Source of the DNA: Chitinophagaceae bacterium 26-R-25
GTDB lineage: Bacteria; Bacteroidota; Bacteroidia; Chitinophagales; Chitinophagaceae
Assembly (NCBI GenBank): GCA_029906195.1
Contig: JARWSJ010000001.1
Coordinates: 2,170,001 to 2,234,000, forward strand
Direction of reading: 5' to 3'
Length of the DNA stretch: 64,000 nt
Position numbers and translations under genes: made by a program. The notes under the pieces are model-generated. The model was not told the origin of the DNA. It worked only from the letters and a program-made list of their open reading frames with translations, and searched no databases. Positions 1 through 64,000 of the stretch are shown one piece after another (position 1 is the first letter of the stretch; each line of letters starts with the position of its first letter).

Positions 1-88
1 GACGAACAATTATTTCAAACGGATGGATGGCTACTTGATTTTATTTTGGAAGGGTGTTGTCGCAAGGGAGACGGATTTTTTTTGGGGG

Positions 89-122
89 CCCGTAGAGACG
101 GATTTTCATCCGTCTCTACGGG
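89..122. repeat. GTAGAGACG-family palindrome at GH3 3' end
   Basis: A perfect 15-bp inverted repeat (89-103 with 108-122) has a 4-nt loop. The core word is GTAGAGACGGAT. It overlaps the stop codon (116-118) and last Pro codon of the GH3 gene. Related copies occur at 2411-2484 and 47818-47898. It could act as a hairpin terminator, but no clean U-tract follows on the minus strand. Confidence 0.85.
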
Positions 123-2398
123 GATGACCAAACGATTTTTGCGGATTTCACTTCATTTGAATTGGTGCCAATGTGAATGATAAATTCACCGGGCTCCCAT
201 TTGTATTCCAATTTTTCATTGTAGAATTTTAAATCTTCTGTTGTTATTTCGAATGTCACTTCTTTGCCTTCGCCTGGTTGTAAGAATATTTTTTTGAATC
301 CCTTTAGGTCCTTTACAGAGCGGGTTACACTGGCTACTGGGTCTGTAATATACAATTGGACGGTTTCTTCTCCAGCATATTTTCCAGTGTTGGTCACCGT
401 TACAGAAGCCTTCAGTGTTTGATTACCTTTAGGATATGATGTGTCCAATTTCACATCGCTATAATTAAAAGTCGTGTAACTTAATCCGTAACCAAATGTA
501 TACAGTGGCGCATTGGGAATATCAATATATCGTGACTTGTATTTCTCGAGAGATGTGTCGTTAAATGGGCGACCGGTATTTTTGTGATTGTAATACACCG
601 GGATTTGTCCCAGCGTTAAGGGGAAACATTGAGTCAATTTGCCGGACGGATTGTATTTTCCAAACAACACGTCAGCAATGGCATTTCCTGCTTCGAGTCC
701 GCCGAACCATGTCTCCAAAATCGCCGACACGTGATCGCTCTCCCACTGCAATGTCAATGGTCGTCCGTTCATCAGTACTAATATTACAGGCTTCCCTGTC
801 TTCACCAATGCTTTTAATAAGTCTTTTTGATTTTCCGGAATATCAATATCACCGCGGCTGGCAGCTTCACCAGTCATGCCTTTTGCTTCTCCCAAAACCG
901 CCACTACAATATCCGCTTTGTTGGCAATATTCAAAGCTTCGTCAATCATTGTCTCTATAGAGCGATTGTCTTTCTCCAACCCCTCGCCCGATTCGTTTAA
1001 AACCTGGATGGTGTGATTGTCTTCAACAAAATTGCAACCCTTTGCATACAGCACATTTATATTGTTGACCTTCAGGTTCTTCATTCCTTCGAGGATACTT
1101 ACGGCATTTTTCCAGTTGCCATAGTCGTGCCAACTACCTATCAGGTTCTTTTTGTCATCAGCCAGCGGGCCTATCAATGCAATGGTTTTGTTTTCCTGCA
1201 ATGGCAAAATATTGTTTGCATTTTTCAACAACACACACGCACGTGCGGCTGCTTCGCGTGCGATCTGCCGGTGAGTGGAAGCCAGATTTACTGTTGCCGC
1301 ACGTTCCTCATTGCAAAATCTATAAGGATCATCCAGTAAACCCAGCATGGCCTTAGCTTCCAGGACGCGACGACAAGCTTTGTCAATTTGCCGCATGGTT
1401 ACTTTGCCGGCTTGTAGCAATTCCTTGAGGTACGACAAATATCCTTCTCCTACCATGTCAACGTCAACTCCTGCATTCATTGCCCGAACAACATTATCTT
1501 TTAAATCACCTAATCCATGTGGAGTCATTTCGTTGATAGCAGCATAATCGGTAACCACAAATCCTTTAAAGCCCCACTGCTTTCGCAGCACCGTATCCAT
1601 AAGCCATTTATTGCCGGATGCCGGCATTCCCTCAACCTCATTGAAGGATGTCATTACAGTAGCAGCGCCAGCATCAATCGCAGCTTTGTATGGCGGGAAA
1701 TAGTATTGATACATCCTGATGCGGCTCATGTCGACCGTGTTGTAATCGCGTCCGGCTTCTGCGGCACCATATAATGCAAAGTGTTTAACGCAGGCAAGTA
1801 TGGAGCTGTCGCTGCGTAAATTATTTCCCTGGTAGCCTTTTACCATTGCTTTTGCAATGCAGGAGCCAAGGTAAGGATCTTCGCCACTACCTTCTACAAC
1901 CCTTCCCCAACGCGGATCACGAGTGATGTCAACCATTGGCGAAAATGTCCAGTTCAATCCATCTGCGCTTGCCTCTTTAGCAGCAATTTGTGCGCAACGT
2001 TCTATTAATAGCATGTCCCATGTACAGGACATTGCGAGTGGTACGGGAAATATTGTCTGGTGCCCATGAATAATGTCATTGCCAAACAATAATGGAATAT
2101 GCAGACGTGTATTCTTCACTGCTATCTCCTGCAGTTTTCGAACTACGGCCGGCGTGTATGCATTTAACAACGAGCCGACCTTACCATCTTTTATTTTTTG
2201 TTCAACATCTTTACTAATGGTTGGGCCTGTTACATCCATGCCAAAATCCAATTGATTCAGTTGACCAATTTTTTCTTCAACAGTCATTTTGCTCATCAAG
2301 GCGTCAACGGCTTTCCGGTCTTTGTCAGTCAGGTTCTGAGCAGATAGGTGTTGCAGAAAAAAGATGCAGCTACAAACTATTGTAATGATTTTGTTCAT
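116..2398 (-). CDS. Secreted glycoside hydrolase family 3 (beta-glucosidase-like)
   Basis: This 760-residue GH3 enzyme probably releases beta-linked glucose or xylose from oligosaccharides in the periplasm. A signal peptide ends near residue 20 (HLSAQ). The GH3 N-terminal barrel covers about 30-350, with KHF at 204-206 and the nucleophile Asp284 in VVTDY. The GH3 C-terminal sandwich is near 385-610 and a fibronectin-III-like tail near 655-745. Length and domain order match BglX-type enzymes. A GH123/DUF4091-like gene lies 45 bp upstream on the same strand, so the two probably form a small carbohydrate operon. The stop codon and final residue come from a dispersed palindromic repeat. Family is firm; substrate is unknown. 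Confidence 0.93.
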   Translation of the reverse strand: MNKIITIVCSCIFFLQHLSAQNLTDKDRKAVDALMSKMTVEEKIGQLNQLDFGMDVTGPTISKDVEQKIKDGKVGSLLNAYTPAVVRKLQEIAVKNTRLHIPLLFGNDIIHGHQTIFPVPLAMSCTWDMLLIERCAQIAAKEASADGLNWTFSPMVDITRDPRWGRVVEGSGEDPYLGSCIAKAMVKGYQGNNLRSDSSILACVKHFALYGAAEAGRDYNTVDMSRIRMYQYYFPPYKAAIDAGAATVMTSFNEVEGMPASGNKWLMDTVLRKQWGFKGFVVTDYAAINEMTPHGLGDLKDNVVRAMNAGVDVDMVGEGYLSYLKELLQAGKVTMRQIDKACRRVLEAKAMLGLLDDPYRFCNEERAATVNLASTHRQIAREAAARACVLLKNANNILPLQENKTIALIGPLADDKKNLIGSWHDYGNWKNAVSILEGMKNLKVNNINVLYAKGCNFVEDNHTIQVLNESGEGLEKDNRSIETMIDEALNIANKADIVVAVLGEAKGMTGEAASRGDIDIPENQKDLLKALVKTGKPVILVLMNGRPLTLQWESDHVSAILETWFGGLEAGNAIADVLFGKYNPSGKLTQCFPLTLGQIPVYYNHKNTGRPFNDTSLEKYKSRYIDIPNAPLYTFGYGLSYTTFNYSDVKLDTSYPKGNQTLKASVTVTNTGKYAGEETVQLYITDPVASVTRSVKDLKGFKKIFLQPGEGKEVTFEITTEDLKFYNEKLEYKWEPGEFIIHIGTNSNEVKSAKIVWSSP

Positions 2399-2410
2399 TA
2401 TGTTTTATTT

Positions 2411-2484
2411 GCGGGGGACGGATTATCGTTTTGCGGGGACGGGTTATCGTTTTGCGGGAGACGGATAATTATCCGTCTCTACGG
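2411..2484. repeat. GTAGAGACG-family repeat entering GH123-like gene
   Basis: Tandem degenerate units (gcgggagacggat-like) end in a palindrome, GAGACGGATAATTATCCGTCTC. The repeat runs from the intergenic gap into the 3' end of the DUF4091 gene. There it encodes about the last 13 residues (VETDNYPSPAKR) and the stop codon. Confidence 0.8.
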
Positions 2485-4300
2485 CAGCGGATAATTTATC
2501 CAATAACATTTTTCCTTTTTCTACATCAGCAGCGATCTTTTCGGTATCAAAATCTTTTTCCATTAAAAATCTGTCCAGATGTTCATTCAGTTGTTTCAAT
2601 AGTTGCTGAACATTTTTGTCAGACGACTTTGCGGCATTCTCCTTTAATATTCCAATTTTCTCATAGTCAACAATGCCTTCTCTTAATTTTTCATAACGAA
2701 TGCAGCTATTGCCTCCGGGATAAACCAAATAACAATCTCCGGCTGCCCACGAACCAAAACGTGCGTCTCTTACAGGATCGGATGGCCATGCATCATAGGC
2801 CCAGCGCAGGAATCCATTGTAACCGTGCGCCGCTGTATACCAACTCATCCACCGCCCCTCGACAGGTGGAGAAAATACAAAATTGTTCGGCTTATCGGGA
2901 TTGCAACAAACATAAAATGTTGTTGTTGATTTTCTTGCGGTCCGTGCTTTAACCTGTTCTACGCTTGCCTCTTTTCCGTACAAAAAACAATAATCGTCTA
3001 TCAGTGAATTCAGCTCAGGGTGCCAGTCACCGGCATAGGTAATTTTCCATCCGCTCCAATTTTTCTTAACAACTCTTGCCGCAGCCAATGTTTGCTCCAT
3101 CGGATTTTCGTTAATGCCTATGTACGTTTTATTAAGCCATCCTTTTTTCTGCAGGTGTTTTTTCAGATCATTTAAAAATACGGTCCATGTTTCGGTAAAC
3201 ATCTTTGCATCTGGTGCCCAGGTTTCATGCACATAGTTGCCAGTCATTTCATTCATGTAGCGAAACCTGTTTTCCCATGGAACCGGTGTATAGACGGTTA
3301 TCGCTTTATCAATACCCACACTCATGGCGAGCTCTACATACTGATCAAAAATACTGTAATCAAATTTCCACGAGCCATTTTTTTGTTTGATCCACTCAAT
3401 CATGCCTGCTTCTACCACGTATTCGTTTCCGGCCCAGGGAGAATGTACGCCGTAGGTTGTAATAAAGGTTCCACCGGCATCTGCATACAACTGCAAATGT
3501 TTTTTCAACAAAGTTTTATGCTCTTCGCTCCAGGGTTTTACATTGTAGTATTGTGAAATAACCCAGGGATTTTGCCAAAGGTCAAGCCTGTGGTGCCAAT
3601 CGTGCGGTTTCGGCAACACCTGGTTTTGAACATTCACTTGTAAGTGGAGAATTACTCGTGGATTGCTTTCCGTGTTTACTTCGATTGTTCCGGTGTAAAT
3701 GCCAGCCGCTGCATCGGAAGGAATGTTGCAGCTTAACCAAACTGGTCTTAGGGTTTTACCCGGCACATCAAACCGGTTGAATGGCTCAAATCTATCGGGC
3801 ATTAAAAAACCATCTTTGTAGGACCCTGAGCCGCAGTCAAATCCTTTCGCGTTGTATGGAAAATTAGAAAGGACATACATCACTTTCTTCAGTTCAATAT
3901 TTTTCTCACTGAGCAGTTTTCCATATTCATTTCGCAAGTCATGTACAACAAAACGAACCTGCCTTAATGTATCTGGCGACCAAACCAATATCTGCGCGTT
4001 CAAACGTTCGCCTTTCCAACCTGTGGCTTCCCATGAAAGATCTTCGTTTTTTAAAACAGGTACTTCTGTTCGGAAATACAATTGATCGGTGGATGCGAAA
4101 GATACGTGCAAACCTGCTTTTTCTTTTTCCCACGCCGCAGCGTTCACCGGCCCATCCAAAGCAAACTCTGGTTCATAGTGTGCACCTGCGCCTTTGGGCA
4201 TCCGTGCCGAATCTATTTTTGCAAAAATCGTTTGTGCAAAAGCAGTCGTAATAAAGAATGTGCCAGCCAAAAAAGAGAATAACTTTTTTTTCATAGCCAC
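2444..4300 (-). CDS. GH123/DUF4091-like secreted glycosidase homologue
   Basis: The 618-residue protein has a signal peptide (MAMKKKLFSFLAGTFFITTAFAQ region). A beta-sandwich N-terminal half is followed by a TIM-barrel half resembling DUF4091/GH123 proteins. The segments WHHRLDLWQNPW, FLRWAYDAWPSDP and YEKLREGIVDYEKI are typical of that family. GH123 enzymes hydrolyse N-acetyl-beta-galactosaminides using an adjacent Asp-Glu pair. Here the corresponding site reads Asn397-Glu398 (GINENP), so activity may be altered if the alignment is right. It is transcribed ahead of the GH3 gene, consistent with joint glycan degradation. The C-terminal 13 residues derive from a dispersed repeat and are unlikely to be part of the fold. 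Family call moderate to good; substrate not assigned. Confidence 0.75.
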   Translation of the reverse strand: MAMKKKLFSFLAGTFFITTAFAQTIFAKIDSARMPKGAGAHYEPEFALDGPVNAAAWEKEKAGLHVSFASTDQLYFRTEVPVLKNEDLSWEATGWKGERLNAQILVWSPDTLRQVRFVVHDLRNEYGKLLSEKNIELKKVMYVLSNFPYNAKGFDCGSGSYKDGFLMPDRFEPFNRFDVPGKTLRPVWLSCNIPSDAAAGIYTGTIEVNTESNPRVILHLQVNVQNQVLPKPHDWHHRLDLWQNPWVISQYYNVKPWSEEHKTLLKKHLQLYADAGGTFITTYGVHSPWAGNEYVVEAGMIEWIKQKNGSWKFDYSIFDQYVELAMSVGIDKAITVYTPVPWENRFRYMNEMTGNYVHETWAPDAKMFTETWTVFLNDLKKHLQKKGWLNKTYIGINENPMEQTLAAARVVKKNWSGWKITYAGDWHPELNSLIDDYCFLYGKEASVEQVKARTARKSTTTFYVCCNPDKPNNFVFSPPVEGRWMSWYTAAHGYNGFLRWAYDAWPSDPVRDARFGSWAAGDCYLVYPGGNSCIRYEKLREGIVDYEKIGILKENAAKSSDKNVQQLLKQLNEHLDRFLMEKDFDTEKIAADVEKGKMLLDKLSAAVETDNYPSPAKR

Positions 4301-4307
4301 ATTTTTT

Positions 4308-4411
4308 AAAGTAAAAATTCAAAAATCAAAAGTCAAAAGGTTTCTCTTCGGACACCCGAACAAAGCACAAACCATTTTTTAATTTTTACTTTCTGCTTTT
4401 GACTTTACTAC
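4308..4411. repeat. Inverted AAAGTCAAAA-word repeat
   Basis: The left arm (about 4308-4340) is built from words like TCAAAAGTCAAAA and TAAAAATTC. The right arm (about 4374-4411) is its approximate reverse complement. The spacer is about 33 nt. Other copies of the same words occur at 27998-28115, 32259-32365, 36990-37075 and 43877-43952. Confidence 0.8.
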
Positions 4412-5115
4412 TTGTAGTCTGCAATCTTGATAAGCTTTTGCACATCAAGCACAATGATAGTCCGCCCCTTCGTTTCAACTATTTTTTCTTCTTTAAGGTC
4501 AGACAACAGGCGAACAACATTTTCCCTGGCCGTACCCACAAGGCTTGCAAGGTCATCGCGGCCCATGTTTATTTCTACAGGCATTCCCGGCTGAAAATTG
4601 ACTTTGTATTTTTCGCGTAAAATGATCAATTGCAGTGCAAGTCTTTCTCTGACTGAACTTTTCGCAAACATAGACAGACTGTTTGCCAGCACAGCAAATT
4701 CATGGCTAAGATTTTTTAATAATCTTCCGTTCAAAACGTCCGAATGTTGCAATGTTTTAACGAAATCTTCTTTTGGAATAAATGCGATCCTGGTTTCCTC
4801 CAGTGCTGCTGCAGAATCCGGATAACGGTCTTCCGAAAGAATGGCATGATAGCCGAGCAACTCACCTGCATTGGCTACGTAAATGATGTGTTCGCGCCCA
4901 TCTTTATCCAGTTTGTATTTTTTTACCTTGCCTTCTTTTATGTAAAATATTCCCGAAGGGTAACCGCCTTCCCAAAAAATAACTTCTGTGAGTTTGTATA
5001 CCTTTTCTGTTTGATTAGCCATTAACATCTCCAGATCACTATCCGGTAAGCCTGCCAGCACTGACCTGCTTTTAAAGTCCCACTTGTCAATTGGAAAGAT
5101 GCCTTTGATACTCAT
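4408..5115 (-). CDS. Crp/Fnr-family transcriptional regulator
   Basis: This 235-residue protein has a cyclic-nucleotide-binding-like beta-roll (about 25-125, with IFYIKEGKVKKYKLDKDGRE and GELLGYHAILS). A dimerisation helix follows, then a Crp-type winged helix (about 160-225). The recognition helix region is MGRDDLASLVGTARENVVRLLSDL. There is no N-terminal cysteine cluster, so an FNR-type iron-sulfur oxygen sensor is not supported. The ligand is unknown. It is flanked by a repeat downstream and a divergent methyltransferase upstream, and the targets cannot be read from the sequence. Confidence 0.9.
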   Translation of the reverse strand: MSIKGIFPIDKWDFKSRSVLAGLPDSDLEMLMANQTEKVYKLTEVIFWEGGYPSGIFYIKEGKVKKYKLDKDGREHIIYVANAGELLGYHAILSEDRYPDSAAALEETRIAFIPKEDFVKTLQHSDVLNGRLLKNLSHEFAVLANSLSMFAKSSVRERLALQLIILREKYKVNFQPGMPVEINMGRDDLASLVGTARENVVRLLSDLKEEKIVETKGRTIIVLDVQKLIKIADYK

Positions 5116-5202
5116 ATTAAAAGCAAATTTAGAGCTAAATAAAATTGATAAATATCACTTTTTGGACAGTTAAGGTTTACCGGAGCCAAAAGCCCTTAAA
5201 AA

Positions 5203-5210
5203 TAACTTTG
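5203..5210 (+). promoter_or_regulatory. Candidate -7 element TAACTTTG
   Basis: TAACTTTG is an exact match to the Bacteroidota -7 consensus TAnnTTTG, about 80 bp before the methyltransferase start. No good TTTG at -33 was found at the right spacing, so the call is tentative. Confidence 0.35.
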
Positions 5211-5289
5211 CAGCTTACACGGGTGTTTGCAAATTTAAGGTTGCTTCCCAATCAATATCAGATGAACAATAATAAAATACGCGAAATAA

Positions 5290-5919
5290 ATGCCCTATCA
5301 ACAACAGCTGGCGCAACTGCAGGAAGAAAATGTTCTTTTGCGCGACTACCTTTTTACCCATGATAAAACTTTCAACGACCTATATGCATCATCCGTGCAA
5401 TCGCTGGCCCGCTTTCACTGGACGCCGGTGGAAATTGCCAGGAAGTCGGCCGATTTTTTGGCGCAGGATAAGCAAATAAAAGTATTGGACATTGGCAGTG
5501 GTGTTGGCAAATTCTGCCTGGTAGCGGCACATTTTTATCCGCAGGTTACATTTTACGGAATAGAACAGCGGAAAGGGCTTGTTGACCATGCTGAATCAAT
5601 GAGGGACACTCTCTGCATTGAGAACGCCGTATTTATGCACGGAAACTTCACTCAGTTGAACTTCGCCGATTACGATCATTTTTATTTTTTCAATTCTTTT
5701 TACGAAAATCTTTCGGGTGTTCGAAAAATAGATGACACCATCCATCTTTCAAGCGAACTCTATATTTATTATGCCCGTTATCTCCACAAAGAGCTGGATC
5801 AAAAGCCGCGCGGCACAAGGCTCGTAACCTATCACAGCCTGGAAGATGAAATACCTGAAGATTATTGTTTGGTATTATCTCAGTTTGATAACACTTTAAA
5901 ATTCTGGGTGAAACAGTAG
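5290..5919 (+). CDS. Class I SAM-dependent methyltransferase-like protein
   Basis: The 209-residue protein has a Rossmann-type methyltransferase motif I, VLDIGSGVGKFCLVAAHFYP (about 60-79). An acidic post-motif (YGIEQRKGL) and a motif IV-like DYDHFYFFNSFYENL follow. The N-terminal 25 residues are helical (MPYQQQLAQLQEENVLLRDY). The substrate is not recognisable. The arrangement is reminiscent of DOT1-like or histone-lysine-methyltransferase-type bacterial folds, but this is only an impression. It lies 98 bp before a 95-residue unknown and the SulP gene on the same strand. The start is the first Met in frame after an upstream stop. Confidence 0.7.
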   Translation: MPYQQQLAQLQEENVLLRDYLFTHDKTFNDLYASSVQSLARFHWTPVEIARKSADFLAQDKQIKVLDIGSGVGKFCLVAAHFYPQVTFYGIEQRKGLVDHAESMRDTLCIENAVFMHGNFTQLNFADYDHFYFFNSFYENLSGVRKIDDTIHLSSELYIYYARYLHKELDQKPRGTRLVTYHSLEDEIPEDYCLVLSQFDNTLKFWVKQ

Positions 5920-6017
5920 GTAATTTGAAAATTTGAAGATGTGCCAATTTGAAAATGGCAGGCAAACAGCAATAGTGTGTCAGTAACAAGCTTCGTGCTA
6001 AAAACAACTAATGAATT

Positions 6018-6305
6018 ATGACGGAAGATTTTCTTGATCAGTATAAAGCGGAAGTAATTAAAAACATTTTAGAAGCTTCTTCCCAGGAAGAAGTGCAGGG
6101 ATTGATTGCTGCATCATTAAAAGTTTTAGAACAACGCGGTGTGAAGGCAAATCTTATACACGAATTTGTAGACTTAATCAGCCATCAATTGCGTTGGTTC
6201 AGTCCAATGAATAAAAACGCACAGCAATGGAGCAATATCGCGACGGCAAAAGTTGTCCTGTACAGATGGAAACAAAGTACACCTACACCACATCCAATTC
6301 CATGA
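6018..6305 (+). CDS. Small conserved-looking hypothetical protein upstream of SulP
   Basis: The 95-residue soluble protein has no signal peptide or membrane segment. It is rich in charged helical sequence (EDFLDQYKAEVIKNILEAS, VLEQRGVKANLIHEFVDLI). It ends in a proline-rich tail (TPTPHPIP). Only 3 bp separate its stop from the SulP start, so the two are almost certainly cotranscribed and perhaps translationally coupled. I do not recognise a family; a regulatory or accessory role for the transporter is inference from position only. Confidence 0.6.
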   Translation: MTEDFLDQYKAEVIKNILEASSQEEVQGLIAASLKVLEQRGVKANLIHEFVDLISHQLRWFSPMNKNAQQWSNIATAKVVLYRWKQSTPTPHPIP

Positions 6306-6308
6306 GAA

Positions 6309-7979
6309 ATGTTTAGTCCCAAGCTATTTGACATATTACGACAGTATTCTTTCCGTCAGTTTGGACGGGATTTAATGGCTGGAGTAATTGTTGGTATTGT
6401 AGCACTACCCTTAGCCGTCGCATTTGCCATTGCATCGGGTGTTTCACCTGAAAAAGGATTGTTTACAGCCGTTATTGCCGGGTTTATTATTTCTGCCCTG
6501 GGAGGAAGCCGGGTACAAATCGGTGGTCCAACCGGGGCTTTTATCGTGATTGTGTATGGCATTGTTCAGGTGCATGGCCTGGCCGGTTTAATTGCGGCTA
6601 CGTTTATGGCAGGCTGCATGTTGATCATCATGGGTTTCAGCAAACTTGGTACTATTATTAAGTTTATTCCATACCCTCTAATCATTGGTTTTACGAGTGG
6701 CATCGCACTGATCATTTTTTCATCGCAATTAAAAGACGCGTTTGGATTACCTATAACAAATCTTCCAGCAGACTTTATCAGCAAATGGCAAAGCTATTGG
6801 CACCACATCAGCCAGGTGAATTGGTATGCCCTCGGCGTAACCTTGTTTACGATTGCCGTAAGCCTTCTATGGCCCATGATTACACGAAAGGTTCCCGGCT
6901 CGCTGATTGCCATTGCAGCGACTGCCGGGCTGGTTCACGTACTTCATTTACCGGTGGAAACCATTGGCGATAGATTCGGAGCGATCTCGTATGGGTTTCC
7001 TTCTTTGTCAAATCCCGGATTAAACTTTGCCTCCATTCAAAAACTTATACAACCTGCATTCACCATCGCGTTGCTCGGTGCGATTGAATCACTATTATCT
7101 GCGGTGGTGGCGGATGGCATGACGAGCGATGAGCACGATTCCAACACCGAACTGATCGCGCAAGGAACGGCGAATATTTTTTCGTCTCTTTTTGGTGGAA
7201 TTCCCGCGACTGGCGCCATTGCAAGAACTGCCACCAACATCAAAAACGGGGGACGAACGCCTGTTGCAGGTTTGGTACACGCGATCACACTGCTGGTCAT
7301 TATCCTTTTTGCAGGCAAACTCGTGGCCTATATTCCCATGGCAACACTTGCGGGCATTTTGATCATCGTGGCCTACAACATGAGTGAATGGGAAACATTC
7401 GTATCGATGTTAAAAGGCAGTCGCCAGGATGCTGCCGTGCTTTTGATCACGTTCGTTTTAACAACGCTGGTAGATCTTTCAGTGGCTATTGAAATAGGCA
7501 TGGTGCTGGCTGTCTTTCTTTTTATGCGCTCAATGATCCAGTTAACCAATGTGAAATGGCTGACTGCCAAGGCACATACACCGGATTCTTCTCTGCCGGT
7601 TGATGAAGTGGAAGGATTTACTATCAACAAGCATGTGGAAGTTTTTGAAATTATGGGACCTCTATTTTTCGGCGCCGTATACAAGTTCAAAGATGCAATG
7701 AAGCTTATTGAAAGGCCGCCAGAAATACTGATCATTCGAATGAGGCATGTATCTATGATTGACGCTACCGGAATAAAAGCCATCGCAGAGTTTTATAAAG
7801 AATCGAAACACAGAGGCACAAAACTTATACTTTCCGAAGTGACAAGCATACAGGTGATGGAGTCGCTTAAAAATGCCCGTTTGCTGTTTAAAATTGGTAA
7901 GGCGAATGTTACGTACACTTTTAACGATGCAATACGCAGATGCAAAAAAATCGAAACACAGGAACGCAGATTGTCATGA
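6309..7979 (+). CDS. SulP-family inorganic anion transporter with STAS domain
   Basis: The 556-residue inner-membrane transporter has about 12-14 hydrophobic segments (about 20-410). It carries the SulP signatures GVSPEKGLFTAVIAGFI and QIGGPTGAF. A C-terminal STAS domain (about 430-545) contains the VSMIDATGIKAIAEF loop. SulP proteins move sulfate, bicarbonate or other anions with H+ or Na+; the substrate cannot be chosen here because neither sulfate-assimilation genes nor carbonic anhydrase adjoin it. It is preceded by a 95-residue unknown gene at 3 bp. The final residues (about QERRLS) and the TGA stop lie inside a CGCAGATTGTCATGATT-type dispersed repeat. Confidence 0.93.
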   Translation: MFSPKLFDILRQYSFRQFGRDLMAGVIVGIVALPLAVAFAIASGVSPEKGLFTAVIAGFIISALGGSRVQIGGPTGAFIVIVYGIVQVHGLAGLIAATFMAGCMLIIMGFSKLGTIIKFIPYPLIIGFTSGIALIIFSSQLKDAFGLPITNLPADFISKWQSYWHHISQVNWYALGVTLFTIAVSLLWPMITRKVPGSLIAIAATAGLVHVLHLPVETIGDRFGAISYGFPSLSNPGLNFASIQKLIQPAFTIALLGAIESLLSAVVADGMTSDEHDSNTELIAQGTANIFSSLFGGIPATGAIARTATNIKNGGRTPVAGLVHAITLLVIILFAGKLVAYIPMATLAGILIIVAYNMSEWETFVSMLKGSRQDAAVLLITFVLTTLVDLSVAIEIGMVLAVFLFMRSMIQLTNVKWLTAKAHTPDSSLPVDEVEGFTINKHVEVFEIMGPLFFGAVYKFKDAMKLIERPPEILIIRMRHVSMIDATGIKAIAEFYKESKHRGTKLILSEVTSIQVMESLKNARLLFKIGKANVTYTFNDAIRRCKKIETQERRLS

Positions 7980-8054
7980 TTTTCATGATTAGTCAAGATG
8001 AGGTTTTTATAAAGAATCATAATCCATCGTGAAAATCATGAGGATCTGCGTTCT
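7961..8054. repeat. Inverted CGCAGATT/TCATGATT repeat at sulP 3' end
   Basis: Left arm 7961-7990 (ACGCAGATTGTCATGATT core) and right arm about 8014-8054 (ATCATGAGGATCTGCGTTCT) are inverted around a short spacer. The left arm encodes the SulP C-terminus and stop. Related copies occur at 16616-16705, 23646-23735, 36357-36400 and 40558-40712. Confidence 0.85.
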
Positions 8055-8155
8055 CTCTATTTTCAAATCTCCACATCTTCAAATTTTCAAATTATTCACG
8101 GCGAGGTTTGTGTGCAATAGCAAGGTGTTGATTCTAATATATATTCTGTTCAACA

Positions 8156-8174
8156 GGGCGAATGCGATTCGCCC
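8156..8174. repeat. GGGCGAAT-GCG-ATTCGCCC palindrome, copy 1
   Basis: An 8-bp stem with a GCG loop is followed by CTAC and then by TTTTCAAA-word repeats that run to the stop codon of umuC. Further copies are at 21031-21048 (degenerate), 27311-27329, 33831-33849 and 56034-56052 (degenerate). Each lies about 35-70 bp beyond the 3' end of a minus-strand gene. Confidence 0.85.
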
Positions 8175-8224
8175 CTACGCGACCCCAATTTTCAAATTTT
8201 CAAATCACCAAATTTTCAAATTAT

Positions 8225-9508
8225 TCAACTCACCTCGCACAGCTCCTCCCACCTCGTTGTATAGCGCGGGCTGCGAAGCTCCTGGCGCATTTTCCAGTCG
8301 CGGGTGGTGCCGGAGGATGCGAACTTCAACACATCGTTACGCATGCTGAAATTGATGTTATCGATCATGCTCATTAAATGTCTGTTCTCATTTGTTTGTT
8401 CGTTAAAGAGGTTGCCCTGGATGGAACTATCAGGCACAAGACCACTAAGCATTACTCCTGCTTTTTTGTAAGTCTTTCCTTCTTCAAATAATGCGTCGAC
8501 CAACTTCATAGCCGGTTTGATGAGTTCATTGGTAGAACTGGTCGCATTAGGCAATATTGTGTACGAACTGACGACAGGCCCATGATGAAAAGCCACTTTA
8601 TGATCCTGCTCTTTCGGCACAATAAATACACTTACAATATTTGCTGCGCTGTATTGCCTGCGCAGTTTCTCGGCTGACCTCGAGATATAAGTTGCCACAG
8701 CTTCTTTGATGTCGGCAACAGCGGTTACAGGCTGACCAAACATTCGTGTAGTTGCAATCATTTTTTTATTTACCAATTCATCATCCATGAAAATCGCGGC
8801 CTCGCCGCGTAGCTCTTTCAACAGTCGAACACCCACCACGCCTCCCAAATGTTTGAACGCCCAGTTTTGAGGCATGTTGCTAAGCTGCCATGCGTCGGTA
8901 ATTCCCCAGCCGACCAGCTTTTCTGCGTAAGCCCGGCCGATGCCCCATAACTCTCCCACTCTCGTGTTCTGCAATGCCGTGCGAATTTTATCATCTGTAT
9001 CAAGTATCGTTACACACTGCGTTGCTTTCTTGTTTTTCTTGGCAATGTGATTGGCCACTTTCGCTAATACTTTTGTGGGAGCCACTCCAACGGACACTGA
9101 AATGCCCGTCCATTGCTCTACCGTTTTGCGAATGTTCATTGCAGCCGGGGCGAGGTCGCGTTCTGCAATATTGTGCAGATCCAAAAAGGCTTCATCTACT
9201 GAGTAGACTTCCACGTTGGACGGATCAACCAATGTCCGCAAGGTTTCCATTACCCGCCAACTCAAATCTCCATACAAGTTGTAATTGGAAGAAAATGCCG
9301 CAACGCCATTCTTTTCGATAAGCGGTTTTGCTTTAAAATAGGGACCTGCCATGTCAATTCCTAACTTCTTTGCCTCATCAGTTCGCGATATGATACAGCC
9401 GTCATTGTTGCTCAACACCACAACGGGTCGTTCCCCCAATTCAGGACGAAAAACCCGCTCGCAGGAGCAATAAAAACTGTTACAGTCGACAATGGCTTTG
9501 AATGGCAT
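8225..9508 (-). CDS. umuC: UmuC-type Y-family DNA polymerase
   Basis: The 427-residue translesion DNA polymerase matches Pol V UmuC. Catalytic carboxylates are visible as Asp8 (AIVDCNSFYCSCERVF) and Asp105-Glu106 (YSVDEAFLDL). The helix-hairpin-helix (ELWGIGRAYAEKLVGWGI), little finger and C-terminal UmuC tail are intact. UmuC copies DNA across lesions as part of the SOS response, normally with processed UmuD. A umuD-like gene lies 220 bp upstream on the same strand, separated by a long ATTCAGTT-word repeat. The stop codon lies inside a dispersed repeat arm. The polymerase looks active. Confidence 0.95.
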   Translation of the reverse strand: MPFKAIVDCNSFYCSCERVFRPELGERPVVVLSNNDGCIISRTDEAKKLGIDMAGPYFKAKPLIEKNGVAAFSSNYNLYGDLSWRVMETLRTLVDPSNVEVYSVDEAFLDLHNIAERDLAPAAMNIRKTVEQWTGISVSVGVAPTKVLAKVANHIAKKNKKATQCVTILDTDDKIRTALQNTRVGELWGIGRAYAEKLVGWGITDAWQLSNMPQNWAFKHLGGVVGVRLLKELRGEAAIFMDDELVNKKMIATTRMFGQPVTAVADIKEAVATYISRSAEKLRRQYSAANIVSVFIVPKEQDHKVAFHHGPVVSSYTILPNATSSTNELIKPAMKLVDALFEEGKTYKKAGVMLSGLVPDSSIQGNLFNEQTNENRHLMSMIDNINFSMRNDVLKFASSGTTRDWKMRQELRSPRYTTRWEELCEVS

Positions 9509-9514
9509 GGGAGG

Positions 9515-9731
9515 TAGTGTTGAATAACTGAATAACCGAATAACTGAATAACTGAACTTTTAGTGCATCATGGTTCACTTCATTCAGTTACCAGGCTATC
9601 CGCTATTCTCTTCTTTATTTATTAATTAGTTTACGCAATTATTCAGTTATTCAGTTATTCAGTTATTCAGTTATTCAGTTATTCAGTTATTCAGTTTATT
9701 CAGTTATTCAGTTTATTCAGTTATTCAGTCA
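9515..9731. repeat. Inverted ATTCAGTT-word array between umuC and umuD
   Basis: The left arm (about 9515-9558) holds degenerate GAATAACT units. The right arm (about 9643-9731) holds about ten ATTCAGTT units, some with an extra T. The arms can pair in several registers around an 80-nt spacer. The last unit supplies the TGA stop of the umuD-like gene. Similar arrays lie at 15277-15410, 28895-28935, 39516-39608, 63002-63030 and 63266-63321. Confidence 0.9.
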
Positions 9732-10160
9732 CACCCTATGTATCACATACGTCACCACTCCCCACACAGCAAACTCCGCTAATGGTTCTACTTCTATTGG
9801 CGCTAAGCCCGGCGTTTCGGGAATGAGGCGTATTTTGTTAAATGCTTTGTCAAGACGACGAATAAGCATCTCCCCGTTCAGGATTGCAATCACCACTTTT
9901 CCGCTTACTGCTTTTAGCGAACGGTCGACAACAACCACATCGCCATCGTGAATGCCCGCTCCAATCATAGCATCTCCGGATACCCGCATGAAGAATGTAG
10001 CCGGTTTGTTTTTTACCAATTGTTCGTTAAGGTCGATACCCCGTTCCATGTAATCATCTGCAGCAGCGCCAAATCCTGTTGCATTAGCGGTTGGTACATC
10101 CCACTGATTAAATTCCTTTGATCCCTGGTAGGAGGCGTTATAGAAAGTATTTGGATCCAT
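9729..10160 (-). CDS. umuD: UmuD-like S24 protein lacking catalytic Ser and Lys
   Basis: The 143-residue protein aligns along its length with E. coli UmuD: ATGFGAAADDYMERGIDLN matches the cleavage-site region, and RVSGDAMIGAGIHDGDVVVVD matches the active-site region. UmuD is a LexA-fold serine/lysine self-cleaving subunit of Pol V. Here the nucleophile position (E. coli Ser60) is Ala64 and the base position (Lys97) is Arg101 (LIRRLD). I checked both in the DNA: GCT and CGT codons. Self-cleavage should be impossible unless other residues substitute. The fold-forming residues and the N-terminal arm are kept, so it may act as a constitutively uncleaved partner of the adjacent UmuC. Confidence 0.85.
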   Translation of the reverse strand: MDPNTFYNASYQGSKEFNQWDVPTANATGFGAAADDYMERGIDLNEQLVKNKPATFFMRVSGDAMIGAGIHDGDVVVVDRSLKAVSGKVVIAILNGEMLIRRLDKAFNKIRLIPETPGLAPIEVEPLAEFAVWGVVTYVIHRV

Positions 10161-10195
10161 ATGCTAATATTTTTAGTAAAGTTATGCGAAAAAAA

Positions 10196-10357
10196 TTAGG
10201 AATCATAAATTCCAATTAAGAATTAGGAATTAAGAATTAAGAATTTTTTGAGCGCAGCATTCCTAATCAATAACAGCACTACACTGTGTATAAATAAGTA
10301 AAACTCAATGTTGCACAGAAAGAATTCTTAATTCCTAATTCTTAATTCCTAATTACA
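10196..10357. repeat. Inverted AATTAGGAATTAAG-word repeat
   Basis: The left arm (about 10198-10246) has units like AATTAAGAATTAGG. The right arm (10321-10356) is the reverse complement and touches the stop codon of the DUF1259 gene. Similar arrays occur at 13853-13880, 45134-45228, 58373-58402 with 58619-58632, 59451-59592 and 61622-61647. Confidence 0.85.
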
Positions 10358-11216
10358 TTTTAGAGTTGGTTTTACTTAACGCAGCCTTCAGGCCCATCCC
10401 TAATTTCACCGGATCGCCGACGGCCCAAAAATGCATCATGAATAAGCGAGGTTCATCGTGCAGCATATGGCTGTGTATGGCAGTGGGCATTATGCCATTT
10501 TCGGTGAGTGCCTTTACGACTGGATTCACTTCATCTGCCAGCAACACGAAGTCTCCCGTTATTGCGGCGCGATTGCCGTCCATTTGAAAATTAATAGCTG
10601 TGGCCATTCCCATTGCGGGAGGCATTTCCATGCCGCTTTCCATTGTTTTTTCCTTGCGGGGAAACGTATATTGAAGCAATGATCCAGTTGATTTGCCTGT
10701 ATTGCCAAGTATTGCTGTAACCTTGCTCCAATCGGGACTTTTGGGAGTTATCAGTGTTCCTGTAGGAGGAGTAAGTGGGGTTCCGGTAACCTGCAAAACG
10801 GCTTTAATTTTTTGCGCCAGCTCTACGGCATTTCCTTCTCCGTGATAGTGAATATATTTTATGGCCGGCGTTTCATTTATGAGGTGATTGTGTATGGCAG
10901 TTACTTCAAGATTTTCCTCCATCAGTTTGGTAATTACTTTTGGAACTTCTGAATCGAGTAAAACCAGGTCTCCCATCATCATCGCCATTCCGTGCATTTG
11001 TATGATCCCGATCCAGCTGCCCAAAGCAAGCCCCGGCGCTACAGGAAATTCATCGACCGTCACTTTCAGATCGGAGCGCGGATAGGAGATTTTATATACA
11101 TCGCCTGTTACTGTTCCTTTTTTTCCAAACACATTGTTTAGTGCGGCGGAATCAATTTGTGCGAAGCAGGAAATAGCAGCTAGCAAGCTTAATGCTGACA
11201 ACATAATCTTTTTCAT
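10353..11216 (-). CDS. DUF1259 (LppY/LpqO-like) secreted protein, duplicated domain
   Basis: This 287-residue protein has a signal peptide (LSLLAAISCFAQ). It contains two tandem DUF1259-like repeats, about 25-145 and 150-280. Each has a metal-ligand-like histidine pattern: AIHNHL and YIHYHGEG in the first, AIHSHML and MMHFWAVG in the second. The family function is not established. It starts 33 bp after chrA and closes what looks like a four-gene chromate operon, suggesting a periplasmic role linked to chromate or metal stress; that link is inference. Confidence 0.8.
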   Translation of the reverse strand: MKKIMLSALSLLAAISCFAQIDSAALNNVFGKKGTVTGDVYKISYPRSDLKVTVDEFPVAPGLALGSWIGIIQMHGMAMMMGDLVLLDSEVPKVITKLMEENLEVTAIHNHLINETPAIKYIHYHGEGNAVELAQKIKAVLQVTGTPLTPPTGTLITPKSPDWSKVTAILGNTGKSTGSLLQYTFPRKEKTMESGMEMPPAMGMATAINFQMDGNRAAITGDFVLLADEVNPVVKALTENGIMPTAIHSHMLHDEPRLFMMHFWAVGDPVKLGMGLKAALSKTNSKM

Positions 11217-11249
11217 GGTCGAAATTTTTATTTAAAAAAGATGAATTAG

Positions 11250-12416
11250 TTACAGCAGGTTCTTTAGGATCAATCCAACAACGGCACCTATTAAAATGAT
11301 ATAGGGCTCTTTTATTTTCTTTACATACAGCAATGACAAAGCAGCTGCAATGGCAATGACTGCCGTGAAAACATCAGTTACGCTTCTTGTAGCTATCACA
11401 ATTACCGCGCCAACCAAGGCCCCTACAACCGCGGCTGTTATGCCATCCACAAATGCTTTGATCGATTGATTTTTTGATATCTTTTTAAAGTAAGGTGCAG
11501 GCAAAATAGTGAACAGATAACACGGTAAAAAAGTTGCGAGCGCCGCAACCGAAGCACCGGGAACGCCGGCGACGAGATAGCCAATAAATCCAACGGTTAT
11601 AACAACAGGGCCGGGCGTGATCATGGCGACAGCAACGGCATCTATAAATTGTTGCTCTGTAAGCCAGTGGTTTTCGGTGACCACTCCCGCGTGTAAAAAT
11701 GGTACAATTGCCAATCCGCTGCCAAAAACAAATGCACCCGCTTTTGCAAAGAACACGGCTATTTTTACAAGCAGTGAATTTTCGTGACTATCTAAACCAA
11801 CCTGAAGCAATACAAGGCTGTTTACTGTTTTTACACTCCCCCATTTTGGCGGCGCTTTTACAAACATGTACAATATGCCGGCCGCGACAAACAGCAACAC
11901 CTGCTCCCGCTGTGTCACAAAAGTGATGACAGCGGCAGTCAGAAAAAACAGCCAAAGCATCCAGTTTTGTTTGAATGACTGTGCATTGAACTTGCCGATT
12001 GATTTGGTGGTAAGTTTATAAGAACTGATTGCAATAATGCCAATTACTGCAGCGCCCACACCATAAAAAACGGCCTGCATCCAACTAAGGCCGCCGTACA
12101 TTTTATAGGCAATACCCAACAAAACAACCATGATGAAAGAAGGAAGCACAAAAGCCAATCCCACCAAAGTTGCCCCTATAATTCGATAATGAACAAAGCC
12201 CAGATAGATGCTTAGTTGTGCCGCCAGCGGGCCGGGTGCTAATTGTGCCAGGGCCAGACCTTGTTTGTACTCATCGTCAGATATCCATTTCTTATCTTCC
12301 ACCAAATCCCTGTGCATGTATCCAACCAAGGCCACAGGTCCACCGAATCCAACTGTTCCCAGTTTTAGAAAGTATAGCACAAGTTGTCGTAAAGTGTATA
12401 TAGGTTTGTTATCCAT
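11250..12416 (-). CDS. chrA: Chromate transporter ChrA (two-domain CHR)
   Basis: The 388-residue membrane protein has two homologous CHR domains. The first carries FLKLGTVGFGGPVALVGYMH and the second FFAKAGAFVFGSGLAIVPFLH. Each is followed by the LAQLAPGPLAAQLS or AVAMITPGPVVITVGF motif. Long-chain CHR proteins export chromate from the cytoplasm. Its 5' end is 5 bp from an outer-membrane-like gene that follows a ChrB-AraC regulator. Transcription probably begins ahead of the regulator. Confidence 0.93.
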   Translation of the reverse strand: MDNKPIYTLRQLVLYFLKLGTVGFGGPVALVGYMHRDLVEDKKWISDDEYKQGLALAQLAPGPLAAQLSIYLGFVHYRIIGATLVGLAFVLPSFIMVVLLGIAYKMYGGLSWMQAVFYGVGAAVIGIIAISSYKLTTKSIGKFNAQSFKQNWMLWLFFLTAAVITFVTQREQVLLFVAAGILYMFVKAPPKWGSVKTVNSLVLLQVGLDSHENSLLVKIAVFFAKAGAFVFGSGLAIVPFLHAGVVTENHWLTEQQFIDAVAVAMITPGPVVITVGFIGYLVAGVPGASVAALATFLPCYLFTILPAPYFKKISKNQSIKAFVDGITAAVVGALVGAVIVIATRSVTDVFTAVIAIAAALSLLYVKKIKEPYIILIGAVVGLILKNLL

Positions 12417-12421
12417 AGCTT

Positions 12422-12922
12422 TTAAAATGAAATACCAAATTGAAGTCCAACAGAGGCTGTTGTAGGTTTATCGTTGCCAAAGCGCACGGGCAGCGGAACA
12501 GCAATAAAATAGCTACAACTTTTGCTTCTTGCAAATACTTTATTAAAAACAGGTGTGATGCCATACCTGCCAGAGGTTTCAAAAGCCATTCTTCCCACAA
12601 ATGTATATCCCTTGCCCAATGCGACCAACACGCCGGGATGAAATAAAAGGTAACTCATTTTACTGGTGCCATTTTCCGACTTTATGAACGGAGACAATTC
12701 AAACGAAAAACCGACATTCGGAGTTTTCCAATAGTTAATGCCAAAAGGAAATCCAACTGCATAGTAATCTTTAAAATTGTACGAAGGCCCATCACTGCTA
12801 AACGCAACTATTGGATGCACAATGCTGGCATAAACGCCTATTTTCGGGGTACTGCTTTGCGAAAAAGAAATGTGTACATGAGCAAGAAAGACAAATAGAA
12901 CAAGTAAATATTTTCTGAACAT
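12422..12922 (-). CDS. Outer-membrane-like hypothetical in chromate operon
   Basis: About 166 residues from the preferred Met (12922), where a good signal peptide begins (MFRKYLLVLFVFLAHVHISFSQ). An upstream Met at 12952 is possible. The mature part has alternating beta-strands and ends GLQFGISF with a C-terminal Phe, typical of small outer-membrane barrels. No family is recognised. It sits between the ChrB-AraC gene and chrA with 5 bp to chrA, so it is probably in the same operon; a role in chromate passage or sensing is inference. Confidence 0.65.
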   Translation of the reverse strand: MFRKYLLVLFVFLAHVHISFSQSSTPKIGVYASIVHPIVAFSSDGPSYNFKDYYAVGFPFGINYWKTPNVGFSFELSPFIKSENGTSKMSYLLFHPGVLVALGKGYTFVGRMAFETSGRYGITPVFNKVFARSKSCSYFIAVPLPVRFGNDKPTTASVGLQFGISF

Positions 12923-12977
12923 AATCTCAATAAAAAACAAAACTATGTTCAATACTCAAGTCAAAATTGGATGCTAT

Positions 12978-13844
12978 TTACCTTTTGGTATCTGGTTTAC
13001 TTTTCGAAACATTTTTCCGGAATGAAGAAGGACTTTTCCCTGTGTGCTGCTTGAATATTCTTGTGAAATGGCTTTGGTCAGAAAAGCCGGTGAGGTAAGC
13101 TATCTCGGTAAGCGAGTAGTCAGCGTTTTCTATTAATGAAATGGCTTTTTCGATTCTTATTTTTCTGATGTATTCGCCGAAATTAAGGTCCTCGAAATAC
13201 TTCGAGAACTCCCGTGATAAGTAAGAAGGATTAAGTGCCAGTTCCGTAGAAATCTTTTTGAGATCAAATGAAAACTGCGTGTCGATTTGATCCTGTATAA
13301 TGGCTTTTAATTCCGCTACCCAATCAGGAATTTTCTTTTTGTCCGATTTTTCTTCTTTTAAAAATTTGCTGTAGACTTCATGCAGTAAACTTTCAAACGG
13401 ACTGTTTTGTAAATGCCGTTGTTGGAATAAATGCGTTGCCCAACTATACAGCGCATCATAAATCAACGTTGATGTTTTCAGCAACTCTTGATCATCTGTG
13501 ATGTTGTGGGCAAGGCCCGCAGAAATAGCCCAGAGTCCCGCTGCTTCTTTTGCAATGTCGTGCCTGTCTGTATCAGCGCCACGAACAATGGTTGCGATGA
13601 TCGAGATTGCAGGATCGGTAATGTTGTATTTCTTTACGATGTAATCAAAAGTACATTGATCATCATAGTGTGTGAACTCGACACCCGGAATATCGAATGC
13701 AATAGCATTCAGTTCCTTGGCTTTATCAATTACCTGATCAAAAGGAACGTACATAAATTCAGCGTCTTTGTCCACGAACTTTCTAATCAGCCATGGACAA
13801 GCAAGGCGGTCTATTTTGGGGCGTTCACGTGTGATCCAGAGCAT
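12978..13844 (-). CDS. ChrB-domain / AraC-type HTH fusion regulator
   Basis: The 288-residue protein begins with a ChrB-type chromate-resistance domain (about 1-135). Recognisable segments are RPKIDRLACPWLIRKF, FDIPGVEFTHYDDQCTF and IVRGADTDRHDIAKEA. The C-terminal half has an AraC-type double helix-turn-helix (about 185-280), with EYIRKIRIEKAISLIE and IAYLTGFSDQSHFTRIFKQ. Classical ChrB proteins are chromate-responsive regulators without an AraC domain, so this looks like a one-component chromate sensor-regulator. It heads the chrA operon and probably controls it. Both halves are clear; direct chromate binding is inference. Confidence 0.85.
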   Translation of the reverse strand: MLWITRERPKIDRLACPWLIRKFVDKDAEFMYVPFDQVIDKAKELNAIAFDIPGVEFTHYDDQCTFDYIVKKYNITDPAISIIATIVRGADTDRHDIAKEAAGLWAISAGLAHNITDDQELLKTSTLIYDALYSWATHLFQQRHLQNSPFESLLHEVYSKFLKEEKSDKKKIPDWVAELKAIIQDQIDTQFSFDLKKISTELALNPSYLSREFSKYFEDLNFGEYIRKIRIEKAISLIENADYSLTEIAYLTGFSDQSHFTRIFKQHTGKSPSSFRKNVSKSKPDTKR

Positions 13845-14000
13845 GAGGTAACAATTAGGAATTAGAAATTAGGAATTAGTTGTGCTGTCTGCAAGATGAC
13901 CTGCTACGGTATAAAGATGCAACAATTATTTTTTTTGGCTGAAGGCATTGGAAATGATTTTTGGCTGAATTGGTGTCTATTTTTTTGTTTGTTGAAATTA

Positions 14001-14040
14001 AAAAGACCTGACTGGTTTTAAAAATCCAGTCAGGTCTTAC
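14001..14040 (-). terminator. Intrinsic terminator after Trm112-methyltransferase gene
   Basis: A perfect 13-bp stem AAGACCTGACTGG (14003-14015) pairs with 14026-14038 around a 10-nt loop. On the minus strand it is followed by TTTTTAATTT. It lies about 80 bp beyond the methyltransferase stop and separates it from the chromate operon. Confidence 0.85.
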
Positions 14041-14119
14041 GCTTCAATGGTGCTGCGATTTATTTGGAAGGCTGCGCTATTAATTTTTAATTATTAATTA
14101 TTAATTGCTATTTCGCCTC

Positions 14120-15205
14120 TCACTTTTCAAACACAAAAATCGGATACTCTCCTTTCAAGCCGCACTTCTCTGGTTCGCGCTCTTCTTTATTGTACAACCA
14201 GTTGAGAATTTGTTTGCCGAACAATGGTGCGTGAATATAATATTTCATAAACGGCACGCTGATGCTGCGCCATACTTTAAGTTGGAAAGCGAATGGCAAA
14301 TTCTTTTTGAAATATTCGTAAGGATGTGCATGAAAGTACAGCATCTTTTCCGGCGCACCTTTTCCTGCCACTTTGTTGAAAGCCTCTTTGAGCCTGTTTT
14401 TGGTGAACACCGCTGCACGGAAAGGGAACAAGCCAACGTTCATCCACGGAGAATGTTTGAACCATTCGTAAACTATTACACCTTTACCTTTCGCCGCCAG
14501 CACGCGATACAACTCCTTCATGGCTGTAACCTGCTCGTCTTTAGGAATGTGATAAATTGTATTCAACGAAATAAAACCATCAATTTTCCCGTCTTTAAAA
14601 GGCATGTTGGTCATGTCACACAACACGCAAATGCCTTTATCACCGAGTTTTCTCTTTGCTTCAGAAAGAGCCGTGAAAGAGAAGTCTACACAAATGCGGT
14701 ATTTGTAGTTGTCTGAATACTGCAAATAATCGGGAAACTGCAATGCTCCGGAAGCCGCGTCCAGCATGTATGTTCCGCTTGGGTTTAAAAAACGGCGCAC
14801 GCGGTCGTGGCATTTTTTAATGTACTCTCTGGAAACATCACGCAGGTCCTCGAAAATCACAGCGTCTTCATAATCGCCTTTTTCATTGGCGGTCCATCCT
14901 TTTTCGTCGTAGAAATTTTTAACCAGCTGTTTATCAGCGCTAATGGTTTCTTTCAGCAGTTTGTCCTGCGAATCCACTACTGCAAGGTCTTTCAGCAGTA
15001 AAACAATCTCATTGATGATTGGATAGATATAAGCTCCGTCTTTAGTAATCAAGCCTTTGGTGAGTGGAGTGGAAAACACTTTGCCATCTGCCTGCCATAC
15101 GGCCCCTGCGGCTACTTTGCTGTTAAGCGATTCAATTTCATGGGGTTCTAATGCACGAACATCTTTTCCTGTTATAGGGCACTTCAAAATCTCGATCCAT
15201 TCCAT
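14120..15205 (-). CDS. Trm112-like domain plus class I methyltransferase
   Basis: About 361 residues from the chosen Met (MEWIEILKCPITGKDV at 15205). A longer frame adds 13 implausible residues. The N-terminal 60-90 residues resemble a Trm112-like module. A class I SAM fold follows (about 135-270), with YMLDAASGALQFPDY as motif I and DGFISLNTIYHIPKDEQVTAM as the motif IV region. The C-terminal 90 residues are basic and aromatic. It resembles small-molecule or lipid-type methyltransferases; the substrate is unknown. It appears monocistronic. Confidence 0.75.
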   Translation of the reverse strand: MEWIEILKCPITGKDVRALEPHEIESLNSKVAAGAVWQADGKVFSTPLTKGLITKDGAYIYPIINEIVLLLKDLAVVDSQDKLLKETISADKQLVKNFYDEKGWTANEKGDYEDAVIFEDLRDVSREYIKKCHDRVRRFLNPSGTYMLDAASGALQFPDYLQYSDNYKYRICVDFSFTALSEAKRKLGDKGICVLCDMTNMPFKDGKIDGFISLNTIYHIPKDEQVTAMKELYRVLAAKGKGVIVYEWFKHSPWMNVGLFPFRAAVFTKNRLKEAFNKVAGKGAPEKMLYFHAHPYEYFKKNLPFAFQLKVWRSISVPFMKYYIHAPLFGKQILNWLYNKEEREPEKCGLKGEYPIFVFEK

Positions 15206-15276
15206 ATTGAGGTAAGTTTTTAACGGTAGCGCTAATATAGGCAAGGATCGCTATTTGTGCAAGAAACGCGAATTAT

Positions 15277-15410
15277 GAATAGTTGAATTATTGAATAATT
15301 GAGGAGCTGATTGTAGCAATAACTGAATAACTGACTAACCGAATAACTGAAAGTTGAATGTCAACCAGGTACTCAATTATTCTGTTACTCGGTTACTCAG
15401 TTATTCAGTT
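15277..15410. repeat. Inverted ATTCAGTT-word repeat at YCF48 gene 3' end
   Basis: The left arm (about 15283-15353) holds GAATAACTGA-like units. The right arm (15374-15410) holds ACTCGGTTACTCAGTTATTCAGTT. The right arm contains the TGA stop (15405-15407) of the YCF48-like gene. Confidence 0.85.
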
Positions 15411-16418
15411 ATTAACGAGCTTCGCTATCCTCCCCTTTCCACCTGCGAGATACATTGCCGTTCCCTTTTTCGCCTTGCGGCAAACATGATAGCCTTCAGT
15501 GGTAATATTGCGCCAGTTAAGGCCTCCATCGTTTGACATATCAACGCCGGAAGTGCCACATGTGATGAGTTTGTTCTTATCAATAAATTCAACGCATGAT
15601 CTGTAACCTTTTGGTGGTGTTGCGGGAGCTATCCATGTTTTGCCACCGTCTTTGGTGATGAAACAGTTTTTTTCTTTCAATGTATCTTTTGAAAAATCCC
15701 CACCCACCACTACAAAATATTCGCTGTCTTTTAATTTATTGTTATCTCTTATGGCAATGGAATTGGCGCCGGTGGTTTGCGTGCCCTGGATAATGGGCAA
15801 ATTAATTGGTGCGCCGTTAATGAATAATCTTGAACGTGCGCCGCCGGAGACAAGGCATGCCTTGTCTTTGCTTAGGATGCGAACATTGGTGCCACTTGCC
15901 GCAAAACACGCTTCTCCGGAATCGACAGCAGGTAAATTTTCGGAAGGAACTTCTGTCCAGGTGTTGCCACCATCGAATGAACGTGCAATGAAAAATTTTC
16001 CGTTGATGGGATCGCCAACTACAATTCCGTTATCATCGTTCCAGAATTCCATGGCATCGAGAAACATGCCCGGTGTATGATTTTCATAAACCGTTTTCCA
16101 TGTCTTACCACCATCAATGGTTTTTAAAATTACTGCAGGGGTGTCCACAGCTATAATAATGGCTGTCGATTTATCAAATGCTTCTATGTCGCGGAAATCT
16201 CTTTTTTCAAATCCGGGAACAGGAAACCAGGTCCATGTTTTGCCTGCATCAATGCTTCTACCAACTGCTCCATTGCTGCCACTCACCCAAACTGTATTAT
16301 CGTCTACAACGCTCAGTCCGCGGAAACTGGCTTTAATGCCGGTGTTCAGTGGATTTATTTTTTGAGCGAAAACAGAAATGCCAAAAGCTAAAATTACGAT
16401 TGTAAAAAGCAGACGCAT
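15405..16418 (-). CDS. Secreted YCF48-like beta-propeller protein
   Basis: The 337-residue protein has a signal peptide (VILAFGISVFAQ). It carries repeated BNR/YCF48 blades such as SIDAGKTWTWFP, TIDGGKTWKTVY, SFDGGNTWTEVP, TKDGGKTWIAP and SNDGGLNWRNI. The plant and cyanobacterial relatives are photosystem II assembly factors; in Bacteroidota these propellers are of unknown function, often mislabelled oxidoreductases. No catalytic motif is seen. The last residues and stop lie in a dispersed repeat. Confidence 0.85.
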   Translation of the reverse strand: MRLLFTIVILAFGISVFAQKINPLNTGIKASFRGLSVVDDNTVWVSGSNGAVGRSIDAGKTWTWFPVPGFEKRDFRDIEAFDKSTAIIIAVDTPAVILKTIDGGKTWKTVYENHTPGMFLDAMEFWNDDNGIVVGDPINGKFFIARSFDGGNTWTEVPSENLPAVDSGEACFAASGTNVRILSKDKACLVSGGARSRLFINGAPINLPIIQGTQTTGANSIAIRDNNKLKDSEYFVVVGGDFSKDTLKEKNCFITKDGGKTWIAPATPPKGYRSCVEFIDKNKLITCGTSGVDMSNDGGLNWRNITTEGYHVCRKAKKGTAMYLAGGKGRIAKLVNN

Positions 16419-16471
16419 AGTCCCAATTTTTAAATTAAAAGAACTGTTAACTCAAGATGGTTGAAAATTTA

Positions 16472-16582
16472 AAAGTATGTTGCTTGTCATCCCGAGGCAC
16501 GAGGGATCTGAGTCTCACACAAACAACTCGTTAAGGTAAACACCGAGATCCCTCCTTCGTCGGGATGACAAGCGACATACTT
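16472..16582. repeat. Inverted TCATCCCGAGG...GAGGGATCT repeat
   Basis: Left arm 16472-16508 and right arm 16545-16582 are nearly perfect inverted copies containing CTTGTCATCCCGAGG and GAGGGATCT. The spacer is about 36 nt. The same element recurs at 41169-41259. Between this repeat and purC there is also an inverted CGCAGATTTTTATGCAT-like repeat (16616-16705). No gene is seen in 16419-16716. Confidence 0.85.
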
Positions 16583-16716
16583 TATTGGTTGTTACACCCG
16601 AGTAATATGAAAAAAAAGAAACGCAGATTTTTATGCATCTTTTTGTGATCATTAGATTTAATAATCTTAACTAATCATCAAAATCATAATAACCTGCGTT
16701 CTATTCTGTTTTAAAA

Positions 16717-17643
16717 TTATCCGAGTTTGCCAAGCGCATTTACAACACGCTGATACGTCTCTTCCTCAGTTAGCGCTTCTGGGACGAACGGTTGACCAAT
16801 TACTTTTTCGTATAACTCAATATAGCGTTTGCTGATCGTATTGATCCACTCTTCGTTCATTTCAGGAACTGTTTGTCCTTCCTTGCCCATGAAGTTATTT
16901 GCAATGAGCCATTCGCGTACAAACTCTTTGCTCAATTGCTTTTGGCGCTCACCAGCAGTCTGTCTTTCTTCGAAGCCATCAGCATAAAAATATCTTGAAG
17001 AATCTGGCGTATGAATTTCATCCATCAGGTAAATGGTGTCGCCTATTTTTCCAAATTCATATTTTGTATCAACGAGGATCAATCCTTGTTTTGCGGCAAT
17101 TTGTTTACCTCTTTCAAAAAGCGCGAGTGTATATTTTTCCAGCACTGCCCAATCGTGAGCAGAAGCCAGGCCATTTGCTATGATCTCTTCTTTGGAAATG
17201 TCTTCATCATGCCCTTCATCAGCCTTTGTACTTGGCGTAATAATTGGCATCGGAAAGAAATCGTTTTCCTTCATTCCTTCCGGCATTGTTACACCGCAAA
17301 GCACTCTGCTTCCACTACTGTAAGTGCGCCATGCGTGCCCTGTTAAGTTGCCACGAACAACCATTTCAATCTTAAACGGTTGGCAACGTTTACCAATTGA
17401 CGCAGATGGTACAGGTACATCCAGCAGCCAGTTGGGACAAATATCTTTCGTTGCATTCAGCATGTATGCAGCAATTTGATTTAAAACTTGTCCTTTATAA
17501 GGGATGGGTTTGGGTAAAATGACATCAAATGCAGAGATTCGATTGCTGGCGATCATGACCAATAAATCGTTACCGATGCTGTATACATCACGCACTTTGC
17601 CTTTGTAAAAGCCTGTTTGACCGGGAAATTGTAGTGTAGACAT
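16717..17643 (-). CDS. purC: Phosphoribosylaminoimidazole-succinocarboxamide synthase
   Basis: The 308-residue SAICAR synthetase joins aspartate to CAIR with ATP in purine synthesis. Motifs seen are [29 protein letters not shown] at the N-terminus, [18 protein letters not shown], and [29 protein letters not shown]. Length is of the longer PurC type common in Bacteroidota. It stands alone, with a repeat-filled downstream gap and a divergent TonB receptor gene upstream. Confidence 0.96.
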
Positions 17644-17954
17644 GCTGCAAAATACCTACAAGACTGGCAATTATCCAAATTCGAGATAAACGCCGCAAAA
17701 AAATCGCCTTTCCCACTTTAGTAAACCTAAGTTTAACCTTCGGCGTAGAATGCCAACCAGCATATATCGCATTTTGTAAATCAAAATGCTACGCACAAAA
17801 AAACTAACCTGCATCAGGTAATAACTTATAGGTACAAACCCTTATTACCCGCTTGTAACAATGGTTTCAGACGCTGTGTGGGTAAATATTTTTTTGGAGA
17901 CATGATTTTAATACATATTTTGCCGCCACAATATACCTAACCAAATTTGCCAAT
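17644..17954. other. Intergenic region between purC and TonB receptor
   Basis: This 311-bp divergent promoter region has no ORF worth calling. It contains a small hairpin, GCATTTTG (17769-17776) with CAAAATGC (17782-17789), and AT-rich sequence before the receptor start. No riboswitch or box was recognised. Confidence 0.6.
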
Positions 17955-20813
17955 ATGAGATTGAGCCGTTTACTACTATGCTTTCTTGTCCTCTCTTTTT
18001 CAACGATTGCTTCTTTCGCTCAGGTTACTATTACCGGAAATGTAAAAAATGCCTCATCAAGTGAAAATGTTGCTGCTGCTTCTGTCGCCATTAAGGGTAC
18101 AGGAACCGGTACGTTCACAGATGAAAAAGGAAATTTCAAACTGGTATCAAAAAAAAATCCACCGTTCACCATTGTGGTCAGTTCTGTGGGTTATGAGCCA
18201 AGAGAAGTGATTGTAACAAGTGCAAGCCCCATTAATGTTGTACTTGAACCGGCAGTATCACTTGGTTCGGAAATAGTTGTATCTGCCAGCCGTGTTCCGG
18301 AAAGAATCCTGGAATCACCGGTTTCTATTGAGCGTGTAAACGCTGCCAGCATCAGGGTTGCACCTGCCACGTCGTATTACGACATCATTGGCAACCTAAA
18401 AGGCGTTGACATGACAACTTCCAGCTTAACTTTTAAAACGCCAAGTACGCGTGGTTTCAACGCCAGTGGTAACACTCGTTTGAATCAAATTGTAGATGGC
18501 ATGGATAACCAGGCTCCCGGCCTCAATTTTTCTGTGGGCGGTGTTATCGGCCTTACAGAACTGGATGTTGAAAGCATGGAACTGTTGGGTGGTGCGTCTT
18601 CCGCATTATATGGCCCCGGCGGCATGAACGGAACGATCCTTATCAACAGCAAAGATCCATTTAAGTATCCGGGTCTTAGTGCGCAGGTAAAAGGTGGTGT
18701 GATGAACATCAACAGCCCTGTAAGAAGTACTTCTGCATACCAGGACTACTCTCTCAGATGGGCACAAAAAATTTCAGACAAATTCGCTTTCAAAATAGCC
18801 GGGCAATATATGCAAGCCAACGACTGGGCGCCTTTTGATAGCTCCAACTACGATGCAATTTCATTGAAAGGTAAAACCGGCAACCGCACAACTGATCCTA
18901 ATTATAACGGAGTGAACGTGTATGGTGATGAAACAACTCTTGATATCAGAAGTTCGCAGTCTCCATTTATTCAAGGCGTAATCGCCACTATACCTGATCC
19001 TGCGCAACGAGCACAAGTTCAACAAATAATGGCGCCTTACCTTGGTTCAGCATTCAACGTATCAAGAACAGGTTACAACGAAGCGGACATCATTGATCCT
19101 AAAACGTACAACCTCAAAGTTTCAGGAGGTCTTTATTATAAGATCACTCACGACCTGATGGCTTCTGTTTCCGGTTATTGGGGAACGGGTAGCACAGTAT
19201 ATACTGGTAGCGACAGATATGCGCTGAAGGACCTTAAAATGGGTCAGTATAAATTGGAACTAAAATCTAAAAACTGGTTCCTGAGAGGTTATACCACACA
19301 GGAAAATTCAGGTAAATCTTACAACGCGACGGTAAGTACACGCCTTGCAAACGAAGCATGGCGACCAAGTTACAATCCTGCAAACCCTCTGGGGAGCTGG
19401 TACCCACGTTACTCAGGTGCTTTTGTACAAGGTGCAGTAACGACATGGACTCAAGCTTTCCAGGCGGCAAAAATGGCTGGTCAAACCGATCAACAAGCAG
19501 CAGCAACGGCTCAGGCTGCAATGCTTTCTAATACCACATTGCTTAATAACATCGCAAGAGGTTACGCAGACTCTGCAAGACCCGCGCCTGGTAGTGCCGA
19601 ATTCAAAAATTATTTCAACTCTGTTATTACCAAACCTATCCCTCAGGGAGGTTTGTTTGTTGACCGCTCTGACCTTTACATGGTAGAGGGCCAGTACAAC
19701 CTAACTGAGCCTTTGAATCTGCAGAGCAAAGGAACAGACATCCTTGTTGGTGGTAACTGGAAACAATATGTGTTAAATTCACAGGGAACCATTTTTGCCG
19801 ACACAACTGGTAAAATCAAAATCAACGAAGCTGGCGTATATGCACAAATCTCTCAGAAATTATTTGGAGATGTGTTGAAACTTACTGCATCCGGCAGATA
19901 TGACAAGAATGAAAACTTCGAAGGCAAATTCACTCCGCGTTTCTCTGCTGTAGTGAAAGTGGCGAAAGATCAAAACATTCGTTTGTCTTACCAAACAGCG
20001 TACAGGTTCCCAACCACCCAAAACCAGTGGATCAACCTGCAAACAGGTACAGCGTTCCTGATCGGTGGTTTGCCGCAGTTGAGAGACGGTCACCACTTCG
20101 ATACCAACCCTGTTTACACGCAAGACAGCTACATTAATTTTGCCGGCACCGGCGATCCTTCCAAATTGGTTGTTCAGCAGTTTAAAACATACAAACCAGA
20201 GACATCTAACTCATACGAAATTGGTTACAAAGGTTTGATCGCAAACAAACTGATGTTTGATGTTTACGGGTACTATGCACACTATAAAGATTTCCTTGGA
20301 AGAATAAATGTTGTTCAGTCTTCTAATGGAGAACTTTCAGGTCTTGCAAACCCTGTCTTCTACTCTGTTGCTGTTAACAGTGCTTCCAGCGTAAACACTT
20401 ATGGTTATGGCCTTTCACTGGAATATTTGCTGAGAAACAATTTCTCTATCAATGGTAATTTCTATTCTGACGACATTACAGACGTTCCTGCAAACTTCCA
20501 GGCACAGTTCAATACGCCGAAATACCGCACGAACATTGGTGTCGCGAACAGCGGCTTTGGCTGGAAAAAGAGAATGGGCTTTAACGTTGTCTACAGATGG
20601 CAGGATGCTTACTACAACGAAAGCACGTTCATCAATGGTAACGTAAATGCCTTCAGCACACTCGATGCAATGATCAGCCTGAAATTACCAGACATCAAAT
20701 CAATGATCAAAATTGGTGGTACAAACATTACCAACCACTACTATTTGAACTCTTACGGCAACCCACGCATCGGTGGATTGTACTACGTGAGCTTCGCATA
20801 CAATGTGCTGTAA
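17955..20813 (+). CDS. TonB-dependent outer membrane receptor
   Basis: The 952-residue receptor has a signal peptide ending SFAQ (about residue 23). A carboxypeptidase-regulatory-like beta-sandwich follows (about 24-105), then a plug domain (about 115-230, SPVSIERVNAASIRV to GGASSALYGPGGMNGTILI). A long beta-barrel ends in YYVSFAYNVL. It takes up an unknown ligand across the outer membrane using TonB energy. No SusD partner follows, so it is not a typical SusC polysaccharide system. A strong hairpin terminator lies about 40 bp downstream. Confidence 0.93.
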   Translation: MRLSRLLLCFLVLSFSTIASFAQVTITGNVKNASSSENVAAASVAIKGTGTGTFTDEKGNFKLVSKKNPPFTIVVSSVGYEPREVIVTSASPINVVLEPAVSLGSEIVVSASRVPERILESPVSIERVNAASIRVAPATSYYDIIGNLKGVDMTTSSLTFKTPSTRGFNASGNTRLNQIVDGMDNQAPGLNFSVGGVIGLTELDVESMELLGGASSALYGPGGMNGTILINSKDPFKYPGLSAQVKGGVMNINSPVRSTSAYQDYSLRWAQKISDKFAFKIAGQYMQANDWAPFDSSNYDAISLKGKTGNRTTDPNYNGVNVYGDETTLDIRSSQSPFIQGVIATIPDPAQRAQVQQIMAPYLGSAFNVSRTGYNEADIIDPKTYNLKVSGGLYYKITHDLMASVSGYWGTGSTVYTGSDRYALKDLKMGQYKLELKSKNWFLRGYTTQENSGKSYNATVSTRLANEAWRPSYNPANPLGSWYPRYSGAFVQGAVTTWTQAFQAAKMAGQTDQQAAATAQAAMLSNTTLLNNIARGYADSARPAPGSAEFKNYFNSVITKPIPQGGLFVDRSDLYMVEGQYNLTEPLNLQSKGTDILVGGNWKQYVLNSQGTIFADTTGKIKINEAGVYAQISQKLFGDVLKLTASGRYDKNENFEGKFTPRFSAVVKVAKDQNIRLSYQTAYRFPTTQNQWINLQTGTAFLIGGLPQLRDGHHFDTNPVYTQDSYINFAGTGDPSKLVVQQFKTYKPETSNSYEIGYKGLIANKLMFDVYGYYAHYKDFLGRINVVQSSNGELSGLANPVFYSVAVNSASSVNTYGYGLSLEYLLRNNFSINGNFYSDDITDVPANFQAQFNTPKYRTNIGVANSGFGWKKRMGFNVVYRWQDAYYNESTFINGNVNAFSTLDAMISLKLPDIKSMIKIGGTNITNHYYLNSYGNPRIGGLYYVSFAYNVL

Positions 20814-20854
20814 CTGATTTACGCTGATTAATTTCTAATCTTACTTTATATAGC

Positions 20855-20884
20855 AAAGGCTTCGACAATGTCGAAGCCTTTTAC
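20855..20884 (+). terminator. Intrinsic terminator of TonB receptor gene
   Basis: AAAGGCTTCGAC (20855-20866) pairs with GTCGAAGCCTTT (20870-20881) around a 3-nt loop, with T-rich sequence after it. The stem word GGCTTCGACA resembles the start of the 21860-21923 repeat. Confidence 0.85.
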
Positions 20885-20928
20885 TTTTTATACAGATACA
20901 ACCCGAGGTTTATACTCTAAAATATACC

Positions 20929-21002
20929 ACTAAGTTGCACTAAGGTTTTTCGATTCAAAGAGACTTCTTAGTGAAGCTTAGTGTACTCAGTGCCTGAGTG
21001 GT
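20929..21002. repeat. Inverted CACTAAG-word repeat
   Basis: Left arm units such as CACTAAGTTGCACTAAGG are inverted in the right arm CTTAGTGAAGCTTAGTG. A second copy lies at 24540-24612 between hisF and hisA. A degenerate GAATGCGATTCGCCCCTAC element and TTTTCAA-word array (21031-21083) follow it up to the next gene's stop. Confidence 0.8.
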
Positions 21003-21085
21003 AAAAAACGGACTGTGCCATAATGAGCACGAATGCGATTCGCCCCTACCCATTTTCAACTTTCAATTTTCAATTTTCAATTAAC

Positions 21086-21709
21086 CTACTGCCGTTCATA
21101 CAGCACCACCTTGTTCGGGTCGAGCAACGGATGATGCCCTTCCAAGCCTTTGGCAGTGAGCCGCAGCGAGAAATTATCAAATGTCACTTCCGCGACCCAC
21201 GGTTCCAATTCAAACTCAAAGTAATTTTTACCGGTCACTTTAAAGGCGGATATGCGCTCTGGGCACAGTTCAAAAACCACGTACAGGCTGTCTGCACTTT
21301 TCATTGGAACAGTTGCTATGCCGTTGTTATCAGTTCTGCCAAAGTTTTGCTCCTTGCTGCTCTTCGCAAGGCAGCTTAGGTAGGAAAGCAAATTACGATC
21401 GGGATTGGAAAACTTTATAGTGAGGTCTTTGCCGGAGTGTTGTTCACTTTTTACAAGCTTAAAACTGCTTGTGTGTTTTTCATTGCTGTTCAAAATAATG
21501 GAATCTCCTTTCTGATGCCATTTCCCTTTGCCGAACCTATCAACGGCGCCATAGCTGTAATAGAATTCAAAAGTGCTGTCGTCTTTTAAAGCAAAGGCAC
21601 TGGCGGTTTCCATTACACCATGCATGTAATATTCGCCAACAGCGGAAGGTTGCTGGGCTTGCAGACTAGTCATTGCAAAAAACAATAAAGGGGTTATGAA
21701 GGCTTTCAT
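21086..21709 (-). CDS. Secreted hypothetical protein
   Basis: The 207-residue protein has a signal peptide (MKAFITPLLFFAMTSLQAQ). The mature part is beta-rich: GEYYMHGVMETASAFALKDDSTFEFYYSYG, GKGKWHQKGDSIILNS and a C-terminal DPNKVVLYERQ. The pattern resembles small lipocalin-like or copper-resistance-type Bacteroidota periplasmic proteins in which a 'GKWK..gdtiiL' strand recurs, but no family is assigned. It is apparently monocistronic. Confidence 0.7.
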   Translation of the reverse strand: MKAFITPLLFFAMTSLQAQQPSAVGEYYMHGVMETASAFALKDDSTFEFYYSYGAVDRFGKGKWHQKGDSIILNSNEKHTSSFKLVKSEQHSGKDLTIKFSNPDRNLLSYLSCLAKSSKEQNFGRTDNNGIATVPMKSADSLYVVFELCPERISAFKVTGKNYFEFELEPWVAEVTFDNFSLRLTAKGLEGHHPLLDPNKVVLYERQ

Positions 21710-21859
21710 TTGAGCGTTCGTTTAGAGGAACGCTGGATTAATAACATTATAACTGGTGGAAATGTTTGCTTCAAAAGCCGATCAATACCGACAGAAATTA
21801 GATTTGAAATCCTCCTCCTCTTTGTTAAGAAATATTTCGCAATCACCCTCCCATTTAAC

Positions 21860-21923
21860 AAGGCTTCGACAAGCTCAGCCTGACAGCGCGAACAAGCGGT
21901 CAAGCTGAGCTTATCGAAGCCTT
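21860..21923. repeat. Inverted AAGGCTTCGACAAGCTCAG repeat
   Basis: Left arm 21860-21884 and right arm 21899-21923 match at 23 of 25 positions when inverted, around a 14-nt spacer. It lies between the TlpA-like gene and the 21086 gene. A small open frame over it is considered spurious. Confidence 0.9.
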
Positions 21924-21956
21924 CTCGTTAACTGAACGAAATCAAATATCAAATGC

Positions 21957-23033
21957 TTAATTGCATCCCAGCAACTCGCACAACTTTTCTTCCAGTGCTG
22001 CTCCGCGCAGATCGCGTGCGACAATGTTTCCTTTGGGATCAATTAGAAAGTTCTGAGGAATACTTTGCACTTTGTACATGGTAGCCACTTCGTTTTGCCA
22101 GTATTTAAGATCGCTCACCTGCGTCCATGAGAGGCCGTCGTCTTTAATGGCCTTCAACCATGCATCTTTGTTTTTGTCAAGCGATATTCCAAGTACAGTG
22201 AAGTTTTTATTTTTAAATCTATTGAAGGCTGTTACCACATTCGGATTTTCCATTCTGCACGGACCGCACCAGCTAGCCCAAAAATCCACCAGCACGTATT
22301 TACCCTTGAAAGAAGACAATGAAACGGGGTTTCCCTGCGTGTCCTTTTGGGTAAACTCCGGCGCTTTGCTGCCAATGGCTCCGAAGTTTCTATCGGCCAA
22401 CTGTTTGTCTAAATATTTACCGAAGAAACTATTCTGAGATTCGGGGGCAAGTTTGTTATAACGCGTTTCCAATGCCACTGCATCTTCGCTTAATTGCGAT
22501 GTAACCAGCAATACAAAAGGAGAAACGCTGGAAGTAGGTTTCTTCGCAATGAATTCATCCACTTTTGTAAACACTTCACCAATCGTAGCGCTAATTGAAG
22601 CCTGCAAACTATCCGTCATACCGGACGCTTGCGCCTTCTGATTGTCTGCAGTCAGTTTATCAAAATAAGGATTGAACGTTTTTTGAAACTCGTCAAAATC
22701 TGCCTGGGCAGGCGATCCGGCCACCTTAATATTTTTGACATCGTTGATATCACCGGTTGCCGTTGTCTTTGAATTATCCAGGAACAAGACTGTTTTCTTC
22801 TGTTGCGGCGTAAATACAAGATAATAAAGCGTTGCGTCCTTCAAATCCCCCCTTAGGGTGAAATTGGTTTTGGCCGAAATTGTTTTGCAAAGGGTATCTT
22901 TCGGATTGTTTGCATCAATCAGAAAAACCTTGGATTTATCTTCCAGCCCTGTTACATTTCCTTTCATCTCAAAACCTTTCTGGGCATGCACCGCAAGAGG
23001 TAAAAAAGCCAGGATTCCTGCAATTCTTTTCAT
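21957..23033 (-). CDS. TlpA-like thioredoxin-fold protein with DUF4369 domain
   Basis: The 358-residue periplasmic protein has a signal peptide (AGILAFLPLAVHAQ). A DUF4369-like N-terminal beta domain follows (about 18-115, FEMKGNVTGLEDKSKVFLID), then a helical linker. The C-terminal AhpC/TSA-type thioredoxin domain (about 225-355) has the redox motif WASWCGPCRMENP. Such proteins reduce or isomerise disulfides in the periplasm. Its start is 6 bp beyond the 3' end of hisIE on the same strand, but coexpression with histidine synthesis is not obviously meaningful. Confidence 0.9.
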   Translation of the reverse strand: MKRIAGILAFLPLAVHAQKGFEMKGNVTGLEDKSKVFLIDANNPKDTLCKTISAKTNFTLRGDLKDATLYYLVFTPQQKKTVLFLDNSKTTATGDINDVKNIKVAGSPAQADFDEFQKTFNPYFDKLTADNQKAQASGMTDSLQASISATIGEVFTKVDEFIAKKPTSSVSPFVLLVTSQLSEDAVALETRYNKLAPESQNSFFGKYLDKQLADRNFGAIGSKAPEFTQKDTQGNPVSLSSFKGKYVLVDFWASWCGPCRMENPNVVTAFNRFKNKNFTVLGISLDKNKDAWLKAIKDDGLSWTQVSDLKYWQNEVATMYKVQSIPQNFLIDPKGNIVARDLRGAALEEKLCELLGCN

Positions 23034-23039
23034 AGTTAT

Positions 23040-23636
23040 TTATTTTGAATGACGGCCCTTTAATACTTCAATTACATCATTCAAACTGTAACCTTTTGCA
23101 TTGATTAACAGCAAATAATGAAACAAAAGATCGGCCGCTTCGCCCAAAAATAGGTCTTTATTATCATCTTTCGCTTCGATCACCAGCTCCACCGCTTCTT
23201 CACCTACTTTCTGGGCAACTTTATTGATCCCACGTGACAATAATTTTGCCACATATGATTCTTCCGGCTTCGTTTTTTTACGCAGGTTGATGATTTCTTC
23301 CAGGTAAAAAAGAAAATCTTCCGAATGATTTTTTTCACTCCAGCAAGTGTCCGCACCGGTATGGCAAACGGGCCCAACGGGATGTGCTTTGATAAGCAAT
23401 GTATCATTGTCGCAATCCACTGCCAAAGAACGAAGTTCAAGGAAGTTGCCGCTCTCCTCACCCTTTGTCCATAAGCGTTTTTTGCTGCGACTGTAAAAAG
23501 TCACCTTGCCCGTCTCTTCCGTTTTCTTCAATGCTTCTTCATTTACAAAGCCAAGCATCAGCACCTTCAAAGTACTGTTATCCTGCACGATCGCAGGCAC
23601 CAAACCATCGGAGTATTTACTGTAGTCGATCTTCAT
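23040..23636 (-). CDS. hisI: Bifunctional phosphoribosyl-AMP cyclohydrolase / phosphoribosyl-ATP pyrophosphatase
   Basis: About 198 residues from the preferred Met (MKIDYSKYSDGL, 23636). A longer frame to 23675 translates a dispersed CGCAGATT repeat and is rejected. The HisI domain (1-105) carries FYSRSKKRLWTKGEESG and HPVGPVCHTGADTCW. The HisE domain (110-198) carries KVGEEAVELVIEAKDDN and LGEAADLLFHYLLLI. It performs steps two and three of histidine synthesis and is the last his gene of the cluster. Confidence 0.95.
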   Translation of the reverse strand: MKIDYSKYSDGLVPAIVQDNSTLKVLMLGFVNEEALKKTEETGKVTFYSRSKKRLWTKGEESGNFLELRSLAVDCDNDTLLIKAHPVGPVCHTGADTCWSEKNHSEDFLFYLEEIINLRKKTKPEESYVAKLLSRGINKVAQKVGEEAVELVIEAKDDNKDLFLGEAADLLFHYLLLINAKGYSLNDVIEVLKGRHSK

Positions 23637-23645
23637 AATTGTATT

Positions 23646-23735
23646 AGTGAGAACGCAGATTTCCATGATTGTCATGATTTTTATGATTTTATCAAACCTT
23701 GACAGATCATGAGAATCATGACAATCTGCGTTCCT
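23646..23735. repeat. Inverted CGCAGATT/TCATGATT repeat between hisF and hisIE
   Basis: Left arm about 23653-23688 (ACGCAGATTTCCATGATTG core), right arm about 23704-23735 (ATCATGACAATCTGCGTTCC). It sits within the his cluster, so it would be transcribed as a hairpin in the operon message. Confidence 0.8.
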
Positions 23736-23739
23736 GTAT

Positions 23740-24498
23740 TTAAATCCTTACGTTAATGTTCATCTCTTTCAAATAGCTTTTCAAATCAGGAATGGCGATT
23801 TCCTTAAAGTGAAAAATACTGGCTGCCAGCGCAGCGTCTGCATAAGCATTTTCAAACACGTCGGTGAAATGCGCCATTGTACCGCCGCCCCCGCTTGCGA
23901 TCACCGGAACAGGCAATTGCGTTGCCAAAGTTCGGGTAATATCCAATGCAAAACCCTGCTTTGTACCATCATGGTTCATAGAAGTAAGCAATATTTCTCC
24001 AGCACCCAGGTCTACCGCCTCTTTCGCCCAATCCACACATTTTTTATCTGTCTTTGTACGACCACCATTCAAGTACACGTACCACTCACCGTCTTCTTCT
24101 TTTTTCGTGTCAATAGCTAACACAACACACTGGCTTCCGAACTCTTTCGCCAGGTCGTTTATCAATTGCGGATTTTTAAATGCCGCAGTGTTCACGGAAA
24201 TTTTATCGGCACCATTTTGCAACAGCGCACTTACATCTTCCAAGCTGCTGATACCACCGCCCACGGTAAACGGAATGTTCACATGGTGTGCAATGCGGTT
24301 CACAAGCTCTCTCAGTGTTTTGCGTTTTTCAACCGTTGCCGTAATGTCAAGAAACACCAACTCATCTGCCCCTTGCTTTGCGTACAGTGCACCCAGCTCA
24401 ACAGGATCACCGGCGTCTCTCAAATCAACAAAGTTCGTCCCTTTTACGGTCCGTCCATCTTTAATATCGAGACATGGTATAATTCTCTTTGTCAGCAT
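23740..24498 (-). CDS. hisF: Imidazole glycerol phosphate synthase cyclase subunit
   Basis: The 252-residue (beta/alpha)8 cyclase makes imidazole glycerol phosphate with ammonia from HisH. Typical motifs are [67 protein letters not shown] and [11 protein letters not shown]. It lies between hisA and hisIE, with dispersed repeats in both gaps. Confidence 0.97.
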
Positions 24499-24539
24499 TA
24501 TTCTTATTTGAGATTTTATTTAAATTTTAAGAACCAAAT

Positions 24540-24612
24540 TCACCACTAAGGGCACTAAGCCGCACTAAGGATTCTCTTAGTGAAACTTAGTGTCCTTAGT
24601 GCCTTAGTGTAA
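24540..24612. repeat. Inverted CACTAAG-word repeat between hisA and hisF
   Basis: The left arm ACCACTAAGGGCACTAAG and its inverted right arm CTTAGTGTCCTTAGTGCC flank a short spacer. It shares the word with 20929-21002. Confidence 0.8.
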
Positions 24613-24621
24613 GTCGAAGCG

Positions 24622-25341
24622 TTACACAGCCAGCCTCTTCAAGTCATTAATAGCAATTCGCCCCTCATATATTGCCTTGCCAATAATTGCACCGCTGCAA
24701 CCAATCTCACGCAACTCATGCACATCATCAATATTACTCACTCCTCCACTTGCAATAAAATGCAGTGACGGAAACTTAGCTATAATGTTCTTATACAAAT
24801 CAATCGAAGGCCCTTCGAGTTTCCCATCCTTACTCACGTCTGTGCAAAATATCTGCTGCACACCGTGATTAATATACTTCTCGATAAAGTCATATATCCA
24901 CACATCAGTTGTTTCCAACCAACCTCCAACGGCAATCTTTTCATCCTTCACATCTGCACCGAGCAAGAATTTCTCAGCACCGAACTTTTTTAACCATTGC
25001 ACAAAAGTCTTTTCATCTTTAACAGCAATGCTTCCAACCGTTGCCAACGCAGCACCTGAGTCGAACACTACTTTTACATCTTCTTCTTTTTTTATACCAC
25101 CACCAAAATCAATAGTGAGCGAAGTTTTGGAAGCAATTGTTTCCAAAACCTTCCAGTTCTTCACTGCACCGGCTTTCGCACCATCGAGATCAACAAGGTG
25201 CAGACGCTGCAAACCTGCATCTTCAAACTCTTTTGCCACCTCAAGTGGATGCTCGTTGTAAATTTTCTTCTGCTCGTAATCGCCTTGTGTCAAACGAACG
25301 CATTTGCCATCAATAATATCAATCGCTGGAATTATTTCCAT
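24622..25341 (-). CDS. hisA: ProFAR isomerase HisA
   Basis: The 239-residue phosphoribosylformimino-AICAR-P isomerase of histidine synthesis carries the motifs EIIPAIDIIDGKCVRLTQGDY, HLVDLDGA, IDFGGGIK and FIASGGVSNIDD. The catalytic Asp in PAIDI is present. Its start lies 2 bp after the GNAT stop on the same strand, so they are cotranscribed. Confidence 0.97.
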   Translation of the reverse strand: MEIIPAIDIIDGKCVRLTQGDYEQKKIYNEHPLEVAKEFEDAGLQRLHLVDLDGAKAGAVKNWKVLETIASKTSLTIDFGGGIKKEEDVKVVFDSGAALATVGSIAVKDEKTFVQWLKKFGAEKFLLGADVKDEKIAVGGWLETTDVWIYDFIEKYINHGVQQIFCTDVSKDGKLEGPSIDLYKNIIAKFPSLHFIASGGVSNIDDVHELREIGCSGAIIGKAIYEGRIAINDLKRLAV

Positions 25342-25343
25342 TA

Positions 25344-25754
25344 CTATAATTGTTTTACCATTTTAATAAATTCATATCCATCTTGTACCCACGTATCACC
25401 GGTTACCTGCATTCCAAACTTCTCATAAAACTTTTTGGCGTTCACTCTCGCATTGCACCAGATAGAATTACAATGCCGGTCCTTTGCCAACTTCATCACA
25501 TATTCAAGCAATTCCGTGCCGTATCCTTTGCCCTGGAAGGCTTCTTTCGTTGCAAATTTCCTGAATTGCATAATATTATTTCGAACAAAAACAGATATCA
25601 CTGCGATCAAATTATCGTCAACATAAAGCCCCTGGTGATTGCCTTCCTCATCATCTTTAAGCCTCACTTGTCCGATGGAAAACGCAGGATACATCACCTC
25701 TCTGCGCATTTCCAAAACATCTTCCAAAGGAGCATCTTTTATCAGCTTTTCCAT
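25344..25754 (-). CDS. GNAT-family N-acetyltransferase
   Basis: The 136-residue GNAT-fold protein has an acetyl-CoA loop, FQGKGYGTELLEYVMKLA, preceded by strand IMQFRKFATKEA. It ends VTGDTWVQDGYEFIKMVK. Residues such as SIWCNARVNAKKFYEKFG are typical of small-molecule GNATs. Its start codon overlaps the decarboxylase stop by 1 bp and hisA follows 2 bp later, so it is embedded in the his operon. The substrate is unknown; it is one of three GNATs in the trp-his cluster. Confidence 0.85.
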   Translation of the reverse strand: MEKLIKDAPLEDVLEMRREVMYPAFSIGQVRLKDDEEGNHQGLYVDDNLIAVISVFVRNNIMQFRKFATKEAFQGKGYGTELLEYVMKLAKDRHCNSIWCNARVNAKKFYEKFGMQVTGDTWVQDGYEFIKMVKQL

Positions 25755-27178
25755 TACAAAGTGTTTAACAAATCAAATACTTCATTGAGCTCCACTATAG
25801 CAATGTCAACATCTTCACGTGTTGTGCGCCAGTTTACAAATGCAGCACGAATGCATGACATACCCCTGTACATTGTTGGTGTCATGAACACTTTACCACG
25901 TTTATTCAATTCGGCTAAAACGGCCATTACCTTTTCTTTCCGGCCATTGTCTCCCTTCACAGTAAAGCAAACAGTATTCAACCTCACTGGCGCCGCAAGC
26001 ATGTAACCATCTGACTGATTTATCAACTCTCCAAATGTCACAGCCTGCGCAATATTTGTCTCTACAATATTTTTATAGCCTTCTTTGCCATAGGCCATCA
26101 GTGTAAACCAAACCGGCAACGCCTTGAAGCGACGGGAGTTTTCAGGCACATAGTTTAAATAGTTAAAGTCATCAAATGCATTGCCAAGATAGGGTGCATT
26201 CGAATTCTGAAATGTTTGCACCTGTAATATTGCATGCTCTTTCCTGGTAAAAACAACTGCGCTATCATACGGCACATTCATCCATTTGTGATTATCAACA
26301 GTAATGCTGTCAGCATTTTCCCAGCCCGCCAACAAGTGCTTAAAGGAGTCGCTGCAAGTTGCAAAGCCACCGAAGGCTGCATCTACATGCCACCAGAAAT
26401 TGTATTGTTTTTTAAGCACCGCAATTTCCTTCATATCATCAAAGTCAACCGTATTCACGGTTCCACCGCTTGCAATTAAAATAAAAGGCTCGTCTGGAGT
26501 CCTTTCTATGATTGTTTTCAACGCCATTACATCCATGCATTCCCTGTCTTCTAAAGTCGGCACGCTGATAACATTCTTGCTTCCAATGCCAAGCATCGCA
26601 AGCGATTTAACAGACGACGAGTGAGGGACGGAAGTGTATATTTTTATTCCAGCTTGCAATCCTTCGAGTGCAACATCATATCCCTTTTGTTTACCGGACC
26701 ATTGTCTCGCAACCGCCAATGCGGAGAAGTTTGACATTGTTGCACCGGTTACAAATGCGCCCATAAACACATCCGGCAAACCGAACATTTGCAACAACAA
26801 TTGAACCGTATGCATTTCCAGCATGGCCGACACATCACCATTGCCTTTTGCATTCTGCGTGTTCTGATCAAATACAGATGTTAGCCAGTCGCCCGCAATT
26901 GCTGCAGGAGTTGAGCCACCCGTCACAAAGCCATAATATCGTGGCCCAGAGGAAGCAATGATGTTATGCAAAAACTCTTTTTCAAATAATAGCTGTGTTT
27001 GTATCGCGCCCATTCCTTCATTTGACAACAACGGCAAACGATGTGAAGGGCTTTCAATACTGACAGGCCTTTCACGCAATTGCTGCAAATAAGAAATACT
27101 CAATTGCTTTGCAGCATCGAGAATCTGTTCTATTTGCGCATTATCGTTTGCGAGACTTCTATTCATTTCTACTAACAT
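25754..27178 (-). CDS. PLP-dependent group II decarboxylase-like protein
   Basis: The call gives about 474 residues from Met at 27178 (MLVEMNRSLAND). Met at 27166 is also possible. The longer frame to 27262 reads through a GCTCCTTCGGAGC repeat and is rejected. The fold is that of group II (aromatic-amino-acid, glutamate or histidine-type) decarboxylases: YYGFVTGGSTPAAIAGD, the cofactor segment HVDAAFGGFATC, and the PLP lysine in DNHKWMNVPYD. It lies between hisH and a GNAT inside the his cluster. Decarboxylation of an amino acid is likely; the substrate is not determined, and position alone does not prove histidine. Confidence 0.85.
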   Translation of the reverse strand: MLVEMNRSLANDNAQIEQILDAAKQLSISYLQQLRERPVSIESPSHRLPLLSNEGMGAIQTQLLFEKEFLHNIIASSGPRYYGFVTGGSTPAAIAGDWLTSVFDQNTQNAKGNGDVSAMLEMHTVQLLLQMFGLPDVFMGAFVTGATMSNFSALAVARQWSGKQKGYDVALEGLQAGIKIYTSVPHSSSVKSLAMLGIGSKNVISVPTLEDRECMDVMALKTIIERTPDEPFILIASGGTVNTVDFDDMKEIAVLKKQYNFWWHVDAAFGGFATCSDSFKHLLAGWENADSITVDNHKWMNVPYDSAVVFTRKEHAILQVQTFQNSNAPYLGNAFDDFNYLNYVPENSRRFKALPVWFTLMAYGKEGYKNIVETNIAQAVTFGELINQSDGYMLAAPVRLNTVCFTVKGDNGRKEKVMAVLAELNKRGKVFMTPTMYRGMSCIRAAFVNWRTTREDVDIAIVELNEVFDLLNTL

Positions 27179-27179
27179 A

Positions 27180-27255
27180 TCGCTCCTTCGGAGCTGGTTA
27201 TGCGAGGGTGATATAACTTGTTGTTCTACGATCGTTTTGCTCCTACGGAGCCATC
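27180..27255. repeat. GCTCCTNCGGAGC inverted elements before decarboxylase
   Basis: GCTCCTTCGGAGC (27182-27194) and GCTCCTACGGAGC (27240-27252) are two short palindromes 45 bp apart. They sit immediately 5' of the decarboxylase start and create an artificial upstream reading frame. Confidence 0.75.
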
Positions 27256-27310
27256 TTAACATCTATCCAAACCCTTGCTATTAAAAACTAACAACTCTCA
27301 ACTAGTCGCA

Positions 27311-27366
27311 GGGCGAATGCGATTCGCCCCTACCATTTTTCAACTTTCAATTTTCAACTTTCAATT
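27311..27366. repeat. GGGCGAATGCGATTCGCCC palindrome plus TTTCAA array
   Basis: The palindrome (27311-27329) is followed by CTACC and TTTTTCAACTTTCAATTTTCAA-type words ending just before the hisH stop. The layout is the same as at 8156, 33831 and 56034. Confidence 0.85.
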
Positions 27367-27370
27367 CCCC

Positions 27371-27967
27371 CTACTTTATTCCCAAACAAAAATTTCTCAA
27401 AATCTGCTCACCTACCTCTGCGCTTTTCTCGGGGTGAAACTGTACGCCGTAAAAATTGCCTTTGTGCAGTGCAGAACTATAAGGTTGAATATAGTTTGTG
27501 GTTGCAATGTTGTGCGAACCTAATGCAGCATGATAGCCATGCACGAAATAACAATAACTGTTTTCTTTTACGCCATTAAACAGTTCGGTTTTCAAATCGT
27601 AAATGTTGTTCCAGCCAATTTGCGGGATCTTTTCCTGCGCCTCAGAAGGCCTGAACTTAGTAACGCGTTCATCAAAAATATTCAGACAAGGCGTATCGTT
27701 TTCTTCGCTGTAGGCACACATCAACTGCATACCGAGGCAAATGCCCAACACAGGTTGAGTAAGATTTTGCAACACCTGGTCCAAGCCTCTCTCTTTCAAA
27801 TACTTCATGGCGCTGCTTGCTTCGCCAACACCCGGAAATATCACCTTATCCGCCTCTTTTATTTGCGCATGATCATCTGTAACAACTGCTTCCACTCCTA
27901 TCCTTTCCAGTGCGTACAAAACCGACTGAATATTTCCTGCGTTGTATTTTACAATTGTGAGTTTCAT
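27371..27967 (-). CDS. hisH: Imidazole glycerol phosphate synthase glutaminase subunit
   Basis: About 198 residues from Met at 27967 (MKLTIVKYNAGN). The longer frame translates a repeat. Class I glutaminase residues are visible: nucleophile Cys in GICLGMQLMC, His and Glu in VQFHPEKSAE. HisH supplies ammonia to HisF. It is the first his gene after trpA, with a 155-bp gap filled by an AAAGTCAAAA-word inverted repeat. Confidence 0.96.
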   Translation of the reverse strand: MKLTIVKYNAGNIQSVLYALERIGVEAVVTDDHAQIKEADKVIFPGVGEASSAMKYLKERGLDQVLQNLTQPVLGICLGMQLMCAYSEENDTPCLNIFDERVTKFRPSEAQEKIPQIGWNNIYDLKTELFNGVKENSYCYFVHGYHAALGSHNIATTNYIQPYSSALHKGNFYGVQFHPEKSAEVGEQILRNFCLGIK

Positions 27968-27997
27968 TGAGAAAGAAAGCTGTTTTTTTGATTGTTT

Positions 27998-28115
27998 TAA
28001 AAAAGTCAAAAGTAAAAAGTAAAAATTCAAAAACTTCTACTGCGAGCACCTTGACAGAAGCGAATACATATCATGCTTGCATTTTTTGACTTTTGATTTT
28101 TGATTTTTGACTTGA
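27998..28115. repeat. Inverted AAAGTCAAAA-word repeat between trpA and hisH
   Basis: The left arm (about 27998-28030) has AAAAGTCAAAAGTAAAAAG words. The right arm (about 28085-28113) has TTTTTGACTTTTGATTTTTG. It divides the trp and his parts of the cluster and could attenuate readthrough. Confidence 0.8.
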
Positions 28116-28122
28116 CACTTGT

Positions 28123-28893
28123 CTACGATAAAACATTGGCGATAAACTTCTTTGTATCAGCTTTAATGTCGGAAGAATTTTCCAACGCTTTCACAAATGC
28201 GCTTCCAATGATTGCACCATTGGAATGCTTGCTTGCCGATTCAAATGTTTGCTTGTCTTTTATACCAAAACCAACCAACACAGGATTTTTTAATTGCAAA
28301 TTTTTCAATCGTTGCAAATATGTTTCGACTGCCCCAAAGTCTTTATCATTACCGGTTGTAGACGAAGAAGATACTGCGTATAAAAACCCGGTACTTAATG
28401 CATCCAGCTCTTTCACTCTCTTTTCAGAGGTTTCCGGCGTTACAAGAAAAATAAAATCAAGTCCGTATTTTTTTATGATTGCTCCATATTCTGTTTCAAA
28501 TTCGTATTGAGGCAAATCAGGCAAAATCAAACCGTCAACACCTACTGCCGCCGCATCTGCGCAGAACTTTTCAAATCCATATTGCATTACCGGATTCATG
28601 TACCCCATTAATATAACAGGAACAGTAACGGTTTTACGAAAGTCTTTTAGCTGTTTAAACAATGTCGCGATCGTCATCCCATTGCTTAATGCAATCGATC
28701 CGCTATGTTGAATAACCGGGCCGTCTGCCAATGGATCGCTATACGGCATACCGAGTTCAATCAAATCCGCGCCGCTTTCCTGTAGTGCCTGCATTACCTG
28801 CAAAGTGCTGTCCAGCTTAGGATAACCCGCTGTGCAGTAAACATTGAGCACTCTGTTGCTTTTATTTTTAAAAACCTGTTCTATACGATTCAT
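28123..28893 (-). CDS. trpA: Tryptophan synthase alpha chain
   Basis: The 256-residue alpha subunit cleaves indole-3-glycerol phosphate. The catalytic Glu in DLIELGMPYSDPLADGPVIQ and the catalytic Asp region GVDGLILPDLPQYE are present, as are the phosphate loop VGFGIKDKQ and GAIIGSAFVKA. It follows trpB on the minus strand after a 101-bp gap holding repeat words. Confidence 0.97.
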   Translation of the reverse strand: MNRIEQVFKNKSNRVLNVYCTAGYPKLDSTLQVMQALQESGADLIELGMPYSDPLADGPVIQHSGSIALSNGMTIATLFKQLKDFRKTVTVPVILMGYMNPVMQYGFEKFCADAAAVGVDGLILPDLPQYEFETEYGAIIKKYGLDFIFLVTPETSEKRVKELDALSTGFLYAVSSSSTTGNDKDFGAVETYLQRLKNLQLKNPVLVGFGIKDKQTFESASKHSNGAIIGSAFVKALENSSDIKADTKKFIANVLS

Positions 28894-28894
28894 C

Positions 28895-28992
28895 GAATAA
28901 TAGTTGAATAACTGATTAACTGAATAACTGATGTCTTGAAGGCTGCCGCACCTTTCATTTTCAAATTCTCAAATCTTCAAATTTTCAAATTG
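28895..28992. repeat. ATTCAGTT-word and TTTTCAAA-word repeats between trpB and trpA
   Basis: GAATAACTGATTAACTGAATAACTGA (28911-28932 region) is followed by TTTTCAAATTCTCAAATCTTCAAATTTTCAAATTG words up to the trpB stop. Two different word families are adjacent in one gap. Confidence 0.75.
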
Positions 28993-28994
28993 CC

Positions 28995-30185
28995 TTACGC
29001 ATCCATGCGGTTCATGTAAGTTGCCAAATCCTTATCCCCGCGACCGCTTAAGCAAAGCACCACAACGTCTTTTGCCTTCAGTTGCAGTTGATTTAATCCT
29101 GCCAATGCGTGCGCTGATTCCAAAGCAGGAATAATGCCTTCGAGTTTGCAAAGATTGAACGCCGCCTGCACAGACTCATCATCTGTGGCACTTAAGAATT
29201 TACCACGACCGCTGTCAAACAAATGTGCGTGCAATGGTCCGATGCCCGGATAATCCAAACCCGCTGAAATACTGTGTGGCTCTACAACCTGACCATCTTC
29301 TGTTTGCATTACAATGCTTTTGCTGCCGTGTAAAACGCCCGCAGTTCCAAGTTGTGTTGTTGCTGCACTATGCCCGCTATTAACGCCAAGGCCGGCTGCT
29401 TCAACTGCTACCAATTGAACTTGCGGTTCGTCGAGAAAATGATAGAACGCACCAGCAGCGTTACTTCCCCCGCCAACACAAGCCACAACGTGCGTAGGTA
29501 ATTCGCTGCCTGTTTTTTCTTTTAGCTGCCATCTCGTTTCCTCGCTTATCACGCTCTGAAAACGTGCAACCATATCGGGATAAGGATGCGGCCCTACCAC
29601 ACTTCCAATCACGTAATGCGTATCAGTCGGATTATTGATCCAATCGCGAATAGCTTCGTTAGTTGCATCTTTCAGCGTTTGGCTACCACTTGTTGCAGGC
29701 ATTACTTTTGCGCCGAGCATTCTCATGCGAGCAACATTTGGTGCTTGCCTTTCAATGTCTTTTACACCCATGTACACAATACACTCAATGCCTTTCAGTG
29801 CACACACAGTTGCAGTTGCCACACCATGCTGACCTGCACCTGTTTCCGCAATGATGCGTTTTTTGCCAAGTCGTTGTGCAAGCAAAACCTGCCCAATCGC
29901 ATTGTTGATTTTATGAGCTCCGGTATGGTTAAGATCTTCTCTTTTTAAGTAAATGTTTGTGTTGAACTGTTTGCTCAAACGCTCGGCTAAAAACAATGGC
30001 GTTGGTCTGCCAACATAGTCTTTCAACAAAGCATTGAACTCATTCCGGAAACCTTTCTCGTACATAATTTCCAGGTATTTCGACTGTAGTTCTTCTACAT
30101 TACGGTGCAACATTTCAGGAATGTAAGCACCTCCAAATTTTCCATAATAGCCCTTCGTATCAGGCGATGTGAATGTATGTTTCAT
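28995..30185 (-). CDS. trpB: Tryptophan synthase beta chain
   Basis: The 396-residue PLP enzyme condenses indole with serine. The cofactor lysine is Lys92 in [15 protein letters not shown]. Motifs [31 protein letters not shown] and [13 protein letters not shown] match TrpB1. It is cotranscribed in trp order B-A after a GNAT gene and trpF. Confidence 0.98.
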
Positions 30186-30286
30186 TTTATATTATTTCAC
30201 GCAAAGCAGCATAAGAAGCAAAGGCGCAAAGGCAACAAGTTATTATACGCTTTGTTAAAAGAGATATGTTTAAAAAATCAGACTCC

Positions 30287-30322
30287 TCATTTTCAAATTC
30301 TCAAATCTTCAAATTTTCAAAT
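30287..30322. repeat. TTTTCAAATTCTCAAA-word repeat
   Basis: TCATTTTCAAATTCTCAAATC-type words lie just beyond the stop of the GNAT gene at 30330. A CAAAGGCGCAAAGG word (about 30205-30230) lies next to them. Confidence 0.7.
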
Positions 30323-30329
30323 TTGCGGC

Positions 30330-30818
30330 TTACAATGTGAGCTGCAAAAACTTCAAATCGAGCCATCGGTCAAACTTATAACCAACCTGTTTGAACAATC
30401 CTACTTCTTCGAAGCCGAATTTTTTATGCAGGTTAATGCTGACATCGTTTGTAGCATCGATGCCCGCAACGATCACGTGCATGTTAAGTTTTTTTGCGGC
30501 ATCTATCAATGGCTGCATGAGTAGCTTACTGAGACCTTTACCACGTGCTTTTTCCGCGACGTAAATAAGATTTTCCACCGTAAACTTATACCCTGTCCAC
30601 GGTCTGAATGGCCCGATGGAACTGAATCCCAGCACGTCGCCGTTTTCTTCGGCAACAAACACAGGAAATCCTTGTTCTTTTTTTGTCGCGAACCACTGCT
30701 GACGCATTTCCAATGTATGCGGGTTGTAGTCATACACAGCGGTGGTCTTTAATATCGCATCGTTGTATATTTCCAGTATTTGCGGCAAATCGGCTTCTGT
30801 GGCTTCTCTTACTATCAT
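30330..30818 (-). CDS. GNAT-family N-acetyltransferase (PAT/Bar-like)
   Basis: The 162-residue protein resembles the phosphinothricin/methionine-sulfoximine acetyltransferase type: IVREATEADLPQILEIYNDAI, LGFSSIGPFRPWTGY, the CoA loop EKARGKGLSKLLMQPLI, then DVSINLHKKFGFEEVG and YKFDRWLDLKFLQL. It detoxifies small amines in relatives, but the substrate here is unknown. It sits 11 bp after trpF and before trpB, inside the trp operon. Confidence 0.9.
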   Translation of the reverse strand: MIVREATEADLPQILEIYNDAILKTTAVYDYNPHTLEMRQQWFATKKEQGFPVFVAEENGDVLGFSSIGPFRPWTGYKFTVENLIYVAEKARGKGLSKLLMQPLIDAAKKLNMHVIVAGIDATNDVSINLHKKFGFEEVGLFKQVGYKFDRWLDLKFLQLTL

Positions 30819-30829
30819 GTGAAATTTTA

Positions 30830-31459
30830 TTACGACAACTCTTTAATAAATGTTTTTACCTTGTGCATGTCCTTTACGCCTGGACTTACTTCAAATTTGC
30901 TATTGATGTCAACAGCAAATAACGCTTTTGACGATGGCTCTTTTGCAAACTCTTTCAGCTTCTCAACATCGTCTGGCTGTATGCCACCACTCAGGAAATA
31001 TGGTTTGCCGATGGTTACATTTTTCAATTGATTCCAGTCAAACTTCTTTCCCGTACCACCATAACCCGCGCCCATTGTGTCGAACATAAACATGTCACAC
31101 ACATCCATATAAGGTTTGATCATCCACTCGATGCTATCGTTTTCACTCAAACGGAATGCTTTCACCACCGAGATATAATCTGAAATGCGTTCGCAGTAGC
31201 GGGGCGATTCATCGCCATGCAACTGTACCATGTGTAAACCGCATTCATCTACCATGTGCAATACTTCTTCTACCGGCGCATTTACAAACACCCCTACTTT
31301 GTTGATGTTCTTAATTTTCTTCAGTTGCAAAAGACTCATCTGTTTGAAAATGTACCTGGGCGATTTCGGATAAAAAATAAATCCTGCAAACGTAGCACCG
31401 ATGCTTTCTAATTCTGCTACTTGTTCTGGTTGCATCATGCCGCAGACTTTTACTCTCAT
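30830..31459 (-). CDS. trpF: Phosphoribosylanthranilate isomerase
   Basis: The 209-residue (beta/alpha)8 isomerase carries MRVKVCGMMQPEQV with the catalytic Cys, FIFYPKSPRY, VQLHGDESPRYC, and LSGGIQPDDVEKL. The start overlaps the trpC stop by 4 bp, so translational coupling is likely. Confidence 0.97.
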   Translation of the reverse strand: MRVKVCGMMQPEQVAELESIGATFAGFIFYPKSPRYIFKQMSLLQLKKIKNINKVGVFVNAPVEEVLHMVDECGLHMVQLHGDESPRYCERISDYISVVKAFRLSENDSIEWMIKPYMDVCDMFMFDTMGAGYGGTGKKFDWNQLKNVTIGKPYFLSGGIQPDDVEKLKEFAKEPSSKALFAVDINSKFEVSPGVKDMHKVKTFIKELS

Positions 31460-32253
31460 GTTCTTGTCGATTGGTTTTTAAGTTGTGAAACGAATGTGGC
31501 GAAAGCTTTTGAGGGGTCAGCCTCTTTCATAAAATTCTCGCCGATCAAAAATCCACGAAATCCGTTTTGTTTAAAAATATTAATATTTTCAATTGAACTG
31601 ATACCGCTCTCTGCAACTTTTATCTTATCTGCCGGTATCTTTTTCGACATGGCAATGCTGCGTTCTATATCTACGATAAACGTTTTCAAATTTCTGTTGT
31701 TCACCCCCACAATTTCTGTTTCATTGCAAATATGTTGCAACTCTTCTTCATCATGTAATTCAAGCAATACTTCCAATGACAACGACTTTGCAAATGCTGC
31801 CAAACGTTTTACTTCTGCCGGTGTAAGGCATGCTGCTATCAGCAAAATTACATCAGCTCCCATTGACTTTGCTTCTACAATCTGGTACTCATCTATGATA
31901 AAATCTTTTCGCAAAATGGGAATGTTGTTCACTCTTGCTTTGACCAGGTCTTCAGTGCTGCCACCAAAAAATATCTCATCTGTCAATACCGACAAACAAG
32001 ATGCTCCATTTGCTCTGTATGCGCTGGTAACCTCCACCACATCGGCAGTTCCATTGATCATTCCTTTTGATGGAGATTTCCTCTTAAACTCTGCAATAAT
32101 CCCAGTTCTGTCCTCATCCAGTAAAAATTGTTTCAGAGAAAATGTTTCTCTTCCAAAGAACTCGCTCTTCTTCAATTCTTCTATCGATTTTTTCGCTTTC
32201 CTTTCTGCTACTTCAATTTTCTTCTGCTCAATTATTTTATCTAAAATGTTCAT
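31456..32253 (-). CDS. trpC: Indole-3-glycerol phosphate synthase
   Basis: The 265-residue enzyme carries the motifs IIAEFKRKSPSKGMIN, VLTDEIFFGGS, PILRKDFIIDEYQI, GVNNRNLKTF and VAESGISS. The catalytic Lys residues in EFKRKSPSKG and LRKDF are present. It lies between the middle GNAT gene and trpF. Confidence 0.97.
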   Translation of the reverse strand: MNILDKIIEQKKIEVAERKAKKSIEELKKSEFFGRETFSLKQFLLDEDRTGIIAEFKRKSPSKGMINGTADVVEVTSAYRANGASCLSVLTDEIFFGGSTEDLVKARVNNIPILRKDFIIDEYQIVEAKSMGADVILLIAACLTPAEVKRLAAFAKSLSLEVLLELHDEEELQHICNETEIVGVNNRNLKTFIVDIERSIAMSKKIPADKIKVAESGISSIENINIFKQNGFRGFLIGENFMKEADPSKAFATFVSQLKNQSTRT

Positions 32254-32258
32254 CTTTA

Positions 32259-32365
32259 TAAGTTAAAAGTCAAAATTAAAAAGTCAAAATTAAAAAGCTG
32301 AAAGCCAAAAAATGTTCACAAAGTCGCACATGTTTTGACTTTTTACTTTTTACTTTTGAATTTTC
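32259..32365. repeat. Inverted AAAGTCAAAA-word repeat at GNAT 3' end
   Basis: The left arm (32263-32300) has AAAAGTCAAAATTAAAAAG units. The right arm (32334-32365) is TTTTGACTTTTTACTTTTTAC-like. The right arm supplies the stop and last residues (IQK) of the GNAT gene at 32350. Confidence 0.8.
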
Positions 32366-32787
32366 ATGCACACTTTAATATTACTCCTCTCCGTCACTTC
32401 AAATCCTAATCGTTTATAGAACGCTTCTGCTCTTTCATTTATCGCCAAAACCTCCAGCCTTATTGGCTTCTGCAACGTTCCCGCTCTTTCAATTAGTTGT
32501 TTCAAAATATCTGTTCCAATTCCCTTTTCCTGGTATTCGTTTACGATCAGGATGTTCTTTAAAAATATTTCGCTATCATCTTCCTGCACTTCCAGTAGCC
32601 CTATGCAATGATCTTCGGCAATTATGAACTCGATATTTTGAGGTTTATAATTTTTATATACAAATTCTCGCTGCCATGCTTCGTCCCATCCAAACATCTT
32701 CTCAACATAAGGTTTGATCGACCTTTTCTTAATGTCGAAAATCAATTCGCTGTCACCATTCATGGCGCGGATCAATCTGTATGTCAT
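32350..32787 (-). CDS. GNAT-family N-acetyltransferase
   Basis: The 145-residue GNAT protein has the acetyl-CoA loop VNEYQEKGIGTDILKQLIERA and C-terminal strand NERAEAFYKRLGFEVTERSN. Its start overlaps the trpD stop by 4 bp, so translational coupling is likely. The C-terminal IQK and the stop lie in a dispersed repeat. The substrate is unknown; it is one of three unrelated-looking GNATs threaded through the cluster. Confidence 0.88.
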   Translation of the reverse strand: MTYRLIRAMNGDSELIFDIKKRSIKPYVEKMFGWDEAWQREFVYKNYKPQNIEFIIAEDHCIGLLEVQEDDSEIFLKNILIVNEYQEKGIGTDILKQLIERAGTLQKPIRLEVLAINERAEAFYKRLGFEVTERSNIKVCMKIQK

Positions 32788-33776
32788 TGCATTGCTATTA
32801 ATTTTTGTAAGCTTTCGTAAGCTTTACCGCTTTCCAGGCTTTCCACTGCTGCGTTATAGGCTGCATCGTAATCTCCATATTTCCCGGAACCATTCAGTGC
32901 CATTGCTGCATTTGCAAGTACCACTGCATTCTGGGCCCACGTTCCTTTTCCCTGGATTACTTTAAGAAAAATCTTTGCTGCTTCTTCCGGCGTATTGCCA
33001 CCATAAATATCGGATGCATTTACCATTCTTTTGCCTAATTGCTCTGGTGTCATGATGCGCTCTCCGCGATTGGTGATCACTTTAGTATCGTTGGTGAGTG
33101 AAATTTCATCATAACCGTCGAGACTGTGTATGATGGCAAATTCGCGGTTGGTTTGTTGCAGCAAATACGTGTAGATCCTTGCCATTTCAAGGTTGTACAC
33201 ACCCACCAGTTGAAACGCAGGATTGGCCGGATTTACCATTGGTCCCAGCATATTGAAGAATGTTCTCACTGCAAGGTTCTTGCGAATTGGGGCAACGGTC
33301 TTCAATGCAGGGTGAAATATTGGTGCGTGTAAAAAGCAAATATTTGCCTCGTCCACTTCCTTTTGTAACACTCCGTTATCCGCCTTGAATTTATACCCCA
33401 GCTGCTCCATCACATTGGAGGCTCCGCTTACCGATGTGGCGCCGTAGTTGCCGTGCTTGGCGACTTTGTGCCCTGCACCTGCTACCACAAAACATGAAAG
33501 CGTGGAGATGTTGAATGTATTTTTCCCATCGCCACCGGTTCCAACGATGTCAATTACTTTGTGACCGTTCAGATCTACTTTCACGCACAGTTCCAGCAGC
33601 GCATCTCCAAAACCCTGCAATTCTGCAATGGTAATGCTGCGCATTAAAAACACTGTTACAAATGCCGTTATTTCGTGCTCGTTGTACTGTCCGCGGCTAA
33701 TGTTTACCAGCACATCTTTCGCCTGCTCGCGGCTTAGTGTTTTATGTTCGAATAAATATTGTAGAATCTTTTTCAT
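32784..33776 (-). CDS. trpD: Anthranilate phosphoribosyltransferase
   Basis: About 330 residues from Met at 33776 (MKKILQYLFEHKTLSREQA). The longer frame to 33869 reads through a GGGCGAAT repeat. TrpD motifs seen are VDIVGTGGDGKNTFNISTLSC, KHGNYGATSVSG and the acidic DEANICFLHAPIFHPA. It transfers phosphoribose to anthranilate. It lies after trpG with a repeat-filled gap of 110 bp. Confidence 0.96.
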   Translation of the reverse strand: MKKILQYLFEHKTLSREQAKDVLVNISRGQYNEHEITAFVTVFLMRSITIAELQGFGDALLELCVKVDLNGHKVIDIVGTGGDGKNTFNISTLSCFVVAGAGHKVAKHGNYGATSVSGASNVMEQLGYKFKADNGVLQKEVDEANICFLHAPIFHPALKTVAPIRKNLAVRTFFNMLGPMVNPANPAFQLVGVYNLEMARIYTYLLQQTNREFAIIHSLDGYDEISLTNDTKVITNRGERIMTPEQLGKRMVNASDIYGGNTPEEAAKIFLKVIQGKGTWAQNAVVLANAAMALNGSGKYGDYDAAYNAAVESLESGKAYESLQKLIAMQ

Positions 33777-33830
33777 TTTGTTTTTTTGTTTAACACCCTG
33801 ATTAATTGTTACGTCGCTGGCTCTGCACCA

Positions 33831-33894
33831 GGGCGAATGCGATTCGCCCCTACGCATCCCCATTTTCAACTTTCAACTTTCAATTTTCAATTAA
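33831..33894. repeat. GGGCGAATGCGATTCGCCC palindrome plus TTTCAA array at trpG 3' end
   Basis: The palindrome at 33831-33849 is followed by CTACGC and TTTTCAACTTTCAACTTTC words. The array contains the TGA stop of trpG (33887-33889). Confidence 0.85.
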
Positions 33895-34504
33895 TTTCCA
33901 GCCAATTCCTCAAAATCTTCTCGCCCATTGGTGTCAATACGCTTTCGGGGTGAAACTGCACACCCTGTACGTCGTATGTTTTATGGCGCAGTGCCATGAT
34001 AAAACCGTTGTCATCTTCTGCCGTTATTTCCAGTTCTTCCGGAAAACCTTTTTTATCTACCACCCATGAATGGTAGCGGCCAACTTCCAGTTCAGCAGGT
34101 AAATTGCTGAACACTTCGTTGGTGCCTTTAGGTGCAACTTTCTTTTGCGTAATGTTAGTTGCCACACCGTGGTAAACTGTTGACAGGTTGGTAAGGTTAC
34201 CACCAAATGCCTGCCCTATTGCCTGGTGCCCAAGACATACACCCAGTATGGATTTCGTTGCCGCATATTGTTTGATCAAAGGCAACAGCAAACCTGCTTC
34301 TTCAGGGATGCCGGGGCCCGGTGATAAAATGATCTTGTCATACTTATCAACATCTTCCAGCGAAATTTTATCGTTGCGGTAAACGTCCACTTTTGTGTGG
34401 GTTATCTTCTCTACAAGATGCACGAGGTTGTAAGTGAATGAATCGTAATTATCAAACACCAATATTTTTCCTACGCCTTTATTATCTGTTGTATTGTTAG
34501 CCAT
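33887..34504 (-). CDS. trpG: Anthranilate synthase component II (glutaminase)
   Basis: The 205-residue class I amidotransferase has ILVFDNYDSFTYNLVHL, nucleophile Cys in ILGVCLGHQAIGQAFGG and His-Glu in VQFHPESVLTP. It feeds ammonia to TrpE. Its start is 26 bp past trpE. The final residues LEIN and stop run into a repeat. The extra N-terminal residues before KILVFDN suggest the true start could be slightly downstream. Confidence 0.96.
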   Translation of the reverse strand: MANNTTDNKGVGKILVFDNYDSFTYNLVHLVEKITHTKVDVYRNDKISLEDVDKYDKIILSPGPGIPEEAGLLLPLIKQYAATKSILGVCLGHQAIGQAFGGNLTNLSTVYHGVATNITQKKVAPKGTNEVFSNLPAELEVGRYHSWVVDKKGFPEELEITAEDDNGFIMALRHKTYDVQGVQFHPESVLTPMGEKILRNWLEIN

Positions 34505-34530
34505 GGTTTTGTTTTAATTGACGCCCAAAA

Positions 34531-35952
34531 TCAAATTGTTTCCGCGAACACGATCGCTTTTTTCAAAGCGCCCAGTTTGTTGTTTACTTCCTGCAATTCA
34601 TGTTCAGGATTGCTTGCAGATACCACCCCTGCACCACCCTGGTAAGTAAGCGTATTGTCTTTACTTAAGAATGTGCGGATCATAATCGCGTGGTTGCAAC
34701 TGCCATCGAATCCCATAAAACCAATGCCTCCGCCGTAATAGCTGCGGCTCGTTGGTTCGTACGAATCGATCAGTTGCATCGCTCTGATTTTTGGTGCTCC
34801 ACTCAAGGTACCTGCAGGAAAAGTTTTCGCAAGCAGTTCAAACGGATTGCTGTCAGGTCGCACTTTTCCGGTTACTTCACTTACCAAATGAATGACGTGT
34901 GAGTAGTATTGCACCTGTTTGTAATGAACCACCTGCACATCATCGCACAATCGGCTGAGATCGTTGCGGGCAAGATCCACCAGCATTACGTGCTCTGCAT
35001 TTTCTTTGGGATCATTTCTTAAACGCTCGGTTTCGCGTGCGTCAATTTCATCGTTGCCGGTTCTTTTGAAAGTGCCTGCAATAGGGTGTACAACCGCTTT
35101 GTCATTTTGTATGATCAGTTGCGCCTCGGGACTTGAGCCCATTAATTTATAATCGCCGTAATCGAAGAAGAACAAATAAGGAGAAGGATTGATGCTGCGA
35201 AGTGCGCGATACACATTGAATTCATCGCCGGTGAATTTCTGCTGGAATCTTCTGCTAAGAACGATCTGGAAGACATCTCCGCGGAAGCAGCTTTGAATAC
35301 CTTTCTTCACCATATCCATGTAATCAGCATCGCTCATGTTCTTTCCTTCTTCACCTTGTGCAGCAAATGGATAAACCGGAATGTCGCGGCTGCGTATCAG
35401 CGATTCTACAACACTGAGTTCACTTTCAATGCCGTCAATTTTATTTTCGCAAATGAACAGCTCATCTTTAAAATGATTGATGGCAATCACATATTGATAT
35501 AACCTGTATCGCATCAGCGGAATAGTTGGCTGCTGACCATTCCCAACATTTAGTTTTATTGTGTCAAAGAATTGCACCGCGTCAAAGGTGGTATAGCCAT
35601 ACAGTCCTTGTGCAAATCTTGCTTCTTTGAGCGTGCTTGAACCTTCCGTGATCTCAAAGCGCTTCATAAAGTTCCACAGGTGCTGCGGTACTTCTTCCGT
35701 CGTTTTGATGGGTAATTTTTCGGGGGACTGGCCGGGAAGTTTGAATTCCAGGCTTTCTTTAGACGTGATTTCCATTCCGGCGATTGCGTTGATGCCGATG
35801 AATGAGTAGCTGTTTTCTGCAACGTGGTGGTCAGTGCTTTCAAGAAGGATAGTGTCGCGAAACCTGTCCCTTAACCTGAGATAGATGCCTACTGGCGTAA
35901 ATACATCTGCCAGCATTTTTTTTACTTCCGTTCTTATTGCAATTCGTTTCAT
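34531..35952 (-). CDS. trpE: Anthranilate synthase component I
   Basis: The 473-residue chorismate-using enzyme has a C-terminal catalytic domain: FQIVLSRRFQQKF, PSPYLFFFDYGDYKLMGSSPEAQL, PIAGTFKRTGNDEIDA, LVDLARNDLSRLC and TFPAGTLSGAPKIRAMQLID. The N-terminal part carries LLESTDHHVAENSYSFIG, the segment that in relatives binds feedback tryptophan. It is the first structural gene of the cluster and lies about 170 bp after the trp attenuator terminator. Confidence 0.97.
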   Translation of the reverse strand: MKRIAIRTEVKKMLADVFTPVGIYLRLRDRFRDTILLESTDHHVAENSYSFIGINAIAGMEITSKESLEFKLPGQSPEKLPIKTTEEVPQHLWNFMKRFEITEGSSTLKEARFAQGLYGYTTFDAVQFFDTIKLNVGNGQQPTIPLMRYRLYQYVIAINHFKDELFICENKIDGIESELSVVESLIRSRDIPVYPFAAQGEEGKNMSDADYMDMVKKGIQSCFRGDVFQIVLSRRFQQKFTGDEFNVYRALRSINPSPYLFFFDYGDYKLMGSSPEAQLIIQNDKAVVHPIAGTFKRTGNDEIDARETERLRNDPKENAEHVMLVDLARNDLSRLCDDVQVVHYKQVQYYSHVIHLVSEVTGKVRPDSNPFELLAKTFPAGTLSGAPKIRAMQLIDSYEPTSRSYYGGGIGFMGFDGSCNHAIMIRTFLSKDNTLTYQGGAGVVSASNPEHELQEVNNKLGALKKAIVFAETI

Positions 35953-35993
35953 TCGGTCTCTTCAGTTTGTTTTTTGGTCGAATGGAGCCTTTG

Positions 35994-36041
35994 ATGTTTT
36001 CAATAATTATTGGATAGTAGAATAATAATTATTGAAAACAT
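35994..36041. repeat. AT-rich perfect hairpin between attenuator and trpE
   Basis: ATGTTTTCAATAATTATT (35994-36011) is exactly inverted at 36024-36041 around a 12-nt loop. It lies about 41 bp upstream of the trpE start within the leader transcript. It is too AT-rich for a classical terminator; it may protect or regulate the message. Confidence 0.8.
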
Positions 36042-36111
36042 GTCGGATTCATTCGGTGACTAATGGATGTTTTTTGACTGTTGTTTCTGATTTGCCTCGC
36101 TATCCGGAGCT

Positions 36112-36140
36112 AAATAAAAAAGCCCCGAATACTTCGGGGC
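36112..36140 (-). terminator. trp attenuator terminator
   Basis: On the minus strand GCCCCGAA (36133-36140) pairs with TTCGGGGC (36122-36129) around GTA and is followed by TTTTTTATTT. It lies 36 bp past the stop of the Trp-rich leader peptide and upstream of trpE. CTTCCGGGG in the leader coding region (about 36186-36194) can pair with CCCCGAAG of the 5' stem arm, forming an antiterminator. Confidence 0.88.
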
Positions 36141-36176
36141 CTGATATAATGCGTTTATATAAACATGAAAATGACA

Positions 36177-36239
36177 TTACACAACCCCGGAAGAGTTTGT
36201 ATGCCACCACCACTGAATATTTATTACTTGTTTTTTCAT
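36177..36239 (-). CDS. trpL: trp leader peptide with three tandem Trp codons
   Basis: A 20-codon ORF, MKKQVINIQWWWHTNSSGVV, has TGGTGGTGG at 36204-36212 followed by TAA. It lies directly before a GC-rich stem with a U-tract and upstream of trpE. This is the classic architecture of ribosome-mediated attenuation: a ribosome stalled at the Trp codons would leave the CTTCCGGGG segment free to pair with the terminator arm, while one reaching the stop would cover it. The peptide itself is expected to have no function. The reading was done by hand on the minus strand. Confidence 0.88.
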   Translation of the reverse strand: MKKQVINIQWWWHTNSSGVV

Positions 36240-36246
36240 TGCAAGG

Positions 36247-36278
36247 CAAAAATGAACCTCATTTTCCAAACCACCAAA
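36247..36278 (-). promoter_or_regulatory. Candidate trp operon promoter
   Basis: On the minus strand TTTG (36275-36278) and CATTTTTG (36247-36254) are spaced by 20 nt, close to the Bacteroidota consensus TTTG-N19-21-TAnnTTTG with one mismatch. The leader ATG lies only 7 nt beyond the -7 element, implying a very short or absent 5' untranslated region. Confidence 0.6.
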
Positions 36279-36309
36279 TTTTTTGAAAAGAATTTTAAGA
36301 ACCAGAGAA

Positions 36310-36400
36310 ACAATTAGATAATTTGAAAATTTGAAGATTTGAAAATGGGAAAGGCAGGAACGCTGATTCTCATGATTTTGATGATTGGTGAAGATTTGAG
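36310..36400. repeat. TTTGAAAA-word and CGCTGATTCTCATGATT repeat arms
   Basis: AATTTGAAAATTTGAAGATTTGAAAATG (36319-36346 region) and an AACGCTGATTCTCATGATTTTGATGATT arm (36359-36387 region) fill the space between the trp promoter and the YdeI-like gene. No gene is seen in 36240-36480. Confidence 0.7.
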
Positions 36401-36480
36401 TCTAAATATTGAACAGAAAGATTGCAGGTAATATGTTTGATGCCACACAAAAAGCATTTTCAACTTTCAACTTTCAATTC

Positions 36481-36987
36481 TCAACTATTCCTATCTCTCT
36501 CATAATGCAGCATCTCCGGATAAGTCATTCCATTGATCAGTGCGTGGACCACTTGAGCCGTTCTTTTGTCCTGGGTAGGACTTGTTTTTGCGGCCAATAT
36601 CCATTTCACAAAATAGTTTCTATGTGAGCCGGGGAGACTATTGAAGTAAGCAATTGCTTTAGGCTCGTCTTCGATGCATTCCATGAACCACGATGGAATT
36701 TCAAATGGTTTGTCTATTTCCATTATCACTATGAGTTTATCGCCCTTTCGCTTTTTGATTCCCCTACGCATAGTGGCGTTCAATGCCAGGATAAAATTGC
36801 CTTCACCCATCGGCAACAATGATGCCCCTTCAAACTCATAATTGTCCAGCTTTCCCTTGACACGAAATGTTTTTTTATTACCGGGCGAAAGTTTCTGCGC
36901 CAAAGCTGCGGGTACTTCAATGTAGGTCCAGCCGGTCTTTTCGCCCTGCGAGTCGAAGCGGTGAATAGTGGTGCTGAATTTTACCAT
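36481..36987 (-). CDS. DUF1905 / YdeI-OmpD-associated family protein
   Basis: The 168-residue cytosolic protein has an N-terminal DUF1905-like barrel (about 1-90, VKFSTTIHRFDSQGEKTGWTYIEVP). The C-terminal YdeI-type helical segment includes FMECIEDEPKAIAYFNSLPGSHRNYFVKWILAAKTSPTQDKRTAQVVHALINGM. YdeI proteins are linked to bacteriocin or stress protection in some bacteria; the biochemical role is unclear. The TGA stop is inside a TTTCAA-word repeat. Confidence 0.85.
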   Translation of the reverse strand: MVKFSTTIHRFDSQGEKTGWTYIEVPAALAQKLSPGNKKTFRVKGKLDNYEFEGASLLPMGEGNFILALNATMRRGIKKRKGDKLIVIMEIDKPFEIPSWFMECIEDEPKAIAYFNSLPGSHRNYFVKWILAAKTSPTQDKRTAQVVHALINGMTYPEMLHYERDRNS

Positions 36988-36989
36988 AG

Positions 36990-37075
36990 GCTAAAATTAA
37001 AAAGTAAAAATTCAAAAGTCAAAAATGGGGCAACAGCACGAACGTTTTGACTTTTTAATTTTTACTTTTTAATTT
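36990..37075. repeat. Inverted AAAGTCAAAA-word repeat
   Basis: The left arm (36992-37026) has AAATTAAAAAGTAAAAATTCAAAAGTC words. The right arm (37043-37075) is TTTTGACTTTTTAATTTTTACTTTTTAATTTTC. It lies between the divergent YdeI-like and GH3 genes. Confidence 0.8.
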
Positions 37076-37205
37076 TCTTGTACTTTTTTAATCATCGGGC
37101 TAAAATACCGTCAGCATTGGATTATAAAATTCAAACCGTCATTTGAAGCGACCAAACTTCTGTTTACATTAGTGCATTACAATAACCCAACCAACATTTT
37201 TACGA

Positions 37206-39446
37206 ATGAAACAGCTTGCTATCGCCACTGTGGGATTAATGCTATCTCACTTTTCCTTTGGGCAAACTCCTGCTGACAAACAAAAGGTAGAGTCACTTCT
37301 TAAACAAATGACGCTGGAAGAAAAAGTTGGCCAAATGACACAGGTTACACTCGGTGTTGTGGCTACTGCTGAAGACGGCGTGCTGGATCCTTCTGCCCTG
37401 AAAAAAGCAGTTGTTGATCATCGTGTCGGTTCTATTTTGAATGTAACAAACCACGCATTGTCGGTAGATCAATGGACCAAAGTGATCACGCAAATACAAG
37501 ATGAAGCAAAAAACAGTCGTTTAAAAATCCCTGTATTGTACGGACTTGATGGCATTCACGGTCAAACATATACTTTGGACGCAACACTGTTTCCTCAAAA
37601 TATAGGCATGGCCGCCACACGTAATCCTGAGCTTGCAAAAGCCGTTACGAAAGTCGCAGCGAAAGAATTGCGTGCTTCCGGTGTACGCTGGAACTTTGCG
37701 CCAGTGCTGGATCTTGGCCGTCAGCCTTTGTGGTCAAGATTTCCGGAGACATACGGTGAAGATGTCTACATCGGTAAAACGATGGGCGCAACGGTCATTA
37801 AAGCCTACGAGGAAGATGGACTACGCAATCCAACCGCTGTCGCAAGCTGTATGAAACATTACCTGGGCTACTCCGCTTCGCGAACCGGAAAGGACCGCAC
37901 TCCTATTTACATGCCGGAGATCGAAATGCGCGAATACTATTTGCCGCAATTCCGCGAAGCTGTGAAAGCAGGGGCTTCTACAGTGATGATCAATTCGAGT
38001 GAAATAAACGGCACACCGGTTCATGCAAGCAAATATTTGCTGACTGATGTTTTGCGCAAAGAACTCGGCTTTGAAGGCGTTGTAGTTACAGATTGGGAAG
38101 ATATTAAACGTCTCTACGACAGACATTTTGTTGCATCAACTCCAAGAGCTGCAGTCGCGATGGCCGTGAACGCAGGTATTGACATGAGCATGGTACCCAC
38201 TGATTTCTCTTTTTATGATCTGCTGATTGAAGCGGTAAAGAAAAATGAAGTTTCAATGACCCGTATTGATGATGCTGTTCGCAAAATACTTTTATTGAAA
38301 GCAAAGCTTGGTTTGTTCGACAACCCCTATCCAGAAAAAAATGCTGCAGCAAATTTCGGTAAACCGGAATATCAAGCACTGGCATTGGACGCTGCTCACG
38401 AAGCAATGACTTTGTTGAAAAACGATGGCAATATTTTACCTCTTCCTAAAGCCGCAAAAATATTGGTAGCGGGCCCGGCGGCACAAAGCATCAGCGCTTT
38501 GAATGGTTGCTGGAGCTACACATGGCAGGGAAAAGATGAAACATGGTATCCGAAAGACAGCAAGACAATCTTTCAAACGATCTCCGATAAAATTGGTGCG
38601 GCCAACGTAATCACTACAACAGCCAAAGGCTTTGATGCGCCGCAAAATTTTGATACTGCCGCTTTAAAAAACGCAGCCGCAAATGCTTCTGCAATCGTTT
38701 TATGCCTTGGCGAGAATGCTTATGCAGAAAGCCCTGGCAACATCACCGATCTTGCTTTGCCGGAGAACCAGATCAATTTAGCGAAGGCTGCCTGGGCTAC
38801 CGGCAAGCCTGTTATTCTTGTTTTAACAGAAGGAAGACCGCGTTTCATCACCAGCATCGAACCACAAATGAAGGGTGTGCTGATGGCTTACTGGAGCGGT
38901 AAAAAAACAGGTGAAGCGATTGCCGATGTTCTATTTGGCGATTACAATCCAAGCGGAAAATTACCTTACAGCTATCCTCGCAGCATGGGCGAGATAGTAA
39001 TGTATGATCGCAAGCCAACAGAAGAAATCCGGGAAATTTTCAACTCCGATATGACGATGGATGGTTATAAACCTTTGTTTGCTTTTGGAGCGGGTTTAAG
39101 CTATACCACTTTTGAATACGGGGATATTCAACTTAGCTCAAAAAAATTACAGGGTGCAGCTAAATTAACTGTCAGCATTACTGTAAAAAACACCGGAAGC
39201 CGCGACGGCAAGCACACTGTAGAACTTTACACGCATGATCAATATGCAAGCATTACACCTAACATGCAGCGCCTGAGAGCATTTCAAAAAATCGATCTAA
39301 AAGCAGGTGAAAGCAAAACGGTAACGTTTACTCTTGACAAAAATGACCTTGCATTTGTAAATGAAAAATTGAAGACCGTAACAGAAACCGGAGATTTTGA
39401 TGTAATGATAGGCAATAAAAAAGCGACTTTTACGTATATACAGTAG
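37206..39446 (+). CDS. Secreted glycoside hydrolase family 3 (second copy)
   Basis: The 746-residue GH3 enzyme has a signal peptide (LMLSHFSFGQ). Its N-terminal barrel contains KHYL at 217-220 and nucleophile Asp296 in VVTDWEDI. The C-terminal sandwich includes EAMTLLKNDGNILPLP and LCLGENAYAESPGNITDLALPENQ. A fibronectin-III-like tail closes it. It is clearly divergent from the GH3 at 116-2398, so a different glycoside is likely. Monocistronic, with a terminator about 40 bp downstream. Confidence 0.93.
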   Translation: MKQLAIATVGLMLSHFSFGQTPADKQKVESLLKQMTLEEKVGQMTQVTLGVVATAEDGVLDPSALKKAVVDHRVGSILNVTNHALSVDQWTKVITQIQDEAKNSRLKIPVLYGLDGIHGQTYTLDATLFPQNIGMAATRNPELAKAVTKVAAKELRASGVRWNFAPVLDLGRQPLWSRFPETYGEDVYIGKTMGATVIKAYEEDGLRNPTAVASCMKHYLGYSASRTGKDRTPIYMPEIEMREYYLPQFREAVKAGASTVMINSSEINGTPVHASKYLLTDVLRKELGFEGVVVTDWEDIKRLYDRHFVASTPRAAVAMAVNAGIDMSMVPTDFSFYDLLIEAVKKNEVSMTRIDDAVRKILLLKAKLGLFDNPYPEKNAAANFGKPEYQALALDAAHEAMTLLKNDGNILPLPKAAKILVAGPAAQSISALNGCWSYTWQGKDETWYPKDSKTIFQTISDKIGAANVITTTAKGFDAPQNFDTAALKNAAANASAIVLCLGENAYAESPGNITDLALPENQINLAKAAWATGKPVILVLTEGRPRFITSIEPQMKGVLMAYWSGKKTGEAIADVLFGDYNPSGKLPYSYPRSMGEIVMYDRKPTEEIREIFNSDMTMDGYKPLFAFGAGLSYTTFEYGDIQLSSKKLQGAAKLTVSITVKNTGSRDGKHTVELYTHDQYASITPNMQRLRAFQKIDLKAGESKTVTFTLDKNDLAFVNEKLKTVTETGDFDVMIGNKKATFTYIQ

Positions 39447-39485
39447 AAAAGGCCTCTTACGTCTCTAACCCATCCATTATAGTTT

Positions 39486-39514
39486 AGCCGTTGCAGCAAT
39501 GTAGCGGCTTTTTT
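39486..39514 (+). terminator. Intrinsic terminator of second GH3 gene
   Basis: AGCCGTT (39486-39492) pairs with AGCGGCT (39503-39509) with one GU pair, followed by six T. An inverted ATTCAGTT-word repeat (39516-39608) lies directly after it. Confidence 0.75.
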
Positions 39515-39515
39515 A

Positions 39516-39608
39516 ATAACTGAATAACTGAATGACTGAGTGGTTGAATGTCAAAATGCGAAATTGAATGTAAACTTCAGTTATTCAGTCATTCAGTTAT
39601 TCAGTTAA
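39516..39608. repeat. Inverted ATTCAGTT-word repeat
   Basis: Left arm AATAACTGAATAACTGAATG (39516-39535) and right arm CTTCAGTTATTCAGTCATTCAGTT (39574-39605 region) flank about 40 nt. It separates the convergent GH3 and cysM genes. Confidence 0.85.
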
Positions 39609-39631
39609 TAGACAAAAGAGCATGTGCAATA

Positions 39632-40513
39632 TTAATCAAAAAGGTCGGATGAAAGATACCTGTCTCCTCTGTCGCATACGATGAACACAATCACTCCGGA
39701 TTCTAATTCGTTTGCAAGTTGTATAGCTGCGTGAGCCGCGCCGCCACTGCTCATGCCGGCAAAGATGGCCTCTTCTTTGGCAAGGCGCTTCGTCATAGTA
39801 CGGGCTTCTTTTTCATCGAGTTCTATTATTCGATCAACCCTGCTGCGGTCAAATATTTTGGGTAAATATGCTTCTGGCCATTTGCGAATGCCGGGGATGC
39901 GCGAACCGTCTGTTGGCTGGCAACCCACTATCTGCACGTTTTGATTCTGTTCCTTTAAATATTTTGATACGCCCATGATCGTTCCGGTTGTTCCCATGGA
40001 GGAAACAAAGTGCGTGATCTTCTTATCGGTATCTCTCCATATTTCCGGGCCTGTTGTACGGTAGTGCATCATGTAGTTATCAGGGTTGCCAAATTGATTG
40101 AGCATCAGATAGCCGCCTTTTGCGACCTGCTCGTTTGCATAATCAATAGAGCCCTCCATAGATCTTTCTTTCGGTGTGAGAATCACTTTTGCTCCAAAGG
40201 CCTTCATAGTGGAAACCCTTTCCCTGGTAGCATCGTCCGGCATCACGAGTTCTATTTCCACACCAAACAGACTGGCGATCATTGCCAGTGCAATACCGGT
40301 GTTACCGCTGGTAGCTTCAATTAGTTTGATGCCCGGTTTTATTTCTCCCCTGTCCAGCGCCCCTTTGATCATGCCATAAGCCGCGCGGTCCTTCACGCTT
40401 CCACCAGGGTTATTACCTTCCAGCTTCGCATATACGGTGACGTTTTTATTGGTAGGAATATTCTTAAGCTCTACTAACGGTGTATTCCCTACTAAATCGA
40501 GTATACCTGCCAT
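39632..40513 (-). CDS. cysM: Cysteine synthase B
   Basis: The 293-residue PLP enzyme makes cysteine from O-acetylserine. The cofactor lysine is Lys41 in NPGGSVKDRAAYG. Other motifs are IEATSGNTGIALAM, STMKAFGAKVILT and GTTGTIMGVSKYL. The length and CysM-like tail (AIFAGMSSGGAAHAA, FIVCDRGDRYLSSDLFD) favour CysM over CysK. Monocistronic. Confidence 0.93.
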   Translation of the reverse strand: MAGILDLVGNTPLVELKNIPTNKNVTVYAKLEGNNPGGSVKDRAAYGMIKGALDRGEIKPGIKLIEATSGNTGIALAMIASLFGVEIELVMPDDATRERVSTMKAFGAKVILTPKERSMEGSIDYANEQVAKGGYLMLNQFGNPDNYMMHYRTTGPEIWRDTDKKITHFVSSMGTTGTIMGVSKYLKEQNQNVQIVGCQPTDGSRIPGIRKWPEAYLPKIFDRSRVDRIIELDEKEARTMTKRLAKEEAIFAGMSSGGAAHAAIQLANELESGVIVFIVCDRGDRYLSSDLFD

Positions 40514-40557
40514 AGTCTATTATTTTAATGGACTGCAAAATAAATTGAAAATGAAAT

Positions 40558-40712
40558 GCAGAACGCAGATTTTCATGATTGTCATGATTTATTATGATGA
40601 AGGAATGTTTTTGGGTATGTATGGTATCTTAAAGAGAGTAAGGCTTAAACAAAAGACCCATACTATAATAAACCAGCGCAAATCATGACGATCATGAAAA
40701 TCTGCGTTCCAT
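40558..40712. repeat. Inverted CGCAGATT/TCATGATT repeat before rnpB
   Basis: Left arm AACGCAGATTTTCATGATTG (40562-40581) and right arm CATGACGATCATGAAAATCTGCGTTCC (40685-40711 region) flank about 100 nt. It sits between the RNase P RNA 3' end and the cysM promoter region. Confidence 0.8.
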
Positions 40713-40726
40713 ACTAAAAAAAGTTG

Positions 40727-41073
40727 CTACAAACTCGTAAGCCGGATTCTGTTTTTACACTATCATTTATCTGTCCCGCGAATTACTTCCCGGGATCAAT
40801 CTGCCTACCCTCCGGCATCGGGCGAGCAGCCCTCAGGCGCCGGTATACGTGGCATTTCAGCATGCAAGGTTTACCCGCTGTATACATTACTGCATACGGC
40901 CGTGGGCTCTTACCCCACATTTTCACCTTTTTCCCGCGTGAGCAGGATAGTTATTTTCTGTGGCACTTTCTGTTGCTCCGATTGCTCGAAACACCCGGCT
41001 GTTCACCGGTGCATTTGCTCTATGCTGTCCAGACTTTCCTTACCGCAAGCGGTACGATAGTTCGGTTTGTAGC
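40727..41073 (-). ncRNA. rnpB: RNase P RNA (bacterial type A)
   Basis: About 347 nt. Helix P1 is formed by GCTACAAAC (40727-40735) and GTTTGTAGC (41065-41073). On the minus strand the conserved segments occur in order: GGAAAGTCTGGACAGC near the 5' end, GTGCCACAGAAA, GTAAGAGCCCAC, GCGGGTAAACC, and ACAGAATCCGGCTTAC near the 3' end. This is the catalytic RNA that matures tRNA 5' ends. An overlapping plus-strand ORF is only a shadow. Confidence 0.96.
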
Positions 41074-41398
41074 AAAGGCGAAATTACTAAATAATAGGGA
41101 AGCTGACTGAATTATGATTTTCAACGACCTCTACAAAGTCGAAATGCTTCATTCAATAAACACTAACAGCTTGTCATCCCGAGGAACGAGGGATCTGGGA
41201 CTGCCGCCGGCAGGTTGTTCGGGCAAGACTCAGATCCCTCGTTCCTCGGGATGACAAGCAACGGGTCGAATGTCTTTCGAACAGTCTTGGGACTTCAAGA
41301 GGTGAATACATCTGAAAAATTTATTTTCTGATATTAATAAAATAAGATACGTTTATCTAAATTAAATTTTAGGCTCATCTAAATATTTTTTTAGTTAA
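41074..41398. other. Intergenic region between rnpB and TonB receptor
   Basis: No gene is seen in this 325-bp gap. It holds a perfect 29-bp inverted repeat (41169-41197 with 41231-41259) of the TCATCCCGAGGAACGAGG family around a 33-nt spacer that contains its own small palindrome. Nearer the receptor the DNA is very AT-rich. It includes the promoter of the receptor, but no clear -33/-7 pair was found. Confidence 0.7.
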
Positions 41399-43876
41399 AT
41401 GAAAAAACTAGTCTTTCTTAGCTTTCTTTTCACTTCATTTTGCGATGATCTGCAGTCGCAAACATCTGAGCAATCCAGGCACAAACACACCATCAGAGGC
41501 GTTGTAAAAGATGAATTGACGGGTAATGGATTAGCGGGCGCGTCGGTCTTTATCCCTGCGATTAATGCTGGTGTGCTTAGCAACGAACAAGGAAGTTTTG
41601 TTATCGGAGTTCCTGATTCCATTAGGTACGAACTTGAAATAACCTCCGTGGGTTATAATAAAAAAAGCGTTGCCGGAACGGCATCTGTAACGATGCATGT
41701 AAAACTTTCAAAAACTGCTGCATCGCTTGAAGAAGTCGTGATCACAGGCGTCTCAAAAGCCACGCTGATAAGAGAAAACCCGGTTCCGATCGCTACTGTT
41801 TCATCTATCAAAATTGAAAAAACAATTGAGAGCAATATCATGGATGTGCTGATGAAGAATGTGCCGGGTTTGAACACTGTAAAAACAGGACCGAATATTT
41901 CCAAACCATTCATCAGGGGACTTGGTTATAATCGCGTGCTGACATTGTATGATGGCATTCGCCAGGAAGGCCAGCAATGGGGAGACGAACACGGCATTGA
42001 AGTAGACGCTTACAACATCGACAAAGCAGAAGTGATCAAAGGGCCGTCCAGCCTGATGTTCGGCTCGGATGCACTGGCGGGCGTTGTGAGTCTATTCCCC
42101 AACATACCAAAGGAAAAGGACGGAAAGCTGAGAGGGAAATTCACGACAGAATATCAAAGCAACAATGGCCTGGTGGGTAACGGGTTGCGACTCAATTATA
42201 GCAATGATCACTGGTCATACGCATTGCGTGGCTCCTACCGCCTCGCAAAAAATTACACAAACGCTGTGGATGGACGGGTTTACAATACAGGATTTAGTGA
42301 GAAAAATTTTTCAGCGCTGGCAGGCTATAATAATGATAAGCTCTCTTCTACCCTCAACTTTACCTTGTATGATAACCTGCAGGGAATTCCTGATGGCAGT
42401 CGTGATTCGCTTTCAAGAAAATTCTCGAAACAGATCTACGAAGGCAACCACGACGATATTGCGAACAGACCAATCGTAGCCGACGCAGAGCTTAACACTT
42501 ATGCGCTTTCGCCATTGCACCAGCATATTCAACATTACCGCATTTACAACAATACACGTTATGTTTTTGGTACAAGCAATCTGGAAGTTTTGCTAGGGTT
42601 ACAACAAAATGTACGCAGGGAATTCAGTCATCCAACGGCGCCTGCGCAGGCTGCATTGTTTGTGAGATTAAATACGTTGAACTATAATGTAAAGTACAAC
42701 ACACACTATTTCTCTAACATTGATTTTACTATAGGTGCGAATGGCATGTTGCAAAACAACAAGAGTAAAGATGCCACTGATTTTCCTATCCCCGATTATA
42801 AGTTACTGGATATAGGGTCTTATATCTGCGCTACCTGGAAATATGAAAAATGGACGCTTAGTGGTGGTGTCAGATACGATGTGCGCAGGATGAACACAAG
42901 GGATATGTACATTGGTGCCAACCCCGGCAATGGTTTTAACAAGCAGTACTATTTGCCAGACACTGCGGGTTCGGCATTGCAATTTCCTGCTTTGCAAAAA
43001 ACATTTACGGGAGTTTCACTCAGTGCGGGCGCAACCTATAAACTCACTGAAAAGATTTCCGTGAAAGCCAATATTGCCAAGGGTTACAGAGCACCCAACA
43101 TCACTGAACTCGCATCAAACGGCCTCGATCCCGGCGCTCACATAATCTATTTGGGCAACAGCAATTTTTCGCCTGAATTTAATTTGCAGGAAGATATCGG
43201 TATCGACTTCAGCTCGAAAGACGCAACAGCGGGCATTAGTGTTTTCAATAACAACGTGCAGAACTACATTTACTTTTCCCAGTTGACAGATGCTGCCGGT
43301 AACCCACTTACAGATGCGCAAGGCAATAAAACTTTTCAATACCTGCAGGAAGCAGCGCAGCTATATGGCATGGAGGCATCGCTAAGTATTCATCCACAGC
43401 GGCTGAAAGGATTTATGATCAGCAATCATTTTTCTGCCGTGTATGGTTTTAACAAGAATAATAACTACAAAGGAAAAGGGGTCGAAGGAGAATATCTGCC
43501 ATTCATTCCCCCGATGAAATTACTGAGTTCCATTTCGCAGGAGATAAAAACCAAAAGCTCGTTTCTGCCATCCTTATCCGTACAAGCAGATATTGACTAC
43601 AACGCCCGGCAGGACAGGTTTCTACAATCCTTCAATACAGAAACCGCATCAGAAGCATTTACACTTTTCAAAGCTTCCATTAGCACTGTTATCAACTACA
43701 GTAAAAAATCTTCGCTACAATTTCAAGTGCAGGTGAATAACATTTTAAACACTTCTTTTCAATCCGGTTTGAGCAGGCTTAAGTATTTTGAATATTATTC
43801 GCAATCGTCCAATGGTAAGCTGGGCATTTATGGGATGGGGAGGACTGCGTGTGTGAAAATGATCGTTCCGTTTTAA
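41399..43876 (+). CDS. TonB-dependent outer membrane receptor
   Basis: The 825-residue receptor has an N-terminal signal (MKKLVFLSFLFTSF). A carboxypeptidase-regulatory domain follows (about 30-115, IRGVVKDELTGNGLAGASVFIP). The plug (about 118-235) contains PFIRGLGYNRVLTLYDGIRQEG, QWGDEHGIEVDAYNIDKAEVIKGP and SLMFGSDALAGVV. The barrel follows. The plug wording resembles metal or siderophore receptors, but the ligand is not proven. No partner genes adjoin it. Confidence 0.92.
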   Translation: MKKLVFLSFLFTSFCDDLQSQTSEQSRHKHTIRGVVKDELTGNGLAGASVFIPAINAGVLSNEQGSFVIGVPDSIRYELEITSVGYNKKSVAGTASVTMHVKLSKTAASLEEVVITGVSKATLIRENPVPIATVSSIKIEKTIESNIMDVLMKNVPGLNTVKTGPNISKPFIRGLGYNRVLTLYDGIRQEGQQWGDEHGIEVDAYNIDKAEVIKGPSSLMFGSDALAGVVSLFPNIPKEKDGKLRGKFTTEYQSNNGLVGNGLRLNYSNDHWSYALRGSYRLAKNYTNAVDGRVYNTGFSEKNFSALAGYNNDKLSSTLNFTLYDNLQGIPDGSRDSLSRKFSKQIYEGNHDDIANRPIVADAELNTYALSPLHQHIQHYRIYNNTRYVFGTSNLEVLLGLQQNVRREFSHPTAPAQAALFVRLNTLNYNVKYNTHYFSNIDFTIGANGMLQNNKSKDATDFPIPDYKLLDIGSYICATWKYEKWTLSGGVRYDVRRMNTRDMYIGANPGNGFNKQYYLPDTAGSALQFPALQKTFTGVSLSAGATYKLTEKISVKANIAKGYRAPNITELASNGLDPGAHIIYLGNSNFSPEFNLQEDIGIDFSSKDATAGISVFNNNVQNYIYFSQLTDAAGNPLTDAQGNKTFQYLQEAAQLYGMEASLSIHPQRLKGFMISNHFSAVYGFNKNNNYKGKGVEGEYLPFIPPMKLLSSISQEIKTKSSFLPSLSVQADIDYNARQDRFLQSFNTETASEAFTLFKASISTVINYSKKSSLQFQVQVNNILNTSFQSGLSRLKYFEYYSQSSNGKLGIYGMGRTACVKMIVPF

Positions 43877-43952
43877 TTCAAAAGTCAAAAGTCAAAAATG
43901 GTCCCGAATTGTTTGAACCGTTTTTGACTTTTGAATTTTTACTTTTTACTTT
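43877..43952. repeat. Inverted AAAGTCAAAA-word repeat
   Basis: Left arm TCAAAAGTCAAAAGTCAAAAATG and right arm TTTTTGACTTTTGAATTTTTAC flank about 23 nt between the convergent receptor and nucleotidyltransferase genes. Confidence 0.8.
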
Positions 43953-43954
43953 TT

Positions 43955-44956
43955 CTATAACGTTCTACCCAGATCTATCTCAGCATTATCACCCACGTTG
44001 AGGCTTCTGCTTTCGCCTTTCACTTCGGCGTCACTACCAATGAGGGAGCGGGTTATAACGATGTCGCTAAGATTAGAAAAAGTACCAATGATGGCATCTT
44101 TTACGATGGAGGAATGAATGGTAACATTTTCTCCGATGGTAACGTTCGGCCCGATGATCGCATTGCGAATATTGCAGCCCGACGCGATGTTTACCGGGGG
44201 AATGATGATCGTATTTTCGAAGATGCGGTCCTCTGCTATTTTGTGTCCGAATTTTTTAAGCAGAATCGCGTTGGTATCCAGCAACGTTTCTTTCTTTCCG
44301 CAGTCAAACCAGTTCTGCACTTTAAATGGCGCGATCTTGATGCCACTATTGATCATACACTCCAACGCGTCCGTCAGGTTGAATTCGCCGTGACTGGTCA
44401 AATTATTTTCCAGGTTATTTTCGAGGCATTGGAAAAGCTTTTCAGATTCCTTGATAAAGTAGATCCCCACCAGTGCCATGTTCGATTTAGGGATATGCGG
44501 TTTTTCCACCACCCTGCTGATCATGCCATCTTCACCGATTTCCGCAACGCCAAAATCACGTGGATCGTCCACTTTTTTTACGCCCAGCACCGAATGTTCG
44601 TTTTGCAGCACATCTCTCGGATTGTACTCGCAAATCGAATCTCCCAGTACTATGAACAGCTCATCATTGTTAACGATGTCCTTTGTCAGTGCAATCGCTT
44701 GTCCTATTCCTTTGCGTTCGTTTTGCTGAACAAAATGCACGTTGAGGCCGGGATATCTGTCTCTAACGTAGTCCTGTATCTTGTTTCCCAGGTACCCTAC
44801 AATAAAAATGTATTCTGTAATACCGGCTTCCAGCAGTTGATCTACTATAATGCTTAAAATCGTTTTTCCTGCCAGTGGAATAAGAGCCTTAGGTTGTGTA
44901 TATGTATGTGGTCGCAGCTTGGTTCCAGCACCAGCTACGGGAATAATAGCTTTCAC
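43955..44956 (-). CDS. Sugar-phosphate nucleotidyltransferase with left-handed beta-helix
   Basis: The 333-residue protein has an RmlA/GlmU-type nucleotidyltransferase domain (1-235). Signature MKAIIPVAGAGTKLRPHTYTQPKALIPLAG is a variant of GxGTRLRPxT. VLGDSIC, VGVKKVDDPRDFGVAEI and VEKP follow. A C-terminal hexapeptide beta-helix (about 250-325) contains IRNAIIGPNVTIGENVTIHSSIV. It activates a hexose-1-phosphate with NTP; the nucleotide and sugar are not identified. Lone gene, divergent from glyA. Confidence 0.88.
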   Translation of the reverse strand: MKAIIPVAGAGTKLRPHTYTQPKALIPLAGKTILSIIVDQLLEAGITEYIFIVGYLGNKIQDYVRDRYPGLNVHFVQQNERKGIGQAIALTKDIVNNDELFIVLGDSICEYNPRDVLQNEHSVLGVKKVDDPRDFGVAEIGEDGMISRVVEKPHIPKSNMALVGIYFIKESEKLFQCLENNLENNLTSHGEFNLTDALECMINSGIKIAPFKVQNWFDCGKKETLLDTNAILLKKFGHKIAEDRIFENTIIIPPVNIASGCNIRNAIIGPNVTIGENVTIHSSIVKDAIIGTFSNLSDIVITRSLIGSDAEVKGESRSLNVGDNAEIDLGRTL

Positions 44957-45133
44957 TTGTAAAGTTTTAATATAAATATCTCCGAAAAACGAGCCGGGTT
45001 ACAGCATCAGCTGCAAGAAACCGGTACATTTTTGAGTAACAGAGCCTTCCTTTTCATCATCTTCCGCACTCTACAAACGAAAATAGGTATTTTTTGGTTT
45101 TTCGTATAGAAATCGATTGCAAAGGATAAACAG

Positions 45134-45228
45134 GAGTTAGAAATTAGGAATTAGGAATTAGATAATCGATGCAGCAGTCGTTCTAATTCCTAATTTCTAA
45201 TTCCTAATTTCTAATTTCTAATTCCTCC
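45134..45228. repeat. Inverted AATTAGGAATT-word repeat upstream of glyA
   Basis: The left arm (45134-45160) has GTTAGAAATTAGGAATTAGG units. The right arm (45181-45226) has TTCTAATTCCTAATTTC units. It ends a few bases before the glyA promoter. Confidence 0.8.
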
Positions 45229-45231
45229 CAT

Positions 45232-45239
45232 TATCTTTG
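45232..45239 (+). promoter_or_regulatory. glyA -7 promoter element
   Basis: TATCTTTG matches the TAnnTTTG consensus exactly and lies 4 nt before the ATG, so transcription would begin at or almost at the start codon. The -33 region is occupied by the repeat and has no clear TTTG. Confidence 0.6.
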
Positions 45240-45243
45240 CGCC

Positions 45244-46524
45244 ATGCAAAAAGACACATTAGTATTCGATCTGCTGAACAAAGAAAAAGTACGTCAGCAA
45301 AATGGCATTGAACTAATTGCCTCTGAGAACTTTACATCACTGCAGGTAATGCAGGCGATGGGTAGTGTAGCAACCAACAAGTATGCTGAGGGTTACCCCG
45401 GAAAGCGTTACTACGGCGGCTGCGAAGTGATAGATGAAATTGAACAATTAGCCATCGACAGGATAAAACAAGTGTTTAATGCGACCTGGGCCAACGTGCA
45501 ACCGCACAGTGGCGCACAGGCAAATGCGGCAGTTTTCCTTGCCTGCCTGAAACCAGGCGACACCATTTTGGGTCTGGACCTGAGCATGGGCGGTCACCTT
45601 ACTCACGGTAGCCATGCTAACTTCAGCGGTAAAATTTACAACCCGGTTTTTTACGGTGTAACAAAAGAAGACGGATTGGTTGACTACGACCAACTGGAGA
45701 AAGTTGCGAGAGAGGCTAAACCAAAAATGATCATCGTAGGCGCGTCTGCTTACAGCCGCGACTGGGATTATGCAAGAGTGAGAAAAGTGGCTGACGAAAT
45801 CGGCGCTTTGATCCTTGCGGACATTTCCCACCCTGCCGCATTGATCGCCAAAGGTTTGTTGAACGATCCTTTGGAACATTGCCACATTATTACTACCACT
45901 ACACATAAAACTTTGCGCGGACCTCGCGGCGGTGTTATTTTAATGCGCCACGATTTCGAAAACCCATTTGGCATTAAAGATCCAAAAGGCAATACGCGTA
46001 TGATGAGTGCATTGCTTGACCTGGCAGTTTTCCCTGGCATCCAGGGCGGACCGCTTGAGCACGTGATCGCTGCGAAAGCTGTTGCTTTCGGTGAAATTTT
46101 GAGCGATGAGTTTACCGCTTACGCAAAACAAATCCAGGTAAATGCGCAGGCTATGGCGAAAGCATTGGTTAGCCGCGGCTACAACCTTATCAGCGGCGGT
46201 ACCGACAACCACCTGATGCTGATCGATCTGCGTAACAAAAACATCACCGGCAAAAAAGCACAGGAAACACTTGATAAAGCGAACATTACATTGAACAAGA
46301 ACTCTGTTCCGTTCGATGATAAGAGTCCGTTTGTAACAAGCGGTATCCGTGTTGGTGTTCCTTCTGTTACCACAAGAGGCATGAAAGCCGAGCACATGGA
46401 AACAGTAGTTGCCTTCATCGATAAAGTGTTGATGAACATCGACGACGAAGCTGTTATTGCCCAGGTAAAAGAAGAAGTGAAAACCTTCATGAAACAATTC
46501 CCGTTGTATCCAGAACTGGGATAA
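45244..46524 (+). CDS. glyA: Serine hydroxymethyltransferase
   Basis: The 426-residue PLP enzyme interconverts serine and glycine with tetrahydrofolate. The cofactor Lys222 is in [14 protein letters not shown]. Also seen are [39 protein letters not shown] and [10 protein letters not shown]. The length is standard. Monocistronic, with a terminator 24 bp downstream. Confidence 0.98.
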
Positions 46525-46545
46525 AACAACCAGCATATATTTTCG

Positions 46546-46576
46546 AAGCCTGTTGCAATTTGCAGCAGGCTTTTTT
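46546..46576 (+). terminator. Intrinsic terminator of glyA
   Basis: GCCTGTTGCA (46548-46557) pairs with TGCAGCAGGC (46561-46570) with one GU pair, followed by six T. Confidence 0.85.
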
Positions 46577-46740
46577 ATTGGCTCCAAAGGTTTCACGCAA
46601 AGGCGCAAAGGAGCAAAGGCACGCAAAGACATCCTAACTAAATTCAACATTCACGACGATTGCAGGTGATCAGGCTCCCTTATGCGCCTTCTCCTCTTTG
46701 CGTTCTTTGCGTGAAATAAAATGGCGGCACTGAGGCCATC
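46577..46740. repeat. Inverted CAAAGGCGCAAAG-word repeat
   Basis: Left arm TTTCACGCAAAGGCGCAAAG-type words (46591-46632) and right arm CCTCTTTGCGTTCTTTGCGTG (46692-46716 region) flank about 60 nt. The rest of the 46525-46832 gap holds no gene. Confidence 0.8.
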
Positions 46741-46832
46741 CCGCACTTCACACACCCTTTTCAACACTTCATTTCCTTTGACATTTTCTTCGGGATTATC
46801 GCGATATACTTTTACACTTTAAACACTCTATT

Positions 46833-47813
46833 ATGCGAAAAGCTTATCGTTTCACCTTTATAACCCTCGCCGTTGTGCTGATGAGCATGACCGCTTACAA
46901 GAAGCTCGCTTCTATTCTCATTTCAAAAAATGATATTGATGAGGCCGTAAAAAATTATCTGTTGAATGATGTATTTGCGACCAATTATGATTCATGGTAC
47001 AAAATACGTCCGCAAGGTTTGAAGTTGCCATCAGGAGATCGAGCAGCGCTCATGTCTGATCTTTTAAAAAGAGCAAAGGACCTGGTAAACAGTAAAGAAT
47101 TTAAAGAGAGTTATGAGATCAGTATCGAAACCAATAAAGAAGCATACGACTACAAACACAAGGACACACTGCAATCAAAAACAGGTTTGGCCTATAACAA
47201 CCTGATAACTGCACAGAAGCAGGTTTCCGAATATCAAATGCCGGATGCTGAAGCAACAAGGAAAGCGATGATCCAAACAATGAATTCCTTGCCGCCATCT
47301 GTTCTCACACAAGCGGTGGGCCAGCAAATAGTTGAGATCAAGGAACAATTGCAAGACAATGAAAAAACGGATGCAGAGAAAAAGCAGCTACAAAAAAGCC
47401 TGAAAGAAAAACAGGATCTGCTGGCTTTATCAAAAACAAACCCCAACGAGTTTAAGAAAAAAGCTATTGAAAGCTTGTATCCTGCAGACATGAATGAAAA
47501 AATGAATAACGCTAAAAACGAACAGGACCAACAGTTCCAGGAACAATTGAAAAAGTTGAAAGAGGATATGGCGCAGGAACAAAGGAACTACAATACGTAC
47601 AAACTGGAAAATGTGCTGCCTGAAAAACTCAAAGCATTTATAGAAGAAGCGAAATCAGTGGATTACGATGCAACCGTAATTAAAGGAAGATTTACCAACC
47701 CTGTGTATGAAAGAAAAAACAACAATTGGAAATACTTTTACCGCATGGGAAAAGAGCCAATGCAGCAAGCAATAAGCTTTGCTGAGAAATGGTTAGGCGA
47801 ATTGAAAAAATAA
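46833..47813 (+). CDS. Hypothetical coiled-coil protein with N-terminal anchor
   Basis: The 326-residue protein begins with a basic stretch and hydrophobic segment (FTFITLAVVLMSMTAYKKL), either a signal anchor or signal peptide. A long charged helical region (about 120-270) includes KTDAEKKQLQKSLKEKQDLL and QEQLKKLKEDMAQEQRNYNTYK, probably coiled coil. The C-terminus FTNPVYERKNNNWKYFYRMG is aromatic. I do not recognise a family or function. Monocistronic and terminated by a GTAGAGACAAGG repeat hairpin. Confidence 0.7.
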   Translation: MRKAYRFTFITLAVVLMSMTAYKKLASILISKNDIDEAVKNYLLNDVFATNYDSWYKIRPQGLKLPSGDRAALMSDLLKRAKDLVNSKEFKESYEISIETNKEAYDYKHKDTLQSKTGLAYNNLITAQKQVSEYQMPDAEATRKAMIQTMNSLPPSVLTQAVGQQIVEIKEQLQDNEKTDAEKKQLQKSLKEKQDLLALSKTNPNEFKKKAIESLYPADMNEKMNNAKNEQDQQFQEQLKKLKEDMAQEQRNYNTYKLENVLPEKLKAFIEEAKSVDYDATVIKGRFTNPVYERKNNNWKYFYRMGKEPMQQAISFAEKWLGELKK

Positions 47814-47817
47814 ATCA

Positions 47818-47898
47818 GTAGAGACAAGGCAATGCCTTGTCTTTTTTGCGCAATCAAACTGCCAGTATAGGCAAGACAAGGCATTCCCTTGTTTCTAC
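47818..47898. repeat. GTAGAGACAAGG inverted repeat doubling as terminator
   Basis: Left arm 47818-47842 and right arm 47873-47898 are inverted. The left arm itself is a hairpin, AGACAAGG (47822-47829) with CCTTGTCT (47835-47842), followed by T residues: an intrinsic terminator for the 46833 gene. It lies between convergent genes. Confidence 0.85.
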
Positions 47899-50732
47899 CG
47901 TCCGGCTTTTCTTCTTCGCATATACATCCCTCCGCCGATTACTGCAATGAGCAGCGTTCCGCCGAGCACGTATTTCCAATAACCATCGCCGCCGGCAATA
48001 ACGGGATCAACAGTGCCAACCAACACAGGCGCTGCCCAGTAGTAAGGCAATGTCCTTTCTTTTGAAGCTTTTTTCATGAACTCCAATTTTGCTTTTTGCA
48101 GTGCAACATCTTTGGGAAACCCTTGTGCAAGATATTTGTACATCAACTCTGTAAGCTGGTATGTGGATTCATTGTTCACCGACCACAAATTCGTAAGCGA
48201 CGAAGGAATTCCAACAGCTGCAAAAGCCCTGTTGAAGCTGAACACACCTTCTCCCCTGTACAATCTTCCTGTTCCCGTTTGACACGCTGATAGTACAATA
48301 AAATTTGTGTTCATGGTATTGCCGGTAATGATGTCCGACAAATAGAGTGCGGAGTCCGCAAAATAAATAACAGGTTCTCCTATTGCGCTGGAGTCGGCTG
48401 CATGGGTATACAATTGAATGACCTGGTATTTTGAAAAATCATCGAGGAACTGTTGGCGCGACGCATCCTTCGTAACATAAACGGCAGGCGAAGAAAAATA
48501 GTCGCTGATATTATCGAGTGATCCATCGCTGTTCTGCAACGAAGGCAAATGCATTCCCGCAGGATATGTAACAGGTGCCATCCCCATAAATTGCCTTGTT
48601 CCGGCATCAACATTACTCCTCACCTTATTGGTCATTAAAAATTTGGCAGAATAGGTGTAACTGATCGCATGATCTTCTACCATGTATTTTACAGAAGGCC
48701 CGCTATAGGAAGTTACCAAAGCTTCGAAAGGAAAGAAATTATCTCCGGGAGATATGATCAACCTGCTCTTAAACCTGCTGGTTCCCGCAATTAATTTATA
48801 CAGATCGTTTGCGCATTTTTCAAAGGCACCAAAGAACCTGTTGAGCTTATCCGCATCATCACAATACTGAAGGAAACAAAGACTTAGTTTATCATATTGT
48901 TTCTTGTCAATCCTGTAAAGGTTCTTTTCTGTTTTGGAAACATGCAGCGCATAAATGGCGCTGTCACCCGAAAAAATTTCCAGCAGCGACTGATCGTTTT
49001 CCAGTAAACGTTCCTGTACATTTTTCACCGTGATAAATACAGAATCGACAAGTGATTGGCTATAGGCTTTGTTGTGGCCACGAATATCGTCCTGCATTTT
49101 TTCGAGCACCTTTTTGTTGTCGAACAACTGATTCTGGTATTCGCGATATTGCGACGAGTCAGAAGGCAAGTCCTTCAAAATCCTTTCAAGCAGCACAATG
49201 TTTCTTTTAAGCTGCATAAATTTCACCACATCTTTTTTACCAATCGCATCGAGTTCGCGTATCTGATCATTCAGTAAAATAGCCCTGCTCTTTTCAAAAA
49301 AATAAAACGCGGCATCCGCATTGTGTGAAAAATTACAGGCGTCTATAGCATGCTCATAAAGGCGGTGGCCGCTTTCGCGCCAGAAAAGCTTCGATTGCAC
49401 ATCTGACTGCTCGGTCTTTAACCGGTCGAAAAATCTATCGCTTGTTTGATAAACGCTGATCGCCTTTTCAAGATCGGCCATTGCACCTGTTGCCTTGTAT
49501 TTCGCCAGCCACGCATCTCCCAGGTCGATCACAAATCCCGTAAGATATTTTACTTGTATGTTTGCGAGGGACATGTGCAACAACATTTTTTCTGAACCAC
49601 CCGGCTCCAGCAGATCAAATGCCTGCTGAAAAGTTTTCATCGCGTTATTGAAGTCACCTTTTTTAACATAAATATTGGCAACATTGTCGAGGATGTTGAA
49701 GATTTCGAAAACACGGGTTTGTTCATCAATATCTTTAATTCTCTTAAACGTGTTAATGGACTGCTGATAAAGAGCCAGCGCCTTGTCGTATTCCCGGGTT
49801 TTATTGTAGTAAACTTCGAAGGCGATATTGTCTAACACAGTCGCGTATCTCACATCATCATATTTGCTTTTCCTTGCGTCGTCCAGCATCTTATTAAAAT
49901 AGTATAAGGATTGCCTGACATCTCCTTTCCGTGCGTACAACTGGCCCAAGTTCCCATACACATAAGGCAAATACGCCTGGCTTTCCCTGCTGTTGTGTGT
50001 TTCAACAAACTGCAGCAATATATTTTCAGCTTCATCATATTTTCCAAGATTCATCAATGAAAGCCCCTTCCATATTGGTAGCACACTTGCCAGATAAGCG
50101 CTGTTGAAGTTTTTTTGAATTGTTTCTCCATACCTTACATAATTCAGGCAACCATGATAGTCTCCAATATCAAAGGCGTGGTCGGCCGCATCAAACAACA
50201 GCCTGATAGCATAAGGCGATTGAATATTCTCTTTTGCAATGATAGAAAAACAACTGTCAGTCGCATACTTCTTTTCAATTGGCAAGTGAAGTGAATCATA
50301 GAATTTGCTCAGAAAAAAATAGTCCAGTACCAACAAACCATTACTGCCCGCAGAATTGTTTTTTGGCAAACGGGCCATTGCAATTGACTGTTTCGCAGAA
50401 GCAACCGCATTCAGAAAGTCACCTCTTCTCGAATACATTACTCCCAGCGTAAGCAACAGATTGGCGTGGGTAGTATCTTCTTTATACGCACATTTATTTA
50501 TGTTCGACTTATACTGCAGAAGTTCTTTCAAATAATCCTCCGAATATCCTTTTACTGAGTCCCTTAGGTAAAGCGTCCGCTTAAATAAAACATCCCTGTC
50601 AGGGCATTGCGCCGACAGGGATGAGGAAATAGTTAGCAATAAAAATATGCAGATGAAAGCTCTTATCCTGGCATTGGTTCCTGGTGCATCGGCCACGTAT
50701 AGTATACTTAACAAGCGGAAGCTTCGTTTCAT
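47895..50732 (-). CDS. TPR-CHAT domain cysteine protease, membrane anchored
   Basis: The 945-residue protein has an N-terminal extension, a hydrophobic signal segment (FICIFLLLTISSSLSAQ), many TPR-like repeats (about 70-420), a helical linker, a CHAT domain (about 620-905) and a C-terminal transmembrane segment (VLGGTLLIAVIGGGMYM) with a basic tail. CHAT domains are caspase-like peptidases; the His777 (LYTHAAD) and Cys817 (LSACQTGTG) dyad is present. The sensor-like TPR and protease would face the periplasm. The first 28 codons derive from a decayed subtilase copy read in another frame, so the start is uncertain. It is last in a sigma-TPR-subtilase-CHAT cluster. Confidence 0.88.
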   Translation of the reverse strand: MKRSFRLLSILYVADAPGTNARIRAFICIFLLLTISSSLSAQCPDRDVLFKRTLYLRDSVKGYSEDYLKELLQYKSNINKCAYKEDTTHANLLLTLGVMYSRRGDFLNAVASAKQSIAMARLPKNNSAGSNGLLVLDYFFLSKFYDSLHLPIEKKYATDSCFSIIAKENIQSPYAIRLLFDAADHAFDIGDYHGCLNYVRYGETIQKNFNSAYLASVLPIWKGLSLMNLGKYDEAENILLQFVETHNSRESQAYLPYVYGNLGQLYARKGDVRQSLYYFNKMLDDARKSKYDDVRYATVLDNIAFEVYYNKTREYDKALALYQQSINTFKRIKDIDEQTRVFEIFNILDNVANIYVKKGDFNNAMKTFQQAFDLLEPGGSEKMLLHMSLANIQVKYLTGFVIDLGDAWLAKYKATGAMADLEKAISVYQTSDRFFDRLKTEQSDVQSKLFWRESGHRLYEHAIDACNFSHNADAAFYFFEKSRAILLNDQIRELDAIGKKDVVKFMQLKRNIVLLERILKDLPSDSSQYREYQNQLFDNKKVLEKMQDDIRGHNKAYSQSLVDSVFITVKNVQERLLENDQSLLEIFSGDSAIYALHVSKTEKNLYRIDKKQYDKLSLCFLQYCDDADKLNRFFGAFEKCANDLYKLIAGTSRFKSRLIISPGDNFFPFEALVTSYSGPSVKYMVEDHAISYTYSAKFLMTNKVRSNVDAGTRQFMGMAPVTYPAGMHLPSLQNSDGSLDNISDYFSSPAVYVTKDASRQQFLDDFSKYQVIQLYTHAADSSAIGEPVIYFADSALYLSDIITGNTMNTNFIVLSACQTGTGRLYRGEGVFSFNRAFAAVGIPSSLTNLWSVNNESTYQLTELMYKYLAQGFPKDVALQKAKLEFMKKASKERTLPYYWAAPVLVGTVDPVIAGGDGYWKYVLGGTLLIAVIGGGMYMRRRKAGR

Positions 50733-50850
50733 TAGTCAGCGATGGTGCGTTTAGTTACATCAAGGCCCTGAAGGTATAACTTTGTTGTGGCTTAAAATCT
50801 TCCGGTCATGAAATTGGCACATTCATTACTGCAACAACTTTGGCCTAAGT
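50582..50850 (-). repeat. Duplicated subtilase-3'/CHAT-5' segment, copy B
   Basis: About 270 bp similar throughout to 51131-51425. It spans a degenerate subtilase C-terminus and the functional start of the CHAT gene. Shared stretches include TTAAGTAYACT, GCCAG-ATAA and CTGTCGGCGCAAT. A deletion of about 60 bp distinguishes it from copy A. Confidence 0.75.
50674..50848 (-). pseudogene. Decayed C-terminal fragment of a second subtilase
   Basis: On the minus strand ATGAATGTGCCAATTTC, the RPTAKIYLQGIG-like region and LVKYTIRGRCTRN mirror the intact subtilase's MNVPF, GFRPTAKIYLQGIGVNN and VPVKYTVNGQYIGN. In-frame stops and a missing GSSFVAP serine motif show it is dead. It lies directly between the small lipoprotein gene and CHAT. 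Confidence 0.72.
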
Positions 50851-51021
50851 AGGGATCGGTGGTGGTGGGGGCGGTGGCGGCTTAACAGTTATATCTCCTG
50901 TTGTAGATTTTGCAGAATCAGCATTTTGTTTTGGCTTGGTTACGCTTTTAGTGCAACCAACTGCGACTAGCATAAAAGCTGAAACTGCCGCCAATGCAAC
51001 AATCCGTTGTGTTTTTTGCAT
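50845..51021 (-). CDS. Small proline-tailed lipoprotein, probably a truncated subtilase paralogue
   Basis: The 58-residue product begins MQKTQRIVALAAVSAFMLVAVGC with a lipobox cysteine at 23. It continues with a short linker (DSAKSTTGDITVK) and eight prolines. The linker and poly-proline echo DSAGDTTLKPPPPP of the neighbouring intact subtilase lipoprotein. Immediately after its stop, DNA homologous to the subtilase C-terminus begins. It therefore looks like the N-terminal stub of a second subtilase whose catalytic core was deleted. It could still be made as a small lipoprotein. Confidence 0.65.
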   Translation of the reverse strand: MQKTQRIVALAAVSAFMLVAVGCTKSVTKPKQNADSAKSTTGDITVKPPPPPPPPIPT

Positions 51022-51130
51022 ATAAGATAATTTTTAGCCGTCGAACCTAAAACAAATCATTTGCGGCTGCAATAGCCATTTATAGCCATGATGTGATAGC
51101 TGGAGATAGCCGCGAAAGCAAAAATGCTCC

Positions 51131-51425
51131 CAATAAAAAATCCCTGCCAGCGAATTGCGCCGACAGGGATGAAGTCTAGTCAGAAGGAAAATGTAAACGA
51201 AAGCTTTTATCTGGCACTAGTTCCCGATATATTGGCCATTTACAGTGTACTTAACAGGCACTGCATTGTTTACACCGATGCCTTGCAGATATATTTTTGC
51301 TGTAGGTCTAAATCCATTTTGTATTATATAATTTACAACTCTGCCACTCACTACAGGCGCTACAAAAGACGAACCTTCCACCGGATATAAGAGAAATGGC
51401 ACATTCATCGTACAACAACCTGTAT
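51131..51425 (-). repeat. Duplicated subtilase-3'/CHAT-5' segment, copy A
   Basis: The functional subtilase C-terminus (51217-51425) is followed by a non-coding stub (51131-51216) matching the CHAT signal-peptide coding region: ATAAAAGCTTTCGTTTACAT versus the CHAT gene's ATAAGAGCTTTCATCTGCAT, and CATCCCTGTCGGCGCAAT in both. The reading frame is lost in this copy. Confidence 0.75.
51132..51170 (-). terminator. Candidate terminator after subtilase, made from CHAT stub
   Basis: On the minus strand ATCCCTGTC pairs with GGCAGGGAT (one GU pair) around a 14-nt loop, followed by TTTTTATT. The same segment in the CHAT gene encodes its mature N-terminus, so this hairpin is inferred to be a re-used coding remnant. 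Confidence 0.55.
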
Positions 51426-52605
51426 CGCTTTTTAAAACGCCCAGCGTTACATATTCGTCAGAATAGTTTTGATAGTAACATGGCCACATTACGTCCCTAT
51501 TTCCCGTCAACCCGGTCACGCTTATGAGGTCGGATGTTGACTTTGAAAAACATGCCGGGAAAAACATGTGATGCGGAGTAAGCTGATTTGAAGGCTTCAC
51601 AGGTTGATAACAAAGCTTGTCATTATTATGATGTTCGCTCGTATCATTTCCCGCCGCCGCAACTATTACTGTCGAGTCATATATTTTGGTGAAATACTTT
51701 GTAAACACCGAATCCTGCTCGCCATAATAGCCAAGGCTGGCATTGATAACCGATGCGTTGTTTTTACGTGCATAAGCCAATCCGCAGCTTACAGAAAATA
51801 CGCTTCCGTGGCCATGTGCATCCAATACTTTCAGTACCATAATTCGCGGCGACTGATCTGCTACCTGCGATAATGCGATGGCCGTAGCTGCACTTCCATG
51901 CCTGCTTGCATTGTCATCCAGCAGGATCTTAGGATCTTCTCCCGGAAGGAAATTGTACAAAGTATTTCCGGGAACCGGCTCCTGCCAGATCAGGCTTCGT
52001 ATCTGTGGATCAAACAGTGTAGTATCAAGGCCCGTATCCAGGATGGCGAGAATTCCCCGCTTGCTTGCTGTGCCAGGGAAACCTTTAATCCGGACACCCG
52101 GCCTGATCGATTGAACGATCGTATCCATTCCACCTCCACCGCCAGATGTCGGTTGATTTGGAGTGGGTGGCGCCAGGATAATTTTAGGTGTTTTAGGTGG
52201 TGGCGGCGGTTTCAGCGTGGTGTCACCGGCGCTGTCTATCACAATTAAATTGGCTGTTATGTTTATGAGATTAGGATCGCAAGGGCAAGTGTAAACTTTG
52301 ATGCTGTCTGTATATGAGTATATCTTTTTACCGCCCCCTGCTCCGTTATTTCCTTCTTCCCTTCCCTTGCCTGTACTGTCATAGGGATATTTGAGTCCCC
52401 TGACATACGCGATAACGCTGTCAAGACTTCTCTTCTTTTCGTCATCACTCGCGTTGGGATTGGTGGAGACGTTCCAGTTTACGTAATTGGGGAAGTTGTA
52501 TATCCTTACTTTAGTTTGACGCTTGCAGGCCGACAAAACAAAAACCATAACGCTTACTCCAAGTATTATGGTAATGGCCCGTTCTTTTGCCCAGGTGTAG
52601 TTCAT
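51217..52605 (-). CDS. Subtilisin-like (S8) serine protease lipoprotein
   Basis: The 462-residue protein has a lipoprotein signal with Cys27 (FVLSAC), a charged and poly-proline linker (about 45-160), and an S8 catalytic domain. The triad is visible: Asp190 (ILAILDTGLD), His236 (ASRHGSAAT) and Ser413 (GSSFVAPVVSG), with Asn320 (AAAGND) for the oxyanion hole. It should act on the periplasmic side of a membrane. There is no obvious I9 propeptide. It lies between the TPR/anti-sigma-like gene and CHAT, so processing of a regulator or of CHAT is plausible but inferred. Confidence 0.9.
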   Translation of the reverse strand: MNYTWAKERAITIILGVSVMVFVLSACKRQTKVRIYNFPNYVNWNVSTNPNASDDEKKRSLDSVIAYVRGLKYPYDSTGKGREEGNNGAGGGKKIYSYTDSIKVYTCPCDPNLINITANLIVIDSAGDTTLKPPPPPKTPKIILAPPTPNQPTSGGGGGMDTIVQSIRPGVRIKGFPGTASKRGILAILDTGLDTTLFDPQIRSLIWQEPVPGNTLYNFLPGEDPKILLDDNASRHGSAATAIALSQVADQSPRIMVLKVLDAHGHGSVFSVSCGLAYARKNNASVINASLGYYGEQDSVFTKYFTKIYDSTVIVAAAGNDTSEHHNNDKLCYQPVKPSNQLTPHHMFFPACFSKSTSDLISVTGLTGNRDVMWPCYYQNYSDEYVTLGVLKSDTGCCTMNVPFLLYPVEGSSFVAPVVSGRVVNYIIQNGFRPTAKIYLQGIGVNNAVPVKYTVNGQYIGN

Positions 52606-52618
52606 TTACAGTCGTTTT
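52602..52618 (-). promoter_or_regulatory. Motif AAAACGACTGTAAATGA at subtilase start
   Basis: It overlaps the ATG and matches AAAACGGCTGTAAATGA at the sigma-factor start (54132-54148) at 16 of 17 positions. The overlap with ATG may reflect a shared translational or operator signal. With only two instances the claim is weak. Confidence 0.35.
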
Positions 52619-52665
52619 GCAATATGATTGGTAAATAATGACCAGTGGTGGGCTACGGAAGAGAG

Positions 52666-52785
52666 TCGTTAGTTGTTGGTTGTTAGGCCTTCTGCTCAAC
52701 TTTTTTCCAATTTAGCTGCCAGATATTATTTGCAAGATTGCATTATAAAGTCTAACAACTATCAACTACCAACAAACAACTATTT
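52666..52785. repeat. Inverted TAACAACTAACAAC-word repeat
   Basis: Left arm GTCGTTAGTTGTTGGTTGTTAG (52666-52687 region) and right arm CTAACAACTATCAACTACCAAC (52751-52772 region) flank about 60 nt between the TPR protein and subtilase genes. Confidence 0.8.
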
Positions 52786-52787
52786 CA

Positions 52788-53513
52788 CTACATTTTTTTC
52801 AACCATTGTTCTGCAATGTCTTTGCCTTCAAGATTTTGGTCAACAACTTCTTTGAGAAGTATATGAGCTCTTTCTTTATCCTGCGCCTGGTTGCGTTTCA
52901 TAAGGGTAAGGGCGAGATAAAACTTGCCGGGATTTGAATAAAGATTTTTTGTAGAAAGATCTTCGAAATAAGAAATGGCCTTGTCGTATTGCTGCAAACG
53001 CAATGCGGCTATACCGGCATATCTTTCCGCAAGATCTTTTGTATTGTCATTTTTGTAAATGGACTCAAATGTTTTAAGCGATTCTTCAAGTTTGCCTGCA
53101 TTGAATTGATCAAGGGCCTCCTGCATGTTATCGTGTGCACCCATGCTTACGCTGAGGGTTGTCAACTGACTGTCAATATATTGGTTAGCCAGTTTTTCTG
53201 TGGAAACCGGTTTGAAAAATAACCAGCTCATTACCACGGCTACCAGGAAAAGGCAGGCTGCGGCATAAATTACAGCCCTGCGCATAGATATAACCTTTGC
53301 AGGCTGGGATGCACGTTGATTGAAGTTAAGTTGTCTGAAGCGCTCTCTTCTCTCATCATTTGCCATATCCGCTGCTGCCTGCTGACCGGAAAGATAAAAA
53401 GCAACGTCTTCGGCAAAAGAAGCATCGTTCTGTATGCGTTCATCAAAGGATTTCTTTTCATCAGGTGTTGGGGTGCCTTTGAAATAATCTTCTATGTACT
53501 CTAAATTGTTCAT
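52788..53513 (-). CDS. Single-pass membrane TPR protein, anti-sigma-like
   Basis: The 241-residue protein has an N-terminal cytosolic segment (about 1-75) resembling Bacteroidota anti-sigma proteins: YIEDYFKGTPTPDEKKSFDERI and FAEDVAFYLSGQQ. One transmembrane helix follows at about 80-100 (VIYAAACLFLVAVVMSWLFF), then a periplasmic TPR region (about 120-230, ERYAGIAALRLQQYDKAISYFEDL). Its start is 13 bp after the sigma gene stop, the normal place for an anti-sigma factor. The TPR half is unusual for that role. Anti-sigma function is inference. Confidence 0.8.
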   Translation of the reverse strand: MNNLEYIEDYFKGTPTPDEKKSFDERIQNDASFAEDVAFYLSGQQAAADMANDERRERFRQLNFNQRASQPAKVISMRRAVIYAAACLFLVAVVMSWLFFKPVSTEKLANQYIDSQLTTLSVSMGAHDNMQEALDQFNAGKLEESLKTFESIYKNDNTKDLAERYAGIAALRLQQYDKAISYFEDLSTKNLYSNPGKFYLALTLMKRNQAQDKERAHILLKEVVDQNLEGKDIAEQWLKKM

Positions 53514-53526
53514 TCTGACTAAGGGT

Positions 53527-54135
53527 TTACTGTTTATACATGTGTCTCAATTTTTCCATGCATCTCAGTCTGCTGGTTTTGGCAACGGCCGCAGTTTTAA
53601 AACCTACCATCGCTGCTATTTCTTTATCGCTGAAACCATCTGCAAAAAGCAATAGCATCTGTTTACAATTTTCTCCGATCTGACTTAGTCGTTTCCTCAG
53701 CAAATCAAAATCCGTTTTCTCTATTAGTTGCTGGATAATGGTTTTACTGGTGTCCGACATAGTGTTTAATGCGTCTGTTAAAACAAATCCGTGATGCATT
53801 TCATTCTTCTTAGTCGTGTTTTTTCGAACCTGGTCAACACATTTGTTGTGGAAAATCTGATATAAGTAAGTTTTTAGTGAGGATCTTTCCTGGAAATTGG
53901 CATTTACTACGTTGTTAATCACCGTAATAACTGCATCTGAGTATGCGCTGAAGGCATCTTCATAGTTAACCGAATACTTATGCCTTCCTTCCTCGATGAA
54001 ATAGGCAAACTTCAGGTAAAGGGCATTTTCATACTCTACATGTCTGTTATCTTTTCTTCTCAATCCCTCGATGATGTCGGTATCTGTAATAGACGTTGAA
54101 TGCATAATAGCCTTAATGGGTTCTAAATTAATCAT
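53527..54135 (-). CDS. Sigma-70 family (ECF-like) sigma factor
   Basis: The 202-residue protein has region 2 (about 60-110: EDAFSAYSDAVITVINNVVNANFQERSSLKTYLYQIFHNKCVDQVRK) and region 4 (about 150-200: CKQMLLLFADGFSDKEIAAMVGFKTAAVAKTSRLRCMEKLRHMY). It directs RNA polymerase to a dedicated regulon. It heads the cluster with the membrane TPR protein, subtilase and CHAT protease, so regulated proteolysis of an anti-sigma factor is a natural model. Met11 (54105) is an alternative start. Confidence 0.88.
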   Translation of the reverse strand: MINLEPIKAIMHSTSITDTDIIEGLRRKDNRHVEYENALYLKFAYFIEEGRHKYSVNYEDAFSAYSDAVITVINNVVNANFQERSSLKTYLYQIFHNKCVDQVRKNTTKKNEMHHGFVLTDALNTMSDTSKTIIQQLIEKTDFDLLRKRLSQIGENCKQMLLLFADGFSDKEIAAMVGFKTAAVAKTSRLRCMEKLRHMYKQ

Positions 54136-54708
54136 TTACAGCCGTTTTTTAAAGCAAACGCTGTGATAGTTTTTTACGACCACAAAAAAATTCAGTTGAC
54201 AACAAAATCCGGCTTTCTACAAAAGGTTGGGGTGAGAGAGTAAAGACCAGTTCCATCTCACAAATTCATAAGAAAGGTATTTGCCCGTGGGCACGAGTAT
54301 ACTTACAAACAAACCACCAGAAAGTTCAGGGGATGTAGCAAGTTGCATAACGCAAGTTGGGGGAGGTTACTCGCTTATTAAATGGTAGCCAGTAGCCGGT
54401 AGCGGGTTTTATTAACTCCGTCTTTTCTTACATAAAAGAGCAGTTACTTAATTGTAAACAATTTTGCGCACTCAATACTGGCTACCCGTAACTGGCTACC
54501 GGCCACTTGTATCTTGCAATGTGCCTCGCCTAACAACTATCAACTAACAACTTTTTTTCTCTCGCCCTGTTTCCATCGTTTTCATATGCGCGACAAAGTA
54601 TGTGCATGCAGCGTTAACCCGGATATCTTACACAACTCCTCCCTTTCAAAGCCTTTACAGTCCTGCCTTTTGAGCATTTTCAAACAACACCATTTAAACA
54701 TAAAATTT
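54136..54708. other. Intergenic region between sigma gene and PepSY-like gene
   Basis: No convincing gene is seen in these 573 bp. They hold an inverted GGTAGCCAGTAGCCGG-word repeat (left arm about 54384-54403; right arm about 54475-54510, ACTGGCTACCCGTAACTGGC), TAACAACTATCAACTAACAAC words (54530-54553), and the divergent promoters of the sigma and PepSY-like genes. An upstream in-frame extension of the latter from 54514 is rejected as non-coding. Confidence 0.7.
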
Positions 54709-55236
54709 ATGAAAAAGTTATTCTTTAGCGTTCTTACTATTACAGGAATGCTATTCGCAAACACATCAAATGCACAAAATCAGTACGTCGCTTTATCAGG
54801 CAAATCTTACGATCCTAATGCAGGTGCTACCAGCAGCTCAGAAGGCATGGCAACCCTGGCCAACACTAACCAGAAAGCGTATAAAAACTTTGTAAGCCAC
54901 TACAGTAACATTAATGACATCTCTGTTACCAACGGCAAAAAAACCAGCATTGTGGTTTTCAAAAATGCAGGTACTCTTACCCGTGTTTGTTACAATATGA
55001 AAGGTGAATGCCTGAATACCATTCGCTATTACGATCCAGCTATGCTTCCTCAAAGCGTGAAAGATGCCATTAAAGCTGACTATGCAGGCTATTCAATATT
55101 TGGCGTTACAGAAGTTACAGTTGGAGATAAGACAGGTTATTTGCTGAAAATAGAAAATCAGAAATACTGGAGAACAATAAAAGTTGTTGACGGTGAAACT
55201 GAAGAAACAGAAAAATTCGAAAAAGCTAATCCATAA
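54709..55236 (+). CDS. Secreted PepSY-like / BLIP-like protein
   Basis: The 175-residue protein starts at 54709, where a clear signal peptide begins (MKKLFFSVLTITGMLFANTSNAQ). Longer upstream frame residues show no signal character. The C-terminal part (VKDAIKADYAGYSIFGVTEVTVGDKTGYLLKIENQKYWRTIKVVDGE) has the two-helix/strand pattern of PepSY-like BLIP-fold proteins. Function unknown. Monocistronic with its own terminator. Confidence 0.78.
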   Translation: MKKLFFSVLTITGMLFANTSNAQNQYVALSGKSYDPNAGATSSSEGMATLANTNQKAYKNFVSHYSNINDISVTNGKKTSIVVFKNAGTLTRVCYNMKGECLNTIRYYDPAMLPQSVKDAIKADYAGYSIFGVTEVTVGDKTGYLLKIENQKYWRTIKVVDGETEETEKFEKANP

Positions 55237-55282
55237 TATACAAGTCAGGTTTTTGTCCCTTCTCTTCTCTCCTTACCACTTC

Positions 55283-55312
55283 AAGCCATTCAAATCTTCG
55301 AATGGCTTTTTT
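55283..55312 (+). terminator. Intrinsic terminator
   Basis: AAGCCATTC (55283-55291) pairs with GAATGGCTT (55300-55308), followed by T residues. It ends the PepSY-like gene. Confidence 0.85.
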
Positions 55313-55344
55313 GTTTTCTTAGGCTAGCACCCGGGAATGCAGGT

Positions 55345-55455
55345 GTACGACGTACCGCGAACGGTGTACGAAATTGCTTACAGTGTTGCGCTGGAACAAA
55401 ATTCGTACATCGTACTTCGTACACCGTACATCTTAATTTACATCGTACATCTTTT
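55345..55455. repeat. Inverted GTACGACGTACG-word repeat
   Basis: The left arm (55343-55373) has GTACGACGTACCGCGAACGGTG. The right arm (55401-55455) has TTCGTACATCGTACTTCGTAC and TACATCGTACATC words. It lies directly before the DUF4293 gene. Confidence 0.8.
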
Positions 55456-55486
55456 TGTTTATTTTTACCGTAGTTAAAAACTCATT

Positions 55487-55912
55487 ATGATTCAACGTAT
55501 ACAAACGATCTGGCTGGCACTGGCTGCCATATGCGGATTTGCAATGTCACGCGTACCTTTATTCAATGCAACTTTGGCCGACAATTCAAGCCGCATTGTT
55601 TTCGCTTCGGACCATCTTGTTGTTTTCGCTCTGAGCATAGCAGTAGCCTGCATGTCAACTGTTGCCATTTTCCTGTTCAAAAAAAGAACAACTCAATTTA
55701 AACTCGCAGTCACAGGCATTTTGCTTTCAATCGCTGTAGTTGGGTTGGAAGTATATTATATCAATGCGTTCAAACAGTCCACTCCAATGATAAAGGGAAC
55801 TTACAATGCCGGAGGGCTGTTACCGATCGCGATGGCAATCTTTCTTTGGCTGGCAGCCGGAGGAATAAGAAGAGATGAGAAATTGGTGAAAAGTTTGGAT
55901 AGACTTCGATAA
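55487..55912 (+). CDS. DUF4293 family membrane protein
   Basis: The 141-residue protein has four predicted transmembrane segments (about 5-25, 45-65, 72-92, 110-128) and the DUF4293 start MIQRIQTIWLALA. Members are common in Bacteroidota and of unknown function. Its stop is followed at once by a TTGAAAATTG-word repeat (55913-55940) and a bidirectional terminator. Confidence 0.85.
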   Translation: MIQRIQTIWLALAAICGFAMSRVPLFNATLADNSSRIVFASDHLVVFALSIAVACMSTVAIFLFKKRTTQFKLAVTGILLSIAVVGLEVYYINAFKQSTPMIKGTYNAGGLLPIAMAIFLWLAAGGIRRDEKLVKSLDRLR

Positions 55913-55982
55913 TTGAAAATTGAAAATTGAAAATTGAAAATGCTTTTAATACTTGCACTTTAATTGTTTTCAACCACCTAAT

Positions 55983-56024
55983 AAAAAAGGCTCAGATAAA
56001 CTTAGATTTATCGGAGCCTTTTAA
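55983..56024. terminator. Bidirectional terminator between DUF4293 and speA
   Basis: AAAAAAGGCTC (55983-55993) pairs with GGAGCCTTTT (56013-56022); the inner GATAAA / TTTATC also pair. A- and T-tracts on both sides suit the convergent genes on either side. Confidence 0.8.
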
Positions 56025-56033
56025 TTTATTTGA

Positions 56034-56090
56034 GGGCGAATGCGATCCACCCCTACCATTTTCAATTTTCAACTTTCAATTTTCAATTCT
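56034..56090. repeat. Degenerate GGGCGAATGCGATnnnCCC element plus TTTCAA array
   Basis: The palindrome is partly decayed (56034-56052, GGGCGAATGCGATCCACCC). TTTTCAATTTTCAACTTTC words follow up to the arginine decarboxylase stop. Confidence 0.8.
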
Positions 56091-56092
56091 CT

Positions 56093-57496
56093 CTACATGT
56101 ATCCAAGAATTTTAAGCATGCTCTGAGCGCTCTGCTCTTTCGCATACACCCAGTCTGTCAGCTTTCCGTTTTTGTCATAACCCACAATAACGTGCTTTGG
56201 AGAAGGGATCAGGCAGTGTTTAATACCTCCGTATCCACTGATCTGGTCCTGGTAAGCACCCGTGTGGAAGAACCCTACATATAAAGGCTCATCCGGCGTT
56301 ACTTTAGGCAGGAATACCTCGTTGATATGCTCTTCAGAATCATAGTAATCATGACTGTCACAGGTAAGACCGCCTAAGACGACTCGCTGGTACTCTGCGT
56401 TCCATTTGTTGATTGGCAACATCAGGAAGCGCTCACCAATGCCCCACGTATCAGGCAATGTGGTAATGAAAGATGAATCGATCATGTACCAAATCTCACG
56501 ATCGTTTTGTGTTTTCTGGGCAATTACACTGTAGATATGCGCCATGCTTTCTCCAACCGTAAAGCTGCCAAACTCTGTGTAAATATTTGGCATTGGCACT
56601 TTGGCTTTTTTGCAGGCATTTTTAATAGTGCCGACAATTTCCGTTACCATGAACTGGTAATCGTAGTTAAAGCCCAGTGAATGCTTGATTGGGAACCCAC
56701 CACCAATGTTAATCGAATCCAGTTCAGGACAGATCTTCTTCAACTGGCAATACAGGTTCACCACCTTATTCAATTCACTCCAGTAGTAGATGTCATCTTT
56801 AATACCCTTATTCAAAAAGATATGAAGCATCTTCAGCTGGAACTTGTTTTCGTAGCCTTCAATGTTGTCTACATAAAACTCCAGGATATCTTTCGCACGG
56901 ATACCTAATCTGGAAGTATAGAACGGGAAATTAGGCTCCTCTTCTGCAGCCACACGAATACCCATTTTGAAGGGCACCTTTACAGACCTTCTATATGCAT
57001 CCAGTTCCTCTTTATTATCCAGCACCGGGATCACATTTTTAAAACCTGTGTTCAACAGGTTCGCAATGCGTCTGGTGTAAGATTTTTGCTTGAACCCGTT
57101 ACAAATGATAAAGGTATCTTTTGTGATCTTTCTGCGCTGGTAAAGCTTTTTGATAATCTCGATATCGTAAGCATAAGAAGTCTCCAGGTGAATATCGTTC
57201 TTCAACGCTTCTTCCACTATAAATGAGAAATGCGAACTTTTAGTGCAGTAGCAATAATAATATTTGCCTTCATACTTATGCTTTTTAAAAGCATTGGCAA
57301 ACATGTCCTTGGCCTTATTGATCTGCTTACCGATTTTTGGCAAATAAGTAAGCTTTAACGGAGTGCCGTACTTTTCGATCAGCGCTTTGAGATCGAGGCC
57401 ATTAAACTCAAGATACCCATTATCAACATCAAACCCTTCCTGAGGGAAATTAAAGGTTTGATCCACTAACTCATAATAAGTTGTGTTGTTCTCCAA
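56093..57496 (-). CDS. speA: Arginine decarboxylase (alanine-racemase fold)
   Basis: The 467-residue PLP enzyme is of the fold type III decarboxylase family in the form common in Bacteroidota. The cofactor lysine is Lys86 (YYCYCTKSSHFSF). PLP phosphate segment INIGGGFPIKHSLG and the substrate-site GLTCDSHDYYDS are present. It produces agmatine for polyamine synthesis. A biosynthetic diaminopimelate or related decarboxylase is the main alternative. Monocistronic, convergent with DUF4293. Confidence 0.88.
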   Translation of the reverse strand: MENNTTYYELVDQTFNFPQEGFDVDNGYLEFNGLDLKALIEKYGTPLKLTYLPKIGKQINKAKDMFANAFKKHKYEGKYYYCYCTKSSHFSFIVEEALKNDIHLETSYAYDIEIIKKLYQRRKITKDTFIICNGFKQKSYTRRIANLLNTGFKNVIPVLDNKEELDAYRRSVKVPFKMGIRVAAEEEPNFPFYTSRLGIRAKDILEFYVDNIEGYENKFQLKMLHIFLNKGIKDDIYYWSELNKVVNLYCQLKKICPELDSINIGGGFPIKHSLGFNYDYQFMVTEIVGTIKNACKKAKVPMPNIYTEFGSFTVGESMAHIYSVIAQKTQNDREIWYMIDSSFITTLPDTWGIGERFLMLPINKWNAEYQRVVLGGLTCDSHDYYDSEEHINEVFLPKVTPDEPLYVGFFHTGAYQDQISGYGGIKHCLIPSPKHVIVGYDKNGKLTDWVYAKEQSAQSMLKILGYM

Positions 57497-57603
57497 TTGG
57501 CGATAGATTAAATGTGAAGAATGCTTTTTAAAAATCGTTTAGCCCTTTTGTGAGGGATTTGAAAAAACTTCACAAAAGTAACTGTTTGAATGATTTAAAA
57601 AAC

Positions 57604-57641
57604 AAAAAAAACCGGAGTATACATAAATGTAACTCCGGTTT
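57604..57641 (-). terminator. Intrinsic terminator of rpmI-rplT
   Basis: ACCGGAGT (57611-57618) pairs with ACTCCGGT (57632-57639), with U-tract TTTTTTT on the minus strand (57604-57610). Confidence 0.9.
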
Positions 57642-57665
57642 CTTCTTATAGTAAGAAATTCATTC

Positions 57666-58010
57666 TTATTTTACTGAATTCACCAGGTTTTTGAAAGACT
57701 CTGGATTGTTCATTGCAAGGTCTGCAAGTACTTTTCTGTCAAGTGTGATACCTTTTTTGTTCAACTTGTCGATGAAAGTAGAGTAAGTCAAACCTTCTTC
57801 TCTTACTGCAGCGTTAATACGAGCGATCCACAAAGCGCGGTATTCTCTCTTTTTAAGTTTACGACCTACATAGCTGTAAGTAAGACCTTTTTCTACAACG
57901 TTTTTGGCAACTGTATATACATTTTTACGTTTGCCATAAAAACCTTTCGCCTGGTTAAGGACCCTTTTTCTACGTGCCCTTGATGCTACTGCATTTTTTG
58001 AACGTGGCAT
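57666..58010 (-). CDS. rplT: Large ribosomal subunit protein bL20
   Basis: The 114-residue rRNA-binding assembly protein carries the typical [30 protein letters not shown]-terminus and AREEG-like [15 protein letters not shown] region. In other bacteria L20 represses its own operon by binding the leader. It follows rpmI by 43 bp. Confidence 0.98.
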
Positions 58011-58053
58011 ATCTGAATAATTTTAAAGTTTTAATTAATTAGTTACGGGAAAA

Positions 58054-58251
58054 TTACTTAAGACGCAATAAACGTTTAACGAAGTAAGTGTGTGAAGCAC
58101 TAACAACTCCATCCTGACGCAACGCACGTTTACGTTTTTTAGATTTTTTTGTAAGGATGTGACGTTTGAAAGACTTTTGGTGAGTAATTTTTCCAGTAGC
58201 CGTTACTTTAAAACGCTTCTTGGCACTAGAGTTTGTTTTTACCTTAGGCAT
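58054..58251 (-). CDS. rpmI: Large ribosomal subunit protein bL35
   Basis: The 65-residue protein starts at the [21 protein letters not shown] Met (58251). The longer open frame upstream includes the leader hairpin and is rejected. Highly basic and typical length, directly upstream of rplT in the conserved infC-rpmI-rplT order. Confidence 0.97.
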
Positions 58252-58658
58252 TTTATTACCATTATAAAAGTGACACCCTGCTGGCGGTTCCGAACAGACG
58301 GAACTCTTATGGAGCCTTGTGGGCAATTCAAATATGTGGGTACATATTTGGGAGTGCAAAAGTAAGGTAATTAATTAAGAATTAGGAATTAAGAATTAAG
58401 AATTTTTCTAAGCAGATCAACCCCATTTCAGCTCAACATTTTCATTTTCAATACTTAACGTAAAAATTGCATTTTTTTGTTTTGCAAAAATTCCTTCTTT
58501 TTTGGGGTATCAACTACATGCAAACTGTTGAACTGTCTCTGCGTTGCGCACCTATACCGTAGTAATTCTATCGGCCAATAACGAAAGTTTCATTACACAA
58601 AGCAATCAGGAACTTGGAACAATTCCTAATTAAAAAAGCCCCTCGCGGGGCTTTTCTA
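58252..58658 (-). promoter_or_regulatory. infC-rpmI intergenic region with leader hairpin and terminator
   Basis: This 407-bp region holds no gene. It contains the infC terminator (58632-58655), AATTAGGAATT-word repeat (58373-58402), and a small hairpin GTTCCG / CGGAAC (58287-58304) 36 nt before rpmI. The region may carry an L20-binding operator, but I could not recognise one. The hairpin could equally be a dispersed repeat. Confidence 0.5.
58632..58655 (-). terminator. Intrinsic terminator after infC
   Basis: GCCCC (58638-58642) pairs with GGGGC (58647-58651) around TCGC, flanked by A- and T-tracts, so it can work in both directions. It lies 4 bp beyond infC and separates it from rpmI. Confidence 0.88.
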
Positions 58659-59252
58659 CTATTCTTCAGCTTTAGCTGGTTTCTTTTTCGCTTTTGGCGC
58701 CCAAATGGCCAGCATTCTTTTGCCTTCCATTTTCGGCATGCCTTCGAGTGCACCAAATTCTGCCAGGCGTTCCGCAAATTTCAGCAGGAGAAGTTCTCCT
58801 CTGTCTTTAAACTGGATCGCCCGTCCTTTAAACTGTACATAAGCTTTCACTTTGTTACCTTCTTTCAGGAAGGTTTCAGCGTGCTTCGCCTTGAAGTTAA
58901 AGTCGTGATCGTCAGTATTTGGAGTAAAACGAATCTCTTTCACTTCAGAAACTTTGGCTTTCGCCTTCATTTCTTTCTCTTTCTTCTTCTTTTCGTATAA
59001 GAATTTGTTGTAATCGATGATTTTACAAACAGGAGGATCTGCATTAGGAGAAATCTCCACAAGATCCATTTGCTGGTCCTGTGCCATGCGCAATGCTTCC
59101 TGGATGGAATATACGCCTACTTCAACGTTGTCTCCAACTAGCCTCACCTGTGGCACTCTGATCATGTGATTGGTGCGGTGTTCCTGCTGTTGTTCCTTCT
59201 TAAAACGGGGGTTAAAACCTCCTCTAGAAGATGGTCTGGGTGGAAATGCCAT
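58659..59252 (-). CDS. infC: Translation initiation factor IF-3
   Basis: About 197 residues from Met at 59252 (MAFPPRPSSRGGFNPRF). IF-3 keeps ribosomal subunits apart and proofreads initiation. The N domain (MIRVPQVRLVGDNVEVGVYSIQEALRMAQDQQMDLVEISPNADPPVCKIIDYNKFLYE) and the C domain (VKEIRFTPNTDDHDFNFK) are clear. A basic extension follows (KKKPAKAEE). A glycine-rich N-terminal arm is longer than in E. coli. Confidence 0.96.
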   Translation of the reverse strand: MAFPPRPSSRGGFNPRFKKEQQQEHRTNHMIRVPQVRLVGDNVEVGVYSIQEALRMAQDQQMDLVEISPNADPPVCKIIDYNKFLYEKKKKEKEMKAKAKVSEVKEIRFTPNTDDHDFNFKAKHAETFLKEGNKVKAYVQFKGRAIQFKDRGELLLLKFAERLAEFGALEGMPKMEGKRMLAIWAPKAKKKPAKAEE

Positions 59253-59601
59253 ATTATTTTGTCCACTACCTGCTGTCGGCAGCACAGGGGCTTTTGTGGA
59301 ATGCTTTCATTTTAATTTTAAAAATCTGCCGCTTGATCAATCGTTAAGACAATTCTGGAATCAAATTGTTCAAATCGCCTCTTTATTCATAAAAAACCGT
59401 TCCAAAAATACAAAAGAAAACTAATTTATTGCCACGAACTTTTGTGGTCAATTAAGAATTAGGAATTAAGAATTAAGAATTCTTTGTGTGAGACCCTCGA
59501 ACATATCTCTGAAAACTCTGGTTGTGACACAATTGTAGCGAATCCTACACCCTAAACAATTCTTAATTCCTAATTCTTAATTCTTAATTGCTAGTTGCCC
59601 A
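59253..59601. other. Intergenic region between thrS and infC
   Basis: 349 bp without a gene. An inverted AATTAGGAATTAAG-word repeat (left arm about 59451-59482; right arm 59557-59592) fills half. The remainder should hold the infC promoter; no strong -33/-7 pair was identified. Confidence 0.7.
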
Positions 59602-61542
59602 CTATTCTTCATTTCTTTTCTCCCTGATCTCTGCCACCGCGTCGGCGATAAAGTCTTCTACGGTTTTTACACCTGAGTCGCCTTTACCGTGTCTTCTGAT
59701 CGCTACTTTGTTTTCGTTTACCTCTTTTTCACCGATCACCAGCATATAAGGCACTTTCATTAACTCTGTATCGCGGATTTTCTTTCCTATTTTTTCATTT
59801 CTGTCGTCAATTTCAGCTCTGATGCCCGCTTTTTTCAGTTTTTTCAACAGATCTTCTGAATAAGGGAAAAATTTATCGCTGATAGGCAAAATCTTAACCT
59901 GCAATGGTGCCAGCCACAATGGGAAACGACCAGCATAGTGTTCCAGCAGGAATCCGATGAAACGTTCATGTGTACCAAGTGGCGCACGGTGAATGATCAG
60001 TGGAATTTCCGGCTCATTGTTCTGGTTAGTGAATGAAAGATTAAAGCTGCGTGGTTGAGCGAAGTCTACCTGGTTAGTAGCCAGGGTAAATTCTCTACCG
60101 ATGGCGCTCCAGATTTGTACATCGATCTTGGGGCCATAGAATGCGCCTTCACCTTTTACTTCTACAAATGGAATGTTGCTTTCAATCAAAACATTTCGCA
60201 CAAGATTCTCTGTTTCTTTCCATAATTCCGGCTCATTCACATATTTCTGTCCCAGTTTTTCCGGATCATGCAAAGACAAACGCATCACGTATTTTTCAAT
60301 ACCAAATATTTTGAAATATTTCTGGTACATGTCATTTACCGCCCTGAACTCCTGCGCGAATTGTTCTTTTGTGCAATAAATATGCGCATCGTTCATGTGC
60401 AAGCAACGCACGCGCATCAAACCAAACAATTCACCACTCTGCTCATAGCGGTAGCAAGTACCGTATTCCGCAATTCTGTAGGGCATTTGGCGGTAGCTCT
60501 TAGGCTCTGCATCAAATATTTTGTGGTGGTGCGGGCAGTTCATTGCCTTCAGATAATATTTTTCGCCATCCATTTCCATTGGAGGGAACATACTATCTGC
60601 ATAATAAGGCAAGTGTCCGCTGGTTAAATACAAGTTTTCTTTGGCGATATGTGGTGTTACCACTCGTTTGTAGCCAGCTTCTTCTTCTGTTTCTTTCGCC
60701 AGTTTTTCCAATTCTTCAATGATAACGGTACCATTAGGCATCCACAAAATAAGCCCCTGGCCGATATCATCATTTGTGGTGTAAATGCCCAGTTCTTTAC
60801 CCAGCTTGCGGTGGTCGCGTTTTTTTGCTTCCTCCAGCATGTGCAGGTACTCATCCAGTTCTTTTTGGTTAGGGAAAGAAATACCGTACAACCTTGTAAG
60901 CTGTTTGTTTTTTTCATCTCCTTTCCAGTAAGCACCGGCGATGTTTGTAAGCCTGATTGCTTTGATCAACCCTGTTTGTGGAATGTGTGGTCCGCGGCAC
61001 AAGTCGGTGAAACCGCCCTGTGTGTAAAACGTGATGCCACCATCCTGCAGGTTGCCCAGCAAGTCAAGTTTGTATTCGTCACTTTTCTCTTCAAAATATT
61101 TTACAGCATCCGCTTTGCTGATCTCTTTGCGGATGTAAGGATTGTTTTGCTTGGCGAGTTCTGCCATTTTAGCTTCCAGCTTGCGCAGGTCATCTTCTGT
61201 AACCTGTTTGCCGCCAAAATCTATATCGTAGTAGAAGCCGCCTGTTTCCAAAGAAGGCCCAACCCAAAATTTAACACCAGGATACAAAGCTTCAACGGCC
61301 TCTGCCATCAAGTGTGCGGACGAGTGCCAGAAAGTAGCCTTGCCGTCTTTATCATCCCAGGTTATCAGTTTTAGCGTGGTATCGTTGTAGATAGGACGCG
61401 TTGCATCCCAAACTTCTCCATTTACGTTTGCTGCCAATACTTTTCTTGCTAATCCTTCACTAATGGATTTCGCAACGTCCATCGCTGATGTTCCTGGCTG
61501 ATATTCTCTTACCGCGCCATCCGGAAATGTTACTTTTATCAT
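59602..61542 (-). CDS. thrS: Threonyl-tRNA synthetase
   Basis: The 646-residue class II synthetase has a TGS domain (1-60, KVTFPDGAVREYQPG), an editing domain with HSSAHLMAEAVEALYPG (about 90-220), a catalytic core (about 265-530) with zinc-binding CPHH and motif 2 RYEQSGELFGLMRVRCLHMNDAH, and an anticodon-binding domain (540-640). It charges tRNA-Thr. It heads the thrS-infC-rpmI-rplT group, with dispersed repeats in the gaps. Confidence 0.98.
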   Translation of the reverse strand: MIKVTFPDGAVREYQPGTSAMDVAKSISEGLARKVLAANVNGEVWDATRPIYNDTTLKLITWDDKDGKATFWHSSAHLMAEAVEALYPGVKFWVGPSLETGGFYYDIDFGGKQVTEDDLRKLEAKMAELAKQNNPYIRKEISKADAVKYFEEKSDEYKLDLLGNLQDGGITFYTQGGFTDLCRGPHIPQTGLIKAIRLTNIAGAYWKGDEKNKQLTRLYGISFPNQKELDEYLHMLEEAKKRDHRKLGKELGIYTTNDDIGQGLILWMPNGTVIIEELEKLAKETEEEAGYKRVVTPHIAKENLYLTSGHLPYYADSMFPPMEMDGEKYYLKAMNCPHHHKIFDAEPKSYRQMPYRIAEYGTCYRYEQSGELFGLMRVRCLHMNDAHIYCTKEQFAQEFRAVNDMYQKYFKIFGIEKYVMRLSLHDPEKLGQKYVNEPELWKETENLVRNVLIESNIPFVEVKGEGAFYGPKIDVQIWSAIGREFTLATNQVDFAQPRSFNLSFTNQNNEPEIPLIIHRAPLGTHERFIGFLLEHYAGRFPLWLAPLQVKILPISDKFFPYSEDLLKKLKKAGIRAEIDDRNEKIGKKIRDTELMKVPYMLVIGEKEVNENKVAIRRHGKGDSGVKTVEDFIADAVAEIREKRNEE

Positions 61543-61841
61543 TGGTTCTTTGTAAGTTTTTGCTGCTAAGAGACAGTTGTTAGTTGTTGGTTGGAAGTTG
61601 TTAGAATTGATCGATTTTCCAACTCCTGGTTCCTAATTCCTAATTTCTCTCAAATAACAGGGCTGCAAATTTACGAACTATTGGGTAATTGAAAATTGAA
61701 AGTTGAAAATGGAGAATGAGAACTCAGCAGTTTTTTTTGTGGCGAGCACGACATGAAAACATTACAAAAATTAACGAAATGTTTCGTCGATTGTTTTTTG
61801 TGTAAATTGTTATGAGAGAACTTTTTCCGTAATTTCAGAAC
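61543..61841. other. Divergent intergenic region upstream of thrS
   Basis: About 299 bp holding three word families in series: TTAGTTGTTGGTTGG (61578-61596 region), CCTGGTTCCTAATTCCTAATTTC (61622-61647) and AATTGAAAATTGAAAGTTG (61685-61706). No gene seen. Confidence 0.7.
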
Positions 61842-63002
61842 ATGTTTATGCGATCCGTTATTGTAGTCTTTCTACTGGGCATTGTTCACTGCGTGGCGGC
61901 ACAGGATATCACCGGCATTTGGCGGGGGCATTTCAGCGATAACAACCGGTTTAACCAGATCCTAAACATTGATGATCGCTACAGGTTTGAGGTACAGATC
62001 GCGCAAACCGATAAGAAACTACAAGCGGTTACCTACTCTTACAAGAACATCGAATTTTATGCAAAGGCTTCTGCAACGGGGAGCATTAATCCAAAAACAG
62101 GGAAGGTTCGTGTGCTGGAACTGAAGATCATTGAAGTGCGCCAGAGCATGGGTAACATTGTCTGCAGCATGGATTGTATGCTTACCTGGACAAAATCAGG
62201 CGACGAGGAATTCCTTGAAGGTACTTTTGTAGCGACCAGCACGCTCGATAGCAGCTTTTGCGGTAGAGGCACTGTGTTCCTGCGCAAAGAGGCGGTGTCC
62301 GATTTTTATAAGGAACCTTTTGTTGCCCGGAAGGAAAAAGAAATTGCGAAAAAACTTGCCGCGGCAAATGCGGCTCCAAAGCCATTGGACAGCGTGAAAG
62401 CCGCGCCGGTGCTAGTTGCCAAACCAAAGCCTGCACCAGTTGCTAAAACAACTCCCAAGTCGTCAGCGACTGCACCTGCAAAGAAACCTGCACCTAAATC
62501 TTCGGCAGCTGTAGCAAAAGCAACCCCTAAAAAAAAGCCTGAAACAACGCTGTCTCCGCAAAAAATAGAGCCACTCGCACAACCCGATACGCCTAAAAAA
62601 ACGATCACCATTTCTCCCGGTAAAAGTTTTTCAGCAAGCATTCCTTCTGTTATTAAAAACCGGGAAAACGAGGTAACGAGGACGATCATAGTAAAAACCA
62701 ATGAGGTTGCTTTATACATTTACGATAATGGCACGATAGATCACGATACTGTCTCGGTTTACCTGGATAATAAATTGGTAGTATCCCGCAAAATGTTATC
62801 GCTGGAACCGATCATCGTGAAAATTAAACTTGACACGACAAACAACTATCACGAAGTGGTGATGGTGGCGGAAAACCTTGGCGATATTCCTCCCAATACC
62901 TCTCTAATGGTGGTAAAGGCTGGCGATCAACAATATGAAGTGCGCATTACATCTACGGAACAAAAGAATGCCGTGGTAGTGTTTAAGTATGCGGGAAATT
63001 GA
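61842..63002 (+). CDS. Secreted hypothetical protein with Lys/Ala/Pro linker
   Basis: The 386-residue protein has a signal peptide (FLLGIVHCVAAQ). A beta-rich N-terminal domain (about 21-150, GIWRGHFSDNNRFNQILNID) resembles lipocalin-like 'GxWxG' domains. A low-complexity K/A/P linker follows (about 165-255, VAKPKPAPVAKTTPKSSATAP). A C-terminal beta domain (about 270-386) has NEVALYIYDNGTIDHDTVSVYLDNKLVV. The last domain looks like a secreted sorting or binding module. No family assigned. The stop lies in an ATTCAGTT-word repeat. Confidence 0.72.
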   Translation: MFMRSVIVVFLLGIVHCVAAQDITGIWRGHFSDNNRFNQILNIDDRYRFEVQIAQTDKKLQAVTYSYKNIEFYAKASATGSINPKTGKVRVLELKIIEVRQSMGNIVCSMDCMLTWTKSGDEEFLEGTFVATSTLDSSFCGRGTVFLRKEAVSDFYKEPFVARKEKEIAKKLAAANAAPKPLDSVKAAPVLVAKPKPAPVAKTTPKSSATAPAKKPAPKSSAAVAKATPKKKPETTLSPQKIEPLAQPDTPKKTITISPGKSFSASIPSVIKNRENEVTRTIIVKTNEVALYIYDNGTIDHDTVSVYLDNKLVVSRKMLSLEPIIVKIKLDTTNNYHEVVMVAENLGDIPPNTSLMVVKAGDQQYEVRITSTEQKNAVVVFKYAGN

Positions 63003-63318
63003 ATAACTGAATAACTGAGTAACTGAGTTGCTTACTGTTTTTAGCTGCGAATAGGCTGCACCGTGATTGTGAACTCCAGGCCTATTGATACGTTTCAAAA
63101 AATAATAGCGAGGTGGATAATAAACAAATGGCGCGAAGCAATCTGAGCGCTCGAATAGGATTGCTTCGCCCTGTCTCTGATATGTGGCGATGCTTTTAAT
63201 TCTCGAAATGCTTGATTTGCCAGGGGCTCGCAATGACGGTGTAAGGTTGTCTACAGTTTGGACCAGTCAGTTATTCAGTCAATCAGTTATTCAGTGATTC
63301 AGTTATTCAGTCATTCAG
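63003..63318. other. Repeat-filled intergenic region
   Basis: 316 bp with no gene. It holds a short GAATAACTGAATAACTGAG arm (63002-63026), an inverted GCGAAGCAATC / GATTGCTTCGC pair (63133-63170 region), GGGGCTCGCAATGACGG, and a right array of ATTCAGTT words (63266-63321). The convergent genes on both sides end in these arrays. Confidence 0.8.
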
Positions 63319-64000
63319 TCACTCCCTGCTCAAATCCTTCAAAATTTTCACTCCATTTTCATTCTCAGGATTAAGTTCAACAGACTTCTTATACATTTTT
63401 ATGGCTTCATCTTTTTGCCCGTTTTGTAAGAGTGCCTCGCCGTAACTATCGTAGACGTTCCAACTTTGGGGAAACAATTGCATGTTTGTTTTAAAAACTT
63501 CTAATGCAAGATTCAACTTGTTGTTTGCCATAAGATCATAGCCAAGTATGTTGAATTCAGTTTCTACAAGAGAATAATGTGCTGAATCTTTTTTCATTGC
63601 AACCAAGTCAGTGTTAGCATCTTCGATGCCTTTGCTTACTAGCGTCCGGCCATATTCTCTGGCCGCACTTTTTGCCAAAGGAACCGCTTTGCCACCATTC
63701 AGGATTTTGAGTGCATCTCCACCTACGTCTTCTGTTCTGTTTTGTGTATTGTCAATTACAATGACCGTTTGATGCCTGGTGATATTCCTTAAGAAAACTG
63801 CTGAAAGGCCTATCAAACCTCCAGTGTGCCCCACTACCTGACCGAATGGATTGTCGTTATATACTTTCCAGCCGAGGCCAATTTCTACAGGACTGTCTTT
63901 TCCGTTATTCAGTTTGGTTAGAGTGTATGCTTTCGCCAAAGTCGCGTCAGACAATAGTTTGCCGTTGTATAATGCCTGATCATATTTTAGAAGATCTTCC
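63319..64000 (-). CDS. Beta-lactamase-class serine hydrolase with TPR tail, partial
   Basis: The open frame runs to the right window edge, so the N-terminus is missing; the visible part is about 227 residues. VGHTGGLIGLSAVF is the HTG/KTG motif of class C-type serine hydrolases, and EDLLKYDQALYNGKLLSDATL precedes it. The C-terminal 80 residues hold TPR-like units (WNVYDSYGEALLQNGQKDEAIKMYKKSVELNPEN). This matches Bacteroidota periplasmic penicillin-binding-like hydrolases. Catalytic Ser and Lys lie outside the window. Its TGA stop sits in an ATTCAGTT array. Confidence 0.82.
   Translation of the reverse strand, partial: EDLLKYDQALYNGKLLSDATLAKAYTLTKLNNGKDSPVEIGLGWKVYNDNPFGQVVGHTGGLIGLSAVFLRNITRHQTVIVIDNTQNRTEDVGGDALKILNGGKAVPLAKSAAREYGRTLVSKGIEDANTDLVAMKKDSAHYSLVETEFNILGYDLMANNKLNLALEVFKTNMQLFPQSWNVYDSYGEALLQNGQKDEAIKMYKKSVELNPENENGVKILKDLSRE

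Follow-up and report, generated by a model that had tools for sequence, protein, structure and literature searches.

A TPR-CHAT protease as the probable site-1 protease of a membrane-bound putative anti-sigma factor in Chitinophagaceae bacterium 26-R-25

Two proteases of different classes are encoded beside an ECF-type sigma factor and a membrane protein in Chitinophagaceae bacterium 26-R-25, and the locus raises the question of which of them, if either, acts on the membrane protein and thereby on the sigma factor. The window, i.e., the whole stretch of DNA that was analysed, comprises 64,000 nucleotides. To our knowledge, few bacterial CHAT proteases have an identified substrate unless they belong to CRISPR or gasdermin loci, and no title or abstract opening among the matches listed by a literature search that had subscription papers and bioRxiv outside its scope assigns to a CHAT protease the site-1 cleavage of an anti-sigma factor. 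We consider it probable that the TPR-CHAT protease (CHAT) makes the site-1 cut in a putative anti-sigma factor (ANTI), thereby freeing the sigma factor (SIG), and that the subtilase (S8) is accessory. The computed support comes from the linkage of the genes, the predicted topology, and the intact catalytic residues, as well as from a restricted linker residue in ANTI that covaries with S1-type residues of CHAT. The sequence itself points to a likely CHAT substrate, to the candidate bond, and to pocket residues that would read this bond.

Genes of the locus

The first-pass annotation had described four same-strand open reading frames, and all four are present on the minus strand as genuine and intact genes. 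SIG (53527..54135, 202 aa) matched the NCBIfam sigma70-ECF model (TIGR02937; 1.9e-13, 50.4 bits, cut-off 42.9), and its score with Pfam Sigma70_r2 (22.4) was slightly below the cut-off of 24. A profile of 14 SIG proteins matched solved ECF sigma factors (best 1.8e-14), and the type III-E sigma model NF041236 gave 31.6 bits, far short of its cut-off of 100. ANTI (52788..53513, minus strand, 241 aa) lies 13 bp downstream of SIG and had TPR-type matches alone in Pfam and NCBIfam, all under the Pfam cut-offs.

S8 (51217..52605, minus strand) encodes a subtilase lipoprotein of 462 aa that matched PF00082 (5.6e-8, 32.9 bits, cut-off 21.8) and carries a lipobox, LSAC, as read from its sequence; some other S8 proteins have no evident signal sequence. 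CHAT (47895..50732, minus strand) comprises a signal-like segment, TPRs, a caspase-like region (H777, C817), a C-terminal transmembrane helix, and a basic tail, and matched PF12770 (1.2e-36, 127.1 bits, cut-off 24) as well as TPR families. The catalytic residues previously reported as intact proved invariant among relatives: D190/H236/S413 of S8, together with N320, were conserved in 56/56 aligned S8 (hits with E<1e-10 and 350-900 aa, the S8 of the window included), and the H777/C817 dyad was kept in 21/21 CHAT proteins and, in a larger alignment, in 133/133. The structural model of CHAT (pLDDT 83.9, pTM 0.79) had Csx29, DdvA, and separase as best fold matches, with Csx29 on top, and shows a TPR plus caspase-like fold like that of Csx29. 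A PDB search with the CHAT domain as a single sequence gave nothing useful, and PADLOC on five proteins returned a generic TPR match and nothing else.

A decayed direct duplication that involves the S8 tail and the CHAT start spans 50584..51259 (strand not assigned), with copies 543-548 bp apart; the repeat search gave 76% identity over 49 nt (D1) and 90% over 41 nt (D2). A proline-rich lipoprotein ORF of 58 aa (50845..51021, minus strand), recognised by reading the sequence, sits within it. The start codon of CHAT is uncertain because this duplication and the lipoprotein ORF separate S8 and CHAT.

Recurrence and predicted topology

Recurrence of the gene set, which the first-pass annotation had named as one check of its proposal, was found in loci fetched by CHAT similarity (80 loci, 54 with at least 5 kb on either side). 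SIG and ANTI occurred in 42/54 of these full-flank loci, S8 in 38/54, and all four genes in 31/54; this sample leans toward the module because the query alignment consisted of module members. ANTI was present in 171/298 genomes of the order and 30/247 genomes of the phylum, and the regions around it carried CHAT in 44/60 and 30/40 cases and SIG in 56/60 and 34/40 cases at the order and phylum level, respectively. Within 24 genomes, picked mainly for having CHAT, a CHAT gene lay at most 12 kb from 31/42 ANTI hits (E<1e-15), as compared with 1.3 expected under random placement; 14 of the 31 linked ANTI had built the profile and were linked by construction, leaving 17/28 among the remaining ANTI. 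The carriers are environmental bacteria, many of them cultured. The genes hence recur together widely. A scan of the genome of the window for RAMP (PF03787) was negative at E<=0.01 (the control was positive in 4/14 genomes). The idea of a CRISPR-free protease-to-sigma module was supported, and a CRISPR setting was rejected on this negative scan.

Adjacent same-strand SIG-ANTI pairs had a median gap of 3 bp, and 136/155 overlapped or were at most 20 bp apart. CHAT and SIG-ANTI were often convergent or divergent, not a single operon. A dyad search for a promoter motif common to the SIG or CHAT upstream regions gave mainly T-rich dyads. The upstream k-mers GGAAACA and TGTTACC stood out, and these may stem from close relatives.

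ANTI is predicted to have the features of an anti-sigma factor, i.e., a gene right after the sigma gene, a cytoplasmic N-terminal domain of approximately 80 aa, and one transmembrane helix (about 84-100), followed by a periplasmic TPR part. Topology was called from hydropathy and a charge rule of our own; a single transmembrane helix was found in 159/162 ANTI, and the inner flank was the more positive side in 149/159. A signal-like N-terminal segment and a C-terminal membrane helix, both absent from the first-pass annotation, place the protease part of CHAT in the periplasm as a membrane-anchored protein by prediction, in contrast to the cytoplasmic Csx29. A cytoplasmic, Csx29-like role of CHAT was rejected on the basis of this predicted topology, which brings the logic nearer to the site-1 cleavage of membrane-bound anti-sigma factors.

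Covariation between SIG and ANTI was weakly biased toward the N-terminal part of ANTI, which contributed 7/10 and 18/40 of the top pairs (76/229 columns are N-terminal). A SIG-ANTI model of the relative L146 had a pTM of 0.63 and gave no interface evidence. Fold searches with this model had TPR-type chains among the matches listed and were uninformative on the sigma interface because such chains came back.

Linker residue of ANTI and the CHAT pocket

A single column in the juxtamembrane linker of ANTI, corresponding to Met124 in the window and here called P1, was restricted to four residues in 136/136 ANTI (R in 69, M in 57, K in 5, and L in 5) and to the same four in 9/10 ANTI tested later. 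Its entropy was 1.35 bits, the nearest value within linker columns 101-132 being that of Tyr112 (1.47), and the following residue was mostly small (G, S, or D). The codons of Met124 and Gly125 (53139..53144, minus strand) mark the predicted cleavage point. In the L146 model, the Met matching P1 opens the only stretch of at least 3 residues with pLDDT <50.

Among 133 ANTI-CHAT pairs (59,508 column pairs scored by MI-APC), the top two pairs were Met124-S738 (0.535) and Met124-Y775 (0.484), and Y775 lies two residues ahead of the catalytic His. Met124-Y858 ranked 4th, and Met124-N854 ranked 12th (0.309), or 3rd by normalised MI-APC; its raw MI rank was 26,640 of 59,508, and the signal emerges after column-background correction. 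CHAT position 738 was Glu in 67/68 pairs with Arg at P1 and uncharged in 56/56 pairs with Met (acidic in 0/56). Position 854 was Asp in 68/68 Arg-type pairs, and was still Asp in 10/56 pairs with Met and 4/5 with Leu. Specificity at S1 in clan CD is determined by alpha1/L1, L4, and L5, with an aromatic residue on L5 (PMC4357240), and the covarying CHAT residues appear to be positioned as in such a pocket, some in the putative L5 loop. The covariation supports CHAT acting on ANTI. Two pairs, L251 with Lys and L244 with Leu at P1, retained E738/D854. Ten further pairs, none of them Met-type, obeyed the rule for position 738 in 8 cases; the exceptions were L289, in which Arg is paired with A738, and L294, which has Ser as its P1 residue. 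ANTI with no CHAT in the fetched stretch failed as a negative control, in that R, K, or M was kept at P1 in 23/27.

The covariation might instead reflect vertical inheritance of two old clades, Met-type and Arg-type, that differ at many positions, with no direct CHAT-ANTI contact implied. Clade background does account for part of the signal: it is contained in the MI values, Met124 scored up to 0.31 with SIG columns, and position 854 by itself is therefore at background by MI-APC. Furthermore, only six switches between Arg and non-Arg P1 were found on the CHAT tree (which omits the L5 columns but includes 738 and 775), and a pairwise independence test had one supported pair, too few for a decision. 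However, the linker column is limited to four residue types in both clades, with most neighbours variable, and reversals within the Arg clade selectively strike E738 and D854. Both residues are absent from a Met block (4) and a Lys block (2) inside this clade, being the sole changes among 25 near-invariant CHAT columns in the Lys block and 2 of 4 changed near-invariant columns in the Met block. Together with a Pagel-type test of Arg at P1 against D854 (LR 29.5, p 6e-6) and the frequent convergent or divergent arrangement noted above, these results make inheritance alone a very improbable account.

Contact between CHAT and ANTI need not mean cleavage, and CHAT might act as a TPR-CHAT sensor or scaffold that alters the grip of ANTI on SIG, with the linker residue as a docking contact that could itself covary. 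The same may hold for DdvA, which is called a transmembrane anti-sigma factor in its PDB titles (8rot, 8rw5), belongs to the top fold matches of the CHAT model, and is matched by CHAT profiles. We regard this as unlikely, as the dyad is invariant, the covarying positions adjoin the catalytic His and fall in the L5 loop, the small residue after P1 resembles a cut site, and the His and Cys of DdvA likewise align with the dyad. It is also highly unlikely that S8 is the site-1 protease, with the CHAT substrate elsewhere, e.g., in neighbouring lipoproteins. S8 is intact throughout its alignment and common in the full CHAT loci, but it was absent from the fetched stretch in 65/69 Arg-type and 20/57 Met-type pairs that retain the linker residue, its forms with no evident signal sequence would stay out of the periplasm, and the linker residue follows the CHAT pocket instead. 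On these absences S8 was also rejected as part of the conserved core; of the two-protease module suggested originally, action of CHAT on ANTI was supported and S8 looks accessory.

Proposed pathway and known systems

In the preferred reading, with CHAT as site-1 protease, ANTI would hold SIG inactive at the inner membrane, with its N-terminal domain in the cytoplasm and its TPR domain in the periplasm, where the TPR and caspase-like domains of CHAT, anchored in the same membrane, would also lie. A signal might enter through the TPRs of CHAT, those of ANTI, or S8 or another envelope partner. CHAT would then cleave ANTI at [Met/Arg/Lys/Leu]|[Gly/Ser/Asp], which is Met124|Gly125 in the window and lies approximately 25 residues beyond the outer face of the membrane. 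The stump would fall to general intramembrane and cytoplasmic proteases, and freed SIG would transcribe its regulon. If this is true, caspase-like proteolysis would be an ordinary envelope-to-transcription route in Bacteroidota, with the Craspase pathway of CRISPR as a single offshoot of a wider protease/anti-sigma/sigma logic. A wider extension, possible but tentative, is that periplasmic TPR-CHATs form phylum-wide caspase-like membrane switches devoted to the site-1 cleavage of TPR anti-sigma factors, with paralogous sets in single genomes and a P1 preference (Arg, Lys, Met, Leu) switched repeatedly alongside substrates, as a CRISPR-free counterpart of Csx29-Csx30-sigma that possibly feeds defence genes like DdvS.

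The closest known systems are Csx29-Csx30-CASP-sigma and DdvA. Csx29 cleaves Csx30, a sigma-factor inhibitor, and type III-E CASP/Craspase shares with the window a TPR-CHAT protease, an ECF-type sigma factor, and a sigma inhibitor as (here proposed) substrate (PMC10028731). Unlike type III-E, the genome of the window has no RAMP (Cas7-11) match, the prediction puts CHAT and the ANTI TPRs in the periplasm, and ANTI is a membrane protein, whereas purified Csx30 was soluble and had two domains. Subtilase and CHAT genes also occur beside ECF54 sigma factors (model sigma from Geodermatophilus), a likeness of gene context; the available part of that report does not propose an anti-sigma factor and places a carboxypeptidase in the context, both differing from the window (PMC8999054). 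The proposed first step, in which a membrane anti-sigma factor would be cut outside the membrane, may be likened to DegS-RseA, a comparison that PMC10028731 makes as well. DegS is a PDZ serine protease, and unlike it, a caspase-like cysteine protease would take this place here. DdvS/DdvA of Myxococcus xanthus (PMC12288465, PMC4374960) likewise combines an ECF sigma factor with a transmembrane anti-sigma factor whose structure matches TPR-CHAT (8rot/8rw5). DdvA joins anti-sigma and CHAT in one 991-aa chain, whereas the window, with no single chain of anti-sigma domain, transmembrane helix, TPR, and CHAT, divides them between two genes and has its candidate cut site in the linker.

The four-gene cluster and its recurrence

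The four genes of the cluster all lie on the minus strand. CHAT, a TPR-CHAT protease (47895-50732), and S8, a subtilase (51217-52605), exceeded their Pfam cut-offs, and SIG, an ECF-type sigma factor (53527-54135), exceeded that of the sigma70-ECF model; ANTI, the predicted membrane anti-sigma factor (52788-53513), gave TPR-type matches that were all sub-threshold. The catalytic residues assigned to S8 (D190/H236/S413) and CHAT (H777/C817) in the first-pass annotation were correct according to the sequence and alignments. The nearest named relatives, Pinibacter aurantiacus (CHAT identity of 89%) and P. soli (86%), both of the Chitinophagaceae, contained the same cluster. Cys157 and Cys192 of SIG (window numbering) were both invariant in the 14 rows of the SIG alignment. 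A 326-aa protein with a signal-like start (46833-47813, plus strand) is convergent with CHAT and keeps this place in both Pinibacter regions; its Pfam search returned no family above cut-off. The S8-CHAT interval harbored a decayed direct duplication of the S8 tail and CHAT start (50584-51259, copies 543-548 bp apart, from a repeat search), and a 58-aa proline-rich lipoprotein ORF was read from the sequence there. The start codon of the window's CHAT is uncertain because this interval differs among the relatives: P. soli has a CHAT-like fragment of 69 aa at the matching spot (6995-7204 of its fetched region), while in P. aurantiacus the S8 gene runs into the beginning of CHAT and no CHAT-start fragment is listed.

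When the window's CHAT was used as a query against 59 genomes, including its own, relatives of both SIG and ANTI were found in 13 of the 20 regions fetched round CHAT matches. An ANTI profile of 14 rows from CHAT-search loci, run on 24 genomes picked mainly for having CHAT, gave 42 matches (E<1e-15), of which 31 had a PF12770 match within 12 kb, vs. 1.3 expected from random placement; with the 14 profile-building rows excluded, ANTI was near CHAT in 17 of 28. In the reverse direction, ANTI was nearby for only 32 of 73 CHAT matches; therefore, many CHAT proteins occur in other settings. The window's genome encodes a second CHAT protein of ~1795 aa (G000:C2:736025-736852, locus L002), and proteins of similar size occur in genomes G001, G002, G003, G008, G009, and G029; none of this type in the window's genome or these six had ANTI (E<1e-15) within 12 kb. 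CHAT profile matches formed large paralogous sets in G314 (36) and G490 (17).

ANTI was detected in 30 of 247 genomes of a phylum-wide draw (E<=1e-15) and in 171 of 298 of an order-wide draw. Among regions picked from these matches, 40 from the phylum draw contained CHAT in 30, SIG in 34, and S8 in 4, and 60 from the order draw contained them in 44, 56, and 4, respectively. A scan with a six-row CHAT alignment, drawn wholly from loci of the module, retained the top 80 of 270 relatives; 54 of the 80 had at least 5 kb on either side of CHAT; SIG and ANTI were present in 42 of these 54 loci, S8 in 38, and all four genes, collinear, in 31. The gene set, for which the first-pass annotation had proposed a neighbourhood survey in Bacteroidota, recurs. 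The four-gene loci included Pinibacter, Arcicella, Dyadobacter, Runella, Spirosoma, Lunatibacter, Mucilaginibacter, and others. Elsewhere the order was often convergent or divergent, indicating that the linkage is not merely one inherited operon.

Predicted topology and envelope neighbours

Membrane segments were called with a home-made hydropathy rule. ANTI had exactly one segment in 159 of 162 proteins (median start 84), and in 149 of these 159 the inner flank carried the more positive charge. CHAT had a C-terminal membrane segment in 153 of 163, followed by a net positive tail in 146 of the 153, and a hydrophobic N-terminus in 151; both ends were hydrophobic or membrane segments in 141. From this segment and charge pattern, a periplasmic location is predicted for both the TPR portion of ANTI and the body of TPR-CHAT. 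The catalytic residues of S8 were intact in all 56 aligned proteins, and its N-terminus was variable (lipobox, signal or membrane anchor, or none evident). S8 adjoining CHAT showed no evident signal sequence in L164, L166, L172, L184, L188, L193, and L201; these proteins are possibly cytoplasmic, and other S8 proteins are lipoproteins.

Other envelope proteins were observed beside the module. A PKD-like protein of ~650 aa, probably of the outer membrane, lies near SIG-ANTI and CHAT in L050, L052, L087, L091, L092, L093, L096, L097, L099, and L105, and 9 of these 10 loci also contained a ~350-aa lipoprotein; either may possibly serve as an alternative sensor. A lipoprotein family of ~260-310 aa adjoins CHAT in L042, L045, L046, L048, L049, L053, and L117, mostly with a YGDS-like motif; in the six whose C-terminus was read, a PRPP motif and then hydrophobic residues close the chain.

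Candidate cleavage site and CHAT pocket

Among 136 distinct ANTI proteins with CHAT in the same locus, a linker column ~25 residues past the membrane, just ahead of the first TPR helix, held Arg in 69, Met in 57, Lys in 5, and Leu in 5. This residue, P1, which precedes the putative cut, is Met124 in the window and is mostly followed by Gly, Ser, or Asp. Three pairs with an uncovered L5 loop were left out of the covariation counts, leaving 133 loci. Met124-S738 and Met124-Y775 ranked top by MI-APC of 59,508 ANTI-CHAT column pairs, with Met124-Y858 4th and Met124-N854 12th; raw MI, which is biased to variable columns, placed Met124-N854 only 26,640th. With Arg at P1, CHAT 738 was Glu in 67 of 68 loci and 854 was Asp in all 68. 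With Met, 738 was acidic in none of 56, 775 was Tyr or Phe in 46, and 854 was mixed (Asp in 10). Residue 775 lies two residues before the catalytic His, and 854 four residues past the conserved Trp850, in the loop behind strand 844-848 of the predicted structure. A clan CD comparison assigns S1 specificity to alpha1/L1, L4, and L5, the last of which carries a conserved aromatic (PMC4357240); 738 and 854 appear to map onto these S1 elements.

Shared ancestry may account for part of this signal. Parsimony on the CHAT tree gave six changes between Arg and non-Arg at P1. A pairwise independence test had only one supported pair, too few to decide, and a Pagel-type likelihood test, subject to the caveat that generally applies to tests of this kind, favoured dependent change (LR 29.5, p 6e-6). 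Covariation of Met124 with SIG columns reached 0.31, which indicates a clade background of this magnitude. Of 25 near-invariant CHAT columns, four, including E738 and D854, had changed in a four-locus Met block inside the Arg clade, and exactly E738 and D854 in a two-locus Lys block inside it. L221, with Lys at P1, has E738/E854, and both acids were retained in L251 (Lys) and L244 (Leu). In ten further pairs, none of Met type, the 738 rule fitted eight and failed in L289 and L294. ANTI proteins lacking CHAT in the fetched stretch had Arg, Lys, or Met at P1 in 23 of 27.

Proposed mechanism and known systems

The module is best interpreted as carrying out site-1 proteolysis, in which CHAT, a predicted periplasmic caspase-like protease, would cut the putative membrane anti-sigma factor ANTI. 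In working logic the module resembles Csx29-Csx30-CASP-sigma, the type III-E CRISPR protease, sigma inhibitor, and sigma factor (PMC10028731). It is not a type III-E member, because the window's genome gave no RAMP match and its SIG scored far below the type III-E sigma cut-off. The Craspase TPR-CHAT chain 8d9h has Ser at the position aligned with CHAT 854. For Desulfonema ishimotonii Csx30, deletion of Met427 is reported to stop cleavage, and alanine scanning to have found no essential residue (PMC10028731). The 8d9h Ser and Met427, which come from different proteins and species, would loosely fit a non-Arg pocket.

In the Myxococcus sigma/anti-sigma pair DdvS/DdvA, DdvA carries the anti-sigma and TPR-CHAT parts in one chain, indicating that the two can be one protein; the His and Cys of DdvA line up with the CHAT dyad. 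DdvS controls an antiphage island (PMC12288465); by this parallel a defence regulon may exist here, but nothing in the window favours it. A further parallel is provided by ECF54 neighbourhoods, which also hold subtilase and CHAT (PMC8999054).
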